This document shows, one piece after another, positions 1-64,000 of a stretch of 64,000 nucleotides of DNA (positions are counted from its first letter, which is position 1; every line of letters starts with the position of its first letter). The position numbers and the translations under genes were made by a program. The notes beneath the pieces were generated by a model. That model saw only the letters and a program-made list of their open reading frames with translations, did not search any database and was not told the DNA's origin. The stretch lies in NCBI RefSeq assembly GCF_012935695.1, contig NZ_CP052859.1, forward strand, positions 67,001 through 131,000, in the 5' to 3' direction. Source of the stretch: Pseudomonas sp. ADAK18. Lineage in GTDB: Bacteria > Pseudomonadota > Gammaproteobacteria > Pseudomonadales > Pseudomonadaceae.

Positions 1-1
1 C

Positions 2-241
2 CTGCAAGTGTCTCTTGGGGAGTGCGTGCTGCACCTGTCGGAGCATCATGGCGATTGCTCACCGGGTGCGGCGGTGCGGATTCAGGCGCAGGGACTGGAG
101 GCGTACCAGCAGCAGTTGCTGGCCAAGGATTACCGCTATGCCAAGCCGGGGATCGAAGAGACGCCTTGGGAGTCGCGGGAGATGAGTATCAGCGACCCGT
201 CGGGCAATCGGTTGGTGTTTGTCGAAGAAATCGAAGGCTGA
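2..241 (+). CDS. Glyoxalase/bleomycin-resistance fold protein, C-terminal part
   Basis: The gene enters from outside the window, so only the last 79 codons are visible. The segment reads as the end of a vicinal-oxygen-chelate (glyoxalase) fold, with a VSLGECVLHLSEHHGD strand near the beginning and the closing MSISDPSGNRLVFVEE strand. That last pattern (DPxGNxLxFxE) is typical of the C-terminal strand that supplies a metal-ligand glutamate in glyoxalase and bleomycin-resistance-type proteins. Substrate and partner cannot be told from this fragment. It could be a dioxygenase-like, lyase-like or binding-only member of the superfamily. Confidence 0.8.
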   Translation: MQVSLGECVLHLSEHHGDCSPGAAVRIQAQGLEAYQQQLLAKDYRYAKPGIEETPWESREMSISDPSGNRLVFVEEIEG

Positions 242-270
242 CTACCTTCGGTAGAGAGGCAAGTATGCCC

Positions 271-380
271 GTAGCAGTTGTCGAGCCTTAGCGAGGCTAC
301 GTCGGCCACACCGCAGGCAAGCCAGTTCTCAGAACCGAGTTGCCTGCGACGCAGCCTCGCCAAGGCTCGACAGCTGCTAC
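271..380. repeat. REP doublet (REPIN-like inverted pair)
   Basis: Two imperfect palindromic arms face each other. The left arm begins GTAGCAGTTGTCGAGCC at 271 and the right arm ends GGCTCGACAGCTGCTAC at 380; about 45 bases separate the cores. The arrangement matches Pseudomonas REPINs. No gene is visible here. Confidence 0.75.
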
Positions 381-462
381 GGAAGAAGAGGCGCACTTAG
401 ACCCAGCCCTTTCAAGTTCTTTGAAAAAACAGTTTTTCGGCTAATACCGGTCAATTAGGGCC

Positions 463-619
463 GAACACTGACCTTGTAGCGAGGGGGCTTGCCCCCGTTG
501 GGCTACGAAGCAGCCCTAAAACCTGCCTCTTCGGTCTTCCTGAAAGAAAGCAGTCGTTTTATCTGGGGCTGCTCCGCAGTCCAGCGGGGGCAAGCCCCCT
601 CGCCACAAGGTCAGTGTTC
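463..619. repeat. REP doublet of a second family (GAGGGGGCTTGCCCCC core)
   Basis: The outer arms GAACACTGACCTTGT (463-477) and ACAAGGTCAGTGTTC (605-619) are a perfect 15-base inverted repeat. Each is followed inward by the palindromic core GGGGGCTTGCCCCC or its complement. The unit fills the gap between the glyoxalase gene and the chemoreceptor. The same core recurs singly near 57215. Confidence 0.8.
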
Positions 620-667
620 ACTCTCCAAATGCGGCGGATTTTTCAAAGACCTTGAAAGGCATGGCAC

Positions 668-2587
668 TTAGACCCGGAAGTGGCTCACCATCTGCTGCAA
701 CTGCCCGCCCAACCGCGCCAGTTCCACACTGGACTTGGCGGTCTCATCACTGGCCGCCGCGGTCTGTTCCGACACGTCACGCACGTTGACGATACTGCGG
801 CTGATTTCCTCGGCCACGGCGCTTTGCTGTTCGGCAGCAGCGGCGATCTGCTGGTTCATCGACTGGATGTTCGACACCGTGCGGGTGATGTTTTTCAGTG
901 ATACACCGGCCTTGCGGGTCAGTTCGACACTGCTGTCGGTGAGGTTGCGGCTGTTGTTCATCACGTTGGCCACTTGCTGGGTGCCGTTCTGCAAACCGGC
1001 CACCAGGCCTTCGATTTCTTCGGTGGATTTCTGCGTGCGCTGGGCCAGGCCCCGCACTTCGTCGGCCACCACGGCAAACCCACGACCGGCTTCGCCGGCG
1101 CGCGCCGCTTCAATCGCTGCGTTGAGGGCCAGCAGGTTGGTCTGTTCGGCCACGGCTTTGATCACGTCCATCACGCTGCCGATCTTGCTGCTTTCCTGTT
1201 GCAGCAAGGCCATGGCGTCGGTGGAGCGTGCCACTTCTTCGGCCAGGCGTTCAATCTGGGCGATGGCTTCAGCCACGACCTTGTCGCCCGCACGGGCTTC
1301 GCCGTCGGCGGCCGAGGCGGCCCGAGAGGCTTCTTCGGCATTGCGTGCCACTTCCTGCACGGTGGCAGTCATCTCATGCATGGCGGTGGCCACTTGATCG
1401 GTCTCGATCTTTTGGCTGTTGACGCCGGCGCTGGTCTGTTCAGTGACGGCTGACAATTCTTCGGCAGCGCTGGCGATCTGGGTCACGCCGTCGCGGATAC
1501 CGGTGATCAACTCGCGCAAAGTGCTGCCCATGCGCTGGATGCCTTGTTGCAACACGCCGAGTTCGTCGCGACGGGTCACTTGGATGGTGTGGCTCAGGTC
1601 TCCGGAGGCAATGCGTTCGACCACGGCCAGGGTGTCGCGCAGCGGCCGGGTGATCTGGCGAGTGATGATCAGCGCGGCGATGATGCCCACCAGCAATGCC
1701 AGGATAGTGCTGATCAATTGCAGGCTGCGGGCCTGGGTACTTTCCAGGTCGCGGCGCTCCAGCTGGATGTCGTACAGCTTGTCGCTGATGCCGAGGATAT
1801 CGGCGCCTTGTACGGTCATTTCCTGGCGAGCCAGAACGATATTGGCGCTGGCGGCCTTATAGTTTTGCAGTGCGCTGCGATAGGCGCCAAGGGCGGTCTC
1901 CAGCGAGTTCAGTTGGGTTTGCTGGGTGGCGCCAAACACGTTGCCAAGGTCTTTCAGGCCGTTGATGGCCGCATCGACCTGCGCTGCTGCGCGAGCCTCG
2001 GTAGCGGCATTGGTATCTCCGGTGTAGCCACGTACTTCATAGCGGGCGCGTTGGAACTGTTCCTTGGCGTCGGTGATGGCTTTGAATTGGTCAAAGCGGT
2101 CATCACTCAGCGGCATCTGGCGCACATGGGTGTCCAGCGCGTCAATCAAGGCACCGGCCGCATCAGCACGGTCACCCATGGCTTGGCGTGCGGCGTTGCC
2201 GGCACGGTAGGCCTCGCGCATTTTGTTCAGGGACTGCTGGTAGGCGGTGATGACGCTTTTCTGTTGGTTGAGCAGCTTGAGGTTTTCCGGGCTCTTGAAA
2301 CTGGTCAGCAGCTTTTGCTGTTGCGCGACAAAACCGTCGAGGCTGGTCTGTACGTTTTGCGCCACGGTTTCGTCGCCGTTGGCCAGCATGTACTGCAGGC
2401 GAACAATGCGCAGCTTGGTCAGCGAGGCGTTGAGCTGGGTGATGTCGCTCATCCAGTTGCTGCGGTCGATCAACCCGCCGAGGCTGGTCCAGCCGGTGAG
2501 GGCCAGGATCGAAGTCAGGAGCAGGACCAGGCCGAAGCCCAGGCCCAGCTTCAGGTTGACGCTGATGTTGCCGAACCAAGTATTCAT
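668..2587 (-). CDS. Methyl-accepting chemotaxis protein, HBM-type sensor
   Basis: A 639-residue transmembrane chemoreceptor. A first membrane segment (about 12-32) is followed by a roughly 250-residue all-helical periplasmic domain, long enough to be a helical bimodular (HBM) sensor like McpS. A second membrane segment spans about 289-309, then a HAMP domain (about 308-360), then the cytoplasmic signalling coiled coil. The hairpin tip carries the conserved [19 protein letters not shown] motif that contacts CheA and CheW. HBM receptors of pseudomonads usually bind TCA-cycle acids, but the ligand cannot be read from sequence. A strong GGAGG lies eight bases before the ATG. The gene stands alone, as many Pseudomonas receptors do. 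Confidence 0.93.
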
Positions 2588-2848
2588 CGAATTCCTCCAG
2601 GAACAGATTGCGTGACATCAGTTGCTGGAAGTTCGCCCAGCCGATGGATAGTCAGGAGGTATCGGCAGCCTTGGCGAGAGCTGAAACGGTTTTTTTGCGA
2701 AGGTGGGGTTCACGGATAAACGGTTGTGGGTGGCAAGCGCCCGAGGGTGGACGATGCTGGCGATAGCGGTTCTCATCGGCAGGCAATGCCGTTAGAGTAC
2801 CGCCCGCCCGAGAACTGAGTCCCGGGCTTTTGCACATGGAGTTTTACC

Positions 2849-3184
2849 TTGAACCACGTCAGTAAAATCGCTGCTTCCCTGTTGTTGGCCCTGGCTGTCA
2901 GTGGCTGTACCGGTACCGCGATGAAGACCCAGCAACTGGATTCGAGCCAATACACAGTGATTGGTCACAGTGAAGCAACGGCCACCGGCGTACTGCTGCT
3001 GGGCGTTATCCCAATCAAACAGAACAACCGTTTCGTGCGCGCTCAAACCGCTGCCATCCAGGCCAAGGGTGGCGACGCGATGATCAATACCCAAATCCAG
3101 GAAAACTGGTTCTGGGCATGGGTTCTGACCGGCTACACCACCAAGGTGTCGGGTGACGTGGTCAAGCTGAAAACCGCTCAATAA
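2849..3184 (+). CDS. Small lipoprotein, function unknown
   Basis: A 111-residue protein with a lipoprotein signal peptide: a charged start, a leucine/alanine-rich core and the lipobox LAVSGC, placing the acylated cysteine near residue 20. The start is TTG, supported by GGAG seven bases upstream; no in-frame ATG precedes the signal peptide. The mature part has the segments VIGHSEATATG and GVIPIKQNNRF and a tryptophan-rich NWFWAWVLTGYT segment near the end. I do not recognise a functional family. It is monocistronic and closed by its own terminator. Confidence 0.8.
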   Translation: MNHVSKIAASLLLALAVSGCTGTAMKTQQLDSSQYTVIGHSEATATGVLLLGVIPIKQNNRFVRAQTAAIQAKGGDAMINTQIQENWFWAWVLTGYTTKVSGDVVKLKTAQ

Positions 3185-3189
3185 GAGCG

Positions 3190-3220
3190 CGAAGGAGCGC
3201 TTGTTCAAGCGCTCCTCTCT
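3190..3220. terminator. Rho-independent-like hairpin between convergent genes
   Basis: A perfect 9-bp stem GGAGCGCTT/AAGCGCTCC (3194-3202 with 3207-3215) encloses a GTTC loop. It sits in the 38-base gap between the lipoprotein gene and the convergent glycosyltransferase gene and probably serves both. The T tract is poor on either side. Confidence 0.65.
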
Positions 3221-3222
3221 GA

Positions 3223-4680
3223 TCACTGCTCGACAAGGAAATAAGGCTGACGGTTCACCGCCATCGCCTTGACCACCTTTACCGGTACGCCCAGGCGTTC
3301 GGTATTGTCCACCAGGGCGATGTTGCCCGGCTTGGCGGCGAGGTAGCTTCTGAGCTCCGACTCCGTCTGCAGAATCGGCAGGTACGCCTGCATATAGAAC
3401 ACTCCGGCGCCCGCGATCCGCTCGTTCGGTTGATACAGCGCCACCTCTTTCCCCTCGGCTTGCAGCGCCTGGATCTGGCTGATCACTGGCACAAACGATT
3501 GGCGTACATCGGCCTTGGGCGCAAACCAGAACGCAGCGATCAGGTAGCAGGCAATCACGAAGGTGAAGAAGCCTCCCACCAGTCCCCAACGATGGCCGTA
3601 GACGTGTTTGGCGAAGTGCGAGGTTTGTGTGCGGCCTTTCAGCCACTCCAGCAGTACCGCGCCATATTCCGCCGCGAGCACAGCAGCGGCAGGTGTCAGC
3701 GACATCAGGTACACCGTGCGCTTGCTCGACGCAAACGTCAGCAGGGTGAACTGCGCCACCAGCCATACACTGAAGAACAGCCGGTAACGGTTGCGCATCA
3801 GGCTTTTACGGAAGTGCCACAACCCCAGGTACACCAGGATGTTCCAGGGCAAAAACGCTTCGGGCAATTTGGCGAGGTAGTAGTAGAACGGCTCGTAGTG
3901 ACCGGCTTCGACGAAGGAGCCGTCGAAGCGTCCGACACTGTTGGTCAACAGCACCTCGCGAACCGCCTGCATGCCATCGCGCTGGAACAGAAAGCCCAGC
4001 CAGATCATCAAGGGCAGCAGGGCCAGCAGCGTGAACAGGCCCGGGCGAATCCAGTCGCCAAGCTTGAGGCGTTTATCCATCAGGCTGGTACAGGCCAGGT
4101 AGGCAAAGATCACGATGCCCGGCATCGCCAGGCCCAGCACGCCTTTGCTCAATGTGGCAATCAACATCCCGAGGGTAAACAGCAGCCAGGTGCCGAGGTT
4201 GGAGGCCGAACGCTCAGACTCGGGGCGATTGGCCTGATAAAACGCCAGCAGGGCCATGGTCACGCCCAGGCTGAGCAGCGCATCTTCACCGACCCCACGC
4301 ACGTTGCTCCAATAACTGCCCATGGTCGCCAGCATCAGCCCAGCGACAAAGGCCAGGGTTTTTGGCCGACCAAACTTGCGCAACATTCCGTACAGCAGCA
4401 TCACGCTGAACAAACCGGAAAACGCCGACGCCAGGCGTACCGCCCAGGTGGTGCCGCCAAACAGGCGAATCGCCCCGGCGTCGATCCACAGGCTCAAGGG
4501 TGGTTTTTCCAGGAAGGGTTCGCGAAACAGCCGAGGCACGACCCAGTCGTTATCCAGGTGCATGGCCATGGCGATCCCGGCCACCCGGGCTTCGGTCGAG
4601 CCTTGCAACTCGTGATTGCCGAGGGCGAAGAAAAACAGCAGAGCAGCGAGCAGGAGCAGCAGCGGAGCAGAGCGCGTCAT
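3223..4680 (-). CDS. ArnT/PMT-family glycosyltransferase (polyprenyl-phosphate sugar donor type)
   Basis: A 485-residue polytopic membrane protein. After a first membrane helix it has the loop GNHELQGSTEARVAGIAMAM, matching the ArnT/PMT region where an acidic-Glu-Ala-Arg motif binds the lipid-linked sugar donor. A second loop motif, REPFLEKPPLSLWID, is equally typical of bacterial GT83-like enzymes. About a dozen hydrophobic helices follow, then a periplasmic C-terminal domain. The ATG at 4680 was chosen because the helix begins there; an ATG at 4731 would add 17 non-hydrophobic residues. These enzymes move a sugar from an undecaprenyl carrier to lipid A or another acceptor. No lipid A modification operon lies next to it, so the acceptor is unknown. 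Confidence 0.85.
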   Translation of the reverse strand: MTRSAPLLLLLAALLFFFALGNHELQGSTEARVAGIAMAMHLDNDWVVPRLFREPFLEKPPLSLWIDAGAIRLFGGTTWAVRLASAFSGLFSVMLLYGMLRKFGRPKTLAFVAGLMLATMGSYWSNVRGVGEDALLSLGVTMALLAFYQANRPESERSASNLGTWLLFTLGMLIATLSKGVLGLAMPGIVIFAYLACTSLMDKRLKLGDWIRPGLFTLLALLPLMIWLGFLFQRDGMQAVREVLLTNSVGRFDGSFVEAGHYEPFYYYLAKLPEAFLPWNILVYLGLWHFRKSLMRNRYRLFFSVWLVAQFTLLTFASSKRTVYLMSLTPAAAVLAAEYGAVLLEWLKGRTQTSHFAKHVYGHRWGLVGGFFTFVIACYLIAAFWFAPKADVRQSFVPVISQIQALQAEGKEVALYQPNERIAGAGVFYMQAYLPILQTESELRSYLAAKPGNIALVDNTERLGVPVKVVKAMAVNRQPYFLVEQ

Positions 4681-4850
4681 GGATTCAGGCCACCGTGGGC
4701 AAGGGACCGTTCGGGGGAGCAGTCCGGGCAATCGGTGAGTATACGAGGGCGATTCTTAACAATTCGTGAATGAGTGATGGGTTTTTGTGAGGTTGGCCTT
4801 CATGCCGATCAGTTAAGCGAAGGCAGAGCGTCAATACAGCGAAGATCAAA

Positions 4851-4953
4851 GGTGGGAGCTGGCTTGCCTGCGATGGCGTCGGTACTGCAAACATTGATGT
4901 TGCCTGACCCACCGCCATCGCAGCCTCGCTAAAGCTCGGCAGCTCCCACATGG
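4851..4953. repeat. REP doublet
   Basis: The arms GGTGGGAGCTGGCTTGCC (from 4851) and GGCAGCTCCCAC (to about 4949) are inverted, each with an inner CGATGGCG/CGCCATCG arm. This is the widespread Pseudomonas TGTGGGAGC-type REP pair in REPIN arrangement, in the gap between two minus-strand genes. Confidence 0.8.
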
Positions 4954-4979
4954 GATTGCCTTCGTTTGCTTGACAGTGG

Positions 4980-6002
4980 CTAAGGCAACTTCAGGCTGGG
5001 CAACGCCGCCTTGCCGGATGCCGACAGCACCGGCGCCAGTTGGTCCCAGGTGAAACTCAACTCATTGTCGCAACCGTCACCTGTGGCCGGGGTCGAGAGC
5101 TGCAGGCCTTGGGTGTTGAAGCTCAGGTCGAAAGTCGAATAGCTGGTGACCGCCGGGCAGCCTTCGTCCACGGTGGTTTGCTTTTCCAGCCAGGCGCTGA
5201 ACTTGGGTGACAATTTCACTTCGCCGGAGTAGGGGTCATACCACTCCTGGCGACCGCCGAGCCAGGTCCACGGATCTACGCTTTCACCGGTTTGCAGGTT
5301 CCAGGTGTGCAGGCCCCAACTGATGCCGTTGCGACCGAAGCCTGCGGTCCAGCGGTAGAACTTGATGGTGATCCACTGGGACGACCAATACGTGGGCTCG
5401 ACCGTGATTTCGCTGGTGTTGGCGGAACCGTTACTGCCCAGGTATTTACGGCGCTCGCTGAAAAACGCTGTCTGGCCTTCAGGGCTGACGGCCAGGCGTG
5501 CCAGCTGCTGATTGATCTTCTTGATCGCCGGGCTGTCACCCTCCAGTTTGAAGGTGACTTGGGCGCCTTGGGTCTTAACCTGATAGGAGTGTTCGCCGAA
5601 GGTTTTTTTCTCCACTTTGACGGGGAGTGCTGCTGCTTCCATTGGCGCGTTATAGGCGTCGCTGCCACAGCCCTCGGTGCTTGCCCGTTTCAATGCCAAG
5701 GGTAACGACGTGCCGCCTGCGGCCTTACTCCAGGTTCCCGTCAGCGTATCGCCCTGGGGTTCGTCCAGCTGCCAGAACCCGGTTTTACCGTCTTCCGCCC
5801 AAGGTTCACCGGCCTTTTCTTGAGCCAGTTGGATCGGTGCGAGGAATCGCTGGTAGTAGTAACTGCCGCCGGTGTCGGGTGCAGCGTTGAAACAGGCGGT
5901 TATCGGTGTTTTGCCGAGTGTGCCTTGCCAGACGCCAGCGAGGTCCGCATGGGCGAAGGTCGAGACGGTGGCGAGGGTCAGAAGCAGGGCGGGCTTGAGC
6001 AT
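4980..6002 (-). CDS. Secreted hypothetical protein
   Basis: A 340-residue protein beginning MLKPALLLTLATVSTFAHA, a clear Sec signal peptide cleaved after AHA. I place the start at 6002 and not at the upstream ATG (6080), because the longer form would bury the signal peptide behind 26 residues. The mature protein opens DLAGVWQGTLGKTPITACFN, which suggests a small beta-barrel or lipocalin-like opening repeat. It contains paired cysteines that could form disulfides in the periplasm. No catalytic motif is recognisable. It is transcribed away from the glycosyltransferase and ends close to a REP pair. Confidence 0.75.
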   Translation of the reverse strand: MLKPALLLTLATVSTFAHADLAGVWQGTLGKTPITACFNAAPDTGGSYYYQRFLAPIQLAQEKAGEPWAEDGKTGFWQLDEPQGDTLTGTWSKAAGGTSLPLALKRASTEGCGSDAYNAPMEAAALPVKVEKKTFGEHSYQVKTQGAQVTFKLEGDSPAIKKINQQLARLAVSPEGQTAFFSERRKYLGSNGSANTSEITVEPTYWSSQWITIKFYRWTAGFGRNGISWGLHTWNLQTGESVDPWTWLGGRQEWYDPYSGEVKLSPKFSAWLEKQTTVDEGCPAVTSYSTFDLSFNTQGLQLSTPATGDGCDNELSFTWDQLAPVLSASGKAALPSLKLP

Positions 6003-6098
6003 GAGGTATCGGACTTCCGGTTGTCTGATCGTGTGGGTTTCAGGTGCTGCTGGAACTGCGTCGACTATAACGGTTTGCAAGTGTAGCTACATTGAAGA

Positions 6099-6125
6099 CG
6101 AACGATCCGCCGGCCGGATCGTTCG
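6099..6125. terminator. Perfect hairpin downstream of the reductase-M24 gene
   Basis: The arms CGAACGATCCG (6099-6109) and CGGATCGTTCG (6115-6125) form an 11-bp perfect stem with a five-base loop. It lies 17 bases after the stop of the minus-strand fusion gene and just upstream of the next minus-strand gene. The T tract is weak, so termination is likely but not certain. Confidence 0.55.
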
Positions 6126-6141
6126 CCTTGGATGCGTTGTT

Positions 6142-7821
6142 TCAATGGGGCGTAGCGGCTTCTGCGATCAGAATATCCTCAAAGAACGCGCCGACCGCTT
6201 CGGTGGGGTGACACAACTGGATTTCCAGAACCCAAACCATCTCGCTCGGCACGATCTCCAGTTCAGCCAGTTTCGTATCGCCAAACAACGCGTGGGGGAA
6301 ATCGGCGATACGGTGCCCGGCGAGATTGCGCTCCAGCTCCCAACCTTTTGCGGCCGCGCTGTGCTGAGCGAAATCGTACAGCTCCTGGCCAGTCAGCCCG
6401 CGGTGCCAGGCTGCGCGGGTTTCGTCGAATACTTCATGCAGCGCTTTGACGCACGCCTCGTATAGCGGGTGCTCGCCAAACACGAAGGTGTCGCCATAGT
6501 CGCCCTCGTAACCGTCCCACACCGGGCCGAGATCGACCACAGCAATATCGGTCACGCGTAACGTGCGCTGCGGATCGATACCTTGGCGTGGCGTGCGAAT
6601 GGTGTCTTCGCCAAACCGGATATAGGTCGGATGCCACGTGTGGGAGGCGCCCATGATCTGCAGCTGTTGATTGGCCATATCGATGGCTTCGGCTGTGGTC
6701 ATCCCGACGCGCAGTTGACTGGCAATCGACGTCAAGGCGCGTACCGACTGCTCGCGGGCCGCCAACATGCCGTCCAGTGAATAGCGCGGGCCGACTTTTT
6801 CCCAGACCGGATCCAGCGGTTTGGCTCCCGACGCGGGTTGCGACAGGCCACTGGGCACAAAGGCCTCAGCGACAAAACGGTGAGCCGACAGGCCCGCCGC
6901 AAGGCATTGTTCGCGGACAGTGCGGATCATTGAGCTGTTCCCGCAGGCGTAGACCTGGGCATCCGCCCAACGATGCCTCTGCCCTAGCGCAACCTGCTGC
7001 ACCTGGGCTTCGGAGGACAAGACCGCGTGCCAGGAAAAACGCGGGTGCGTGGTGATGGCCTGGTCGAGGAAGTCGCGGTCGTAAAAATCCGCCGGCCATG
7101 AGCCGCCCCAATACAACGTCACCTCGGCATGGCGCGCCAGCGCGCTCAGCAGCAGCGGCTTGACGCCTGCATAGCCGGTTCCGGTGGCGAACAGTACGAC
7201 CGGGCGATCATCATCGTGCTGCCAGGTACACGCGCCGAATGGGCCTTCCAGCGTGAGCGCATCGCCCACCTCCAGTGTCGCCAGCCTGCGCTCGGAGAAC
7301 AGCCCACCGCTGACCCGGCGAATATGAAACACCAGTTGGCCGTGATCCTGTGCCGGCAGATTGGCAATCGAGAAGCAGCGGCTATCGCCCTCATCGAGGC
7401 GAAACTTGACGTACTGACCGGCACGCACCTCAAGCGTCTCCAAGCTGTCGGGCTTGAGCACCAACTCGGTGATATCAACGCTCAGCGCGCGTTTACTCAA
7501 CACGTGTGCGGTGACTTCCAGCGGCGGTGTGTCCAACGACCATCCGGGGATTTCCAGGCGCATATCGGCGCAGGCATGGCTCTGGCACAGCAGCAATTCA
7601 TCGTCGGCGAGGGGATAAGAAGGGGCTGGGGCGCCTGGCAGCAGAATTTTGTCACGGTATTGCCCGCCCATGACTTTGACCTTGCACGAACCACAAGCAC
7701 CCCGACGGCACGAGAATGGCACCGACAGCCCACTGGCGAGCATGGCGTCGAGCAGCAACTCTTCACCGGCCTCGAAGGTTTTGCCCGAGGGCGACAATTC
7801 AATGACATGGCGTGTGTTCAT
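6142..7821 (-). CDS. Fusion: 2Fe-2S/FAD/NAD(P)H reductase joined to an M24 metallopeptidase-fold domain
   Basis: One uninterrupted 559-residue frame. Residues 1-95 are a plant-type 2Fe-2S ferredoxin with ligands C38, C43, C46 and C79 (CRRGACGSC...LLCQ). Residues 100-205 are an FAD domain (RCFSIANLP, LEGPFG). Residues 206-320 are a nucleotide domain (FATGTGYAGVKPLL, VYACGNSSMI). This order is that of the reductases serving Rieske oxygenases and of the CDP-glucoseen reductase type. A linker of about 25 residues leads to an M24 pita-bread domain (about 345-555). All five metal ligands appear present: D430 (VVDLGP), D441, H503 (AGHRI), E533 (LEIQL) and E548 (FFED). No oxygenase subunit lies nearby. 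The gene is divergent from a MocR regulator, 79 bases away. The substrate is unknown; M24 relatives include aminopeptidases, creatinases and ectoine hydrolases. Confidence 0.88.
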   Translation of the reverse strand: MNTRHVIELSPSGKTFEAGEELLLDAMLASGLSVPFSCRRGACGSCKVKVMGGQYRDKILLPGAPAPSYPLADDELLLCQSHACADMRLEIPGWSLDTPPLEVTAHVLSKRALSVDITELVLKPDSLETLEVRAGQYVKFRLDEGDSRCFSIANLPAQDHGQLVFHIRRVSGGLFSERRLATLEVGDALTLEGPFGACTWQHDDDRPVVLFATGTGYAGVKPLLLSALARHAEVTLYWGGSWPADFYDRDFLDQAITTHPRFSWHAVLSSEAQVQQVALGQRHRWADAQVYACGNSSMIRTVREQCLAAGLSAHRFVAEAFVPSGLSQPASGAKPLDPVWEKVGPRYSLDGMLAAREQSVRALTSIASQLRVGMTTAEAIDMANQQLQIMGASHTWHPTYIRFGEDTIRTPRQGIDPQRTLRVTDIAVVDLGPVWDGYEGDYGDTFVFGEHPLYEACVKALHEVFDETRAAWHRGLTGQELYDFAQHSAAAKGWELERNLAGHRIADFPHALFGDTKLAELEIVPSEMVWVLEIQLCHPTEAVGAFFEDILIAEAATPH

Positions 7822-7900
7822 AAAGACCTCGGGGGTGAATGAGGTTTGATTGTTGCGCTAGACTTAGGACCATTAGAACCTCCAGTTTTGGATATTTCAG
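7822..7900. promoter_or_regulatory. Divergent control region, fusion gene / MocR regulator
   Basis: Seventy-nine bases separate the two divergent start codons, the usual place for a MocR-type regulator to bind. GGACC-AT-TAGAACC at 7867-7880 and GGTCC at the regulator start are possible half-sites. No convincing -10/-35 pair was found by eye, so the assignment rests mainly on geometry. Confidence 0.4.
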
Positions 7901-9385
7901 ATGGTCCAGATGCGCAAATGGCAACTCCTGCTCAAGCTGGATGGTGCTGAGTCCCAAGCCTCGTATCGCAAGATCGTCGAAGGGCTGGTGAGCGCGATTA
8001 TCGACGGTCGCCTGCCGCCCGGGACGCTTTTGCCCGGGACCCGGGAAATGGCGCGGTTGCTCGACGTCAACCGCAAGACCGTGATCCTCGCCTATGAAGA
8101 AGCCATCACCAAGGGCTGGCTGGTCAGCGAACAGCGTCGAGGCACTTTTGTCAGCGCGCAGTTGGCAGCCGCAGCCACTGCCCGAAGTGAACCGCAGTCT
8201 TTCGCGTTAGAGCTTCAGGCACAACCTGCCGTTGCGTATTTTGCCCAAAACGACCAGATGACCGCCTTGCAACATCGGCCCGAGGTCCTGTTCTTCGATA
8301 ACGGCGCCTGTGACCACCGTTTGCTGCCCCAAGCCCTGTTGCATCGCTACTACCGCAGAGCCCTGCGCAGCAGTTTTGCCTCCAATACCGTGCGCCACGG
8401 TAGCGAGGGCACCAGTTATGAACTGCGTAAAGCCCTGGCCGAAATGCTGCGCAACAATCGCAGCCTGGCCGTGGGTGCCGAACATATTTGCCTGACCCAG
8501 GGTGTCCAGATGTCGCTGTACCTGACCGCCAGTGCGCTGCTCAAACCCGGTGACGTGGTGCTGGTAGAGCGCCTGAGCTACCCGCCGGCGTGGGAGATAT
8601 TCCGCAAATTGGGCGCTCGCCTCGTGACCGTGGACATGGACAGCGAAGGCTGCCGGGTCGATCACATCGACGAGCTGTGCCGGCTCCACAACGTCCGGAT
8701 GATCTATGTCACTCCCCATCACCAGTTTCCGACCACCGTCAGCCTGCACGCCGAACGCCGGCAACAATTGCTGGCACTGGCCAGGCAGCACGACTTTTGC
8801 GTGATCGAGGAAGACTACGACCATGAATATCACTTTGACGGCCGGCCCTACGCACCCCTCGCCAGCGACAGCACGCAGCGGCATGTGATCTATATCGGCT
8901 CATTGTCCAAATCGCTGGGGTCGACCTACCGCTGCAGTTACGTGGTCGCGCCGACCGATGTGATCGAAGTGCTCAACCGCAACGCTGCGCTGGTCTTGGG
9001 ACAGGGCGATGCCGTCACGCAGCAGATGCTGGCGGACCTGATCAATAACGGTGAGCTGAAGAAACACCTGCGGCGCGTGACGAAGGAATATCGCCTGCGT
9101 CGGGAAACGCTGCAAAAGTGCTTGCTGGAAGGGTTTGGGGAGCGGATTTCAATTCGCGAGCCGGAAGGCGGATTGGCGCTTTGGGTGCGGTTTGAGGCTG
9201 GGGTCGATGTTGATCAACTGGTGCTGCGGGCGTTGGAATATGGGTTGGTGGTGCGTAGCGGTCGACTGTTTTCTCCTGTGGATGAAGCGGAGAACGCGTT
9301 GCGACTGGGGTTTGCTTCGTTGAATCGGGAGGAACTTCGCGAGGCTGCGCGACGGTTGGTGCGGGCGGCGAATCAGCTCCAATAA
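7901..9385 (+). CDS. MocR/PdxR-family transcriptional regulator (GntR helix-turn-helix plus aminotransferase fold)
   Basis: A 494-residue regulator. Residues 20-85 are a GntR-type winged helix (GRLPPGTLLPGTREMARLLD, then VNRKTV). A linker leads to a fold-type I aminotransferase domain. The PLP lysine is K337 in YIGSLSKSLG, and upstream VTPHHQFPTTVS and IEEDYDHEYHFDGRP are typical of the family. These proteins bind PLP or a PLP-amino-compound adduct and control adjacent genes, often for amine or amino acid catabolism. Because it is divergent from the reductase-M24 fusion, it probably controls that gene. An alternative start lies at codon 4; the first ATG is kept because GGA lies about 11 bases upstream. 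Confidence 0.92.
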   Translation: MVQMRKWQLLLKLDGAESQASYRKIVEGLVSAIIDGRLPPGTLLPGTREMARLLDVNRKTVILAYEEAITKGWLVSEQRRGTFVSAQLAAAATARSEPQSFALELQAQPAVAYFAQNDQMTALQHRPEVLFFDNGACDHRLLPQALLHRYYRRALRSSFASNTVRHGSEGTSYELRKALAEMLRNNRSLAVGAEHICLTQGVQMSLYLTASALLKPGDVVLVERLSYPPAWEIFRKLGARLVTVDMDSEGCRVDHIDELCRLHNVRMIYVTPHHQFPTTVSLHAERRQQLLALARQHDFCVIEEDYDHEYHFDGRPYAPLASDSTQRHVIYIGSLSKSLGSTYRCSYVVAPTDVIEVLNRNAALVLGQGDAVTQQMLADLINNGELKKHLRRVTKEYRLRRETLQKCLLEGFGERISIREPEGGLALWVRFEAGVDVDQLVLRALEYGLVVRSGRLFSPVDEAENALRLGFASLNREELREAARRLVRAANQLQ

Positions 9386-9501
9386 GATCGCTGCCCTTTT
9401 AGACACAACTGCTGTGCCGGTTGAGCACTTACTCCGGGAGTGAGGGGTTCCTATAGTCATTCCACCCGCGCAGCCATCAAGCGCACATCAAGGTGGAGCT
9501 T

Positions 9502-10443
9502 ATGAATACCCGACTCAAATCCAGCGTCAGCACCGACTTGCCTGCCTATGAGCGCGAAGCGGAGTATTTCGAATACAGCAAGGCGGCGAACCCGATAAGC
9601 GCCAACCTGATCACCCGCATTCCTTATCACAGCTTTCCTGCATCGCTTTATAACTCGGGTGAGTCCAGGCTCGTTCCCCTTGACCTCAGCGAGTCGCTTG
9701 GCTGTGAAGGGCCCGCCACGGGGCCTGGCCTCTGTGCCAACTTCATCCGGCTGAATGCCGGAGATAGCCTGAAACTTAATCCGAATGCCACGTCCCAGGT
9801 GCTGTATGTCATCGCCGGCAGCGGTGGCCTCGTTCAAGGCCGGCATACATTCGAATGGGCCAAAGGATGCTTCATGGCACTGCCGGGGCTTGATGCAGTG
9901 GTGCTCACCGCGACCGAGGACACGCGTCTGTATTACGTCCATGACGAGCCGTTGCTGCGGTTCCTGGGCGTGACCCGCACAGTCGATCGTTTCGCTCCGA
10001 CCCTTTACCCCGCCGAGGTCGCGAATGCAAAACTGCGGGAAGCAGCGGAGGACCCGCGTGCCCAGGACCGTAGCCGTATCAGTATCCTGTTGGCCAACCG
10101 CAACTTCCCTCAAACCCGAACAGTGACCCATGTTTTATGGGCGATGTACGGCATCCTGCCGGCGGGCTCCATTCAGAAGCCGCACCGACATCAATCCATC
10201 GCCCTGGACTTCATCATTGATTGCCCCGACGGCTGCTATTCCCTGGTGGGCACCGAACTTGCGGCGGATGGGCAGATTCACAACCCCGTTCGAGTCGACT
10301 GGAGCCCTGGCCTGGCCTTCGTAACGCCGCCCGGGTATTGGCATGCGCACTTTAACGAATCGGACCGGGAAGCCTTCTTGATTCCGGTCCAGGACGCCGG
10401 TTTGCAAACCCATCTGCGCTCGTTGGACATCCGCTTTAGCTGA
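9502..10443 (+). CDS. Cupin-domain protein (bicupin-like)
   Basis: A 313-residue cytosolic protein with no signal peptide. Two beta-barrel-like regions are visible: an N-terminal one around ATSQVLYVIAGSGGLVQG (about 90-110) and a C-terminal one with PHRHQSIALDF and the late GYWHAHFNES. The second set holds the histidines expected of a metal-binding cupin; the first lacks an obvious HxH pair. This resembles bicupins such as gentisate dioxygenase-like proteins, but I cannot name a substrate. The ATG at 9502 was preferred over GTG at 9493 because GGTGGAG lies five bases before it. It follows the MocR gene by 116 bases on the same strand. Confidence 0.75.
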   Translation: MNTRLKSSVSTDLPAYEREAEYFEYSKAANPISANLITRIPYHSFPASLYNSGESRLVPLDLSESLGCEGPATGPGLCANFIRLNAGDSLKLNPNATSQVLYVIAGSGGLVQGRHTFEWAKGCFMALPGLDAVVLTATEDTRLYYVHDEPLLRFLGVTRTVDRFAPTLYPAEVANAKLREAAEDPRAQDRSRISILLANRNFPQTRTVTHVLWAMYGILPAGSIQKPHRHQSIALDFIIDCPDGCYSLVGTELAADGQIHNPVRVDWSPGLAFVTPPGYWHAHFNESDREAFLIPVQDAGLQTHLRSLDIRFS

Positions 10444-10466
10444 CCGGACGAGATGGCGGCTTTGCC

Positions 10467-11375
10467 TTAGGTTTTCCAGTAGGGCGGGTTACCAATCTGA
10501 CTCACGATGAAGTCGATAAAACAGCGCACCTTAGAGGAGACGACGCGCTTGGGAGGGTAGACAAACCAGATGGCGGATCGCTGCTCGGTGGACTGAACGC
10601 GCCATTGCGGCAGCCAAACCTGCAGGTCTCCCTGCTCAAGACTCTTCGCCACCAGCCAGTCCGGCAACAGCGCGATGCCCAGACCGTCTTTGGCCGCGAT
10701 GAGCTGCGCATCCAGATCATTGAGCCGCAAGCTTCCCGACAGCGAAATCGGCACGGCGTGGTCTTTGGCAATCAGCGTGATTTCATCTGACAGATGAGCG
10801 CCCAGAATGGCGGGATAACGAATCAAATCTTCGGGTGTTGAAGGCTGCTCATGCAGGGCCGCAAACGCCGGGCTGACGCACACCTTCAAGGTTTCATCCG
10901 CCAGCTTGCGCGCCTTGAGCGTGGAGTCGGCCAGCGTGCCAATCCGGATCGCCAGGTCGACGCCTTCATGGATGAGATTGACCTGGGCGTTCTCCAGGGT
11001 GACTTCAAGCTTGATCTCTGGGAAACGCTCGAGGAAACCTTTGAATCTTGGCATCAGATGATGGCGGCAGAACGCTGGAGGCACATTCAACTTCAACACC
11101 CCGCGTGGGTGCTGATTCAGGGCTGAGGTCGCGGCTTTTGCGCGCTCAAGTTGTTTCAACACTTCACGGGCGTGGAGCAGGAACGTCTCACCGCCTTCGG
11201 TCAGGTGCAACGCGCGGGTGGAGCGGTTGAACAGGGCTATGCCCAGGTCCTGTTCAAGCTCTTTGATGTAGCGGGAGACGGTGGAGGCCTTGATGTTCAG
11301 CCGGTCTGCGGCGCGGGAAAAGTTGTTGCTGTCGGCGGCCTCGATGAAGGCGGTTAATGCAGCAAGGTAGTCCAT
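10467..11375 (-). CDS. LysR-family transcriptional regulator
   Basis: A 302-residue LysR regulator. The N-terminal helix-turn-helix occupies residues 1-60, with NFSRAADRLNIKASTVSRYI and the following LEQDLGIALFNRSTRALHLT wing. The rest is a periplasmic-binding-protein-like effector domain with the common ALLPDWLVAKSLEQGDL segment. It resembles the subgroup that often regulates a neighbouring gene in response to a small metabolite or redox signal. It is convergent with the cupin gene (24-base gap), so its target is not clear from context. To its right lies the ssrA-linked island. Confidence 0.92.
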   Translation of the reverse strand: MDYLAALTAFIEAADSNNFSRAADRLNIKASTVSRYIKELEQDLGIALFNRSTRALHLTEGGETFLLHAREVLKQLERAKAATSALNQHPRGVLKLNVPPAFCRHHLMPRFKGFLERFPEIKLEVTLENAQVNLIHEGVDLAIRIGTLADSTLKARKLADETLKVCVSPAFAALHEQPSTPEDLIRYPAILGAHLSDEITLIAKDHAVPISLSGSLRLNDLDAQLIAAKDGLGIALLPDWLVAKSLEQGDLQVWLPQWRVQSTEQRSAIWFVYPPKRVVSSKVRCFIDFIVSQIGNPPYWKT

Positions 11376-11465
11376 GGTGGGCCTCGCAGGGGGAAGGGCG
11401 TCGGTGCTTGGGGGTTAGGGATGATGGGATAATGGGGGGTGATTGTCTATGTGGTGGGTAGGGTT

Positions 11466-11540
11466 GAATTTCAGGTAAAAAAAAGACGTCCGGGGACGTC
11501 TTTATATGTTGAATTGGTGGCCGGGTTCATTTGAACAGGA
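11466..11540 (+). repeat. Island left end: diverged copy of the ssrA 3' end and its terminator
   Basis: This segment repeats in the same orientation the region at 17488-17560. Shared are ATTTCAGG, an A tract, the GACGTCC...GGACGTC terminator stem, then TGAA.TGGTGG and an ATTTGAAC block corresponding to the T-arm of tmRNA. Over the 44 columns around the terminator I count five differences. Such a truncated copy is the footprint left when an integrase inserts DNA into the 3' end of ssrA. Confidence 0.8.
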
Positions 11541-11588
11541 CTATTAAGGGGCAACTTTTATTGGCTTGTAAGGCCTATGCCCGTCTCA

Positions 11589-11607
11589 GGGATACAGCAG
11601 GGGATAC
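11589..11607. repeat. Two direct repeats GGGATAC, possible integrase arm sites
   Basis: GGGATAC occurs at 11589-11595 and 11601-11607, just inside the left island end. The spacing mirrors the paired GGAATACC repeats next to the other att-like sites. They may be arm-type sites of an earlier, now lost, integrase. The inference rests on position only. Confidence 0.4.
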
Positions 11608-11655
11608 ACGGTCGGCCTCGCTAGCCGCTCTTTCGGTGACTTCAGGCACCAGCGT

Positions 11656-12624
11656 CTACTCGGGAATCGATCCTCGTGCTATTGCTTTCCGTAAACTGTT
11701 AGACAGAGCCCGGTCCCCCTGTGCTTCAGCGAGGAGTTCCATGAGCGACAAATTTCCTGAGATTTCAATCTCATCTTTCTTCCGTAGAAGTAGCTCCTTT
11801 AGTTCTGCAGCCCAGCCCAGCTCTTCTAGTGCTCGGACCTGCCACCACGTCTCTCCCTGGTCGGTAGATTCTCGGTATGCGGCCTTGAGTAAATCTTCGA
11901 TCAGCTTTTCTTCCGTGAACTCTCGGATGTAGAAGGCCGCAGAGAACCAATTTTCATTCTGTAATGAGTCATTAATACCCTGAATATATTTCTGTGCGGC
12001 CTCTAAGCGCCGGCCGATGGCAAGGAGTGCCCTTGCGTGTTGTTCGTGATCATCACCGTCGCTAAATTCGGCTAGATGATCATCAATGATTTCCTCTGGA
12101 ACAAGATCCGGTCGTTGTTGCAGGCTGCCTCGTAAGTAAAAAATCGTATCTGCTGAAGCCCCACCGCTGATGGCCTGCTCGACGTATTTGTCACGGAGCT
12201 CTTTGTTGCCGATGACATCGTAGTGAACTGCTAACGAATCAAACTGTTTTGTTTCCCGATATATCTCTGCAATGCTCGTAATCAACTCTACATCGAGCGC
12301 ATCTCTGTCTGACCTTTTCTCCCGTTTCGCCTCTGAGGTAGCCCTTTCGGTTGCCACAATTCTCAGCCAATCATTCCGATAAAGGATCACTTGATCGGCA
12401 TCTAGCTTCCGATCGAACCCACCGCGAATTTGGGTTTCCCGATGACAGTCAAAGCACAGGGTCGAGAGATTTGAGGATAGATTGTTGGACGGATCTTCAT
12501 CGACATGATGAATCTGAACTGGTTTTCCCTTCGTTCGACACACGCAGCAGGTTCGGTCAGACAAGAACAACACCTGCGCAGCAACATCAGTTGGGATCGG
12601 CGTTCGTTTTTTCTTTCTTGTCAT
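11656..12624 (-). CDS. HNH endonuclease-domain protein with C-terminal helical repeats
   Basis: A 322-residue protein. Residues 23-65 form an HNH motif: zinc-type cysteines CCVC (26-29), the catalytic-type pair IHH (38-40), NL at 52-53 and the second zinc pair CFDCH (57-61). The rest is alpha-helical with TPR-like spacing (for example DSLAVHYDVIGNKELRDKY). This suggests a recognition or scaffold domain rather than a second nuclease. Its location in an ssrA island suggests a role against foreign DNA, but that is inference. It has no partner gene in the island and no strong ribosome-binding site before the ATG. The frame is intact. Confidence 0.8.
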   Translation of the reverse strand: MTRKKKRTPIPTDVAAQVLFLSDRTCCVCRTKGKPVQIHHVDEDPSNNLSSNLSTLCFDCHRETQIRGGFDRKLDADQVILYRNDWLRIVATERATSEAKREKRSDRDALDVELITSIAEIYRETKQFDSLAVHYDVIGNKELRDKYVEQAISGGASADTIFYLRGSLQQRPDLVPEEIIDDHLAEFSDGDDHEQHARALLAIGRRLEAAQKYIQGINDSLQNENWFSAAFYIREFTEEKLIEDLLKAAYRESTDQGETWWQVRALEELGWAAELKELLLRKKDEIEISGNLSLMELLAEAQGDRALSNSLRKAIARGSIPE

Positions 12625-13028
12625 TGGTGGAGTTCACTTTAAAGATCGTGTGTCAAAGCCGCCTGCAGCGCGGTACCCGCTTTTGATCATAGAGGAGGGG
12701 ACATGTGGGTGGTTATCTTCTTGCACTGATCCAAAAAAGGCCACTGAAAGACATCGCATCGGTGCGGTAACTCACCATCCTATCGGGTGTTGGGGCTGCC
12801 GGGGCCCCTGACGATTTGATTCCCATACGGGGTCGGAAACCCGCGGGATTCTGTTAATGGCAGGGGGGCCAACTTACTGAAATTTCAACGTTGAAATTGA
12901 AACAGGAAATCGAGGAAATTGGGGTCAGACCACGGTTGCGTACGACGAGGGCAAGCGGCTCATAAAAAGTGATGGTTCGACCCAAATTTCCTTTTTGGCG
13001 GGTTCCCCGTCGGTTCGTTATTTTTGTG
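12625..13028. other. Gene-free stretch with a perfect palindrome and a short inverted-repeat element
   Basis: No coding frame here is convincing. AATTTCAACGTTGAAATT (12881-12898) is a perfect 18-base palindrome. GGAAATTGGGGTC (12914-12926) and GACCCAAATTTCC (12979-12991) form a 12-of-13 inverted repeat enclosing about 50 bases. The second pair resembles the ends of small non-autonomous elements carrying GGGGTCAGACC termini. Confidence 0.5.
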
Positions 13029-13316
13029 TCAGGGAGCTGTCCTACCCACAGTTTCTAAATCTGCTGTTGGCACAAGAATGTCCAGTGCGCGCGCCACTAG
13101 CAATTCACCCAAGGCGCTCAATTGCTGGGTTGCAAGAAGCTTATAGCGATGGACACCATCAAGCTCAAAAGCCAGATCAGCAGTGATAGCGTTCAGCGAC
13201 GCGAGTGTCTCGCAGGCCTGTACGAGCAGGGTTTCGGTGTCGATGTTTTTAGCGATACAGAAGATGTTGGTACCGGACGGGCTCGTGCATGGTGGATTGG
13301 GGCTGATCTTTTTCAT
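13029..13316 (-). CDS. Small Pseudomonas protein, DUF3077/DUF6124-like
   Basis: A 95-residue protein beginning MKKISPNPP. The body has the pattern NIDTETLLVQACETLASLNA and later LSALGELLVARALD that I associate with the DUF3077/DUF6124 family of short pseudomonad proteins of unknown role. AAGGAG lies seven bases before the ATG. That Shine-Dalgarno is complementary to part of a structured RNA encoded directly upstream (13324-13440), so translation is probably controlled by antisense pairing. It sits inside the ssrA island. Confidence 0.65.
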   Translation of the reverse strand: MKKISPNPPCTSPSGTNIFCIAKNIDTETLLVQACETLASLNAITADLAFELDGVHRYKLLATQQLSALGELLVARALDILVPTADLETVGRTAP

Positions 13317-13334
13317 GACTGCGCTCCTTGATTG

Positions 13335-13440
13335 GTGGAGTCGCCAGACATCGCTGCTAAACGAAAAGGGTGGCGACTATGCGCGGGTTAGCAGACCAGG
13401 AATCAAGGAACCCAGCGCACCCGAAGGTGCCCCACACATA
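13335..13440 (-). ncRNA. C4-like antisense RNA upstream of the DUF3077/DUF6124-like gene
   Basis: On the minus strand a short stem with a UUCG loop (13417-13430) is followed by TTCCTTGATT (13410-13401), complementary to the downstream Shine-Dalgarno segment AATCAAGGAG (13333-13324) over ten pairs with one G-U. A second segment, CTGCTAA (13394-13388), is complementary to TTAGCAG (13360-13354). An AGTCGCCA/TGGCGACT hairpin lies between them. Two antisense boxes matched to two downstream target boxes, one over the ribosome-binding site, is the layout of the phage P1/P7 C4 RNA. The family name is from memory; the pairings are read directly. Confidence 0.6.
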
Positions 13441-13591
13441 GCCGCCATAACGTGGCCAAGCGGATGCTGATGCATCGCTTGAACGGATGGTGGCATTGCA
13501 TGCCTTGATATTAACCGAGCTGCTAAACCCGGTCGCTGATTTTGCAGCGACCTTTCAAGGCTAGTCGTGTCGTTTGAGCAAGACCAGTTCA

Positions 13592-14173
13592 TCAATGGCG
13601 CGACGTTTTGAAGGAAATATCCGGCACCCTATTCGGCGGTGTCTTTTCAGAAGCCCAGAAACAACAAAACCCGCACAAGGCGGGTTTTGGTGGTGCTTCA
13701 TATTTGGGGGCCGGGGTGATCTGAATTGATTGCATAACTTTATGATTTTTATGGATTGTTTTTTTTATTGGAATACCTTTTGGAATACCATTCGCGAATT
13801 TTCTTAAATTCCCGCCCTTACGTCGATCAACTCTCAATTCCACAGTTGTACTTCGCGATCTCGTTTTTGAGCGGAATCTAAGGCTTCTGCTAGCGATTGC
13901 TGGCGTGTACAAGCCTGCTCGTAAACCTGTTATGCAAAGGTCGCGGTCATGTGGCCAAAACACCAATGTCCGACCAATGTGCTTCTGTAAGCTATCCATG
14001 ATGGCAAAAAGCTGTGACTTTGGCTTTACCCATGCTTTGCCAGTGGATAAGGTGATAGGTATCGTAAGTTGATTGGTCGCAATACCCCAGGGATGGCTCT
14101 CCATAGGCGCAGGTTTTTGCCTGGCTCTTAGTGTCAGTTTCCCTCTGATTCCTTCCAGTTTATTTGTCGCCAT
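13592..14173 (-). CDS. Doubtful hypothetical frame
   Basis: A 193-codon open frame with no ribosome-binding site before its ATG. Its final third runs through the terminator and att-like copy at 13666-13730, where the reading is clearly not protein-like. Nothing in the N-terminal part is recognisable, though IGRTLVFWPHDRDL looks less random than most shadow frames. It may be a gene whose end was replaced when DNA inserted, or chance. Listed because no better annotation exists for 13731-14224. Confidence 0.2.
   Translation of the reverse strand: MATNKLEGIRGKLTLRARQKPAPMESHPWGIATNQLTIPITLSTGKAWVKPKSQLFAIMDSLQKHIGRTLVFWPHDRDLCITGLRAGLYTPAIASRSLRFRSKTRSRSTTVELRVDRRKGGNLRKFANGIPKGIPIKKTIHKNHKVMQSIQITPAPKYEAPPKPALCGFCCFWASEKTPPNRVPDISFKTSRH
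13666..13688. terminator. Strong bidirectional terminator next to the inner att-like copy
   Basis: A perfect 9-bp stem AAAACCCGC/GCGGGTTTT encloses a five-base loop. A/T runs on both flanks make it usable in either direction. Its position next to the inner ssrA-like copy parallels the terminators at the two outer copies. Confidence 0.8.
13707..13725 (+). repeat. Inner att-like site resembling the ssrA 3' end
   Basis: GGGGCCGGGGTGATCTGAA matches GGAGCCGGGGGGATTTGAA of the ssrA T-arm region (17542-17560) at 16 of 19 positions, in the same orientation. Together with the adjacent terminator and the GGAATACC repeats, it probably marks the left end of the most recently inserted unit. Confidence 0.6.
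13768..13790 (+). repeat. Paired GGAATACC repeat, left copy (arm-type site)
   Basis: TTGGAATACC occurs twice in 23 bases. The whole 23-base unit recurs at 17404-17426 with one mismatch, just upstream of the P4-type integrase gene. Direct arm sites near both ends of an element are expected for this integrase family. Confidence 0.65.
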
Positions 14174-14224
14174 ATTTTATTTTGGTAGGCCCATGTTACC
14201 GCGGGCTGCAAGGGAGTGTTGTGA

Positions 14225-15922
14225 ATGAATGAGTTGGTTGAGGCCTTGCTGGCCGCCGTTCCCGCCGATGGTTCTAGTATTGGCAATCAGTCGCTGCTAG
14301 AACGGATCAGAATTCAGTTCCCCCATTTAACTGATGAGTTTTATTGGGAAACACGTGACGCGCTGATTGATCAGCGGATGCTGCAGGCCGGGAAAGGTCG
14401 TGGCGGCTCCGTGCGGCGCTCCAACGTCGAAGTTCCACCATCAAGTGCTTGGGTTCACTTTTTGCGTAGCTATGGGCCGTCATCGACCAACCTAGCGATG
14501 TTCGATGAGTATGTTTCGAGGGCACTGGCACAGGCAAGGGTCAAGCCGATTAGCCTATCAGCCCCTTTTTTAGAGGATATGGTTAGACACATTGAATCCA
14601 AGGCGCTGGGGTCTATCTTAATCGCCGGAACTGCTGGTGATGGTAAGACGTACCACTGCCGTGCCTTGTGGGAGCGTATTGGTGGGAATCCCAATGCTTG
14701 GGCCGCCAAAGGTAACGTGAAAGAGTTGCATCTGGCGGATGGGCGTTTGGCTATCTTTATCAAGGATCTTTCCGAGCTCAATGGCGAGGAGAGCGATTTG
14801 CCATTGCAACGACTTGAAAGGTCGGTACTAGAGGGCGATGACTCTGAGGTCGTGATCCTTGCTGCAAACCATGGGCAAATTCTTGATCGTCTCCGTGATT
14901 TAGGTCGTCGCCAAGAGCGAGATCACCCACTTCGCAAACCGCTGCAAGAGCGCTTCTTACAGGCCGGCCCGGCTCCTGATCGCCTGGCGGTGTTCGATCT
15001 CAGCCGCTCTACTAGCCGCAAAACGTTAGACGAGGTGGCTATGGCTGTGGCAGGGCATCCTGAATGGGACAACTGCAAACGCTGCGCACTTCAGACTGAA
15101 GATAAAATTTGTCCCATCGACGAGAATCGCCGCAGGCTTTTGGGTGAGTCAGATCATGGCCAGCTCTCTCGCCGCTTGGGCGATTTGGTTGAAATTGCCA
15201 GGCACAACGGGCTGCACCTCCCTATCCGTGACTTACTTGCGCTTTGTTCGAATATGATCCTCGGTTGTTCCGATGCCAAGCAGGCAAAAGACAATCTGCT
15301 GACTTGCGCGGATGTCGCGAAGATTCAGGGAGGAGGGGATCTTGGCAAAGCCAGTATCTATTCTAATGCTTTTGGGGCCAATCTCCTTAAGCGAAGAACT
15401 TCTGACCGCCCCATCTTCAAGGCGATGTCCAGCTTTGGAGTGGGGGATGAGTCCACCAATGCTGCTGATGGGTTGCTGGTTTATGGCAAGGATGACTCTC
15501 GGCTGCAAGCCGATTTCGGCCGCTTGGTCGCGAGCGATCCGATCTACGGTGCGACGGCCGCCTTTCGCGCTGCCCAAGACGCCTATTTGGAAGGGTATGA
15601 GGGCTCCCGTTTGGAAGGGGGGGCCTACGAGTTCCTTACAATGCTCGAGGATCAGCGACGCAGGCTTTTTTTCACACTTCCGGATGGCGAGAGAGGCTAT
15701 CCAACGCGCCTCCACCTTAATCGGTTACTACCTCACGGAGATTCAGCGTCTGACCGAGCAGGAACCGGTGTGCCGGGTGAGGGAAGAGGCGGACCGGCTG
15801 CTGCGCTGGCTGCAGGCCAAAGAGTGGAAGCGCTTCAGTATTGGAGAGCTGAATCGCAACGGTCCCCGATTTGCCCGCAAGAGCAGCCGTCATGCCGCCA
15901 AGCTGTTGGTCGAGTTGATTGA
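14225..15922 (+). pseudogene. P-loop ATPase with N-terminal winged helix, 3' truncated
   Basis: The first roughly 497 codons look genuine. Residues 3-66 are a winged helix of the kind seen at the front of restriction and defence proteins (DEFYWETRDALI, then GKGRGGSVRR). Residues 135-142 are a Walker A, GTAGDGKT. VVILAANHG (208-216) fits a Walker B/sensor segment, and C283, C286 and C295 may bind a metal. GGGAG lies eight bases before the ATG. From about 15,700 the frame runs out of phase through the remnant of another gene, so its last 70 or so residues are artefactual. The P-loop plus cysteine layout recalls DptF-like phosphorothioation-linked proteins, but I cannot confirm that. Its partner genes are missing, so it is probably non-functional. 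Confidence 0.7.
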
Positions 15923-15980
15923 TCATCAGTGGCTGATCACCGACGGTCATACCTTCGAGGTGCGTCATGTTCAATCTTGA
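15690..15980 (+). pseudogene. 3' remnant of a DUF3987-like gene
   Basis: From about 15,690 a different frame reads IGYYLTEIQRLTEQEP and continues with a winged-helix-like tail to a TGA at 15978. This resembles the C-terminal end of DUF3987 (YfjI-like) proteins of integrative elements. No start and no upstream domain exist; the ATPase gene abuts it. It is a deletion-junction remnant. Confidence 0.5.
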
Positions 15981-16321
15981 TGAAGCGCTGCGCCACCACC
16001 TGGCTCAGCGCCAAAAGGAGCCGAAAGAGCGGTTTGTCGCCGTGACTGTCGCAACTTTGTCGCCATGCTTAAAGCCAGGCAAGGCCAGGGGGGGGCGCCG
16101 GTGTCGCCGATGTCGCTACCACCCATAAAGCTATCGCCTCGGCGACTGACATCATTCAATGGTTGAAAGAGGAGGGCGCACACCTCTACGTCACCGATAA
16201 CAGGCTGTGTTTTCGTCCGACGGATTGGGGTCAGGTCTCCATCGTGAATGCGCACTGGCAGGCCCTTTTACTTGATCTGGCTGCAGTCGACCAGGAACAG
16301 AGAAATGGCTCGGGTCGGTAA
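15967..16321 (+). pseudogene. Frameshifted small gene of an integrative element
   Basis: An ATG at 15967 opens MFNLDEALRHHLAQRQKEP and goes out of frame at a run of eight Gs (about 16085-16092). The alternative frame then continues through DIIQWLKEEGAHLYVTDNRL to a stop at 16321. A one-base change in the G run would restore one reading frame. It overlaps the end of the DUF3987 remnant, as in operons of integrative elements. Confidence 0.45.
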
Positions 16322-16842
16322 GCGATCTGGGCGTAATTTCGGCTTCGGCCGCCAGCTCAGCTATGCCGGACTGCAAGCCCTGAAAGATCTGTTTGGCGAT
16401 GGCCATTTTGGTACCGTCAAAGCCCATAGCGATCGCTGGCAGGCCTTCGTGCAATGGTGTCGATCCGAGGAGGGGCCGGGACTCAATGACGCGCGACAGA
16501 TCAACCGCGAGATCCTCATGCGGTACGCCGTTCACATGCGCGAGCAGGTTGAGCAGGGCAACGTTGGCATCGCCACCGCTCAGAACCGCCTGTCTAGTGT
16601 CAACCGCACGATGGCCGCGCTGCGCGGTGATCAATACGTCAAAATTCCCAGTCCGAGCAAGGCGCTAGGTTTTCAGCGCTCAAGCGTGCGCAGTGAGGCC
16701 CCGCAAGGCCAAGACCGTGTTCAGGTCGAGCTGATTGTGCAAGCACTGTCAGATCGTCAGTAGTCGAGGGTGAGTGCCATTGTGCTCTTAGCTCGTGTGA
16801 CTGGTATGCGCCTGCGTGAGGCAATCCTGGCGGACCTTCACT
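16305..16842 (+). pseudogene. Tyrosine integrase of the integrative-element type, disrupted
   Basis: The frame from ATG 16305 encodes an N-terminal SAM-like core-binding domain (YAGLQALKDLFGDGHFGTV, QINREILMRYAVHMREQV). An in-frame amber codon at 16761-16763 interrupts it. The same frame then resumes with VLLARVTGMRLREAILADL, in which GMRLRE is the first arginine box of the catalytic domain, and breaks off near 16,835-16,842. Beyond that point the DNA belongs to the opposite-strand P4-type integrase. The remaining catalytic residues, including the tyrosine, are absent, so it cannot recombine. Confidence 0.75.
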
Positions 16843-17351
16843 GTCTCGAGGCTGCCTTTGGCCTCGATTGGACGAAGCAGTGCGATGACCATTGGTGCAG
16901 TGATTTTCGAGAGTGGAGTTGTTTTCAGATCTGGAAATACATGCAGCGTGAGAGATCGCCAAATGTCTTCGGCGTACGCGGGGGTGACGGAGTCCTTTTT
17001 CAGCTCAAACCAAGCGGTGGCCACGTTCTCAAACGTGTGTTCCGTTTCTGCTCGTTTGGCTTCCATAAGTGTGTTGCGTTGCGCTTTGGGGTCGATGCCT
17101 TGAGCCAGCAATTCGCGCGCTTCAACCACTTTCTTCCTGGCGTTCGCTAGTGAGAGCTCTGGGTACGTGCCTAGACCCATATTGATGCGGTTTTTGGTTA
17201 CTGGTTCGCGGTAGTTGAAGTTCCACAGCATCGAGCCATTGCTCCTGACCCGGAGCTGAAGACCATCTCCATCACTGAGGACGTAATCCTTGTCTTTTGC
17301 CTTGGCTGCCTTGAGCTGACGGTCAGTGAGACGGAGGGCTGGAGCAGGCAT
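16788..17351 (-). pseudogene. P4-type integrase, 3' truncated
   Basis: The start is intact: MPAPALRLTDRQLKAAKAKD opens an arm-type DNA-binding domain (DUF4102-like, about 1-85), with the signature GLQLRVRSNG and MGLGTYPELSLANAR. The core-binding domain follows (ENVATAWFELKK, VFPDLKTTPLSKIT). Homology ends after GSLETVK near 16,840, where the opposite-strand integrase begins, and the last 10 or so codons are out of homology. The whole catalytic domain is lost. It sits 188 bases from ssrA, the usual place for an integrase targeting that gene. Confidence 0.85.
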
Positions 17352-17373
17352 GAGAGCTACCTCTAACACCGTT

Positions 17374-17426
17374 TTGGTATTCCAAAAAATAGCACTGGTG
17401 AGCTTGGAATACCATTTGGAATACCA
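17374..17426. repeat. Paired GGAATACC repeat, right copy, plus one inverted copy
   Basis: TTGGTATTCCAA (17374-17385) is an inverted copy, and 17404-17426 is the 23-base double repeat that matches 13768-13790 with one mismatch. It lies just upstream of the P4-type integrase start. These are likely integrase arm sites and possibly its own operator. Confidence 0.65.
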
Positions 17427-17487
17427 AAATGGATGGAGCTCAAAATCCCTCTATGGATCTCAATGGAGCTGAAAGCCTTGATTCTTC

Positions 17488-17560
17488 TGGATTTCAGGCA
17501 CAAAAAAAGACGTCCGTGGACGTCTTTAGATGATGAAATGGTGGAGCCGGGGGGATTTGA
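17488..17560 (+). repeat. Island right end: ssrA terminator and 3' end
   Basis: The terminator stem GACGTCC...GGACGTC (17506-17527) and the first bases of the tmRNA 3' end are repeated in the same orientation at 11466-11540. This copy joins the functional ssrA, so it is the right attachment junction. The A/T flanks of the hairpin make it the ssrA terminator as well. Confidence 0.8.
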
Positions 17561-17936
17561 ACCCCCGTCCGCCAGTACTCCGCTGTCGGTACTACATGCG
17601 TAGCCGTTTCTATTAAGTTAACCCTCAGCGACCCGAAGGGCAGGGTGCTTTGGGCGAGTTGTGTAAGTTTTAGCCGCTTCGTCCACAACGTACTGCACGG
17701 CGATTCTGTTCTATATGACAATCACTTTGGGTTTACAGACATCCCCTGGTGATTGCTGGACCCGAAGGTACCAGAAGCTCAGGATCTAAAGCTGCTTACG
17801 CAGCGAGAGAGAATTCCTGGCCGTAGGTTTCGTCATTGGCAACTATAAGTAGTTGCAACAGTGGATTTACGAGTTCTGTTACCAACTCGGCATGCACCTA
17901 AAGTTTCGCGACCGGCGTCGAATCCTAAACGGCCCC
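17539..17936 (-). ncRNA. ssrA: Transfer-messenger RNA (tmRNA)
   Basis: The minus strand begins GGGGCCGTTTAGGATTCGAC at 17936 and ends with the tRNA-like 3' half and CCA at 17539, 398 bases in all. The tag frame starts with the resume codon GCC at 17840 and reads ANDETYGQEFSLAA, then TAA (17798-17796), a typical Pseudomonas degradation tag. With SmpB, tmRNA frees stalled ribosomes and marks the unfinished proteins for proteases. smpB is in this window at 24105-24587. The 3' end is intact despite the island, so insertion preserved function. Confidence 0.97.
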
Positions 17937-18001
17937 GTGCTTGTTGCTCGGTGTTTCAAAGTGAGCGACAAGCCTGTGCAGTGTACGTCAAACGGTCACA
18001 G

Positions 18002-18025
18002 AAGGCCAACCCGAAGGTTGGCCTT
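18002..18025. terminator. Terminator after the small exported protein gene
   Basis: AAGGCCAACC/GGTTGGCCTT form a 10-bp stem with a CGAA loop. It follows the minus-strand gene that ends at 18040 and lies between it and the ssrA promoter region. Confidence 0.7.
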
Positions 18026-18039
18026 GAGCGGTTGCCTAG

Positions 18040-18324
18040 CTATTGGTTGCCGCCTTTGTCGCTGTCCTGCAGGTCTTGCAGGGCTTTGGAGGTGATCTCG
18101 ATGCATGTCTTGTCATCACCTGCGGCATGGGCCGCCTTGGCTTGGGACACGGCGGTGTCTATTTCGCCGCTTTTGCCGCTGGTGTCGGTCGCGAGCAAGG
18201 CTTTCCCGTTGTTGATTCTGTCCAGGTTGATTTGGCACAAATCGTCTGTTTTACCGGCTGCAAATGCGGGGGAGGCGAGCATCGCAGCAGTAATGAACAA
18301 GCCAGCAAGAGCGGAACGCTTCAT
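18040..18324 (-). CDS. Small exported protein, function unknown
   Basis: A 94-residue protein with a Sec signal peptide (MKRSALAGLFITAAMLASPAFA). AAGGAG lies five bases before the ATG at 18324, so this start was preferred over an ATG 18 bases upstream. The mature part is short, helical and charged, with two cysteines (DLCQINL, KTCIEI) that could form a disulfide in the periplasm. No family is recognised. It stands alone between ssrA and the lactate genes. Confidence 0.78.
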   Translation of the reverse strand: MKRSALAGLFITAAMLASPAFAAGKTDDLCQINLDRINNGKALLATDTSGKSGEIDTAVSQAKAAHAAGDDKTCIEITSKALQDLQDSDKGGNQ

Positions 18325-18461
18325 GGGTATCTCCTTGTGCAAAGAGGGCTCGATGCTGCGCGGCGGTTGCGGGCAGCCAGCGAGGTCACGGATCAGCCTA
18401 GTTCAACGAGGCTTATGCAGATGACTACGCCGGCGCGCAGGGGTTCTGTTGGGTGGTTGAA

Positions 18462-21272
18462 TTAGTGGGTGCGAGCCTGGGTGACGCGATCCACCAGATA
18501 CACCAATCCGTGATAATCAATCCCGCCATGCTGGCTCAGGCCGATCTCACAGGTACGGCTGGTGGAGATGCCTTCGCTGCAATGTTGTACCGCATCTTTC
18601 AACGAGCGCAGTGAGTGGGCATTCAACTCCGGCGTGGTGAAGCCTTTGTCACCGGCAAAGCCGCAGCAGTGAATGCCTTCGGGGATTACCACGGTGTGGC
18701 TGCATTTCCGGACGAGGTCGATCAAGGCCTGGCTTTCTCCCAGGTGCTGGGTGCTGCAGGTGACGTGTACGGCGATGGGCGCCTCTTGGGGTGTGAAGTC
18801 GAGACGGTCCATCAGGTGGGTGCGGATAAACCGTACCGGGTCGTAGAGGTCCAGGCGGGTTTCGCCCAGGTCTTGCACCAGTCGCAGGGTGCACGGGCTG
18901 GTATCGCAATAGATCGGGTCGAGGCCGCCACGGCTGGCGTGGAGTAGGGCGCCGATCAGTTCCTCGCGCTTGTGTTCGGCTTGTTCGGCGTAGCCTTTGG
19001 AGGCGAACGTTTGGCCGCAGCACAGGCTGTCCTGATTGTCGGGAAAGACGACTTGATAGCCGGCCTTTTCCAGCAGGCCACGGGTTTTGTCGTACAGCGA
19101 CATTTGTTCTTTGTCGCCCGCCGACGGTCCCATCGCCCGTGACACGCAGGCCGCCAGATACACGACGCGTGGCCGCTCATCGCTCACGGTGGGGCTGAAG
19201 CGAATGGCCTTTTCCGGTTGTGGCATAGCGTTGGTCCATTGGGGGATTTGCCCCTTGGACAGCTTGGTCACGGTGGCGGAAAGCTTTGCCAGCCGCGGCG
19301 CGCCCAACAGCATCCGCGCGCCATTGGCGACGTGCAGGGTGAAGCGGGCACCTTGCAGAGCCGTAGAGAAGTGCGTCGCCAGCCAGTCGGCCGTTTTCGT
19401 ACGGTTGGCGTCGCGGCTGCGCAGCTTTTTCACCAGGTCGCCGGTGTTGATGCCTACGGGGCAACGTTGGGCGCACAAGCCGGTGGCGGCGCAGGTTTCA
19501 ATGCCCTGGTAGTGGTAAGCGGTTTCCAGCTGGGTGGTGTTGACGCCTGCGCGTTTTTTGGCCTGGATGTCGCGCCATATCACGATGCGCTGGCGTGGGC
19601 TCAAGGTCAGGCCTTTTGACGGGCAGACCGGCTCACAAAAGCCGCACTCGATGCACTTATCCACAAGCTCGTCGGCGGCGGGCAATGGCTTGAGGTGTTT
19701 AAGGTGGATTTGCGGGTCTTCGCTGAGCACCACGTCTGGGTTGAGAATGCCGTTGGGGTCCAGCAGGCGCTTGAGCTGCCACATCAATTGGTAGGCATCG
19801 CTGCCCCATTCCAGCTCGACGAAAGGCGCCATATTGCGGCCGGTGCCGTGTTCGGCTTTCAGTGAGCCGCCGAACTCCACCGCCACCAACTGTGCGACGT
19901 CGTCCATGAACGCCTGGTAGCGTGCGACTTCTTCGGCACTGTTGAAGCCTTGGGTGAAGACAAAGTGCAGATTCCCTTCCAATGCATGTCCGAAAAGGAT
20001 GGCTTCGTCGTAGTGATGTTTGTCGAACAGTTCGATCAAGCGGTTAACGCCGATGGCCAGTTGTTCGACCGGGAAGGTCACGTCTTCGATGATTACCGTT
20101 GTGCCGGTTTTGCGCACGGCGCCGACGGCGGGGAAGGTGTCTTTGCGGATTGCCCACAGGCGGGCGTTTTCCACGGGGTCTTCGGTGAAATCGACTTGCT
20201 TCTCCACCGGGAAACCGGCCAGTGAAGCCATGATCAGCGCCAGTTGTTCATGGAGCAGCGTGGAAGACGCGGCGCGGGATTCGATCAGCAATGCGCAGGC
20301 ATTTTCCGACAGGTGTTGTACGAAAGCCGGCATGCCTGGCTTGTCCTGCACCGAACGCATGCTGCGTCGGTCCAGCAGTTCGACCGCCGAGACTGGCTGG
20401 GTTTTCAGTACTGTCACCGCGTTGCAGCAGGTTTCTACATCCGGGAACACAATCAGGGCTGACGCTTTGTTGGGATGATCGATCACGGTGTCGTAGGTCA
20501 CCGCACTGATAAATCCCAGGGTGCCTTCGGAGCCCACCAACAAATGGCTGAGGATATCCAGCGGCTCGTCGAAATCCACCAGGGCATTGAGTGACAGGCC
20601 GGTGGTGTTTTTCAGACGGTATTTGTGGCGGATTTTTGCAGCCAGCTCAGCATTGGCGCGGGTCTCGCGGCCCAGGGTTGCCAACTGCTCCAGCAGGTTG
20701 CCGTGGTGTTGGCGGAAGGCTGAAACGCTGGCAGCATCTTCGGTGTCCAGGCGACTGCCATCTGCCAATACCAGGCGAATGCCCGCGAGGGTGTGATAGG
20801 TATTTTGCGCGGTGCCGCAGCACATGCCGCTGGCATTGTTGGCGACGATGCCGCCGATCTTGCAGGCATTGATCGACGCCGGGTCCGGGCCAATCTTGCG
20901 CCCGAACGGCGCGAGCCAGGCATTGGCCTGGGCCCCGATCACACCGGGTTGCAGGCGGATTTGCGTACCCAGGCCGCGAATTTCGCGAGCGTTCCAATTG
21001 TCGCCCAGCACAATCAGGACCGAGTCGCTGATGGCCTGTCCGGAGAGGCTGGTGCCGGCGGCGCGAAAGGTCACCGGTACCCGGTCGCGCTGCGCCAGTT
21101 GCAGCAAGGCGACCACCTCGTCCTCTGATTCGACGCGGATCACCAGTTGTGGGATCAGTCGGTAAAAGCTGGCGTCGGTGCCGAAGGCAAGCGTGGAAAG
21201 TGGATCGTCGAAGCGTCGATTTTTCGGGATCAACTGTGCGACATCAGCAAGAAAAGCAGCAGGCAGGCTCAT
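18462..21272 (-). CDS. dld: FAD/Fe-S D-lactate dehydrogenase, quinone-linked type
   Basis: A 936-residue fusion. The N-terminal half is a p-cresol methylhydroxylase-type FAD domain (about 30-250) with its matching C-terminal oxidase part. Two ferredoxin-like cysteine clusters follow: CIECGFCEPVCP (about 541-552) and CAATGLCAQRCP (about 594). The end carries two CCG (heterodisulfide-reductase-like) domains with CCGQ and CCGFAGDKG. This layout is that of the D-lactate oxidising enzyme of pseudomonad lld loci, which passes electrons to the quinone pool at the inner membrane. It lies 70 bases downstream of lldP on the same strand, so the two are probably cotranscribed. A glycolate- or 2-hydroxyglutarate-type substrate cannot be excluded from sequence alone. 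Confidence 0.88.
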   Translation of the reverse strand: MSLPAAFLADVAQLIPKNRRFDDPLSTLAFGTDASFYRLIPQLVIRVESEDEVVALLQLAQRDRVPVTFRAAGTSLSGQAISDSVLIVLGDNWNAREIRGLGTQIRLQPGVIGAQANAWLAPFGRKIGPDPASINACKIGGIVANNASGMCCGTAQNTYHTLAGIRLVLADGSRLDTEDAASVSAFRQHHGNLLEQLATLGRETRANAELAAKIRHKYRLKNTTGLSLNALVDFDEPLDILSHLLVGSEGTLGFISAVTYDTVIDHPNKASALIVFPDVETCCNAVTVLKTQPVSAVELLDRRSMRSVQDKPGMPAFVQHLSENACALLIESRAASSTLLHEQLALIMASLAGFPVEKQVDFTEDPVENARLWAIRKDTFPAVGAVRKTGTTVIIEDVTFPVEQLAIGVNRLIELFDKHHYDEAILFGHALEGNLHFVFTQGFNSAEEVARYQAFMDDVAQLVAVEFGGSLKAEHGTGRNMAPFVELEWGSDAYQLMWQLKRLLDPNGILNPDVVLSEDPQIHLKHLKPLPAADELVDKCIECGFCEPVCPSKGLTLSPRQRIVIWRDIQAKKRAGVNTTQLETAYHYQGIETCAATGLCAQRCPVGINTGDLVKKLRSRDANRTKTADWLATHFSTALQGARFTLHVANGARMLLGAPRLAKLSATVTKLSKGQIPQWTNAMPQPEKAIRFSPTVSDERPRVVYLAACVSRAMGPSAGDKEQMSLYDKTRGLLEKAGYQVVFPDNQDSLCCGQTFASKGYAEQAEHKREELIGALLHASRGGLDPIYCDTSPCTLRLVQDLGETRLDLYDPVRFIRTHLMDRLDFTPQEAPIAVHVTCSTQHLGESQALIDLVRKCSHTVVIPEGIHCCGFAGDKGFTTPELNAHSLRSLKDAVQHCSEGISTSRTCEIGLSQHGGIDYHGLVYLVDRVTQARTH

Positions 21273-21342
21273 GGGTCCTCCAGGAATAGCGGACGCCGGA
21301 ATGGTTGTCCGGCGTCGTTGCTTACCCTATTACGTGTAGGTC

Positions 21343-23037
21343 TCAGTGCACCAGCATGCCGGTGAACCAATAGGCCTGGGCCAAGGTGATCAGCCCGACA
21401 ATCGTCGCGAAAAACAGGCTGTGTTTGAGGGTGAAGCGGAACAGGTCGGATTCCTTGCCTACCAGGCCGGTCGCGGCGCAGGCCACAGCGATCGATTGTG
21501 GGGAAATCATCTTGCCGGTTACGCCACCGCTGGTGTTCGCGGCCACCAACAGGACGTCGTTGACGCCGATCTGGTGGGCGGTGGTGGCTTGCAGGGAGCT
21601 GAACAGGGCGTTGGACGAGGTGTCGGAGCCGGTCAGGAATACCCCCAGCCAACCCAGGAAAGGCGAGAAAAACGGGAAGGCTGCACCGGTGCCAGCCAGG
21701 ACCAGGGCCATGGTCGACGACATGCCGGAGTAGTTGGTGACGAATGCGAAGGCCAGCACCATACCGATGGACAGGATCGGCCAGCGCAGCTCGTAGAAGG
21801 TTTCTTTTAAAGTGGTAAGACCAGTTCTGATGTCAATCTTCAGCACCAGCATCGAGATCAGGGCGGAGAAGAAAATCGCCGTGCCGGTCGCGGAAATCGG
21901 GTCCAGTTTGAACACGGCTGGAATGGCGGTCGGGTTAGTGACGATAGGCGCGACCTTGATCACCAACTGGTCCAGGTGCGGGATCGCAAAGTTGAAGACC
22001 CAGCTGTACATCGAGCCGCCGGTGGCGAACATCGCCTTGAACGGCTTGAGGGTCCAGATAGTGACCAGGACCGTCAGAATCAGGAAGGGCGACCAGGCCT
22101 TGAAAATTTCCCCCAGGCTGTAGGGCGAAGCGACGGTGCTGCGAGGCAGGCCGAAACCGCCGGCGCTGGCGGTGACCGATGCGCTGGACGTTGCCCCGGC
22201 AATCTGTGCGCCTGCGGTGCGCTTGGGCTGCCAGACTTTCAGGAACAACGTCAGGGCAATCAGGCTGGCCAGGGCTGAGGTGATGTCCGGCAGTTCCGGG
22301 CCGATGAAGTTTGAAGTGAAGTATTGGGTCACGGCAAAGCTGAAGCCCGCCACCAACGCCGCTGGCCAGGTTTCCTTGACGCCCCGCATGCCATCCATCA
22401 TGAACACCAGCCAGAACGGCACGAACATCGACAGTAACGGCAGTTGGCGGCCGGTCATGGCGCCGATCTTGAACGCGTCGATGCCGGTGACTTGGCCGGC
22501 CACGATGATCGGAATCCCCAGGGCGCCGAAGGCCACTGGTGCAGTATTGGCGATCAGGCACAGGCCTGCGGCGTACAGGGGGTTGAAGCCCAGCCCGACC
22601 AGCAGCGCGGCGGTAATCGCTACCGGTGCGCCGAAGCCGGCGGCACCTTCCAGAAAGGCGCCGAAGCAGAAGCCGATCAGAAGCACCTGCAGACGCTGAT
22701 CGTCGGTGATCGACAGCACGGAGCTGCGGATGATTTCAAACTGGCCGCTTTTCACCGTCAATTTGTAGAGGAATACGGCGGCGACAATGATCCAGGCGAT
22801 TGGCCACAGGCCGTAGGCAAAGCCGTAACCGGCGGCAGCCAGGGCCATATCGACGGGCATCTTGAAAGCGAAGATCGCTACCAGGATCGACAGCGCCAGG
22901 GTGATGCTGCCAGCTACGTGGCCCTTGAGGCGAAACACGGCCAGGGCCAGGAAGAAAAATACGATGGGTATAACGGCGGCCATTGCGGACAGGCCGAGGC
23001 TGCCGAGTGGGCTATAGAGCTGTTGCCAGGTTTGCAT
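21343..23037 (-). CDS. lldP: L-lactate permease
   Basis: A 564-residue polytopic membrane protein of the LctP family, with about a dozen hydrophobic helices and the family segments [19 protein letters not shown] and [20 protein letters not shown]. It imports lactate (and often glycolate) with protons. It is the first gene of the lactate operon, followed by dld. The promoter region between it and the divergent lldR carries a perfect LldR-type operator. Confidence 0.95.
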
Positions 23038-23088
23038 ATGGGATGGCCCCTAATTGTTGTTGGTCAGGCACTTTTGGCTGATTTGGGT

Positions 23089-23105
23089 AATTGGTATTAC
23101 CAATT
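23089..23105. promoter_or_regulatory. LldR operator
   Basis: AATTGGTATTACCAATT is a perfect 17-base inverted repeat centred on one T. It is the AATTGGT-N3-ACCAATT pattern known for LldR/PdhR-type FCD regulators. It lies about 50 bases before the lldP start, in the divergent lldP-lldR gap. Lactate would relieve repression. Confidence 0.85.
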
Positions 23106-23296
23106 TACAATCGCTGTTGGCTAGGTTAAGAGCCTTGCAGGGGGCGTGTCAATTTGCCGCTTTCGAAACTTTGGTCGAATACCAGCGGCGGGTTGATCTG
23201 ATGGGTTGAATCAAAGGCGCTCTGATAGGTGCTGGCGACGCGGCAATAGGCCAGAATAGAGGCCTGGCGAGTGGTCGGGATCGTGGAGAATGAGTT

Positions 23297-24064
23297 ATGG
23301 GCTTTGATCAGGTGCGTCAGCGCCGTTTGTCTGACGATATTGTCGAGCAGCTTGAGGGCATGATCCTTGAGGGCACGCTAAAGTCGGGCGAGCGCTTGCC
23401 GGCTGAGCGCGCGCTGGCCGAGCAGTTCGGCGTGTCGCGACCGTCGTTGCGTGAAGCCATCCAGAAGCTGGCGGCCAAGGGGTTGCTGGTCAGTCGCCAG
23501 GGTGGTGGCAACTATGTGGTGGACTCGTTGGGCTCAACCTTCAGTGATCCGCTGCTCCATCTGTTGGAAAACAACCCTGAGGCTCAGCGCGATTTGCTGG
23601 AGTTTCGTCAGACCCTTGAAGCGTCGTGTGCGTATTACGCGGCGTTACGTGCCACCGAAGTGGATCGTGAGCGGCTCACCGCTGCGTTTGAAGCCTTGCA
23701 GGATTGCTACGCGCGGGCGGATGAAGTCAGCCGTGTGGAAGAGGGCGCAGCCGATGCCCGGTTTCACCTGGCTATCGCGGAGGCCAGTCATAACGCCGTA
23801 CTGCTGCACACCATTCGTGGCTTGTTCGACCTGCTCAAACGTAACGTGGTGACCAATATTGGTGGGATGTACCAGCAGCGTACCGAGACCCGAGACATGC
23901 TGATCAATCAGCACCGGGATTTGTACTTGGCAATTATCGAAGGGCGAGCGGAACAGGCGCGGGAGGTTTCAACACGTCACCTGCTGTATGTGCAGGAAGT
24001 GTTGGCGGAAGTGCGTCAAGAGGTTCAACGCATGGCTCGGGCGGAGCGGCGTAAGGGGATATAA
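23297..24064 (+). CDS. lldR: GntR/FadR-family lactate-responsive repressor
   Basis: A 255-residue regulator. Residues 8-75 are a GntR winged helix (GERLPAERALAEQFGVSRPS). The remainder is an all-helical FCD domain with the metal-ligand-like residues of the family (FHLAIAEASHN, INQHRDLYLAI). GGAG lies about eight bases before the ATG. It is divergent from lldP and next to a matching operator, so it most likely represses lldP-dld without lactate. Confidence 0.92.
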   Translation: MGFDQVRQRRLSDDIVEQLEGMILEGTLKSGERLPAERALAEQFGVSRPSLREAIQKLAAKGLLVSRQGGGNYVVDSLGSTFSDPLLHLLENNPEAQRDLLEFRQTLEASCAYYAALRATEVDRERLTAAFEALQDCYARADEVSRVEEGAADARFHLAIAEASHNAVLLHTIRGLFDLLKRNVVTNIGGMYQQRTETRDMLINQHRDLYLAIIEGRAEQAREVSTRHLLYVQEVLAEVRQEVQRMARAERRKGI

Positions 24065-24065
24065 C

Positions 24066-24086
24066 CGAGGGCGCTTGGCACCCTCG
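24066..24086. terminator. Hairpin between convergent lldR and smpB
   Basis: CGAGGGCGC/GCACCCTCG forms a 9-base stem with one non-canonical pair. It sits in the 40-base gap between two convergent genes. The T tract is poor. Confidence 0.5.
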
Positions 24087-24104
24087 TCACAAGCTGGCAG
24101 GAAG

Positions 24105-24587
24105 TCAGTCTTCCTTGCCCTTGTTACGCACGGCGCGATGCAATTCCCGATTGGAGTCGCGCTCGCGCTCGGTGTCACGCTTGTCGTATTCCTTCTTGCC
24201 CTTGCCCAAGGCGATTTCGCACTTGACCAGGTGCTTGCTCCAGTACCACGACAGGCAGATGCAGGCATAACCTTTTTGTTGCACGGCAGCGGCGAGCTTT
24301 TCCAGTTCGCGGGCATTGAGCAGCAGCTTGCGCGTACGTACCGGGTCGGCAATGACGTGTGTGCTGGCGGTGGTCAGCGGCGTGATGTGACTGCCGAGCA
24401 GCCATGCTTCACCGTCTTTGAGCAGCACGTAGCTGTCGACCAGTTGCAGCTTGCTTGCCCGCAGACTCTTTACTTCCCAGCCGGCCAGGACCAAGCCAGC
24501 CTCGAAACGATGTTCGATGAAGTAGTCGTGTCGCGCCTTCTTGTTTTGCGCGATGGTCCCTGTTGGGTGTTTCTTTTGTTTAGCCAT
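24105..24587 (-). CDS. smpB: SsrA-binding protein SmpB
   Basis: A 160-residue OB-fold protein with the SmpB signatures [20 protein letters not shown] and [14 protein letters not shown], and a basic C-terminal tail ([15 protein letters not shown]) that reaches into the decoding centre. The start is placed at [10 protein letters not shown] (24587); the longer frame has no family support. SmpB binds tmRNA and is needed for trans-translation. ssrA lies 6.2 kb away, with the lactate genes between. Confidence 0.96.
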
Positions 24588-24705
24588 AGGGGCGGCATTA
24601 TAGGCAGTTGCGAGCGTGTCGGCTACGGTCAACCTGCGTGCTTGAGCGTGTTGTTTGAATCCCGGACAATGCGCGCTCTTTTTTGATCGGTTGGGCGTGT
24701 TAACG

Positions 24706-26109
24706 ATGTCGACGGACAAGGTTTCTGTCCACGGAGGGTGGGCGAGCCGCTGGGTCTTCGTACTCGCTGCCACCGGTTCTGCGGTAGGGTTGGGAAGTAT
24801 CTGGAAGTTTCCCTACATGGTGGGGATGTATGGCGGTGGGGCGTTTGTCCTGGTGTTTCTGGCGTGCATCGCACTCATCGGCCTGCCAGTCATGTTGGCC
24901 GAAACCCTGATTGGCCGGCGTGCCCGGAAAAGTCCGGCGAACGCCTTGAAGGTACTCGCGTTGGAGGCGGGGCATTCTGCGCGTTGGTCTTGGTGGGCCT
25001 TTGCCGGAATGATCACTGCGTTGTTGATCCTGTCTTTTTATAGCGTGGTCGGTGGCTGGTCCCTGGACTACATCATCGATATGGGGCGCGGCGATTTTCA
25101 GGGGGTAACGTCCGACCAGGTAGGGGCCTACTTCGGCAAGGTCGTAGCGGACCCTTGGCGCCTGACATTCTGGCACACACTCTTCATGGTGCTTTCTGCC
25201 GTAGTGATCGCCCGGGGTGTAGTGGCCGGGTTGGAGCGCAGTTTACGGATCATGATGCCGTTGTTGTTCGTAATGTTGCTGGTGCTGCTGGGCTATAGCA
25301 TGACCACCGGGCACTTCATGCAGGGTGTGCATTTCATGTTCGACTTCAATTCCGAGCGCTTGCTCGAGGGATTGTTGCCGGCCATGGGGCATGCATTCTT
25401 TTCCCTGAGTGTCGGTGTCGGCTCCATCATGATTTACGGGGCGTATATGCCAAAAGGGGCATCGCTCTCCGGAACAGTGGTGGGCGTGGCGCTGCTGGAT
25501 ACGTTCGTTTCACTGTTGGCGGGGATGGCGCTGTTTCCGATTGTCTTCGCTGCTGGGTTGAGCCCAAGTGAAGGTCCCGGCTTGATGTTTGTCAGCCTGC
25601 CATTTGCCTTTGGTAATGTGGCGTTCGGGCAATTGATGGGGGTGGTGTTTTTTGTACTGGTGGCCATTGCAGCTTGGAGTTCGGCAATCTCTTTGCTGGA
25701 ACCGATGGTCGCGTATCTGGTGGAGCGTACAAAGGTTCGTCGCGCTTGGGTTACCTTCTGGCTGGCTTTCAGTTGTTGGTTTGTTGGTTTGGGAACAGTG
25801 TTTTCCTTTAACATCTGGCAGCAGGCCAAGTTTTTCGTGAACGATGATGGTGTCTTTCACCTCTATCAGTGGGGTGCCATCAACGGTCTGGATTTCTTTG
25901 GCGTCATTGATTTCTTTACCTCACGAATCATGTTGCCCTTGGGCGGTTTGTGTTTCGTGGTGTTTGCAGGTTGGGTGATGGGGCGCGAAGCGGTTCGGGA
26001 TGAGCTGTCGATTCGCAGCCCGGTAATGTTCGCCCTGGCTTTCTTCTTGATGCGCTATATAGCGCCTATCGGCATTCTCGTAGTGTTTGCCGCTCAGCTG
26101 TGGAAATAA
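24706..26109 (+). CDS. Sodium:neurotransmitter symporter (SNF) family transporter
   Basis: A 467-residue polytopic membrane protein of the LeuT fold. The first helix carries [22 protein letters not shown], the NSS/SNF family signature. About eleven further hydrophobic helices follow. These proteins import amino acids or related compounds with sodium. The substrate cannot be inferred; the neighbours smpB and ratA are unrelated in function. The start [12 protein letters not shown] (24706) sits directly before the first helix; an upstream ATG would add 17 unrelated residues. Confidence 0.92.
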
Positions 26110-26116
26110 CGCTCAC

Positions 26117-26551
26117 ATGACGACGCATATTCAACGTTCGGCCCTGCTGCCCTATCCGGCGCAAGCGCTCTATGACTTGGTCAATGACGTGGCGCGTTAT
26201 CCGGAATTCTTGCCTTGGTGTTCGTCTGCCGAGGTGCTGGAGAGCAGTGATGAGCACATGCGCGCCAGCCTGGCAGTGGCCAAGGGTGGGCTCAGTCAGC
26301 ATTTCGTCACACGAAACACCTTGGTGCCAGGCCAATCGATCGAGATGAATCTGGAGGAGGGGCCGTTCACTCAGTTGCACGGTGTCTGGGTATTCAAGCG
26401 GCTGAATGACAAGGCCTGCAAGATCAGCCTGGATTTATCGTTTGATTATGCTGGACCTATTGTTCGTGCGACCCTCGGGCCGCTGTTCAATCAGGCGGCC
26501 AATACGCTGGTGGATGCGTTCTGTCAGCGGGCCAAGCAACTACATGGCTGA
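26117..26551 (+). CDS. ratA: RatA/Coq10-like START-domain protein
   Basis: A 144-residue protein of the polyketide cyclase/START fold. The family segments SALLPYPAQALYDLVNDVARYPEFLPWC and the late GPLFNQAANTLVDAFCQRA are both present. E. coli RatA was reported to block 70S assembly, and relatives (Coq10) bind ubiquinone, so the primary role is debated. It overlaps the next gene (rnfH) by eight bases, the conserved ratA-rnfH pair. Confidence 0.93.
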   Translation: MTTHIQRSALLPYPAQALYDLVNDVARYPEFLPWCSSAEVLESSDEHMRASLAVAKGGLSQHFVTRNTLVPGQSIEMNLEEGPFTQLHGVWVFKRLNDKACKISLDLSFDYAGPIVRATLGPLFNQAANTLVDAFCQRAKQLHG

Positions 26552-26858
26552 GTCATTGGTCGAGATTGAGGTGGTGTATGCCGATGTGGATCGTCAGGTG
26601 CTGCTTGCGTTGTCCGTTGCTCCGGGCTCCAGCCTGAGGGCTGCGGTGCTGGGGGCGGGGATTGCTGCACAGTTTCCGGAACTGGATCTGATGGCTTGCC
26701 CTTTGGGGATCTTCGGCAAGGTTGTGGCAGATGCGGATGTCCGTGCGGTGCAAGCTGGAGATCGTATCGAGATTTACCGCCCATTGCTGGCTGATCCCAA
26801 GGAAGTTCGCCGACTACGTGCCGCCAAGGCTGCCAAGGCGAAGCAGCAGAACTCTTGA
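26544..26858 (+). CDS. rnfH: RnfH-family ubiquitin-like protein
   Basis: A 104-residue beta-grasp protein (IEVVYADVDRQVLLALSV, then GDRIEIYRPLLADPKEVRR), usually found beside ratA. The ATG overlaps the ratA stop, so the two are translationally coupled. Function is not firmly known; some homologues sit in rnf electron-transfer operons, but no rnf genes are here. Confidence 0.92.
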   Translation: MAESLVEIEVVYADVDRQVLLALSVAPGSSLRAAVLGAGIAAQFPELDLMACPLGIFGKVVADADVRAVQAGDRIEIYRPLLADPKEVRRLRAAKAAKAKQQNS

Positions 26859-26878
26859 TTTGATGAAGTTGCAGACAA

Positions 26879-26905
26879 CAAAAAGCCCGGCATGCCGGGC
26901 TTTTT
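26879..26905. terminator. Bidirectional terminator between rnfH and bamE
   Basis: AAAAGCCCGGC/GCCGGGCTTTT forms a strong GC stem with flanking A and T runs. It serves both rnfH and the convergent bamE. Confidence 0.9.
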
Positions 26906-26921
26906 GTTGTGCGTTACAAAC

Positions 26922-27449
26922 TTATTGCGGGCTGGCGTCCAGAGGTTCTGGAGTCGGGACCGGAACGGTTTGTACGCCGTCGACGTCTTTCTGGATCTGG
27001 TCCAGCAAGGAGCCTGGCTTGGCTGGCTCCTCGGACTTGGGCTTCTCGACGTTCTGCGCAGGCGCAGTGACGTTGGTGCCGTTGTCCTTGCCCATCAAGG
27101 CTTCATCACGGCTTACGCCTGGCATGAAGTCACCCGACAGGCTGACGAGCTGGTCATTGCCATTGAAGATGACACTGACGCGCTCCTGTTGGCGTTCACC
27201 GCCGCCAGGCTGGATGCTATAGAGATAATCCCAGCGATCGGCATGGAATGTGTCGGTCAGCAGGGGGTTACCCATGATAAACCGTACTTGCCGTCGGGTC
27301 ATTCCCGGGCGTAACTGGTCTATCATGTCCTGCGTGACGACATTGCCCTGCTGGATGTCGATTTTGTAAACCCCGGGGAATGAACAACCGGCGAGTGCGA
27401 GCAGTCCCACAAAGGTGAAACTGGTTAGCAAGAGCTTGGTGTTTTGCAT
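26922..27449 (-). CDS. bamE: Outer membrane assembly lipoprotein BamE
   Basis: A 175-residue lipoprotein (lipobox LLALAGC). The mature part has the BamE/SmpA core: [35 protein letters not shown] and [14 protein letters not shown] proline-rich tail (PVPTPEPLD) extends it beyond the E. coli length. BamE stabilises BamA-BamD in the complex that inserts outer-membrane proteins. It is divergent from fur, as in other pseudomonads. Confidence 0.95.
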
Positions 27450-27547
27450 CGGTGGGCGACTTCCACTATCTTGGCTGGGACAACGTAAACGCCGATCATA
27501 CCCGTATTAAGAGAAGCTGCGAAGCAGCATCCGCGAGAAAGCTAACC

Positions 27548-27952
27548 ATGGTTGAAAATAGCGAACTACGCAAAGCCGGTCTTAAAGTGACTCTGCCACG
27601 GGTCAAGATTCTACAAATGCTCGATTCTGCTGAGCAGCGCCATATGAGTGCCGAGGATGTATACAAGGCACTCATGGAGTCTAACGAGGACGTCGGCCTG
27701 GCCACGGTTTACCGTGTACTGACCCAGTTTGAAGCCGCAGGGCTGGTGGTTCGTCATAATTTCGACGGCGGTCATGCAGTATTCGAACTGGCCGATAGCG
27801 GCCACCACGACCATATGGTCGATGTGGAAACTGGCGAGGTTGTTGAATTCGTCAGCCCGGAAATCGAGAAGCTGCAGAAGGCTATCGCCGAAGAGCACGG
27901 GGTCGAATTGGTGGATCACAATTTGGTTCTGTACATACGTAAGAAAAAGTAA
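27548..27952 (+). CDS. fur: Ferric uptake regulator
   Basis: A 134-residue Fur protein: a winged helix (residues 10-80, LKVTLPRVKILQML and VGLATVYRVLTQFEAAGL) and a C-terminal dimer domain with the metal motif HHDH (86-89). Fur with iron represses siderophore and iron-uptake genes. The protein has no cysteine at all, so it cannot bind the structural zinc that E. coli Fur holds through cysteines. The ATG at 27548 fits the family; an upstream frame adds 32 residues with no support. It is divergent from bamE. Confidence 0.97.
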   Translation: MVENSELRKAGLKVTLPRVKILQMLDSAEQRHMSAEDVYKALMESNEDVGLATVYRVLTQFEAAGLVVRHNFDGGHAVFELADSGHHDHMVDVETGEVVEFVSPEIEKLQKAIAEEHGVELVDHNLVLYIRKKK

Positions 27953-27985
27953 GAAAGCTACGCAGATTCGCTCTGCGAAACGATC

Positions 27986-28010
27986 GAAGGCGACCTTAGG
28001 GTCGCCTTCG
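27986..28010. terminator. Terminator between fur and recN
   Basis: GAAGGCGACC/GGTCGCCTTC is a 10-bp stem with a TTAG loop in the 81-base gap between the convergent genes. Confidence 0.8.
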
Positions 28011-28033
28011 TGCTTTCTATTGAGCGGAAATTG

Positions 28034-29722
28034 TCAGTGAGTGGTGGCTAAGACCTTCGCGGTTACCACCATTTTCTTCGCGTGAGCCAGGGATTCCTTG
28101 GTCAGATCAATACCGCCCAGCATGCGTGCCACCTCTTCAATCCTTTCGGTTTTGTTCAGCTTGGACACGGCCGTATGGGTTGCATCGTTGCCTCGAACCT
28201 TATGGACAAACAGGTGCTGATGTCCCTGTGCGGCCACTTGTGGCAAGTGGGTGACGGTCAGCACCTGTCCGCGTTCCCCCAAGCGGCGCAACAGTTGACC
28301 CACAATTTCCGCCGTTGGGCCGCCAATACCCACGTCTACTTCATCGAATACCAGCGTTGGTACCCGTGAGGTCTGGGCGGTAATGACCTGGATCGCCAGG
28401 CTGATCCGCGACAGCTCGCCGCCGGAGGCTACTTTCGCCAATGCCTTGAGTGGTTGGCCGGGGTTGGCACTGACCAGCAGTTCTACTTGCTCCAGGCCAT
28501 TGGGTAATAGCTCATTGCTGCTGTTGGGATGCAACTCGATGGTGAAGCGTCCACCCGGCATGCCCAATCGTTGGATTTCCTGCTCCACGGCGCTGGCCAA
28601 ACTGGTCGCCGCTTGTTGGCGCAAATCACTTAGCTGACGAGCCTTTTCCTGATAATGGCGTGCGAAGGAGGCCAGCTCCTCCCCCAGTCGCTCGATGGAT
28701 TCGTCGTTGGCATCCAGGGTTTCGATTTCATCCAGCAGCTTCTGCTGCATTGTTGCGACTTCGGTCGGCTGGATACGATGTTTGCGTGCCAGCGTATAGA
28801 TAGTGTCTAGCCGCTCTTCTATCTCTTGCAGGCGCGCAGGATCGGCATCGAAGTGGTCAAGGAATCGATTCAGTTCACCCACCGCCTCTTCCACCTGAAT
28901 CTGTGCGCTGGTCAGCAGGGTGGTGGCTTCATTTAGCGAACCTGAGGCGTTGTTCACGCTGGACAGGCGATTGAGGCTGGCAGTCAGTGCGTTGAGTACA
29001 TTGCCTGAATCACTTTCGCTGCACTGTTCCACCACCTGGCGGCAGATGCCCAGTAGGGTTTCAGCGTTGGTCAGGTTCTTATGTTCCTGCTCCAGTTGCT
29101 CCAGTTCGGTCTCGCCCAGCCCCAGGCTTTCCAGTTCTTCCAGCTGGTAACTGAGCAATTGGTGGCGGGCGCGCTGCTCGTCGCCGGAATTGGAAAGGCG
29201 CTCCAGCTCCTGACGGGTCTGGCGCCAGCGCTGCGCGGCCAATTGCACTTGGCGCGCGAGGTCGGTGGCGCCGGCGTATTCGTCGAGCAGACGACGATGA
29301 GTATCGGTTTTCAGCAGGGACTGGTGTTCATGCTGGCTGTGGATGTCGATCAGCAGTTCGCCCAAGGCTTTCAAGTCGCCGAGGGGGCAGGGTGTGCCAT
29401 TGATGTAGCCGCGCGACCGGCCTTCAGCGGTGATGACGCGGCGCAGGATGCACGGGCCGTCATTATTAAGGTCGCGCTCGGCAAGCCAGGCCTCGGCTTC
29501 GGGGATGTCCGCGAGGTCGAAGGTAGCGAGAATATCGGCCTTGTCGGCACCGGGGCGAACGACTCCGTTGTCGGCGCGATCACCCAGGGTCAGGCCGAGA
29601 GCGTCGAGCATAATCGACTTGCCGGCGCCGGTTTCGCCTGTGATTACGCTCATCCCGCGATCCAGCTCAAGATCCAGATGTTCGACGATGGCGTAGTTAT
29701 GTACGGACAGGTGCACCAGCAT
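28034..29722 (-). CDS. recN: DNA repair protein RecN
   Basis: A 562-residue SMC-like ATPase: Walker A GETGAGKS (29-36), a long coiled-coil middle with a QLEELESLGLGETELEQLEQ-type repeat, and the C-terminal signature/Walker B region (SGGELSRISLA, VFDEVDVGIGG). RecN bridges sister DNAs during double-strand break repair. The start is immediately downstream of a LexA box, so it is an SOS gene. Confidence 0.97.
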   Translation of the reverse strand: MLVHLSVHNYAIVEHLDLELDRGMSVITGETGAGKSIMLDALGLTLGDRADNGVVRPGADKADILATFDLADIPEAEAWLAERDLNNDGPCILRRVITAEGRSRGYINGTPCPLGDLKALGELLIDIHSQHEHQSLLKTDTHRRLLDEYAGATDLARQVQLAAQRWRQTRQELERLSNSGDEQRARHQLLSYQLEELESLGLGETELEQLEQEHKNLTNAETLLGICRQVVEQCSESDSGNVLNALTASLNRLSSVNNASGSLNEATTLLTSAQIQVEEAVGELNRFLDHFDADPARLQEIEERLDTIYTLARKHRIQPTEVATMQQKLLDEIETLDANDESIERLGEELASFARHYQEKARQLSDLRQQAATSLASAVEQEIQRLGMPGGRFTIELHPNSSNELLPNGLEQVELLVSANPGQPLKALAKVASGGELSRISLAIQVITAQTSRVPTLVFDEVDVGIGGPTAEIVGQLLRRLGERGQVLTVTHLPQVAAQGHQHLFVHKVRGNDATHTAVSKLNKTERIEEVARMLGGIDLTKESLAHAKKMVVTAKVLATTH

Positions 29723-29746
29723 GACGGCCGCTCCCAGGCTTTAGGT

Positions 29747-29762
29747 CTGGTTATTTATACAG
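29747..29762. promoter_or_regulatory. LexA (SOS) box of recN
   Basis: On the recN strand the site reads CTGTATAAATAACCAG, matching CTG-N10-CAG with a TATA-rich centre. It lies about 25 bases before the recN start. recN is a known SOS gene in many bacteria. Confidence 0.8.
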
Positions 29763-29894
29763 TGTTTTGTTTGGCGCTGACAATCCTGACGCTTAGCTCG
29801 ATTTGCTTGATCTACTTATTTTTTTAGCGCGAAGAGGAATGAGTCGTGGGAATTAATCTGAGGCAAGTGAAAGACTTTTGGTAACGCTCGTGCC

Positions 29895-29922
29895 CTTGAA
29901 CCTGAAAATTGTGGCCCCATAT
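29895..29922 (+). promoter_or_regulatory. Heat-shock (RpoH) promoter of grpE
   Basis: CTTGAA (29895-29900) and CCCCATAT (29915-29922) are separated by 14 bases, matching the RpoH consensus CTTGAAA-N11-16-CCCCATNT closely. The ATG of grpE is about 54 bases further on. Confidence 0.8.
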
Positions 29923-29975
29923 ACCGGAACAGAAGCGCGAGTCGAGTTCGCGCATGATTTTGAAAGGAGAAATCT

Positions 29976-30545
29976 ATGGCTGACGAACAGACGCAGGATA
30001 CGCAAAATCCAGACGCCAATCAGGCCTCGCCAGCAGCAGGTGAAGACCTGGTGGCTCGTGTACAAGTGCTCGAAGAGCAATTGGCAGGCGCGCAGGATCA
30101 GGCTTTGCGTGTTGCCGCCGATCTGCAGAACGTCCGCCGCCGTGCCGAGCAGGATGTAGAAAAAGCCCACAAATTTGCGCTGGAAAAATTTGCCGGTGAT
30201 CTGTTGCCGATCATCGACAGCCTTGAGCGTGGCCTTGAGTTGTCCAACCCGGACGACGAAAACATCCGCCCAATGCGCGAAGGGATCGAGCTGACGCTGA
30301 AAATGTTCCAGGACACCCTGAAGCGTTATCAGCTGGAAGCTATCGATCCACAAGGCGGCGAGCCGTTCAGCGCCGAGCATCACCAGGCGATGGCGATGCA
30401 GGAAAGTGCTGATCTTGAGCCGAACAGCGTGCTGAAAGTGTTTCAGAAGGGGTATCAGCTCAATGGTCGCTTGTTGCGTCCAGCGATGGTGGTGGTGAGC
30501 AAGGCTCCTGTATCCGTCGCCCCTTCGATTGACGAGCAGGCTTGA
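29976..30545 (+). CDS. grpE: Nucleotide exchange factor GrpE
   Basis: A 189-residue protein with a charged, alanine-rich N-terminus, a long coiled coil (about 25-85, [20 protein letters not shown]) and the C-terminal beta domain ([23 protein letters not shown]). GrpE releases ADP from DnaK and senses heat by unfolding of its coiled coil. AAAGGAG lies seven bases before the ATG. It heads the heat-shock cluster grpE-dnaK-dnaJ behind an RpoH promoter; dnaK follows after 101 bases with its own RpoH site. Confidence 0.97.
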
Positions 30546-30568
30546 AATCGGTCGCAAGGCCCCCATCT
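30541..30568 (+). promoter_or_regulatory. Second RpoH promoter, before dnaK
   Basis: CTTGAAA (30541-30547) and CCCCATCT (30561-30568) are 13 bases apart, a close RpoH consensus. The CTTGAAA box overlaps the grpE stop codon (TGA). dnaK begins about 80 bases later. Confidence 0.8.
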
Positions 30569-30646
30569 ATAAGTCAAGCGTTTAAGTGCTACCGCAGTTA
30601 GCCACCACTGCTGCGGCAACAAAATCCAAGTTTCGGGAGAGTTAAC

Positions 30647-32563
<1,917 letters not shown>

Positions 32564-32878
32564 CTTGGTCGCCCGGTTGACCGCTCACAAGCGGTGACTG
32601 GTAGGATGTCGCCGCGCGGGAGCTTGCTCCCGCGTTGGCGTGTCTGGGGTAAGCGAATTTTTACAGCATGCGACAACGCTCGGATGCTGGCGGTGTGATC
32701 GGGAATGCTCCTGCTTTCCGAGCGACGGTACCGCGTTTTTAGCTGGGTCTCGGCTGAAAGCAGTAAAGACCAGGATCGTTGAATTGACGTGAGTTGGGTC
32801 CGGGCCTGTATTGGGGCTCAACGAGTTTGGCAAGGCTCAGGAGGGTTTTGCCGAACGTCCTTAAGAGTGCAAAGACTT
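32564..32878 (+). promoter_or_regulatory. dnaK-dnaJ gap: REP palindrome and likely housekeeping promoter of dnaJ
   Basis: This 315-base gap holds a perfect palindromic hairpin CGCGGGAG-CTTG-CTCCCGCG (32615-32634), REP-like or terminator-like. TTGACG (32784-32789) and TGTATT (32807-32812), 17 bases apart, form a housekeeping-type promoter about 65 bases before the dnaJ ATG. No RpoH box is obvious here. Confidence 0.55.
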
Positions 32879-34820
<1,942 letters not shown>

Positions 34821-34996
34821 GAAGTAGCTAAAACGGGGTCTAGGCTTTAACCTTGGGCCCTGTTTTTACCCGCTAAGCGACGTCCTGTCGCATTCCCCTG
34901 CCTTTAAGGCTCTTTAGCGGTGGACCAAAAAAGCCTTTTTCTGTAAGCTACAGCTTTAGTGTGTCCACTAAAAGCGCGCAGAATAATTCGGTGAAG

Positions 34997-35034
34997 AAGC
35001 GGGGTGACGTGTCCATACGTCACTCCGCTTTTTT
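34997..35034. terminator. Terminator between dapB and carA
   Basis: An AGCGG-GGTGACG / CGTCAC-TCCGCT stem with mismatches is followed by TTTTTT. It lies 46 bases before the carA start. It may simply end dapB transcripts, or act as an attenuator in the carA leader; nothing here decides between them. Confidence 0.7.
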
Positions 35035-35079
35035 ACAACCTGCGATCGCCCTTTCAGGCTTTATTTACGGGAGGTCTTC

Positions 35080-36216
35080 TTGACTAAGCCAGCCATACTC
35101 GCCCTTGCTGATGGCAGCATTTTTCGCGGCGAAGCCATTGGAGCCGACGGTCAGACCGTTGGAGAGGTGGTGTTCAACACCGCCATGACCGGCTATCAGG
35201 AAATCCTTACCGATCCTTCCTACGCCCAACAGATCGTTACCCTGACCTATCCGCACATCGGCAACACCGGTACTACACCGGAAGACGTCGAGTCTGATCG
35301 TGTCTGGTCCGCGGGTCTGGTGATTCGTGACCTGCCACTGGTTGCGAGCAACTGGCGTAACACGATGTCCCTGTCCGATTACCTGAAAGCCAACAACGTT
35401 GTGGCGATCGCCGGTATCGACACGCGCCGCCTGACACGCATCCTGCGTGAAAAAGGCTCGCAGAACGGCTGCATCATGGCCGGTGACAACATTTCCGAAG
35501 CAGCGGCGATTGCAGCGGCCCAAGGTTTTCCTGGCCTGAAAGGCATGGACCTGGCAAAAGTCGTCAGCACCAAGGAGCAGTACGAGTGGCGCTCCACTGT
35601 CTGGGACTTGAAGACCGACAGCCACGCGACCATCGAGGCCGCTGATCTGCCTTACCACGTCGTGGCCTACGACTACGGCATCAAGTACAACATTCTGCGC
35701 ATGCTGGTCGAGCGCGGTTGCCGCGTGACTGTAGTGCCGGCACAAACCCCAGCCAACGATGTGCTGGCCCTGCAGCCAGACGGCGTGTTCCTGTCCAACG
35801 GCCCAGGTGATCCTGAGCCTTGCGACTACGCCATCCAGGCTATCAAGGACGTGCTGGAAACCGAGATTCCGGTATTCGGTATCTGCCTCGGTCACCAACT
35901 GCTGGCACTGGCCTCCGGCGCCAAGACCCTGAAAATGGGCCACGGCCACCACGGTGCCAACCACCCGGTGCAGGACCTGGACACTGGCGTGGTGATGATC
36001 ACCAGCCAGAACCACGGTTTTGCGGTGGATGAAGCGACTCTGCCGGGCAATGTCCGGGCGATTCACAAGTCGCTGTTTGACGGTTCCCTGCAAGGCATCG
36101 AGCGCACCGATAAGAGTGCGTTCAGCTTCCAGGGCCACCCTGAAGCAAGCCCGGGCCCGAACGACGTAGCGCCGCTGTTCGACCGTTTCATCAATGAGAT
36201 GGCCAAGCGACGCTGA
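35080..36216 (+). CDS. carA: Carbamoyl-phosphate synthase, small subunit
   Basis: A 378-residue glutamine amidotransferase. The N-terminal domain begins [20 protein letters not shown]. The class I GATase domain has the nucleophile C269 (GICLGHQ), with H353 and E355 (QGHPEAS). The start codon is TTG, with GGGAGG about six bases upstream, as described for the Pseudomonas aeruginosa gene. It supplies ammonia to CarB for arginine and pyrimidine synthesis. carB follows after 104 bases without an intervening gene, unlike P. aeruginosa, which has an extra frame there. Confidence 0.97.
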
Positions 36217-36320
36217 GTAAGCGGCCTGAAGGTGGCCCCGAAAATCGGCGGTCCCTCAGGCTCTTCAAAGATTGTTCAAGACGGCTTGCCGACTGACCTG
36301 CGGATTTGAGTGACAAACCC

Positions 36321-39300
36321 ATGCCAAAACGTACAGACATAAAAAGCATCCTGATTCTCGGCGCTGGCCCGATCGTGATCGGCCAGGCCTGCGAATTCGA
36401 CTACTCCGGCGCCCAGGCCTGTAAGGCTCTGCGCGAAGAGGGTTACCGCGTCATCCTAGTGAACTCCAACCCGGCCACCATCATGACCGACCCGGACATG
36501 GCCGACGCCACCTATATCGAGCCGATCAAGTGGCAGACCGTTGCCAAGATCATCGAAAAAGAGCGTCCGGACGCGCTGTTGCCAACCATGGGTGGCCAGA
36601 CCGCCCTGAACTGCGCACTGGACCTGGAGCGCGAAGGCGTTCTGGAGAAGTTCGGCGTAGAGATGATCGGCGCCAATGCTGACACCATTGATAAGGCGGA
36701 AGACCGTTCGCGTTTCGACAAGGCGATGAAGTCCATCGGTCTGGATTGCCCGCGCTCGGGTATTGCCCACAGCATGGAAGAGGCCAATCTGGTCCTCGAG
36801 AAGCTTGGTTTTCCGTGCATCATCCGTCCATCCTTCACCATGGGCGGCACCGGTGGTGGTATCGCTTACAATCGTGAAGAGTTCGAAGAAATCTGCGCCC
36901 GTGGTCTGGACCTGTCGCCGACCAAAGAGCTGCTGATCGACGAATCCCTGATCGGCTGGAAAGAATATGAGATGGAGGTTGTCCGCGATAAGAAGGACAA
37001 CTGCATCATCGTCTGCTCCATCGAAAACTTTGACCCAATGGGCGTGCACACCGGTGACTCGATCACTGTTGCGCCAGCACAGACCCTGACGGACAAGGAA
37101 TACCAGATCATGCGTAACGCCTCCCTGGCGGTACTGCGTGAGATCGGCGTGGAAACCGGCGGCTCCAACGTCCAGTTCGGCATCTGCCCGGACACTGGCC
37201 GCATGGTTGTGATCGAGATGAACCCGCGTGTATCGCGTTCTTCGGCGCTGGCATCGAAAGCTACCGGCTTCCCGATTGCGCGCATCGCTGCCAAGCTGGC
37301 GATCGGTTACACCTTGGACGAACTGCAAAACGAAATCACTGGCGGCGCAACGCCGGCATCCTTCGAGCCGTCGATCGACTACGTCGTCACTAAGCTGCCA
37401 CGCTTCGCTTTCGAGAAATTCCCGAAAGCCGACGCTCGCCTGACCACTCAGATGAAGTCGGTCGGTGAAGTCATGGCTATCGGCCGGACCTTCCAGGAGT
37501 CCCTGCAGAAAGCGCTGCGTGGCCTGGAAGTGGGTGTTTGCGGTCTGGACGAGAAACTCGACCTGAGCAACCCGGAAAGCATGAGCGTGCTCAAGCGCGA
37601 GCTGACCGTGCCGGGTGCCGAGCGTATCTGGTACGTGGCCGATGCTTTCCGCGCCGGCATGACCGTCGAAGACATCTTCGGCATGAATATGATCGACCCG
37701 TGGTTCCTGGTGCAGATCGAAGATCTGATCAAGGAAGAAGAGAAGGTCAAGACCCTCGGTCTGTCCTCTATCGACCGCGACCTGATGTTCCGCCTCAAGC
37801 GCAAAGGCTTCTCTGACATGCGCCTGGCCAAGCTGCTGGGTGTGACCGAGAAGAACCTGCGCACCCATCGCCACAAGCTGGATATCTTCCCAGTCTACAA
37901 GCGTGTTGATACCTGTGCGGCCGAGTTCGCAACCGATACCGCGTATATGTACTCCACCTACGAGGAAGAGTGCGAAGCCGCGCCGTCGGGCCGCGACAAA
38001 ATCATGATCCTGGGTGGCGGTCCAAACCGTATCGGCCAAGGCATCGAGTTCGATTATTGCTGCGTACACGCCGCTCTCGCCCTGCGCGAAGACGGGTACG
38101 AGACCATTATGGTCAACTGCAACCCAGAAACTGTTTCCACTGACTACGACACTTCCGACCGTCTGTACTTCGAGCCGGTAACGCTGGAAGACGTACTGGA
38201 AATCTGTCGCGTCGAGAAGCCAAAAGGCGTGATCGTCCAGTACGGCGGCCAAACCCCGTTGAAACTGGCTCGCGCACTCGAAGCCGCTGGCGTACCGATC
38301 ATCGGTACCAGCCCTGACGCTATCGACCGTGCCGAAGACCGTGAGCGCTTCCAGCAAATGGTTGAGCGCCTGAACCTGCGTCAGCCGCCAAACGCCACCG
38401 TGCGCAGCGAAGATGAAGCGATCCGCGCAGCCAGCAAGATTGGTTATCCGCTGGTGGTGCGTCCGTCCTACGTATTGGGCGGCCGGGCGATGGAAATCGT
38501 CTACGAAGAAGAAGAACTCAAGCGTTACCTGCGCGATGCAGTGAAAGTGTCCAACGACAGCCCGGTGCTGCTGGACCACTTCCTCAACTGCGCCATCGAG
38601 ATGGACGTGGATGCGGTTTGCGACGGCACCGACGTCGTGATCGGCGCGATCATGCAGCACATCGAACAGGCTGGCGTTCACTCCGGTGATTCCGCTTGTT
38701 CATTGCCGCCGTACTCGCTGCCGGTGCACATCCAGAACGAAATGCGTGAGCAGGTCAAGAAAATGGCCCTGGAGTTGGGTGTGGTTGGCCTGATGAACGT
38801 ACAGTTGGCGCTGCAAGGCGAAGACATCTACGTTATCGAAGTCAACCCGCGCGCTTCCCGCACCGTACCTTTCGTTTCCAAGTGCATCGGTGTTTCCTTG
38901 GCGATGATTGCCGCCCGTGTGATGGCCGGTAAGACCCTGAAGGAAATCGGCTTCACCAAGGAAATCATTCCGAACTTTTACAGCGTGAAAGAGGCGGTGT
39001 TCCCATTCGCCAAATTCCCTGGTGTGGATCCGATCCTGGGCCCAGAGATGAAGTCCACCGGTGAAGTGATGGGTGTGGGCGATACCTTCGGTGAAGCATT
39101 CGCCAAGGCTCAGATGGGTGCCAGCGAAGTGTTGCCAACCGGCGGTACTGCCTTCATCAGTGTGCGTGATGATGACAAACCACTGGTTGCAGGCGTGGCC
39201 CGTGATCTGATCAACTTGGGCTTCGAAATCGTGGCTACTGCCGGGACCGCCAAGCTGATTGAGGCTGCCGGTCTGAAAGTGCGTCGCGTAAACAAGGTGA

Positions 39301-39542
39301 CGGAAGGTCGTCCGCATGTGGTCGACATGATCAAGAATGACGAAGTCACCCTGATCATCAACACCACTGAAGGTCGCCAGTCGATCGCGGACTCGTACTC
39401 CATTCGTCGTAACGCCTTGCAGCACAAGATCTACTGCACCACCACTATTGCTGCTGGCGAAGCTATCTGCGAAGCGCTCAAGTTCGGTCCGGAAAAGACC
39501 GTGCGTCGCTTGCAGGATCTACACGCAGGATTGAAGGCATGA
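36321..39542 (+). CDS. carB: Carbamoyl-phosphate synthase, large subunit
   Basis: A 1073-residue protein built from two homologous ATP-grasp halves; each carries the phosphate/biotin-carboxylase-like signatures ([10 protein letters not shown] for the second). A C-terminal allosteric domain binds UMP or ornithine. I place the start at [18 protein letters not shown] (36321) because it matches the family; a TTG five codons upstream would add MSDKP. It overlaps greA by four bases (ATGA), so translation is coupled. Confidence 0.97.
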
Positions 39543-40015
39543 TCAAATACCCAATGACCGTCCAGGGTGCCAAGGCCCTGGAAGAAGAGCACGCTCATCT
39601 GACCAAGGTCGTCCGTCCGAAGCTCAGCCAGGATATCGGTACGGCCCGCGAGTTGGGTGATTTGAAGGAAAACGCCGAATACCACGCTGCTCGTGAGCAG
39701 CAGGGTATGGTCGAGGCGCGGATCCGTGATATCGAAGGCCGTATGCAGAATGCGGTGATCATCGACGTCACGACTATCCCGAAAACCGGCAAGGTGATTT
39801 TCGGTACCACCGTGGAAATCGCCAACGTCGAGACCGACGAAAGCGTGATTTATCACATCGTGGGCGAGGACGAGGCTGACTTCAAACTCGGCAAGATCTC
39901 CGTCGGTTCGCCGCTGGCCCGTGCCTTGATTGCCAAGGAAGAGGGGGATGTGGTGGCCGTCAAGACGCCTGGTGGCGTGATTGAGTACGAGATTGTCGAA
40001 GTTCGTCACATCTGA
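39539..40015 (+). CDS. greA: Transcript cleavage factor GreA
   Basis: A 158-residue protein: an N-terminal coiled-coil hairpin (about 1-75) whose tip carries the acidic pair in [20 protein letters not shown], then an FKBP-like domain. GreA rescues backtracked RNA polymerase. The ATG overlaps the carB stop. A GC-rich palindrome follows at 40021. Confidence 0.97.
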
Positions 40016-40020
40016 AAGAC

Positions 40021-40043
40021 GGCGCCCGCTACGTGCGGGCGCC
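40021..40043. terminator. Hairpin abutting the start of the next gene
   Basis: GGCGCCCGC/GCGGGCGCC is a perfect 9-bp stem. It ends exactly where the ATG at 40044 begins, leaving no room for a separate ribosome-binding site. It may be the greA terminator, or may control the next gene. Confidence 0.7.
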
Positions 40044-40448
40044 ATGCTTTGGCAGTTTGCCCAGATGCTCTGGGTTGGCGGCCTATGGCTGTTGCACATT
40101 GGCGTGCTACCGGCGCTGGGCCTGATTGGCCTGGCTCCGTTGCTGATCGATGAGATCGGCGGATTATTGAGTGCGTTGCTGGTAGGTTTTGCGGCGGCGT
40201 GCGTGACGCTTCAGGCACTGGTACTAATCAAGGCCGAAGGCTTGGGGAGTTTGTGGCGGGATATTCGCGGGCAACTGCTGTTGATGGCGCTGTATGCCTG
40301 CGCAATGTACTGCGTGGTACGCATCTGGCTGCCGGAGGCGTTGCGCTGGCAGCTATTCAGCTATCTTGTGCTAGGGTTCTCCGGCCTGGTGTTGGTTGTG
40401 CAACCCGCGCCAGGATGGAGTGGCAGGGCGCGCGAAGCACGCCCGTGA
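40044..40448 (+). CDS. Small inner-membrane protein, DUF4149-like
   Basis: A 134-residue protein with four hydrophobic segments, including LWVGGLWLLHIGVLPALGLIGLAP near the start. The N-terminus, with a GLWLLHIGVLPALG helix, resembles DUF4149 proteins. The ATG touches the arm of a perfect hairpin, so initiation may instead occur at the ATG at 40065, seven codons in. It sits between greA and the convergent yhbY. Confidence 0.7.
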   Translation: MLWQFAQMLWVGGLWLLHIGVLPALGLIGLAPLLIDEIGGLLSALLVGFAAACVTLQALVLIKAEGLGSLWRDIRGQLLLMALYACAMYCVVRIWLPEALRWQLFSYLVLGFSGLVLVVQPAPGWSGRAREARP

Positions 40449-40457
40449 CCCTTGTAA

Positions 40458-40766
40458 TCATTTGAAGCGATGAACGTTCGACAGTTGCTTGTTGACGCTG
40501 AAATTCTTGCGATACAGCAGCGCCATCTTGCCAATGACCTGAACCAGATCTGCCTTACCGACCTTGCAGAGTTCTGCAATGGCCGCAAGGCGCGACTCGC
40601 GATCAAGGATGTTGACCTTGATCTTGATCAGTTCGTGATCGCTCAATGCGCGTTCAAGTTCGGCTAACACACCTTCAGTCAAACCGTTGTCAGCCACAAT
40701 CAAAACTGGTTTCAGATGGTGGCCAATGGATTTGTACTGTTTCTTCTGCTCTTGAGTGAGCGGCAT
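40458..40766 (-). CDS. yhbY: YhbY-like RNA-binding protein
   Basis: A 102-residue CRM-domain protein (PVLIVADNGLTEGVLAELERAL, HELIKIKV, and the basic tail KNFSVNKQLSNVHRFK). E. coli YhbY associates with pre-50S ribosomes, which fits its position beside rlmE. It is divergent from rlmE and 105 bases away. Confidence 0.93.
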   Translation of the reverse strand: MPLTQEQKKQYKSIGHHLKPVLIVADNGLTEGVLAELERALSDHELIKIKVNILDRESRLAAIAELCKVGKADLVQVIGKMALLYRKNFSVNKQLSNVHRFK

Positions 40767-40871
40767 AATCTGACCCCTGCGTCTGATCTTGTAAAAAGCG
40801 GCGGCCAGTTTACCCGAGCGAGTCCGGGACCGCCCAGTTAATCACGACCCGTTTTATTTTCGAGGTGGCCC

Positions 40872-41522
40872 GTGGCCCGTTCCAAAACTAGTCTTAAGTG
40901 GCTGCAAGAACATTTCAACGACCCTTACGTCAAAATGGCGCAAAAGGATGGCTACCGCTCCCGAGCCAGCTACAAGCTGTTGGAGATCCAGGAAAAGGAC
41001 AAATTGATCCGTCCTGGCATGAGCGTAATTGATCTTGGCGCAGCCCCGGGTGGCTGGTCCCAGGTGACCAGTCGTCTGATTGGTGGGCAAGGTCGTCTGA
41101 TCGCTTCCGATATCCTGGAAATGGACAGTATCCCGGACGTGACCTTCGTTCATGGCGATTTTACCCAGGATGCGGTGCTGGCGCAGATCCTCGAGGCCGT
41201 TGGAAATTCGCAGGTAGACCTTGTGATTTCCGATATGGCCCCCAATATGAGTGGATTACCAGCTGTAGATATGCCTCGAGCGATGTTTCTTTGTGAGTTG
41301 GCATTGGATCTGGCTGGTCGGGTTTTGCGTCCAGGTGGTGATTTTCTGGTCAAGGTCTTCCAGGGTGAAGGTTTCGATGAGTATCACAAGAACATCCGCA
41401 AGCTGTTCGACAAGGTGCAGACGCGCAAGCCAGACTCTTCGCGAGACAGGTCTCGCGAGCAGTATTTGCTGGGTCGCGGTTTCCGTGGCATTGAAGGCGC
41501 TGCCAGCGAAGAGCGTTTTTGA
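40872..41522 (+). CDS. rlmE: 23S rRNA 2'-O-ribose methyltransferase RlmE
   Basis: A 216-residue FtsJ/RrmJ-type enzyme that methylates U2552 of the A-loop in 23S rRNA. The SAM motif [13 protein letters not shown] and the catalytic lysine-aspartate-lysine set ([28 protein letters not shown]) are clear. The start is GTG at 40872, with GAGGTG just upstream. It precedes ftsH, an arrangement conserved in gamma-proteobacteria. Confidence 0.96.
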
Positions 41523-41713
41523 GGAATTCGACGAAGGCGATAGGTTTTTTTATATCGCTTTCGTCATGAAGCTTTACGAATATTGTGTAGTCAAAGTTTC
41601 ACAAAGGGTTACAGACGGCGCCTGCCAGAGTTGTAGGTAATGTAGTAAGTTAGGCCGGTGAATATCATGCGAAGCACGCGCCAGTAGCGGAGCTTGCTTC
41701 AGAGGGTAGTTAA

Positions 41714-43633
41714 TTGAACGATATGGCAAAGAATCTGATCCTGTGGTTGATCATCGCGGCTGTCCTGGTGACGGTGATGAACAACTTCTCCAGCCCTAAT
41801 GAGCCGCAGACCCTCAACTATTCCGACTTCATCCAGCAAGTTAAGGATGGCAAGGTCGAGCGCGTAGCCGTGGATGGCTATGTGATTACCGGCAAGCGCA
41901 ACGATGGCGACAGCTTCAAGACCATTCGTCCGGCAATTCAGGACAATGGCCTGATCGGCGACCTGGTGGATAACCATGTGGTCGTTGAAGGCAAGCAGCC
42001 TGAACAGCAAAGCATCTGGACTCAGCTCTTGGTCGCCAGCTTCCCGATTCTGGTGATTATCGCCGTATTCATGTTCTTCATGCGCCAGATGCAAGGTGGT
42101 GCGGGTGGCAAGGGCGGGCCGATGAGCTTCGGCAAGAGCAAGGCGCGCCTGCTCTCCGAAGATCAGGTGAAAACTACCCTGGCTGACGTTGCAGGTTGCG
42201 ACGAAGCCAAGGAAGAAGTGGGCGAGCTGGTTGAGTTCCTGCGTGATCCGGGCAAATTCCAGCGCCTGGGCGGTCGTATTCCTCGCGGCGTTCTGATGGT
42301 TGGCCCTCCAGGTACCGGTAAGACCCTGCTGGCCAAGGCCATTGCTGGCGAAGCCAAAGTCCCCTTCTTCACCATTTCCGGTTCCGATTTCGTCGAGATG
42401 TTCGTCGGTGTCGGTGCCAGCCGTGTTCGCGATATGTTTGAACAGGCCAAAAAACACGCGCCCTGCATCATTTTCATCGATGAAATCGACGCCGTTGGTC
42501 GCCATCGTGGCGCCGGCATGGGTGGTGGTCATGATGAGCGTGAGCAGACCCTCAACCAATTGCTGGTTGAGATGGATGGCTTTGAAATGAACGATGGCAT
42601 CATCGTGATTGCCGCTACTAACCGTCCTGACGTACTTGACCCGGCGTTGCTGCGTCCGGGCCGTTTCGACCGTCAGGTTGTGGTTGGCCTGCCGGACATC
42701 CGTGGTCGCGAACAGATCCTGAAAGTACACATGCGCAAAGTGCCAATGGGCGACGACGTGGCTCCGGCCGTGATTGCTCGTGGTACTCCGGGCTTCTCCG
42801 GTGCTGACTTGGCCAACCTGGTGAACGAGGCGTCGCTGTTTGCCGCTCGTACCGGCAAGCGTATCGTTGAGATGAAAGAGTTCGAGCTGGCAAAAGACAA
42901 GATCATGATGGGCGCTGAGCGCAAGTCCATGGTCATGTCCGAAAAAGAGAAGCAGAACACCGCTTATCACGAAGCCGGTCACGCCATTGTCGGTCGCGTT
43001 GTGCCTGAGCATGACCCGGTTTACAAGGTGTCGATCATTCCTCGTGGTCGTGCGCTGGGTGTCACCATGTTCCTGCCGGAAGAGGATCGCTACAGCCTCT
43101 CCAAGCGTGCCTTGATCAGCCAGATTTGCTCGCTGTATGGCGGCCGTATTGCTGAAGAGATGACCTTGGGCTTTGACGGCGTGACCACCGGCGCATCCAA
43201 CGACATCATGCGCGCCAGCCAGATTGCACGAAACATGGTGACCAAGTGGGGTCTGTCGGAAAAACTCGGTCCTCTGATGTACGCCGAAGAGGAAGGCGAA
43301 GTATTCCTGGGTCGTGGGGGTGGCGGTCAAGGTGCCAGCTTCTCTGGTGAGACAGCCAAGCTGATTGACTCCGAAGTGCGCAGCATCATTGATCAGTGCT
43401 ATGGCACGGCTAAGCAGATCCTTACAGATAACCGCGACAAGCTCGATGCAATGGCTGACGCCTTGATGAAGTACGAGACCATTGATGCCGAACAGATCGA
43501 CGACATCATGGCTGGTCGCACTCCACGCGAGCCTCGCGATTGGGAAGGTGGCTCGGGTACTTCGGGAACTCCTCCAGTGGTAGAGAGCGAGCGCCCCGAA
43601 ACCCCGATCGGCGGCCCGGCGGCCGACCATTAA
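41714..43633 (+). CDS. ftsH: Membrane AAA+ zinc protease FtsH
   Basis: A 639-residue protein. The first membrane helix (5-22, [15 protein letters not shown]), a short periplasmic domain and a second helix (about 105-120) lead to an AAA domain with Walker A GPPGTGKT (197-204) and Walker [13 protein letters not shown]. The protease motif HEAGH (419-423) follows. FtsH degrades RpoH, LpxC and damaged membrane proteins. TTG at 41714 was preferred over ATG at 41723 because GAGGG sits seven bases before the TTG and too far from the ATG. folP follows after eight bases. Confidence 0.97.
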
Positions 43634-43641
43634 GGTTTGAA

Positions 43642-44493
43642 ATGACTTCTGCGTTGTCCTCGACCCGGCTGCCTTGCGGCAGTCGGGTTCTTGATTTAGC
43701 CCATACACATGTCATGGGCATTCTTAACGTAACTCCCGACTCTTTTTCCGACGGTGGCCGCTTTAGTCAGCTTGAGGCGGCGCTGCGTCATGCCGAGGCA
43801 ATGGTGGCTGCTGGCGCCACCTTGATCGATGTCGGTGGTGAGTCGACACGTCCCGGCGCTCGTGCGGTTTCTCCCCTGGAGGAGCTGGAGCGTGTTGCGC
43901 CAATTGTCGAGCGCATCCATCGCGAACTGGATGTAATCATCTCTGTTGATACGTCTACGCCAGCCGTCATGCGCGAAACTGCGCGCCTAGGTGCAGGCTT
44001 GATCAACGATGTGCGCTCCCTGCAGCGTGATGGTGCACTGGATGCTGCTGCAGCCACCGGATTACCAGTGTGCCTGATGCATATGCTTGGAGAGCCCGGC
44101 ACAATGCAGGATGACCCACATTACGACGATCTTGTGGGTGAGGTGACGGGGTTTCTTGCTGAGCGTGTTGCTCAGTGTGGCGCAGCAGGAATTGCTCGCG
44201 AGCGGATCATCCTCGATCCCGGGTTTGGTTTTGCTAAAACCCTGCAGCACAATTTAAGTCTGTTCAAGCATATGGAGTCCCTGCATGCCCTTGGTCGCCC
44301 CTTGTTGGTCGGGGTTTCGCGTAAGAGCATGATAGGTCAGGCGTTGAATCGTCCGGTGGGGGAGCGGCTGCACGGCAGTCTGGCTCTCGCGGCGCTTGCT
44401 GTGGTCAAGGGCGCGCGTATCTTGCGTGTGCATGACGTAGCCGAGACGGTGGATGTGGTACGGATGATCGCAGCTGTAGAATCAGCCGAATAA
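43642..44493 (+). CDS. folP: Dihydropteroate synthase
   Basis: A 283-residue TIM-barrel enzyme joining pABA to pterin pyrophosphate in folate synthesis, and the sulfonamide target. Both signatures are present: [18 protein letters not shown] and [11 protein letters not shown]. It starts eight bases after ftsH, and glmM follows after 16 bases, the conserved ftsH-folP-glmM order. Confidence 0.97.
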
Positions 44494-44509
44494 GAATGAT
44501 GGAGCACTT

Positions 44510-45847
44510 ATGACTAAAAAATATTTTGGCACCGACGGCATACGTGGTCGGGTCGGCGAATTTCCTATTACTCCTGATTTCATGCTCAAGCTCGGCTGGG
44601 CTGCTGGCATGGCGTTTCGCAGTATGGGCGCCTGTCGCATATTGGTTGGCAAGGACACGCGGATCTCGGGTTATATGTTTGAGTCTGCGCTGGAGGCGGG
44701 CCTGTCCGCTGCGGGCGCTGATGTCATGTTGCTGGGGCCTATGCCTACACCAGCGATCGCTTACCTGACGCGGACCTTTCACGCTGAAGCCGGTATTGTG
44801 ATCAGCGCCTCGCACAATCCGCATGATGACAATGGCATCAAGTTCTTCTCGGGGCAGGGTACCAAGCTGCCGGATGAGATCGAGCACATGATCGAAGAGT
44901 TGCTGGATGCGCCGATGACCGTCGTCGAGTCGGGCAAGTTGGGTAAGGTCTCGCGAATTAACGACGCTTCCGGTCGTTACATTGAGTTTTGCAAAAGCAG
45001 CGTACCAAGCAGTACCAATTTTGCCGGCTTGAAGCTGGTCATCGATTGCGCTCACGGTGCTACTTACAAGGTGGCGCCCAGCGTGTTCAAGGAGCTGGGT
45101 GCGCAAGTTACTGTGCTATCGGCCCAGCCTAACGGTTTAAACATCAACGACAATTGCGGCTCGACCCATATGGGGCAGTTGCAGGCTGCGGTTTTGGCTG
45201 AGCACGCCGACCTGGGTATCGCGTTCGATGGTGATGGTGATCGAGTGCTGATGGTCGATCACACCGGTGCGATTGTCGACGGTGATGATCTGCTGTTTAT
45301 CATTGCCCGCGATTTGCACGAGCGTAACAGGCTGCAAGGTGGCGTTGTCGGCACCTTGATGAGTAATCTGGGGTTGGAGCTGGCTCTGGCAGATTTGGGG
45401 ATTCCGTTCGTGCGCGCCAACGTCGGCGATCGTTACGTAATCGCTGAGTTGCTGGAGCGCAACTGGCAGGTGGGTGGTGAGAACTCGGGGCATGTTGTCT
45501 GCTTCCAGCACACCACCACTGGGGATGCGATCATCGCGGCACTTCAGGTGCTGCTGGCCCTGCGCCGTCGTGAGGAAAGCCTTGCCCAGGCTCGCCAGGC
45601 TCTGCGCAAATGTCCGCAGGTGCTGCTCAATGTCCGTTTTGCGGGCGGTGCGAATCCTATCGAGCATCCGGCCGTCAAAGAGGCTAGCGAGCGTGTTACT
45701 GCGGCGATGGCAGGCCGTGGGCGAGTCTTGCTGCGCAAGTCGGGCACCGAGCCTCTGGTTCGCGTAATGGTCGAAGGCGAGGACGAAACACAGGTTCGTG
45801 GCTATGCCGAAGAGCTGGCAAAACTGGTAACTGAAGTTTGCGCCTGA
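44510..45847 (+). CDS. glmM: Phosphoglucosamine mutase
   Basis: A 445-residue alpha-D-phosphohexomutase converting glucosamine-6-phosphate to glucosamine-1-phosphate for peptidoglycan and LPS. The active serine is S101 in [17 protein letters not shown]. The metal loop [11 protein letters not shown] and the sugar loop GGENSGH are present. tpiA follows. Confidence 0.97.
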
Positions 45848-45913
45848 ATTCGGCTTGCCAGTGATGATGTGGTTGGGTAACATCTGCGCCCACTTTGACC
45901 GACGAGGTACAGC

Positions 45914-46669
45914 ATGCGTCGCACTATGGTAGCTGGTAACTGGAAAATGCACGGTACCCGCGCCAGTGTCGCTGAGCTGATCAATGGCCTTCGTCATTTG
46001 GCCTTGCCAAGCGGTGTTGATGTCGCGGTATTCCCGCCTTGCTTGTATATCAATCAAGTGATTGATGGCTTGAAAGGCAAGTCGATTCAGGTCGGCGCGC
46101 AGAACTCTGCGGTGGAAGCCATGCAAGGTGCATTGACCGGTGAGATTGCACCGAGTCAATTGGTTGATGCGGGATGTTCCCTGGTGCTTGTTGGGCACTC
46201 CGAGCGCCGTCAGATGATGGGCGAGCGTGATGGGACACTCAATCGAAAATTCGCGGCGGCACAGGCTTGCGGCTTGGTTCCGGTGCTGTGCATAGGGGAG
46301 ACCCTGGAGCAGCGCGAGTCCGGAAAAACTCTTGAGGTTGTCGGGCGTCAGCTGGGCAGTATCATTGAGGAGCTGGGAGTCGGTGCCTTTGCAAATGCAG
46401 TAATTGCTTACGAGCCGGTCTGGGCCATTGGCACCGGGCTGACTGCTTCGCCGCAACAGGCGCAGGATGTGCATGCAGCCATTCGTGCGCAGTTGGCGGC
46501 AGAGAATTCTGAGGTCGCACGAGGTGTGCGGCTTCTATACGGCGGCAGCGTGAAGGCGGCCAATGCGGTCGAACTGTTCGGCATGCCGGATATCGATGGG
46601 GGGCTCATTGGTGGAGCTTCCCTGAATGCAGATGAGTTCGGTGCGATTTGTCGCGCCGCGGGAAACTGA
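45914..46669 (+). CDS. tpiA: Triosephosphate isomerase
   Basis: A 251-residue TIM barrel with catalytic K11 (GNWKMHG), H95 (LVGHSERR) and E167 ([11 protein letters not shown]). It interconverts dihydroxyacetone phosphate and glyceraldehyde-3-phosphate. The next gene, secG, starts four bases after it. Confidence 0.98.
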
Positions 46670-46673
46670 AAAA

Positions 46674-47057
46674 ATGCTGGAAACAGTCATCGTTGTTTTT
46701 CATCTGCTGGGTGCGCTGGGCGTAGTTGCTCTGGTTTTGCTGCAGCAGGGTAAAGGTGCGGACGCTGGTGCGTCTTTCGGGGCAGGTGCTTCAAATACTG
46801 TGTTCGGAAGCCAAGGTTCCTCTACCTTTCTTAGTAAGTTTACTGCTATACTTGCCGCCGGTTTCTTCATAACCAGCTTGGGGTTAGGTTACTTTGCTAA
46901 AGAGAAAGCTCATGTGCTGACTCAGGTAGGTCTCCCAAATCCAGCAGTGTTGGAAGTACCAAAAGCAAAACCGGCTTCTGATGATGTCCCGGTGCTTCAA
47001 GAGCAAAAGTCGGCTACTCCAGCGACTGACGTGCCTCCAGCTCAAGAGCAGAAGTAA
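46674..47057 (+). CDS. secG: Protein translocase subunit SecG
   Basis: A 127-residue inner-membrane protein with two membrane helices (about 2-22 and 52-72) joined by the conserved loop [21 protein letters not shown]. It supports protein export with SecYE. The tail is longer than in E. coli and proline/lysine-rich ([16 protein letters not shown]). It is followed by tRNA-Leu. Confidence 0.96.
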
Positions 47058-47079
47058 GAAGGGTTTCAAACGTAGTATT

Positions 47080-47165
47080 GCCGAGGTGGTGGAATTGGTA
47101 GACACGCAACCTTGAGGTGGTTGTGCCCATAGGGTGTAGGGGTTCGAGTCCCCTTCTCGGTACCA
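47080..47165 (+). tRNA. tRNA-Leu, anticodon GAG
   Basis: An 86-base class II tRNA with a long variable arm and CCA encoded. The anticodon GAG lies at 47114-47116 in a TTGAGGT loop closed by CAACC/GGTTG. The T-loop GGTTCGAGTCC is normal. Confidence 0.96.
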
Positions 47166-47261
47166 ATTATCAGGAGAGCCCGCTGTTGCGGGCTTTCTTG
47201 TAGGTGGAAGGTTACATTGACCCTGTAAGGGATCGGTCGTATACTTCCGCCCCAGCTTTGT

Positions 47262-47338
<77 letters not shown>

Positions 47339-47348
47339 GTTTTAGCGG

Positions 47349-47372
47349 AGCCCCTTTTAAGGGGCTTTTTGT
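47349..47372. terminator. Terminator after initiator tRNA
   Basis: AGCCCCTT/AAGGGGCT with a TT loop is followed by TTTTT. It ends the tRNA transcript upstream of rimP. Confidence 0.85.
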
Positions 47373-47478
47373 TAGCTGGACACTTTCAACGCCGCTATTC
47401 GACGGCGTTTCAAGGATGGGCGTTTCGCCCATTTTTTTATTTTGCACAGCATGCACATACATGCACGAGGGGGTTCAG

Positions 47479-47937
47479 GTGTCGAGCAAGCTAGAAGAGT
47501 TGCAGGCCTTGTTGGCCCCGGTGGTCGTGGCCCTAGGCTATGAATGCTGGGGTATTGAGTTTTCGGCTCAAGGTCGCCACTCAATGTTGCGCGTTTATAT
47601 CGATAAAGAGGGCGGCGTGCTGGTGGACGATTGTGCCATTGTCAGCCGTCAGATCAGCGGTGTTCTGGATGTTGAAGATCCGATTGCCGTTGAGTACACC
47701 CTCGAAGTTTCCTCGCCTGGCATGGAACGCCCACTGTTCACTATTGAGCAGTATGCAAAATTTGCCGGTGAACAAGTGAAGATCAAGCTGCGCTCTCCCT
47801 TTGAAGGGCGGCGCAACTTTCAGGGCCTTCTGCGCGGCGTAGAAGAACAGGACGTCGTGGTGCAGGTTGAAGACCATGAGTTTCTGTTGCCGATCGATAT
47901 GATCGACAAGGCCAACATTATTCCCAGTTTTGACTGA
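47479..47937 (+). CDS. rimP: Ribosome maturation factor RimP
   Basis: A 152-residue protein needed for 30S assembly. The family start [22 protein letters not shown] and the segment [13 protein letters not shown] fix it. The start is GTG at 47479 with GAGGGGG just upstream; an upstream ATG would add 21 non-homologous residues. It heads the rimP-nusA-infB operon. Confidence 0.96.
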
Positions 47938-47984
47938 GACGCGGATCCCGCGGATCCAATGGCTTGCGAAAGGCGAGGCGTACG

Positions 47985-49466
47985 ATGAGCAAAGAAGTAC
48001 TGCTGGTTGTTGAGTCGGTATCCAATGAAAAGGGCGTACCGGCAAACGTGATTTTTGAAGCGCTGGAGCTGGCCCTGGCCACTGCTACCAAAAAGCGTTT
48101 TGAAGACGAAGTTGATCTGCGTGTGGAAATCAATCGCCACACCGGTGCCTATGAGACTTTCCGTCGTTGGACGGTCGTCGAAGAGGCCGATCTTGATGAT
48201 CCGGCCATCGAAACCTGGCCGAGCAAGGTTGCTGAAACGCACCCAGGCGCTCAGGTTGGTGAGGTCGTCGAAGAAAAGATCGAGTCCATCGAGTTCGGCC
48301 GTATTGCTGCACAGACTGCCAAGCAAGTCATCGTGCAAAAGGTTCGTGAAGCCGAACGTGCTCAAGTCGTTGACGCCTATCGCGAGCGCCTGGGGGAAAT
48401 CATCTCCGGCACCGTGAAAAAAGTGACCCGCGACAATGTGATCGTTGACCTGGGTAACAACGCTGAAGCGTTGCTGGCCCGTGAAGACATCATTTCCCGC
48501 GAAACTTTCCGAGTTGGCGTGCGTTTGCGTGCGTTGCTCAAGGAAATCCGCACCGAGAACCGCGGCCCTCAGTTGATCCTGTCGCGTACCGCGCCGGAAA
48601 TGCTGATCGAGCTGTTCCGTATCGAAGTGCCAGAAATTGCCGAAGGCCTGATCGAAGTCATGGCTGCGTCCCGCGATCCGGGTTCGCGTGCCAAGATCGC
48701 GGTCCGCTCCAAGGACAAGCGTATCGACCCGCAAGGTGCTTGCATTGGCATGCGCGGTTCGCGCGTCCAGGCCGTATCGGGCGAGTTGGGCGGTGAGCGT
48801 GTGGATATCGTCCTGTGGGACGACAACCCGGCGCAGTTCGTGATCAACGCCATGTCGCCTGCAGAAGTGGCGGCAATTATCGTTGACGAGGATGCCCATG
48901 CGATGGACATCGCCGTTGGCGCAGACAATCTGGCTCAGGCCATTGGTCGCGGTGGTCAGAACGTACGTTTGGCCAGCCAGTTGACTGGTTGGACCCTGAA
49001 CGTGATGACCGAATCGGACATCCAGGCTAAGCAGCAAGCAGAAACCGGTGACATCCTGCGCAACTTCATCGACGAGCTGGAAGTCGACGAAGACCTGGCG
49101 CAGGTGCTGGTAGATGAAGGCTTTACCAGCCTGGAAGAGATTGCCTACGTACCGTTGGAAGAAATGCTCAACATCGACGGCTTTGACGAAGACACCGTCA
49201 ACGAGCTTCGCGCTCGGGCCAAGGATCGTTTGTTGACTAAAGCCATCGCTACTGAGGAAAAGCTGGCAGACGCCCATCCGGCCGAAGACCTGCTCTCGCT
49301 TGAGGGTATGGACAAGGATTTGGCGATGGAACTGGCGGTGCGCGGCGTAATTACCCGCGAAGACCTGGCCGAGCAGTCTATTGACGACCTGCTCGACATC
49401 GACGGCATTGACGATGATCGTGCCGGCAAGTTGATCATGGCCGCCCGAGCCCATTGGTTCGAGTAA
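47985..49466 (+). CDS. nusA: Transcription termination/antitermination factor NusA
   Basis: A 493-residue protein with the order: polymerase-binding N-domain (1-125), S1 domain (about 135-200, [19 protein letters not shown]), two KH domains ([18 protein letters not shown] and [13 protein letters not shown]) and two C-terminal acidic repeats ([13 protein letters not shown]). NusA tunes pausing, termination and antitermination. infB starts 27 bases later. Confidence 0.97.
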
Positions 49467-49493
49467 TTAGGCGCGGCCTGAGGAGAGAAGTGC

Positions 49494-52016
49494 ATGACGC
49501 AAGTCACGGTGAAACAACTGGCCGATGAGGTCAAAACACCGGTAGAGCGCCTGTTGCAGCAGATGCGTGAGGCAGGTCTGCCGCACACCGCCGCCGATGA
49601 AGGTGTGAGCGATAGTGAGAAGCAGTCTTTGCTGACTCACTTGAAGAGCAGCCACAAGGCGAAAGTGGAAGAACCGCGCAAGATTACATTGCAGCGCAAA
49701 ACCACCAGCACACTGCGTGTTGCTGGTAGCAAGAGCATCAGCGTTGAAGTGCGTAAGAAGAAAGTCTTCGTACAGCGCAGCCCGGAAGAAATCGAAGCCG
49801 AGCGCAAACGCGAACTGGAAGAGCGTCGCGCAGTAGAAAATGCTGCTCGTCAGAAGGCTGAAGAAGAAGCCAAGCGTCGCGCCGAAGAAGAAGCGCGTCG
49901 CCAGCCTACTGCTGCGCAACCTGCTGGTACTGACGCGGTTGCCGCGCCTAGCGCGTCTGTAGAGCCTGTACGTGAGGCCGCTCCGGTTGCCGCAGCACCT
50001 GCTCCTGCAGCCGATGCTCGGAAGCGCGACGAACCTCGTCGTCCGGACAAACCACGTGCCGACGATAACAATCGTCGTGGCAGTGGCGATGGCGAGCGCA
50101 AAAACGCTCCACATCGTGCTTCGGTCAAAGAGAAGGCGCCAGCGCCACGGGTTGCTCCACGTACTACCGACGAAGAAAGCGACAGCTTCCGTCGCGGTGG
50201 TCGCGGCAAGGCCAAGCTGAAGAAGCGCAACGCCCACGGTTTCCAGAGCCCAACCGGCCCTGTCGTGCGTGATGTGCAGATCGGCGAGACCATCACTGTT
50301 GGCGATCTCGCCAATCAGATGTCGGTCAAGGCTGCTGAAATCATCAAGTTCATGTTCAAACTGGGTACTCCAGCGACCATCAACCAGGTGCTTGATCAGG
50401 AAACTGCTCAACTGGTAGCCGAAGAGCTGGGCCACAAAGTGACCCTGGTCAGCGACACTGCCCTGGAAGATTCCCTGGCTGAGTCCCTGAAGTTTGAAGG
50501 CGAGACCTTCTCCCGTGCGCCAGTCGTGACCGTAATGGGCCACGTTGACCATGGTAAGACCTCGCTGCTCGACTATATCCGTCGTGCCAAGGTAGCTGCA
50601 GGCGAAGCCGGCGGCATCACCCAGCACATCGGTGCATACCACGTTGAAACTGAACGCGGCATGGTCACCTTCCTCGACACCCCAGGTCACGCCGCGTTTA
50701 CCGCAATGCGTGCCCGTGGTGCCAAGGCGACCGACATCGTGATCCTGGTAGTTGCAGCGGACGACGGCGTAATGCCGCAGACCATTGAAGCTGTCCAGCA
50801 CGCCAAGGCCGCTGGTGTTCCACTGGTTGTTGCAGTGAACAAAATCGACAAGCCGGGCGCCGATCTTGATCGCATCCGTAGCGAACTGTCGGTTCATGGC
50901 GTGACTTCCGAAGAGTGGGGCGGTGATACGCCGTTCGTTTCGGTTTCGGCGAAAGTCGGTACCGGCGTAGACGAACTGCTCGAAGCTGTTCTGCTGCAAG
51001 CCGAAGTTCTCGAACTGAAAGCAACTCCATCGGCCCCGGGTCGTGGTGTTGTGGTTGAGTCGCGTCTCGACAAAGGTCGTGGCCCGGTTGCAACCGTTCT
51101 GGTTCAAGACGGCACCCTGCGCCAAGGCGACATGGTCCTGGTTGGTTCGAACTACGGCCGTGTACGTGCCATGCTCGACGAGAACGGCAAGCCAATCAAA
51201 GAAGCCGGTCCTTCCATCCCTGTCGAGATCCTCGGCCTGGACGGTACCCCGGACGCTGGCGACGAGATGAGCGTGCTGTCGGACGAGAAGAAAGCCCGTG
51301 AAGTGGCTCTGTTCCGTCAAGGCAAGTTCCGCGAAGTCAAGCTGGCCCGTGCTCACGCCGGCAAGCTGGAAAACATCTTCGAGAACATGGGCCAGGCAGA
51401 GAAGAAGACGCTCAACATCGTCCTCAAATCTGACGTTCGTGGTTCCCTCGAAGCGTTGAACGGCGCCTTGAATGGCCTGGGTAACGACGAAGTGCAAGTG
51501 CGTGTTGTCGGTGGCGGTGTCGGTGGTATCACCGAGTCCGACGCCAACCTGGCACTCGCTTCCAACGCTGTACTGTTCGGCTTCAACGTGCGTGCCGATG
51601 CTGGCGCACGGAAGATCGTCGAGCAGGAAGGTCTGGACATGCGTTACTACAACGTCATCTACGACATCATCGAAGACGTCAAGAAGGCCCTTACCGGCAT
51701 GCTTGGCAGCGACGTCCGGGAAAACATCCTGGGTATTGCTGAAGTTCGCGATGTGTTCCGCTCGCCGAAATTCGGTGCGATCGCCGGTTGTATGGTTATT
51801 GAAGGTGTTGTGCACCGTAACCGTCCAATCCGTGTATTGCGTGAAGACATCGTTATCTTCGAAGGCGAGCTGGAATCCCTGCGCCGCTTCAAGGATGACG
51901 CTTCCGAAGTGCGTGCCGGCATGGAGTGCGGTATCGGCGTCAAGAGCTACAACGACGTCAAAGCTGGCGACAAGATCGAAGTTTACGAGAAGGTTCAGGT
52001 TGCTCGCAGCCTCTAA
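49494..52016 (+). CDS. infB: Translation initiation factor IF-2
   Basis: An 840-residue GTPase. An IF2_N domain and a long charged Ala/Arg/Glu linker (about 100-260) come first. The GTPase has G1 GHVDHGKT (349-356), G3 DTPGH and G4 NKID. Two beta-barrels and the fMet-tRNA domain follow. IF-2 brings initiator tRNA to the 30S subunit. An internal start in the linker may give a shorter form, as known in E. coli, but I did not locate one. Confidence 0.97.
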
Positions 52017-52087
52017 CTCTCGCACTTCGAGGGCCACGCGGCGCCCGGGCATGCAAATGCCTGGCGCGGCGTCCGGACTCTAAACGC

Positions 52088-52122
52088 AACGCCCGGTCTG
52101 GCTTTTGTCAGGCCGGGCGTTT
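52088..52122. terminator. Terminator between infB and rbfA
   Basis: AACGCCCGG-TCTG / CAGGCCGGGCGTT forms a strong stem with a short run of T in the loop flank. It may end a fraction of infB transcripts. Confidence 0.75.
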
Positions 52123-52175
52123 GCCGCTTTCAGACCCCACGGGTTTCACCGTGTGGCAGTAACAGGTAACAAGAC

Positions 52176-52577
52176 ATGGCAAAAGAATACAGCCGTACCC
52201 AACGTATCGGCGATCAGATGCAGCGTGAGCTGGCACAGTTGATCCGTCGTGAAGTAAAAGATCCACGTGTTGGCCTAGTCACCATCACCGCCGTTGAAGT
52301 CAGCCGTGACGTTGGTCATGCCAAGATCTTCATCACGGTGATGGGCCAGGACAGCGCCGAAGAAATCGCGCAAAGCATCAAGGTGCTCAACTCAGCCGCA
52401 GGCTTCCTGCGCATGCAGTTGGCCCGTGAAATGAAGCTGCGCAGCGTTCCTCAGTTGCACTTCCACTACGACGAAAGCGTCGTGCGTGGCGCGCATCTGT
52501 CGGCACTGATCGAGCGGGCCGTGGCTGAAGACAACCAGCACCCGGAAGCGTCCACACCTGAAGACGCCAAGGAGTAA
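52176..52577 (+). CDS. rbfA: Ribosome-binding factor A
   Basis: A 133-residue KH-like protein for 16S maturation and cold adaptation. The segments [22 protein letters not shown] and [14 protein letters not shown] are characteristic. truB starts three bases after its stop. Confidence 0.97.
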
Positions 52578-52580
52578 TCG

Positions 52581-53498
52581 GTGGCTCAGGTCAAACGTAT
52601 CCGTCGTAACGTCAGCGGTATCATTCTGCTGGACAAGCCCATTGGCTTTACCTCCAATGCCGCCTTGCAGAAAGTCCGCTGGCTGCTCAATGCCGAGAAG
52701 GCCGGACATACTGGCAGCCTTGATCCCCTGGCCACCGGTGTCTTGCCGTTGTGCTTTGGCGAGGCCACCAAGTTCTCGCAATACCTGCTTGATTCCGACA
52801 AGGGTTACGAAACCCTGATGCAACTGGGCAAGACCACCACCACGGCAGACGCCGAAGGTGATGTTTTGCAGGTTCGGGACGTGACCGTTGGTCGTGCTGA
52901 TATCGAAGCTGCTTTACCTGCTTTTCGCGGAAAAATCAGTCAGATACCGCCGATGTACTCGGCTCTTAAGCGTGATGGCCAGCCTCTTTACAAGCTGGCA
53001 CGTGCGGGCGAAGTAGTGGAGCGCGAACCACGTTCTGTTACTATTGCGCGCTTGGAATTGCTCGCCTGTGAAGGCGACACCGCCCGGTTGTCGGTGGACT
53101 GCAGCAAAGGCACCTATATCCGTACCCTGGTGGAAGATATCGGTGAGCAACTTGGCTGTGGCGCGTACGTTGCAGAACTGCGACGCACCCAGGCCGGACC
53201 TTTCACCCTGGCCCAGACGGTCACGTTGGAAGAGCTGGAAGCCGTACACGCCGAAGGCGGTAACGAAGCGGTTGATCGCTTCCTGATGCCATCGGACAGC
53301 GGTTTGCTGGATTGGCCATTGCTGCACTTCTCGGAGCACAGCGCGTTCTACTGGCTTAACGGCCAGCCGGTCCGTGCACCGGATGCCCCGAAGTTCGGCA
53401 TGGTGCGAGTACAGGATCACAACGGTCGCTTTATCGGTATCGGTGAAGTGAGCGAAGACGGGCGCATCGCGCCGCGTCGACTGATTCGGTCAGAATGA
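52581..53498 (+). CDS. truB: tRNA pseudouridine-55 synthase
   Basis: A 305-residue enzyme that makes pseudouridine 55 in the T loop of tRNAs. The catalytic aspartate is D48 in [16 protein letters not shown], with the [13 protein letters not shown] motif and a PUA-like C-terminal tail. The start is GTG, GGAG lying seven bases before it. A 142-base inverted-repeat element follows. Confidence 0.97.
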
Positions 53499-53504
53499 CC
53501 GGAA

Positions 53505-53646
53505 CCAGTTTGAGGTAAAAGCGTCGCGAGCGAAGGTAAGACAAGGAAAAAACAGGCGAGGAGGCGGAGTTAACTGCTGTTAATGAGCATTCCGAGCCTG
53601 TTTTTGACGCAGGATTACCAAACGCAGCAGCTTTTACACAAACTGG
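53505..53646. repeat. Inverted-repeat element between truB and rpsO (MITE-like)
   Basis: The ends CCAGTTTGAGGTAAAAGC (53505) and GCTTTTACACAAACTGG (ending 53646) are inverted with a small offset. Inside is a second arm pair (AAAAACAGGC and GCCTGTTTTT). Total length is about 142 bases, with no coding frame. It resembles the long intergenic repeats of P. fluorescens genomes; the family name is not certain. Confidence 0.6.
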
Positions 53647-53758
53647 AACGAGGGTGGCTGTTAGCAGGCATGGTCACTACTCATTTTTAGATACAGGGAT
53701 TTGTCCCTGGCCTGTTGAAATCGCCCTTTGGGTGGTTTCCTGATAAAAGGATTGCCTC
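53647..53758 (+). promoter_or_regulatory. rpsO leader
   Basis: The 112 bases before rpsO contain two short hairpins (CAGGGATTTGTCCCTG and GCCCTTTGGGTGG). Ribosomal protein S15 represses its own mRNA in several bacteria through a structured leader near the start codon, so autoregulation is plausible here. The exact fold was not computed. Confidence 0.45.
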
Positions 53759-54028
53759 ATGGCTCTCGACGTTCAAGAAAAAGCACAAATCGTAGCTGAC
53801 TACCAGCAAGCTGTTGGTGACACTGGTTCGCCAGAAGTGCAAGTTGCACTGCTGACCCACAACATCAACAAGCTGCAAGGTCACTTCAAGGCCAACGGTA
53901 AAGATCACCACTCCCGTCGTGGTCTGATCCGCATGGTAAACCAGCGTCGTAAGCTGCTGGACTACCTGAAAGGCAAGGATCTGGGTCGTTATCAGGCTCT
54001 GATCGGTCGCCTGGGTCTGCGTCGCTAA
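53759..54028 (+). CDS. rpsO: 30S ribosomal protein S15
   Basis: An 89-residue rRNA-binding protein with the classical motif [19 protein letters not shown] and [20 protein letters not shown]. It binds the central domain of 16S rRNA early in assembly. pnp follows after 194 bases, the conserved rpsO-pnp order. Confidence 0.98.
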
Positions 54029-54222
54029 TCAGCGATTGCGCTAGAGGTTGGTTGTTTGCCGTGTGTCAGTGGGATTCCCGCTGGCCCATGGCAGGCTTCC
54101 AGCCTCAAGTTTTATCTGGATACACGTTTTACCCTGGACAGGCGTTGGGCCGATTCCCGACATTGCCCAAGAATTTCGCAAGAAGACAAGTTCCCCAAGA
54201 GCCACAAAGAAGGTAGGACACC

Positions 54223-56328
54223 GTGAACCCGGTTATCAAAAAATTCCAGTTTGGTCAGTCGACCGTTACCCTCGAGACAGGCCGTATCGCCCGTCAAGCC
54301 TCCGGCGCAGTGCTGGTCACCGTTGACGACGACGTCACCGTATTGGTGACCGTTGTAGGCGCCAAGACCGCTGATCCAAGCAAAGGCTTCTTCCCTCTTT
54401 CCGTTCACTACCAGGAAAAGACTTACGCTGCCGGTAAGATCCCTGGTGGTTTCTTCAAGCGTGAAGGCCGTCCTTCCGAGAAAGAAACCCTGACTTCCCG
54501 ACTGATCGACCGTCCGATCCGTCCGCTGTTCCCAGAAGGCTTCATGAACGAAGTGCAGGTTGTCTGCACCGTCGTTTCCACCAGCAAGAAGACCGATCCG
54601 GACATCGCTGCGATGATCGGCACCTCGGCCGCCCTGGCCATCTCCGGTATTCCTTTCGATGGCCCGATCGGCGCAGCTCGCGTTGCATTCCACGAAAGCA
54701 CCGGCTACCTGCTGAACCCGACTTACGAACAACAGAAAGCTTCGAGCCTGGACATGGTCGTTGCCGGTACTTCGGAAGCCGTATTGATGGTTGAATCGGA
54801 AGCCAAAGAGCTGACCGAAGACCAGATGTTGGGTGCCGTACTGTTTGCTCACGACGAGTTCCAGGTTGTGATCAACGCCGTTAAAGAGCTGACCGCCGAA
54901 GCTGCCAAGCCAACCTGGACCTGGGCTCCACAGCCTGAAGCCACTGCTCTGCTGGGCGCTATCCGTGCCGAGTTCGGCGACGCGATCTCCCAGGCTTACA
55001 CCATCACCATCAAGGCTGACCGTTACGCTCGCCTGGGTGAGTTGAAGGACCAGGTTGTTGCCAAACTGTCCGGTGAAGAAGGCCAGCCTTCGTCCAGCGA
55101 AGTCAAAGCAGCTTTCGGCGAAATCGAATACCGCACCGTTCGCGAAAACATCGTAAACGGCAAGCCACGTATCGACGGCCGCGACACTAAGACCGTGCGT
55201 CCTCTGAACATCGAAGTCGGTGTTCTGCCTAAGACTCACGGTTCGGCTCTGTTCACCCGTGGCGAAACTCAGGCTCTGGTAGTCGCGACTCTGGGCACCG
55301 CCCGTGACGCACAACTGCTGGACACCCTGGAAGGCGAGAAAAAAGACCCGTTCATGCTGCACTACAACTTCCCTCCGTTCTCGGTAGGTGAGTGTGGTCG
55401 CATGGGTGGCGCTGGTCGTCGCGAAATCGGTCACGGCCGTCTGGCCCGTCGTTCGATTGCAGCCATGCTGCCTGCCGCTGACGTGTTCCCGTACACCATT
55501 CGTGTTGTGTCGGAAATCACCGAGTCCAACGGTTCCAGCTCCATGGCTTCGGTCTGTGGTGCTTCCCTGGCTCTGATGGACGCTGGCGTACCAATGAAGG
55601 CGCCAGTTGCCGGTATCGCCATGGGTCTGGTTAAAGAAGGCGAGAAGTTCGCCATCCTGACCGACATCCTGGGTGACGAAGACCACCTGGGCGACATGGA
55701 CTTCAAAGTAGCCGGTACCGCCAAAGGTGTTACCGCGTTGCAGATGGACATCAAGATCAAAGGCATCACCGAAGAAATCATGGAGATCGCTCTGGGCCAA
55801 GCCCTGGACGCCCGCCTGAACATCCTTGGCCAGATGAACCAGATCATTGGTCAGTCCCGCACCGAGCTGTCGGAAAATGCTCCGACCATGATCGCGATGA
55901 AAATCGACACCGACAAAATCCGTGATGTCATCGGTAAAGGCGGCGCGACCATCCGTGCGATCTGTGAAGAGACCAAGGCTTCGATCGATATCGAAGACGA
56001 CGGCTCGATCAAGATCTTCGGCGAAACCAAGGAAGCCGCAGAAGCCGCGCGTCAGCGCGTTCTGGGCATCACCGCTGAAGCCGAGATCGGCAAGATCTAC
56101 GTCGGTAAAGTTGAGCGTATCGTCGACTTCGGCGCATTCGTCAACATCCTGCCGGGCAAAGACGGTCTGGTTCACATCTCCATGCTGAGCGACGCTCGTG
56201 TTGAGAAAGTGACCGACATTCTGAAAGAAGGCCAGGAAGTGGAAGTGCTGGTACTGGACGTGGACAACCGCGGCCGTATCAAGCTGTCCATCAAGGACGT
56301 AGCAGCAGCCAAGGCTTCGGGCGTTTAA
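54223..56328 (+). CDS. pnp: Polynucleotide phosphorylase
   Basis: A 701-residue 3'-to-5' exoribonuclease that releases NDPs using phosphate. The order is two RNase PH cores around a helical linker, a KH domain ([18 protein letters not shown]) and an S1 domain ([20 protein letters not shown]). The start is GTG with AAGG about nine bases upstream. It works in the RNA degradosome with RNase E. Confidence 0.98.
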
Positions 56329-56349
56329 TTACCCCGTCGCTTCAAGCTG

Positions 56350-56377
56350 AAAAAGGACTCTTCGGAGTCCTTTTTTT
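56350..56377. terminator. Terminator after pnp
   Basis: AAGGACTC-TTCG-GAGTCCTT followed by a T7 run is a canonical terminator. It closes the rimP-pnp transcription unit. Confidence 0.92.
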
Positions 56378-56430
56378 ATGGGCGCGGGAAAGTGTCGTGA
56401 AATCAGCCGTTTAGCCTGGCGTAAAGCCGC

Positions 56431-56466
56431 AACTTGCATGCAGGCACGATCTGCTTCATGCAAGTT
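56431..56466. promoter_or_regulatory. Possible enhancer-binding-protein site (inverted repeat)
   Basis: AACTTGCATG (56431-56440) and CATGCAAGTT (56457-56466) are perfect inverted arms 16 bases apart, with GCACGAT repeated at 56444 and 56467. The site lies about 70-105 bases before a probable sigma-54 promoter, the usual distance for an upstream activator site. Confidence 0.5.
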
Positions 56467-56534
56467 GCACGATTTCGAAAATTGGGTATTTTTGTAAGCT
56501 GTTGATTTATAAGTGCTTTTATTGATTTCCGAAC

Positions 56535-56552
56535 TTGGCACAACGCCTGCAA
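56535..56552 (+). promoter_or_regulatory. Sigma-54 promoter of the BON gene
   Basis: TTGGCACAACGCCTGCAA carries the -24 GG and -12 GC with ten bases between, matching TGGCAC-N5-TTGCA except for one C. It lies about 70 bases before the ATG of the BON-domain gene. Confidence 0.6.
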
Positions 56553-56621
56553 TAGTACTGGTAACCCTGCAGCATCAACGTTTACACGCTGCAGACTTTC
56601 GATAAAACAGGAGTTACTCGT

Positions 56622-56969
56622 ATGAAGAAGTTCGCTATCGCTGCTGCAACTGCCACCGCTCTGACCCTGACCATGGCCAACGTGGCCTTTGCACAAACTT
56701 CCCAGGCGCCAATGGTTGTAGCGGCCGGTGAAGTGACCAAAGCCAAAGAAGCGACCTCCGACACCTGGATCACCACCAAAGTGAAGAGTGACCTGGTGAC
56801 CGAGAAAGGCATTCCTGGCACCGACATCAAAGTCGAAACCAACAAAGGCGTAGTTTCCCTGTCTTCGACCGTTGCTATCACTGAAGCGCAGAAAACTACA
56901 GCTGTAGCCATCGCCAAGAAAATCAAAGGCGTTAAAGCTGTTTCGGCCGATGGCCTGAAAGCAGAATAA
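56622..56969 (+). CDS. BON-domain exported protein (OsmY-like)
   Basis: A 115-residue protein with a Sec signal peptide (ending MANVAFA, about residue 24) and one BON domain (about 45-113, DTWITTKVKSDLVTEKGI and GVVSLSSTVAITEAQKTTAV). BON proteins in the periplasm may bind membranes or help against osmotic and envelope stress. CAGGAG lies nine bases before the ATG. The promoter looks sigma-54 dependent, so expression may follow nitrogen, motility or envelope signals rather than RpoS. No operon partner follows. Confidence 0.85.
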   Translation: MKKFAIAAATATALTLTMANVAFAQTSQAPMVVAAGEVTKAKEATSDTWITTKVKSDLVTEKGIPGTDIKVETNKGVVSLSSTVAITEAQKTTAVAIAKKIKGVKAVSADGLKAE

Positions 56970-57077
56970 CGCTTAACGAATCGCCTGAACTGGGCGAAGG
57001 CGGCAACGAGTGAGGTAGATATCCACTCAATGCACCTGACAGGTTCATGCGACCGACCACACGGATGTGGTCATTGC

Positions 57078-57103
57078 AGGCCCCGGCACTTGTGTCGGGG
57101 CCT
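57078..57103. terminator. Hairpin after the BON gene
   Basis: AGGCCCCG/CGGGGCCT is an 8-bp GC stem with a ten-base loop. The T tract is poor, so it is a probable, not certain, terminator. Confidence 0.55.
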
Positions 57104-57196
57104 GTTCTATTGGGTAGGGGAAATCAGGAGGGGCTGGCGGGACGCTTGTACCAGTGCTACTGCGTCTTACCTGAATGACTGCGATGATCTTATTGG

Positions 57197-57240
57197 GGCC
57201 GCTTCGCAGCCCAACGGGGGGCAAGCCCCCTCGCCACGGG
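57197..57240. repeat. Single REP palindrome
   Basis: The core GGGGGGCAAGCCCCCTCGCCA is the same REP family as the doublet at 463-619, here as one unit. It sits between the BON gene terminator and the end of the DUF748 gene. Confidence 0.7.
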
Positions 57241-57257
57241 TACCCAACAGGCTGGGC

Positions 57258-60188
57258 TTATTCCGCCTCCAGATGCATGGGTGTTACCACCCGACCATCT
57301 TTCTCGGCCTGCCCCAGGTTGGCATCAATGAAGTAAACCCGCTCATCCTCCAGCTGGCCCTTGTCCACCAGATAGTCCTTGATGGCGCCAGCGCGGTCCT
57401 GCCCCAGTTGTCGTAGCAGCACGTCACTGGAGCTCCAGAACGCGATCACGCCGTCCCGCAGCTTCGCGGTGCGGTCTGCCGTGCTCAGGTCCTTCCATTC
57501 GGCCGGTGGCTGTTGTTTCAGTCGGGTGCGGTAGATCCCTTCGAGGAGCGGGCCCTTTGCGCTTTCCGGTACGTCCAATAGCGACGCCTGGGCTGGAACC
57601 TTGTCTCCTCGGCGCTGGAGCATCTTGTAGTAGTTGTACTGGTACTCACGCTCCAGTCGCTGGCCGGCCAGAAGCGGGCCGTCACTGCTGGCTGCGGCGG
57701 TTCCTTCAATTTCCAGGCGTAGGGCAGGACGCTCCTTGAGCGCCTTGGAGAGGCTGTTCAGTGCTGACTCGGCATCCTTGCTTAACTCGCTGGAGCCTGC
57801 CGCAAATGACACGCTACCAAGGTCTTCCGGCCCGCCACTAATCAGCCCGCCAATAAACTTGAAGGGCGCCGTAGCCGCACGCACCACCAGGTTACGCAGG
57901 GTCTGCCAGACAATCGGCATCACGCTGAATTGTGGGTTGTTCAAGTCGCCGGTTACTGGCAGCTCAATGGAGATTTTGCCATCAGAGTCCTTGAGCAGGG
58001 CAATCGCCAGGCGAATCGGCAAGTCTACGGCGTCGGCGCTGTCGACCTTCTCACCCAGCTGCAGTTGCTCGATCACCACCTTGTTCTCGGCTTTCAACTG
58101 GCCCTTGGTGATGAGGTAGTGCAGGTCCAGGTTGAGCCGGCCCTTGCGGATGCGGAACCCGGCGAACTTGCCGGAGTACGGGGTCAGGGTGGTCAGTTCG
58201 ACACGTTTGAAACTGGTGGCGATGTCCAGCGCCGCCATTGGATCAAACGGGTTCACGCTGCCCTTAATGGTGACTGGCGCATAGCGGTCGACCTTGCCCT
58301 TGATGTCGACGCTGGCCGGTTTGGCCGCGCGACTGTCAATGGTGCCGATCTGACCGTTGAGTTGCTGGATAGCCGTGGCAAAGTTCGGGGTCAGGCTGAA
58401 GTCGGCGAAGTTGGCCGAGCCGTCGTTGATCGCAATTTGACCAATATGGATGCCCAGTGGTTTTTCCGTGCTGGCCGCAGGCTTGGCTGCCGTCTTGGCG
58501 CCGCTGTTGGCAGGCTGGGGAATCAGCAGGTCGTCGATGTTGGTGGTGCGATCATCATTGATCATGAAGCGCGCGTAGGGCTGCAGCAGGTTGACCTTGT
58601 CGATGGATAGGCTGTTGCCGTGCTGATAATTCACACCTTCGAGCACCAGCCGCTGCCATTTCAGGAAGTCGCGGGTCTTGAGGGTGTCCAGGGTATGCAA
58701 CTGGTCCACTTGGGCACGGCCGGTGACCTGGAAGGCCAAGGGCTCAGTGCTCTTGAGGTTCACGTCGAGGTTGCTGCCGAGCATGCCGCTGCGCAGTTCC
58801 AGGCGGATGAACGGGCTGATATAGGACTGGGCGACCCGCAGGTCGATGTCCTTGGTGTCGACTTTCAGCTTGGCACTGATGGGGTTGAGGTTGACCTCAC
58901 CGGCAGCCTGAATCTTGCCCTGTTTGCCCAGACCGGTGTCGAGCTTGAGGGTAAAGGGGCTCTGGTTGAGGCTGTCGAAATTCTGCAGGTCGAGATTCAG
59001 TGGACCCAACTCCAGGGCTACTGCAGGATTTACCTGACGGTCAGCCAGATGCACCTGGTAGTTGCGCAACTGAACGTCCTTGAGCAGCACTTGCCAAGGT
59101 TTGCTGGGGGCTGCTGGTGCTGGTTTTGGTGAGTCAGCGGTGGCCGGTGCCGTAGCAGGTTCAGGAGCTGCGGCAGGCTTGCTCGGCTGGCTGGCGAACA
59201 GTTTCTGCCAGTCCAGTTGGCCATCGGCTTCACGGGCGGCCCAGGTTTCGAGCTTGTTGCTACGAATCTTGCCGACGATGACTTGCTGCTTGGCCAAGTC
59301 TACGGTGGTTTCACTGACGTCCAGGCGCTCCAGGCGGGCCAGTGGCCGGCCATCTGGCGCCTTGATGGCAAACGGCGCGATGCTTGCGGAGACGTTGGTC
59401 AGGTTCAGTTCGGTTTCTTTGGCCAGGTTCAGCTTGTAGTCGGTGCTGAAGTTGAGGATGCCGTCTTCCAGAACCAGCGGCAGAGCGTCACGCACATACG
59501 GCCACCAGACTTTCATCTTGCCGTCGGTTACCTTCAATTTACCTTCGGAGGCAATCGGCACCAGGCTGAAGTTGCCTGTCCAGTCGATCTGGCCGCCTTC
59601 GGGGCCGGCAGCGACCAAGGTCATGTCGGCATTGTCTTCGGGCAGGGTGCTGAGATTTTTCAGCTCGAAGTCGAGTTTGTCGTAGAGAAACTCAATCGGT
59701 TCGCTGGGACGCAAGTCTTCAAAATGTACATAACCGCCAGCCAGTTTGATGCTTTCGATGCGTAGCGGGAATGGCTTGCTGTTTGGGTCAACCGGTGTCG
59801 GATCGCTGGGCGGCAGCTTGAACAATTGCGCCAGATTGAGCGTGCCGGACTTGTCGAACAGGATTTCAGTCTTGGGCTTGTCCAGCTGCACGTCGGCCAG
59901 GTGCAGGGCGCGCGTCCAGAGGCTGTCGATCTGCAGGTTGGCGTAGAGACGTTCAAAACCCACTTGATCCTTGCCGGGTTCGCCGATTTTCAGGCCCCAC
60001 AAGGTCAGTTCAAGGCTGAACGGGTTGAGCTCGATACGCTCAATGTGCGCCGGCACCGTAGCGTAATTGGCCAACTGTTGGTTGGCCACGCGAAGGGCAA
60101 TGCCGGGGAGAATCAGGAAGCCCAGCAAGCTATACAGTGCAAGGGCGGTCAGCAAGGCGCCAGCGGCGCGTATCAATCCTTTGGGCAT
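57258..60188 (-). CDS. DUF748 (AsmA-like) large envelope protein
   Basis: A 976-residue protein with one N-terminal membrane anchor (LLTALALYSLLGFLILPGIALRVAN) and a very long beta-rich periplasmic body. Repeated blocks such as GQIAINDGSANFADFSL and the C-terminal SSELSKDAESALNSLSKAL with LRLEIEGTA are typical of DUF748. The fold is AsmA-like, so a role in lipid transport or outer-membrane assembly is plausible. I start at MPKGLIRAAGA; an ATG four codons upstream (60200) is also possible and neither has a good ribosome-binding site. It stands alone. Confidence 0.82.
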   Translation of the reverse strand: MPKGLIRAAGALLTALALYSLLGFLILPGIALRVANQQLANYATVPAHIERIELNPFSLELTLWGLKIGEPGKDQVGFERLYANLQIDSLWTRALHLADVQLDKPKTEILFDKSGTLNLAQLFKLPPSDPTPVDPNSKPFPLRIESIKLAGGYVHFEDLRPSEPIEFLYDKLDFELKNLSTLPEDNADMTLVAAGPEGGQIDWTGNFSLVPIASEGKLKVTDGKMKVWWPYVRDALPLVLEDGILNFSTDYKLNLAKETELNLTNVSASIAPFAIKAPDGRPLARLERLDVSETTVDLAKQQVIVGKIRSNKLETWAAREADGQLDWQKLFASQPSKPAAAPEPATAPATADSPKPAPAAPSKPWQVLLKDVQLRNYQVHLADRQVNPAVALELGPLNLDLQNFDSLNQSPFTLKLDTGLGKQGKIQAAGEVNLNPISAKLKVDTKDIDLRVAQSYISPFIRLELRSGMLGSNLDVNLKSTEPLAFQVTGRAQVDQLHTLDTLKTRDFLKWQRLVLEGVNYQHGNSLSIDKVNLLQPYARFMINDDRTTNIDDLLIPQPANSGAKTAAKPAASTEKPLGIHIGQIAINDGSANFADFSLTPNFATAIQQLNGQIGTIDSRAAKPASVDIKGKVDRYAPVTIKGSVNPFDPMAALDIATSFKRVELTTLTPYSGKFAGFRIRKGRLNLDLHYLITKGQLKAENKVVIEQLQLGEKVDSADAVDLPIRLAIALLKDSDGKISIELPVTGDLNNPQFSVMPIVWQTLRNLVVRAATAPFKFIGGLISGGPEDLGSVSFAAGSSELSKDAESALNSLSKALKERPALRLEIEGTAAASSDGPLLAGQRLEREYQYNYYKMLQRRGDKVPAQASLLDVPESAKGPLLEGIYRTRLKQQPPAEWKDLSTADRTAKLRDGVIAFWSSSDVLLRQLGQDRAGAIKDYLVDKGQLEDERVYFIDANLGQAEKDGRVVTPMHLEAE

Positions 60189-60296
60189 GTGAGGCGCCAT
60201 CTTTGTCGATCAGAAGTGCCTTGGAGTATGGCACGGGTTTACGGTTCCGAAGAACCGTACCTTTATTCCTGTCAGTCGACTCTTTCAGGACAAGTC

Positions 60297-61313
60297 TTAC
60301 AGTTGCAGTATCAGCGTCTTCAGTGGTGGCTGCTGGTCCTGGGAGGGAAAGTCCGCGCCAGGCGTCATGGTTTTCCAGTCGCGGACCGGCCGCCCGGCCT
60401 TTTCGGCGCAGCGCAGCACTTGGTCGCGCCAGTCGTCCATGCTGACTTTTGCCAGGTTATTGCAGCAGATCAGCACACCGTTATCGGCGGTGGTCAGCAG
60501 CGCCGGCTTGAGCAGGCTTTGGTAGTCGCGCAACAGGTCGACCGTACCGAAGGCGCTTTTGGCCCAGGCCGGAGGGTCGAGCAGTACCAGATCATATTGG
60601 CGTTGTTCCAGTCGCGGGTAACTCGGCAGTTTCTGTCCGCGACGCTGGGTGATCGGCAAGCCGGCCAGCTGGCGAATTGCTGGAAAGTAGTCGGATTGCA
60701 CAAACTCCATTGCCGGCAACTGTGGATTGAGATGACCATTTTCCTGGCCGACCGCCAGATTGCCCTCGGCGAAATCGAGGTTGCACACTTCACGGGCACC
60801 GCCGGCGGCGGCACTCAAGCCCACGCCGCAGGTATAGGCGAACAGGTTCAGTACGCTTTTGCCGGCGCTATGAGCCTTGACCCAGCCTCGTGTGTTGCGC
60901 AGGTCGAGGAACAGCAGCGGGTCTTGCCCGGCATGGCGGCCGCGCACGCGGTAATTGAGGCCCCATTCGTGGCCGATCAGGTCTTCCAGGGCGGCGGGTT
61001 CGGCACGGTAGACCGTGTCTTCCCGGTCGATACGCGAGTTGCCGCGGGAGCGGTCGTTGTAGACCAGCAACAATTCCAGGCCCAGGTACTGGTTGATGAT
61101 TTGATGCAGTTCCTGCAAGGCCTCGCTGTCCAGCGCTTGGTGGAAGCTTTGCACCAGCAATTGTGGGCCATAACGGTCGACCGTCAGCCCACCGGCGCCT
61201 TCCTGGCTGCCATGGAATAGCCGATAGCAGTCGGTGCCTTGCTGATGCAGCTCGGCAAGCAAGTCTTGGCGATGATCGAGGGCGGCGCGCAGCGCCTGAT
61301 TCAAGGAAGACAT
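60297..61313 (-). CDS. RlmI/RlmK-like class I methyltransferase
   Basis: A 338-residue SAM-dependent methyltransferase. The fold has VLNLFAYTCGVGLSAAAGGA (SAM motif I), YDLVLLDPPAW and the C-terminal half of the RlmI family. An N-terminal PUA domain as in full RlmI is not evident; the first 120 residues look like the family's linker domain. The likely target is rRNA (C5 or N2), but I cannot say which position. It is followed 50 bases away on the same strand by the MpaB-type gene's upstream neighbour. Confidence 0.85.
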   Translation of the reverse strand: MSSLNQALRAALDHRQDLLAELHQQGTDCYRLFHGSQEGAGGLTVDRYGPQLLVQSFHQALDSEALQELHQIINQYLGLELLLVYNDRSRGNSRIDREDTVYRAEPAALEDLIGHEWGLNYRVRGRHAGQDPLLFLDLRNTRGWVKAHSAGKSVLNLFAYTCGVGLSAAAGGAREVCNLDFAEGNLAVGQENGHLNPQLPAMEFVQSDYFPAIRQLAGLPITQRRGQKLPSYPRLEQRQYDLVLLDPPAWAKSAFGTVDLLRDYQSLLKPALLTTADNGVLICCNNLAKVSMDDWRDQVLRCAEKAGRPVRDWKTMTPGADFPSQDQQPPLKTLILQL

Positions 61314-61363
61314 GGAGCGCGCCTTGCTGGGTGATTGGGGGCGCGGGAGTTTAACAGTTATGG

Positions 61364-62233
61364 CTACAGGAGGCCCATTCGCCTGTGGGCCCGCTGCATC
61401 GATCCGTTGCGCATTGCCCAGCGCAACATCGGTGCACTGCGCTTGACGCCGACCCGGATCAATTGACGTTGCAGCGGGCTCTGTTTTTGCCCAAGCATGT
61501 CGCTGGCCCAGTCCGGCAGCAGGTCGATACCCGCCTGCATCATCAGCGAACCGAAAGGTTTGGCGAGGGTACTGGGGGAGGGCGCATTGAGCAGTAGGCG
61601 CATGACTTCATGGCTGCGTTCGTCACACAGCAACTGCGGGCGAATACGCTCAAGGTAGTCGGCAATTTCCTGGCGTGAGCGCGGTACGTGGCGGGCACCA
61701 AGCTGTTCGGCCACCAGGGCGATTTCGGTGTAGTACCGGTCCTGATCCCTTGGGGATAAATCCGGGTTGCAATAACGCAGGTGGGCGGCGAGGAAGTTGC
61801 TGACCTCTGCCACATGCACCCAGGTCAGCAATTCCGGGTCGCTGGCGGCGTAGGGGCGGCCGTCGGGGGCGTGGCCGACCACTTGCAGGTGAATGGTGCG
61901 TACTTTTTCGATTAGCCATTCGGCGTCGCGGCGGCAGCCGAAGGTGGTGCCGGAGATGAACTGCGAGGTACGCCGCAAGCGCCCGAGCATGTCCTCGCGA
62001 AAGCTCGAATGGTCCCAGACGCCCGCCAATGCCAGTGGGTGCAATGCCTGCAGCATCAAGGCGCTGATGCCGCCGATCAACATGCTGCTGAAGTCACCAT
62101 GGACCTTCCAGCTCACCGAGTCCGGCCCGAACAGACCTGGATCACCCTTGGGGTTTTCCAGGTCAAACTGGCCCAGGGACACCCCGGTCAAGCTCATGAG
62201 CTGGGTTTCGATGCGGCTGCGAATAAATTCCAT
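61364..62233 (-). CDS. MpaB-like (DUF2236) protein
   Basis: A 289-residue mainly helical protein. The DUF2236/MpaB segment WKVHGDFSSMLIGGISALMLQ and the histidine/arginine-rich part (HPLALAGVWDHSSFREDM) suggest a haem-type oxygenase fold as in latex-clearing protein relatives; HLQVVGHAPDG holds further histidines. The substrate is unknown. It lies 15 bases downstream of acs on the same strand, so it may be cotranscribed with acs. Confidence 0.83.
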   Translation of the reverse strand: MEFIRSRIETQLMSLTGVSLGQFDLENPKGDPGLFGPDSVSWKVHGDFSSMLIGGISALMLQALHPLALAGVWDHSSFREDMLGRLRRTSQFISGTTFGCRRDAEWLIEKVRTIHLQVVGHAPDGRPYAASDPELLTWVHVAEVSNFLAAHLRYCNPDLSPRDQDRYYTEIALVAEQLGARHVPRSRQEIADYLERIRPQLLCDERSHEVMRLLLNAPSPSTLAKPFGSLMMQAGIDLLPDWASDMLGQKQSPLQRQLIRVGVKRSAPMLRWAMRNGSMQRAHRRMGLL

Positions 62234-62248
62234 GGCGACTCGGGTTTC

Positions 62249-64000
<1,752 letters not shown>

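Follow-up and report, generated by a model that had tools for sequence, protein, structure and literature searches.

The ectoine hydrolase EutD is an M24-type enzyme, and reductases of the BenC type normally hand electrons to a protein partner. Among described relatives, the DMSP lyase DddP is M24-related and contains mainly iron (PMC4108388), and the extradiol dioxygenases NicX and HpdF, the former dependent on one Fe(II), are reported to be homologous to metallo-dependent aminopeptidases (PMC7356986). EnuR, whose PLP lysine is Lys302, is described as a MocR/GabR-type repressor of ectoine catabolic clusters holding eutD (PMC8739950), and a survey of MocR regulons describes redox-enzyme regulons without an assigned pathway (PMC5320631). 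A conserved reductase-M24 fusion beside a likely amine-sensing switch, as found here in Pseudomonas sp. ADAK18, may represent a type of NADH-driven enzyme that is still uncharacterised.

The window, by which we mean the whole analysed stretch of 64,000 nucleotides, covers C1:67001-131000 of a 6.47 Mb genome in a single contig, and the nearest named homologues of the fusion come from Pseudomonas. The fusion CDS (6142..7821, minus strand) starts with ATG and encodes 559 aa without internal stops. Its four Pfam domains, all on the same strand and all above the gathering score, follow each other in the order Fer2 (the 2Fe-2S ferredoxin domain, residues 8-83, 7573..7800, with C38, C43, C46 and C79; 51.8 bits against a cut-off of 21), FAD_binding_6 (residues 106-199, 7225..7506; 39.3 bits against 21.1), NAD_binding_1 (residues 211-303, 6913..7191; 31.0 bits against 22) and Peptidase_M24 (residues 351-552, 6166..6771; 78.4 bits against 23). 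The last, a pita-bread domain, carries the metal ligands D430, D441, H503, E533 and E548, as well as H510 and the motif W396-H397-P398. This single open reading frame confirms the in-frame joining of a reductase to an M24 domain proposed in the initial annotation, which had also named the cysteines and metal ligands correctly, all of them being invariant in 78 of 78 aligned sequences. Between the halves lies a variable linker (residues 323-339, 6805..6855, minus strand) that is probably flexible and has no invariant position among its 17 columns; in the predicted structure of the whole fusion (pTM 0.56) the pLDDT is below 50 at residues 327-346.

A search of a 5.8-billion-protein set returned 473 homologues of the fusion at E 0.001; all four domains are present in 117 of the best 120 of these, the remaining three being without one reductase domain. 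A second protein search, with the M24 part of a Comamonas homologue as the scored region, gave 239 matches, the best 120 of which all hold M24 plus at least one reductase domain, and a few matches of 331-423 aa on short contigs are probably fragments. Scanning named genomes yielded at least 79 fusion loci, with at least 55 open copies in the Pseudomonas clade and, among the listed loci, 22 open copies in Achromobacter, Variovorax, Herbaspirillum, Roseateles, Comamonas and Paraburkholderia. The chain stays open through the M24 domain in 77 of the at least 79 loci, and the frameshift or stop that had been considered for residues 320-345 is absent; stops occur in just three of these translations, at residue 553 or later, where the end coordinate was set beyond the end of the gene. 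Set against these open loci and against the four domains recurring in the database homologues, the idea that an assembly or frameshift artefact joined two adjacent genes has a negligible probability. The expectation that several genomes would share the fusion with intact ligands is likewise borne out by the 77 open loci, in which the ligands are invariant.

The copy of Variovorax sp. E3 (L158, 10001-11664) is split between two frames, with the switch around query residue 378, which suggests a disrupted copy or a sequencing error. Pseudomonas sp. K2I15 has a full fusion (L093) and, on another contig, a partial second copy in the form of an M24-only fragment (L159, 10001-10480; query 386-545, 82% identity). 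A locus labelled Pantoea sp. Ap-967 (L126) branches inside the Pseudomonas fusion clade in the tree, and its record is probably misnamed.

Full-length fusions were found in 53 of 398 congeneric genomes sampled, the window's own included. The class sample (E 1e-40, best three candidates per genome) has the fusion in one of 369 genomes, the window's own, and the phylum sample, queried with the M24 half, in three of 398, all of the same genus, the other two being full length in the congeneric sample. Since the named-genome scan gave at least 23 Burkholderiales loci where the class sample finds a single genome, sampling matters. With such low and uneven counts, the fusion is an accessory gene of patchy distribution. 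Plasmid records gave 394 matches, none covering more than 80% of the fusion query. The architecture is already in the databases, under names that include 'M24 family metallopeptidase', 'NAD(P)H dependent flavin oxidoreductase family protein' and 'CDP-4-dehydro-6-deoxyglucose reductase', and none of the names of the listed homologues reports a tested function; among the papers listed in searches of the open-licence PMC literature, no title or abstract opening concerns it.

For the analysis of conservation, the window sequence was aligned with those of 77 of the at least 79 loci (78 sequences; L158 and L159 were dropped before the count). Of its 107 invariant columns, 65 lie among the 214 of the M24 half and 42 among the 322 of the reductase, and they include C38, C43, C46, C79, D430, D441, H503, H510, E533, E548 and W396-H397-P398-T399. 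Between the window and seven close homologues, dN/dS ranges from 0.09 to 0.19 in the reductase and from 0.03 to 0.10 in M24, the M24 value being the lower one in six of the seven pairs (the exception is L083); judged from these sequences, the fusion is under purifying selection. In a maximum-likelihood tree built from 34 of the 78 fusions together with 35 solo M24 proteins, i.e., relatives without a reductase, the fusions all fall to the same side of a single branch (support 100/99), near which long branches meet. Such a split fits a single origin of the fusion and its subsequent retention across Pseudomonas and Burkholderiales.

The reductase half shows the CxxxxCxxC...C 2Fe-2S motif with FAD and NAD domains typical of BenC-like oxygenase reductases, and scores 118.4 bits with the BenC equivalog model, against a cut-off of 430. 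The solved reductases that match it best, in sequence and in fold, are GcoB, the benzoate and carbazole dioxygenase reductases and T4moF, all of which serve oxygenases. In the fold search the flavin reductase Fre and NqrF match almost as well, so that the fold leaves the class of electron acceptor unfixed. The fold lists (best 50) also include the reductase-fused CYP116B46 and flavohaemoglobin, matched via their reductase parts; with the whole-fusion model, the best 50 rows per list are reductase matches only, none of them to M24. No Rieske oxygenase gene adjoins the fusion in the window, and the earlier statement that none is nearby holds for the genome, where the nearest of nine Rieske matches (C1:44340-44594) is about 28.6 kb away and outside the window. 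A separate reductase-like match (C1:41573-42538) lies close to it.

The M24 half has the family's pita-bread fold and all five ligands, in the order D, D, H, E, E, in 78 of 78 fusions, and the second-sphere H510 is kept alongside them. It is remote from methionine aminopeptidase (MetAP), prolidase and aminopeptidase P (APP), with a best PDB profile match of 43.8 bits, and has a WHP..RFG signature of its own. The NCBIfam model for type I methionine aminopeptidase (TIGR00500) gives 29.3 bits for the whole protein and 32.4 bits for the M24 half, against a cut-off of 171.35. Profile and multiple alignments, all at the level of sequence, place a residue other than histidine at the position of MetAP His79 and APP His243: no column from 404 to 418 has His in more than two of 78 fusions or in more than one of 26 solo proteins (left out of the solo set were the too distant L171 and L173-L176, the fusions L161-L163, and identical rows). 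Negligible activity is reported to be left in MetAP and APP mutated at His79 and His243, respectively (PMC2814137), and APP His243 is named among the essential residues (PMC5774706). The absence of this conserved catalytic histidine makes peptidase activity of the M24 half doubtful, and the fusion M24 half is probably not a peptidase. The "M24 metallopeptidase fold" of the initial annotation thus stands as a fold, whereas the peptidase activity implied by it is in doubt for the fusions and the compared solo proteins alike. Creatinase, DddP and EutD are absent from the best 50 fold matches of the M24 half alone, which excludes none of them.

The solo M24 proteins (∼220 aa, from Pseudomonas and others, and apparently uncharacterised), of which the closer ones are 37-45% identical to the fusion M24, belong to the same subfamily but differ in having no reductase and other neighbors. 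Across 22 solo loci, each covered over 7.5-13 kb, no relative of the fusion reductase turns up at E 1e-3. Because the loss of the His79 equivalent is common to the solo proteins, a change of chemistry may predate the fusion; the loss is then no proof of redox use and no argument for a link to the reductase. The fusion and solo sets share 51 conserved positions, and 16 are fixed only in the fusions, several of them beside the ligand D441: there, Y438 stands against H in 24 of 26 solo proteins, Y442 against A in 18 of 26 and D444 (Y in one fusion) against A in 21 of 26. Elsewhere, D406 is N in 25 of 26. Placed next to a ligand of the metals, tyrosines would suit the transfer of electrons. No pathway emerged from the context of the 22 solo loci. 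In four of them (L044 5767-6789, L181 5797-6819, L189 821-1854 and L038 5496-5846; checked with Pfam for L044 only) a GGACT/AIG2-like gene of ∼115 aa adjoins the solo M24 gene, the two being a candidate functional pair, and an AraC/DJ-1 regulator lies next to solo M24 in L036 and L179.

Divergent to the fusion, a gene at 7901..9385 (plus strand) encodes a MocR-type regulator of 494 aa with a GntR HTH and an aminotransferase-like domain, and with K337 as candidate PLP lysine by analogy with Lys302 of EnuR (PMC8739950). A gene of this type divergently adjoins the fusion in 75 of at least 79 loci by tblastn, its alignment being partial in L158 and in two frames in L082. The tblastn match is absent at four listed loci, namely L139, L156, L148 and the fragment L159; the contigs of L139 and L156 stop about 460 bases upstream of the fusion. 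The gap between the two genes is 76-81 nt in Pseudomonas, with 90 nt in two loci. Although the Burkholderiales MocRs are only 25-31% identical to that of the window, K337 is a lysine in 76 of 76 MocR sequences, the window included. R468, at first considered as a possible carboxylate-binding residue, is conserved in 56 of the 76, the remaining 20 having V, L or M there. The divergent MocR noted initially is therefore real and conserved, and its hint at an amine or amino-acid link gains support from the kept lysine; such a partner points to an amine or amino-acid-like inducer.

A candidate MocR operator (7867..7909, minus strand) consists of two boxes inverted relative to each other, CTGGACCAT and ATGGTCC, and of an internal CTGGA. 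By eye, the Pseudomonas intergenic regions share the conserved boxes CTGGACCAT, CTGGAGG and ATGG(T/G)CC, and most Burkholderiales ones have ATGGCY...AGCCAT, L148 being without it. The predicted MocR start codon (ATGGTCCAG at 7901; a further ATG follows at 7910) lies partly within the outer half-site, so that part of this conservation may be coding. The long Pseudomonas pattern occurs once in the genome with up to three mismatches, and so does the spaced inverted repeat, so that the regulon may consist of the fusion and MocR pair alone.

Apart from this regulator, the surroundings of the fusion vary. Among 77 gene-called loci (window included; L113, L133 and L159 were left uncalled), the MocR cluster lies at most three genes from the fusion in 66 and the next commonest cluster in 22, the latter in related strains with a common insertion site. 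The cassette thus sits in unlike contexts with MocR as the only neighbor conserved throughout. As to whether both neighbors named at the outset are conserved, the answer is positive for MocR and negative for the cupin, which we rejected as part of the unit since L082 and L083 are the only loci besides the window where it keeps its place. Possible pathway genes noted in individual genomes (hydroxyproline-epimerase-like in L031, DHDPS-like in L032/L033 and polyamine-binding-like in L034, by eye) were likewise not conserved. Further along the window, an integrase-like ORF (16788-17369, minus strand, 193 aa, Arm-DNA-bind_3 and Phage_int_M, perhaps truncated) adjoins a tmRNA gene (17539-17936, minus strand), and the scanned ORFs at 11656-16763 have no Pfam family above cut-off, with one weak HNH_3 match (E 0.097); the arrangement resembles the remains of an integrative element at ssrA. 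Within it, at 14225-15980 (plus strand), a 565-aa ORF seems by eye to switch frame near 15.7 kb, and the ORF at 15312-15980, in another frame, goes on with coding-like character. The pattern suggests that a gene has been frameshifted.

Our favored reading, held tentatively, is that the fusion is a self-sufficient NADH-dependent redox enzyme in a MocR-switched cassette, its electron module and metal-site domain lying in one chain as in self-sufficient reductase-fused oxygenases. Electrons would pass from NADH to FAD and the 2Fe-2S cluster within the intact oxygenase-reductase-type module and from there to the M24 metal site, where the metals, probably iron, would activate O2 or reduce an N-O or N-N bond instead of hydrolyzing a peptide. 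The substrate may be a small amino-acid- or amine-like compound; MocR would sense it, or its product, via PLP and switch on the single enzyme gene, the two genes forming a catabolic or detoxification cassette. In favor of this reading are the invariant cofactor and metal residues of the open loci, the low dN/dS, the single origin that fits the tree, the best reductase matches serving oxygenases, the fold matches CYP116B46 and flavohaemoglobin, whose reductase parts feed a catalytic redox centre, the missing peptidase histidine, the fusion-specific residues around D441, and DddP (PMC4108388) and NicX (PMC7356986) as precedents. The initial annotation came close to this in suggesting that the reductase may act on the M24 substrate; the stronger version favored here is that electrons may feed the M24 metals. 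Several points count against redox use of the M24 site. The D-D-H-E-E set is that of hydrolases, and docking of the cluster to the metals is only putative given the variable, poorly predicted linker and the pTM of the model. Moreover, as the closest M24 relatives have no fused or nearby reductase of this kind, M24 chemistry need not require electrons.

This last point also favors a bifunctional enzyme, a serious if unlikely competitor, in which M24 would act without redox chemistry, as a hydrolase like EutD or a lyase like DddP, and the reductase would carry out a separate NADH-dependent step, either on the compound that M24 acts on or on what M24 makes of it. The pairing of MocR with M24 is known from EnuR and the eutD clusters (PMC8739950), and DddP is an M24 relative with non-peptidase chemistry (PMC4108388). 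However, the conserved histidine at the His79 place is missing, and reductases of this type normally feed a protein partner, for which no other conserved gene adjoins the fusion. Iron as the main metal in DddP (PMC4108388) would also suit an M24 half working as an Fe(II) hydrolase whose reductase merely keeps, or returns, the iron in the ferrous state in air, and a constant tether with a variable linker fits occasional contact over contact in every turnover. Still, some 320 residues of NADH/FAD/2Fe-2S machinery are a costly means of upkeep. We know of no other M24 enzyme that needs it, and regard this explanation as improbable.

Quite improbable, too, is a reductase working for a separate oxygenase whose gene lies elsewhere, with M24 as a docking or regulatory module. 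The lack of an adjoining Rieske oxygenase and the nine Rieske matches in the genome speak for it, but the invariance of all M24 ligands and the larger invariant share of the M24 half are unlike a scaffold, and the cassette occurs in unlike contexts with MocR alone conserved throughout.

If the favored reading of a redox-active M24 site is correct, a large hydrolase/lyase fold gains new chemistry, as HD-domain and amidohydrolase folds have done. More tentatively than the reading itself, we suggest that the fusion could then found a class of M24-fold oxygenases or N-O/N-N reductases, in which a D-D-H-E-E dimetal site of hydrolase type has been turned to redox catalysis and is powered in cis by the NADH/FAD/2Fe-2S reductase, while the solo proteins may use separate reductases. 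'M24 family metallopeptidase' and 'NAD(P)H dependent flavin oxidoreductase' would in that case be misnomers for the fusions. As the enzyme and its regulator make up a unit of two genes, the inducer of MocR offers a route to the substrate, which makes this orphan enzyme directly testable, and even under the rival explanations the fusion represents a conserved, apparently uncharacterised architecture of Pseudomonas and Burkholderiales.

Compared with known systems, BenC, GcoB, T4moF and CARDO-R are separate subunits of oxygenase systems, whereas the reductase described here continues into a C-terminal M24 domain. MetAP, prolidase and aminopeptidase P are pita-bread relatives, from which the fusion differs by its own signature and by the missing His79/His243 equivalent. 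DddP resembles the fusion in being M24-related, and the eutD clusters in being often under MocR control, but these enzymes are a lyase and a hydrolase, not redox enzymes, and the cited sections on them describe no reductase fusion (PMC4108388, PMC8739950). CYP116B P450s and flavohaemoglobin, like the fusion, hold the electron path from NAD(P)H to the catalyst in one chain; their catalytic domains contain haem, whereas that of the fusion would be a non-haem M24 metal site.
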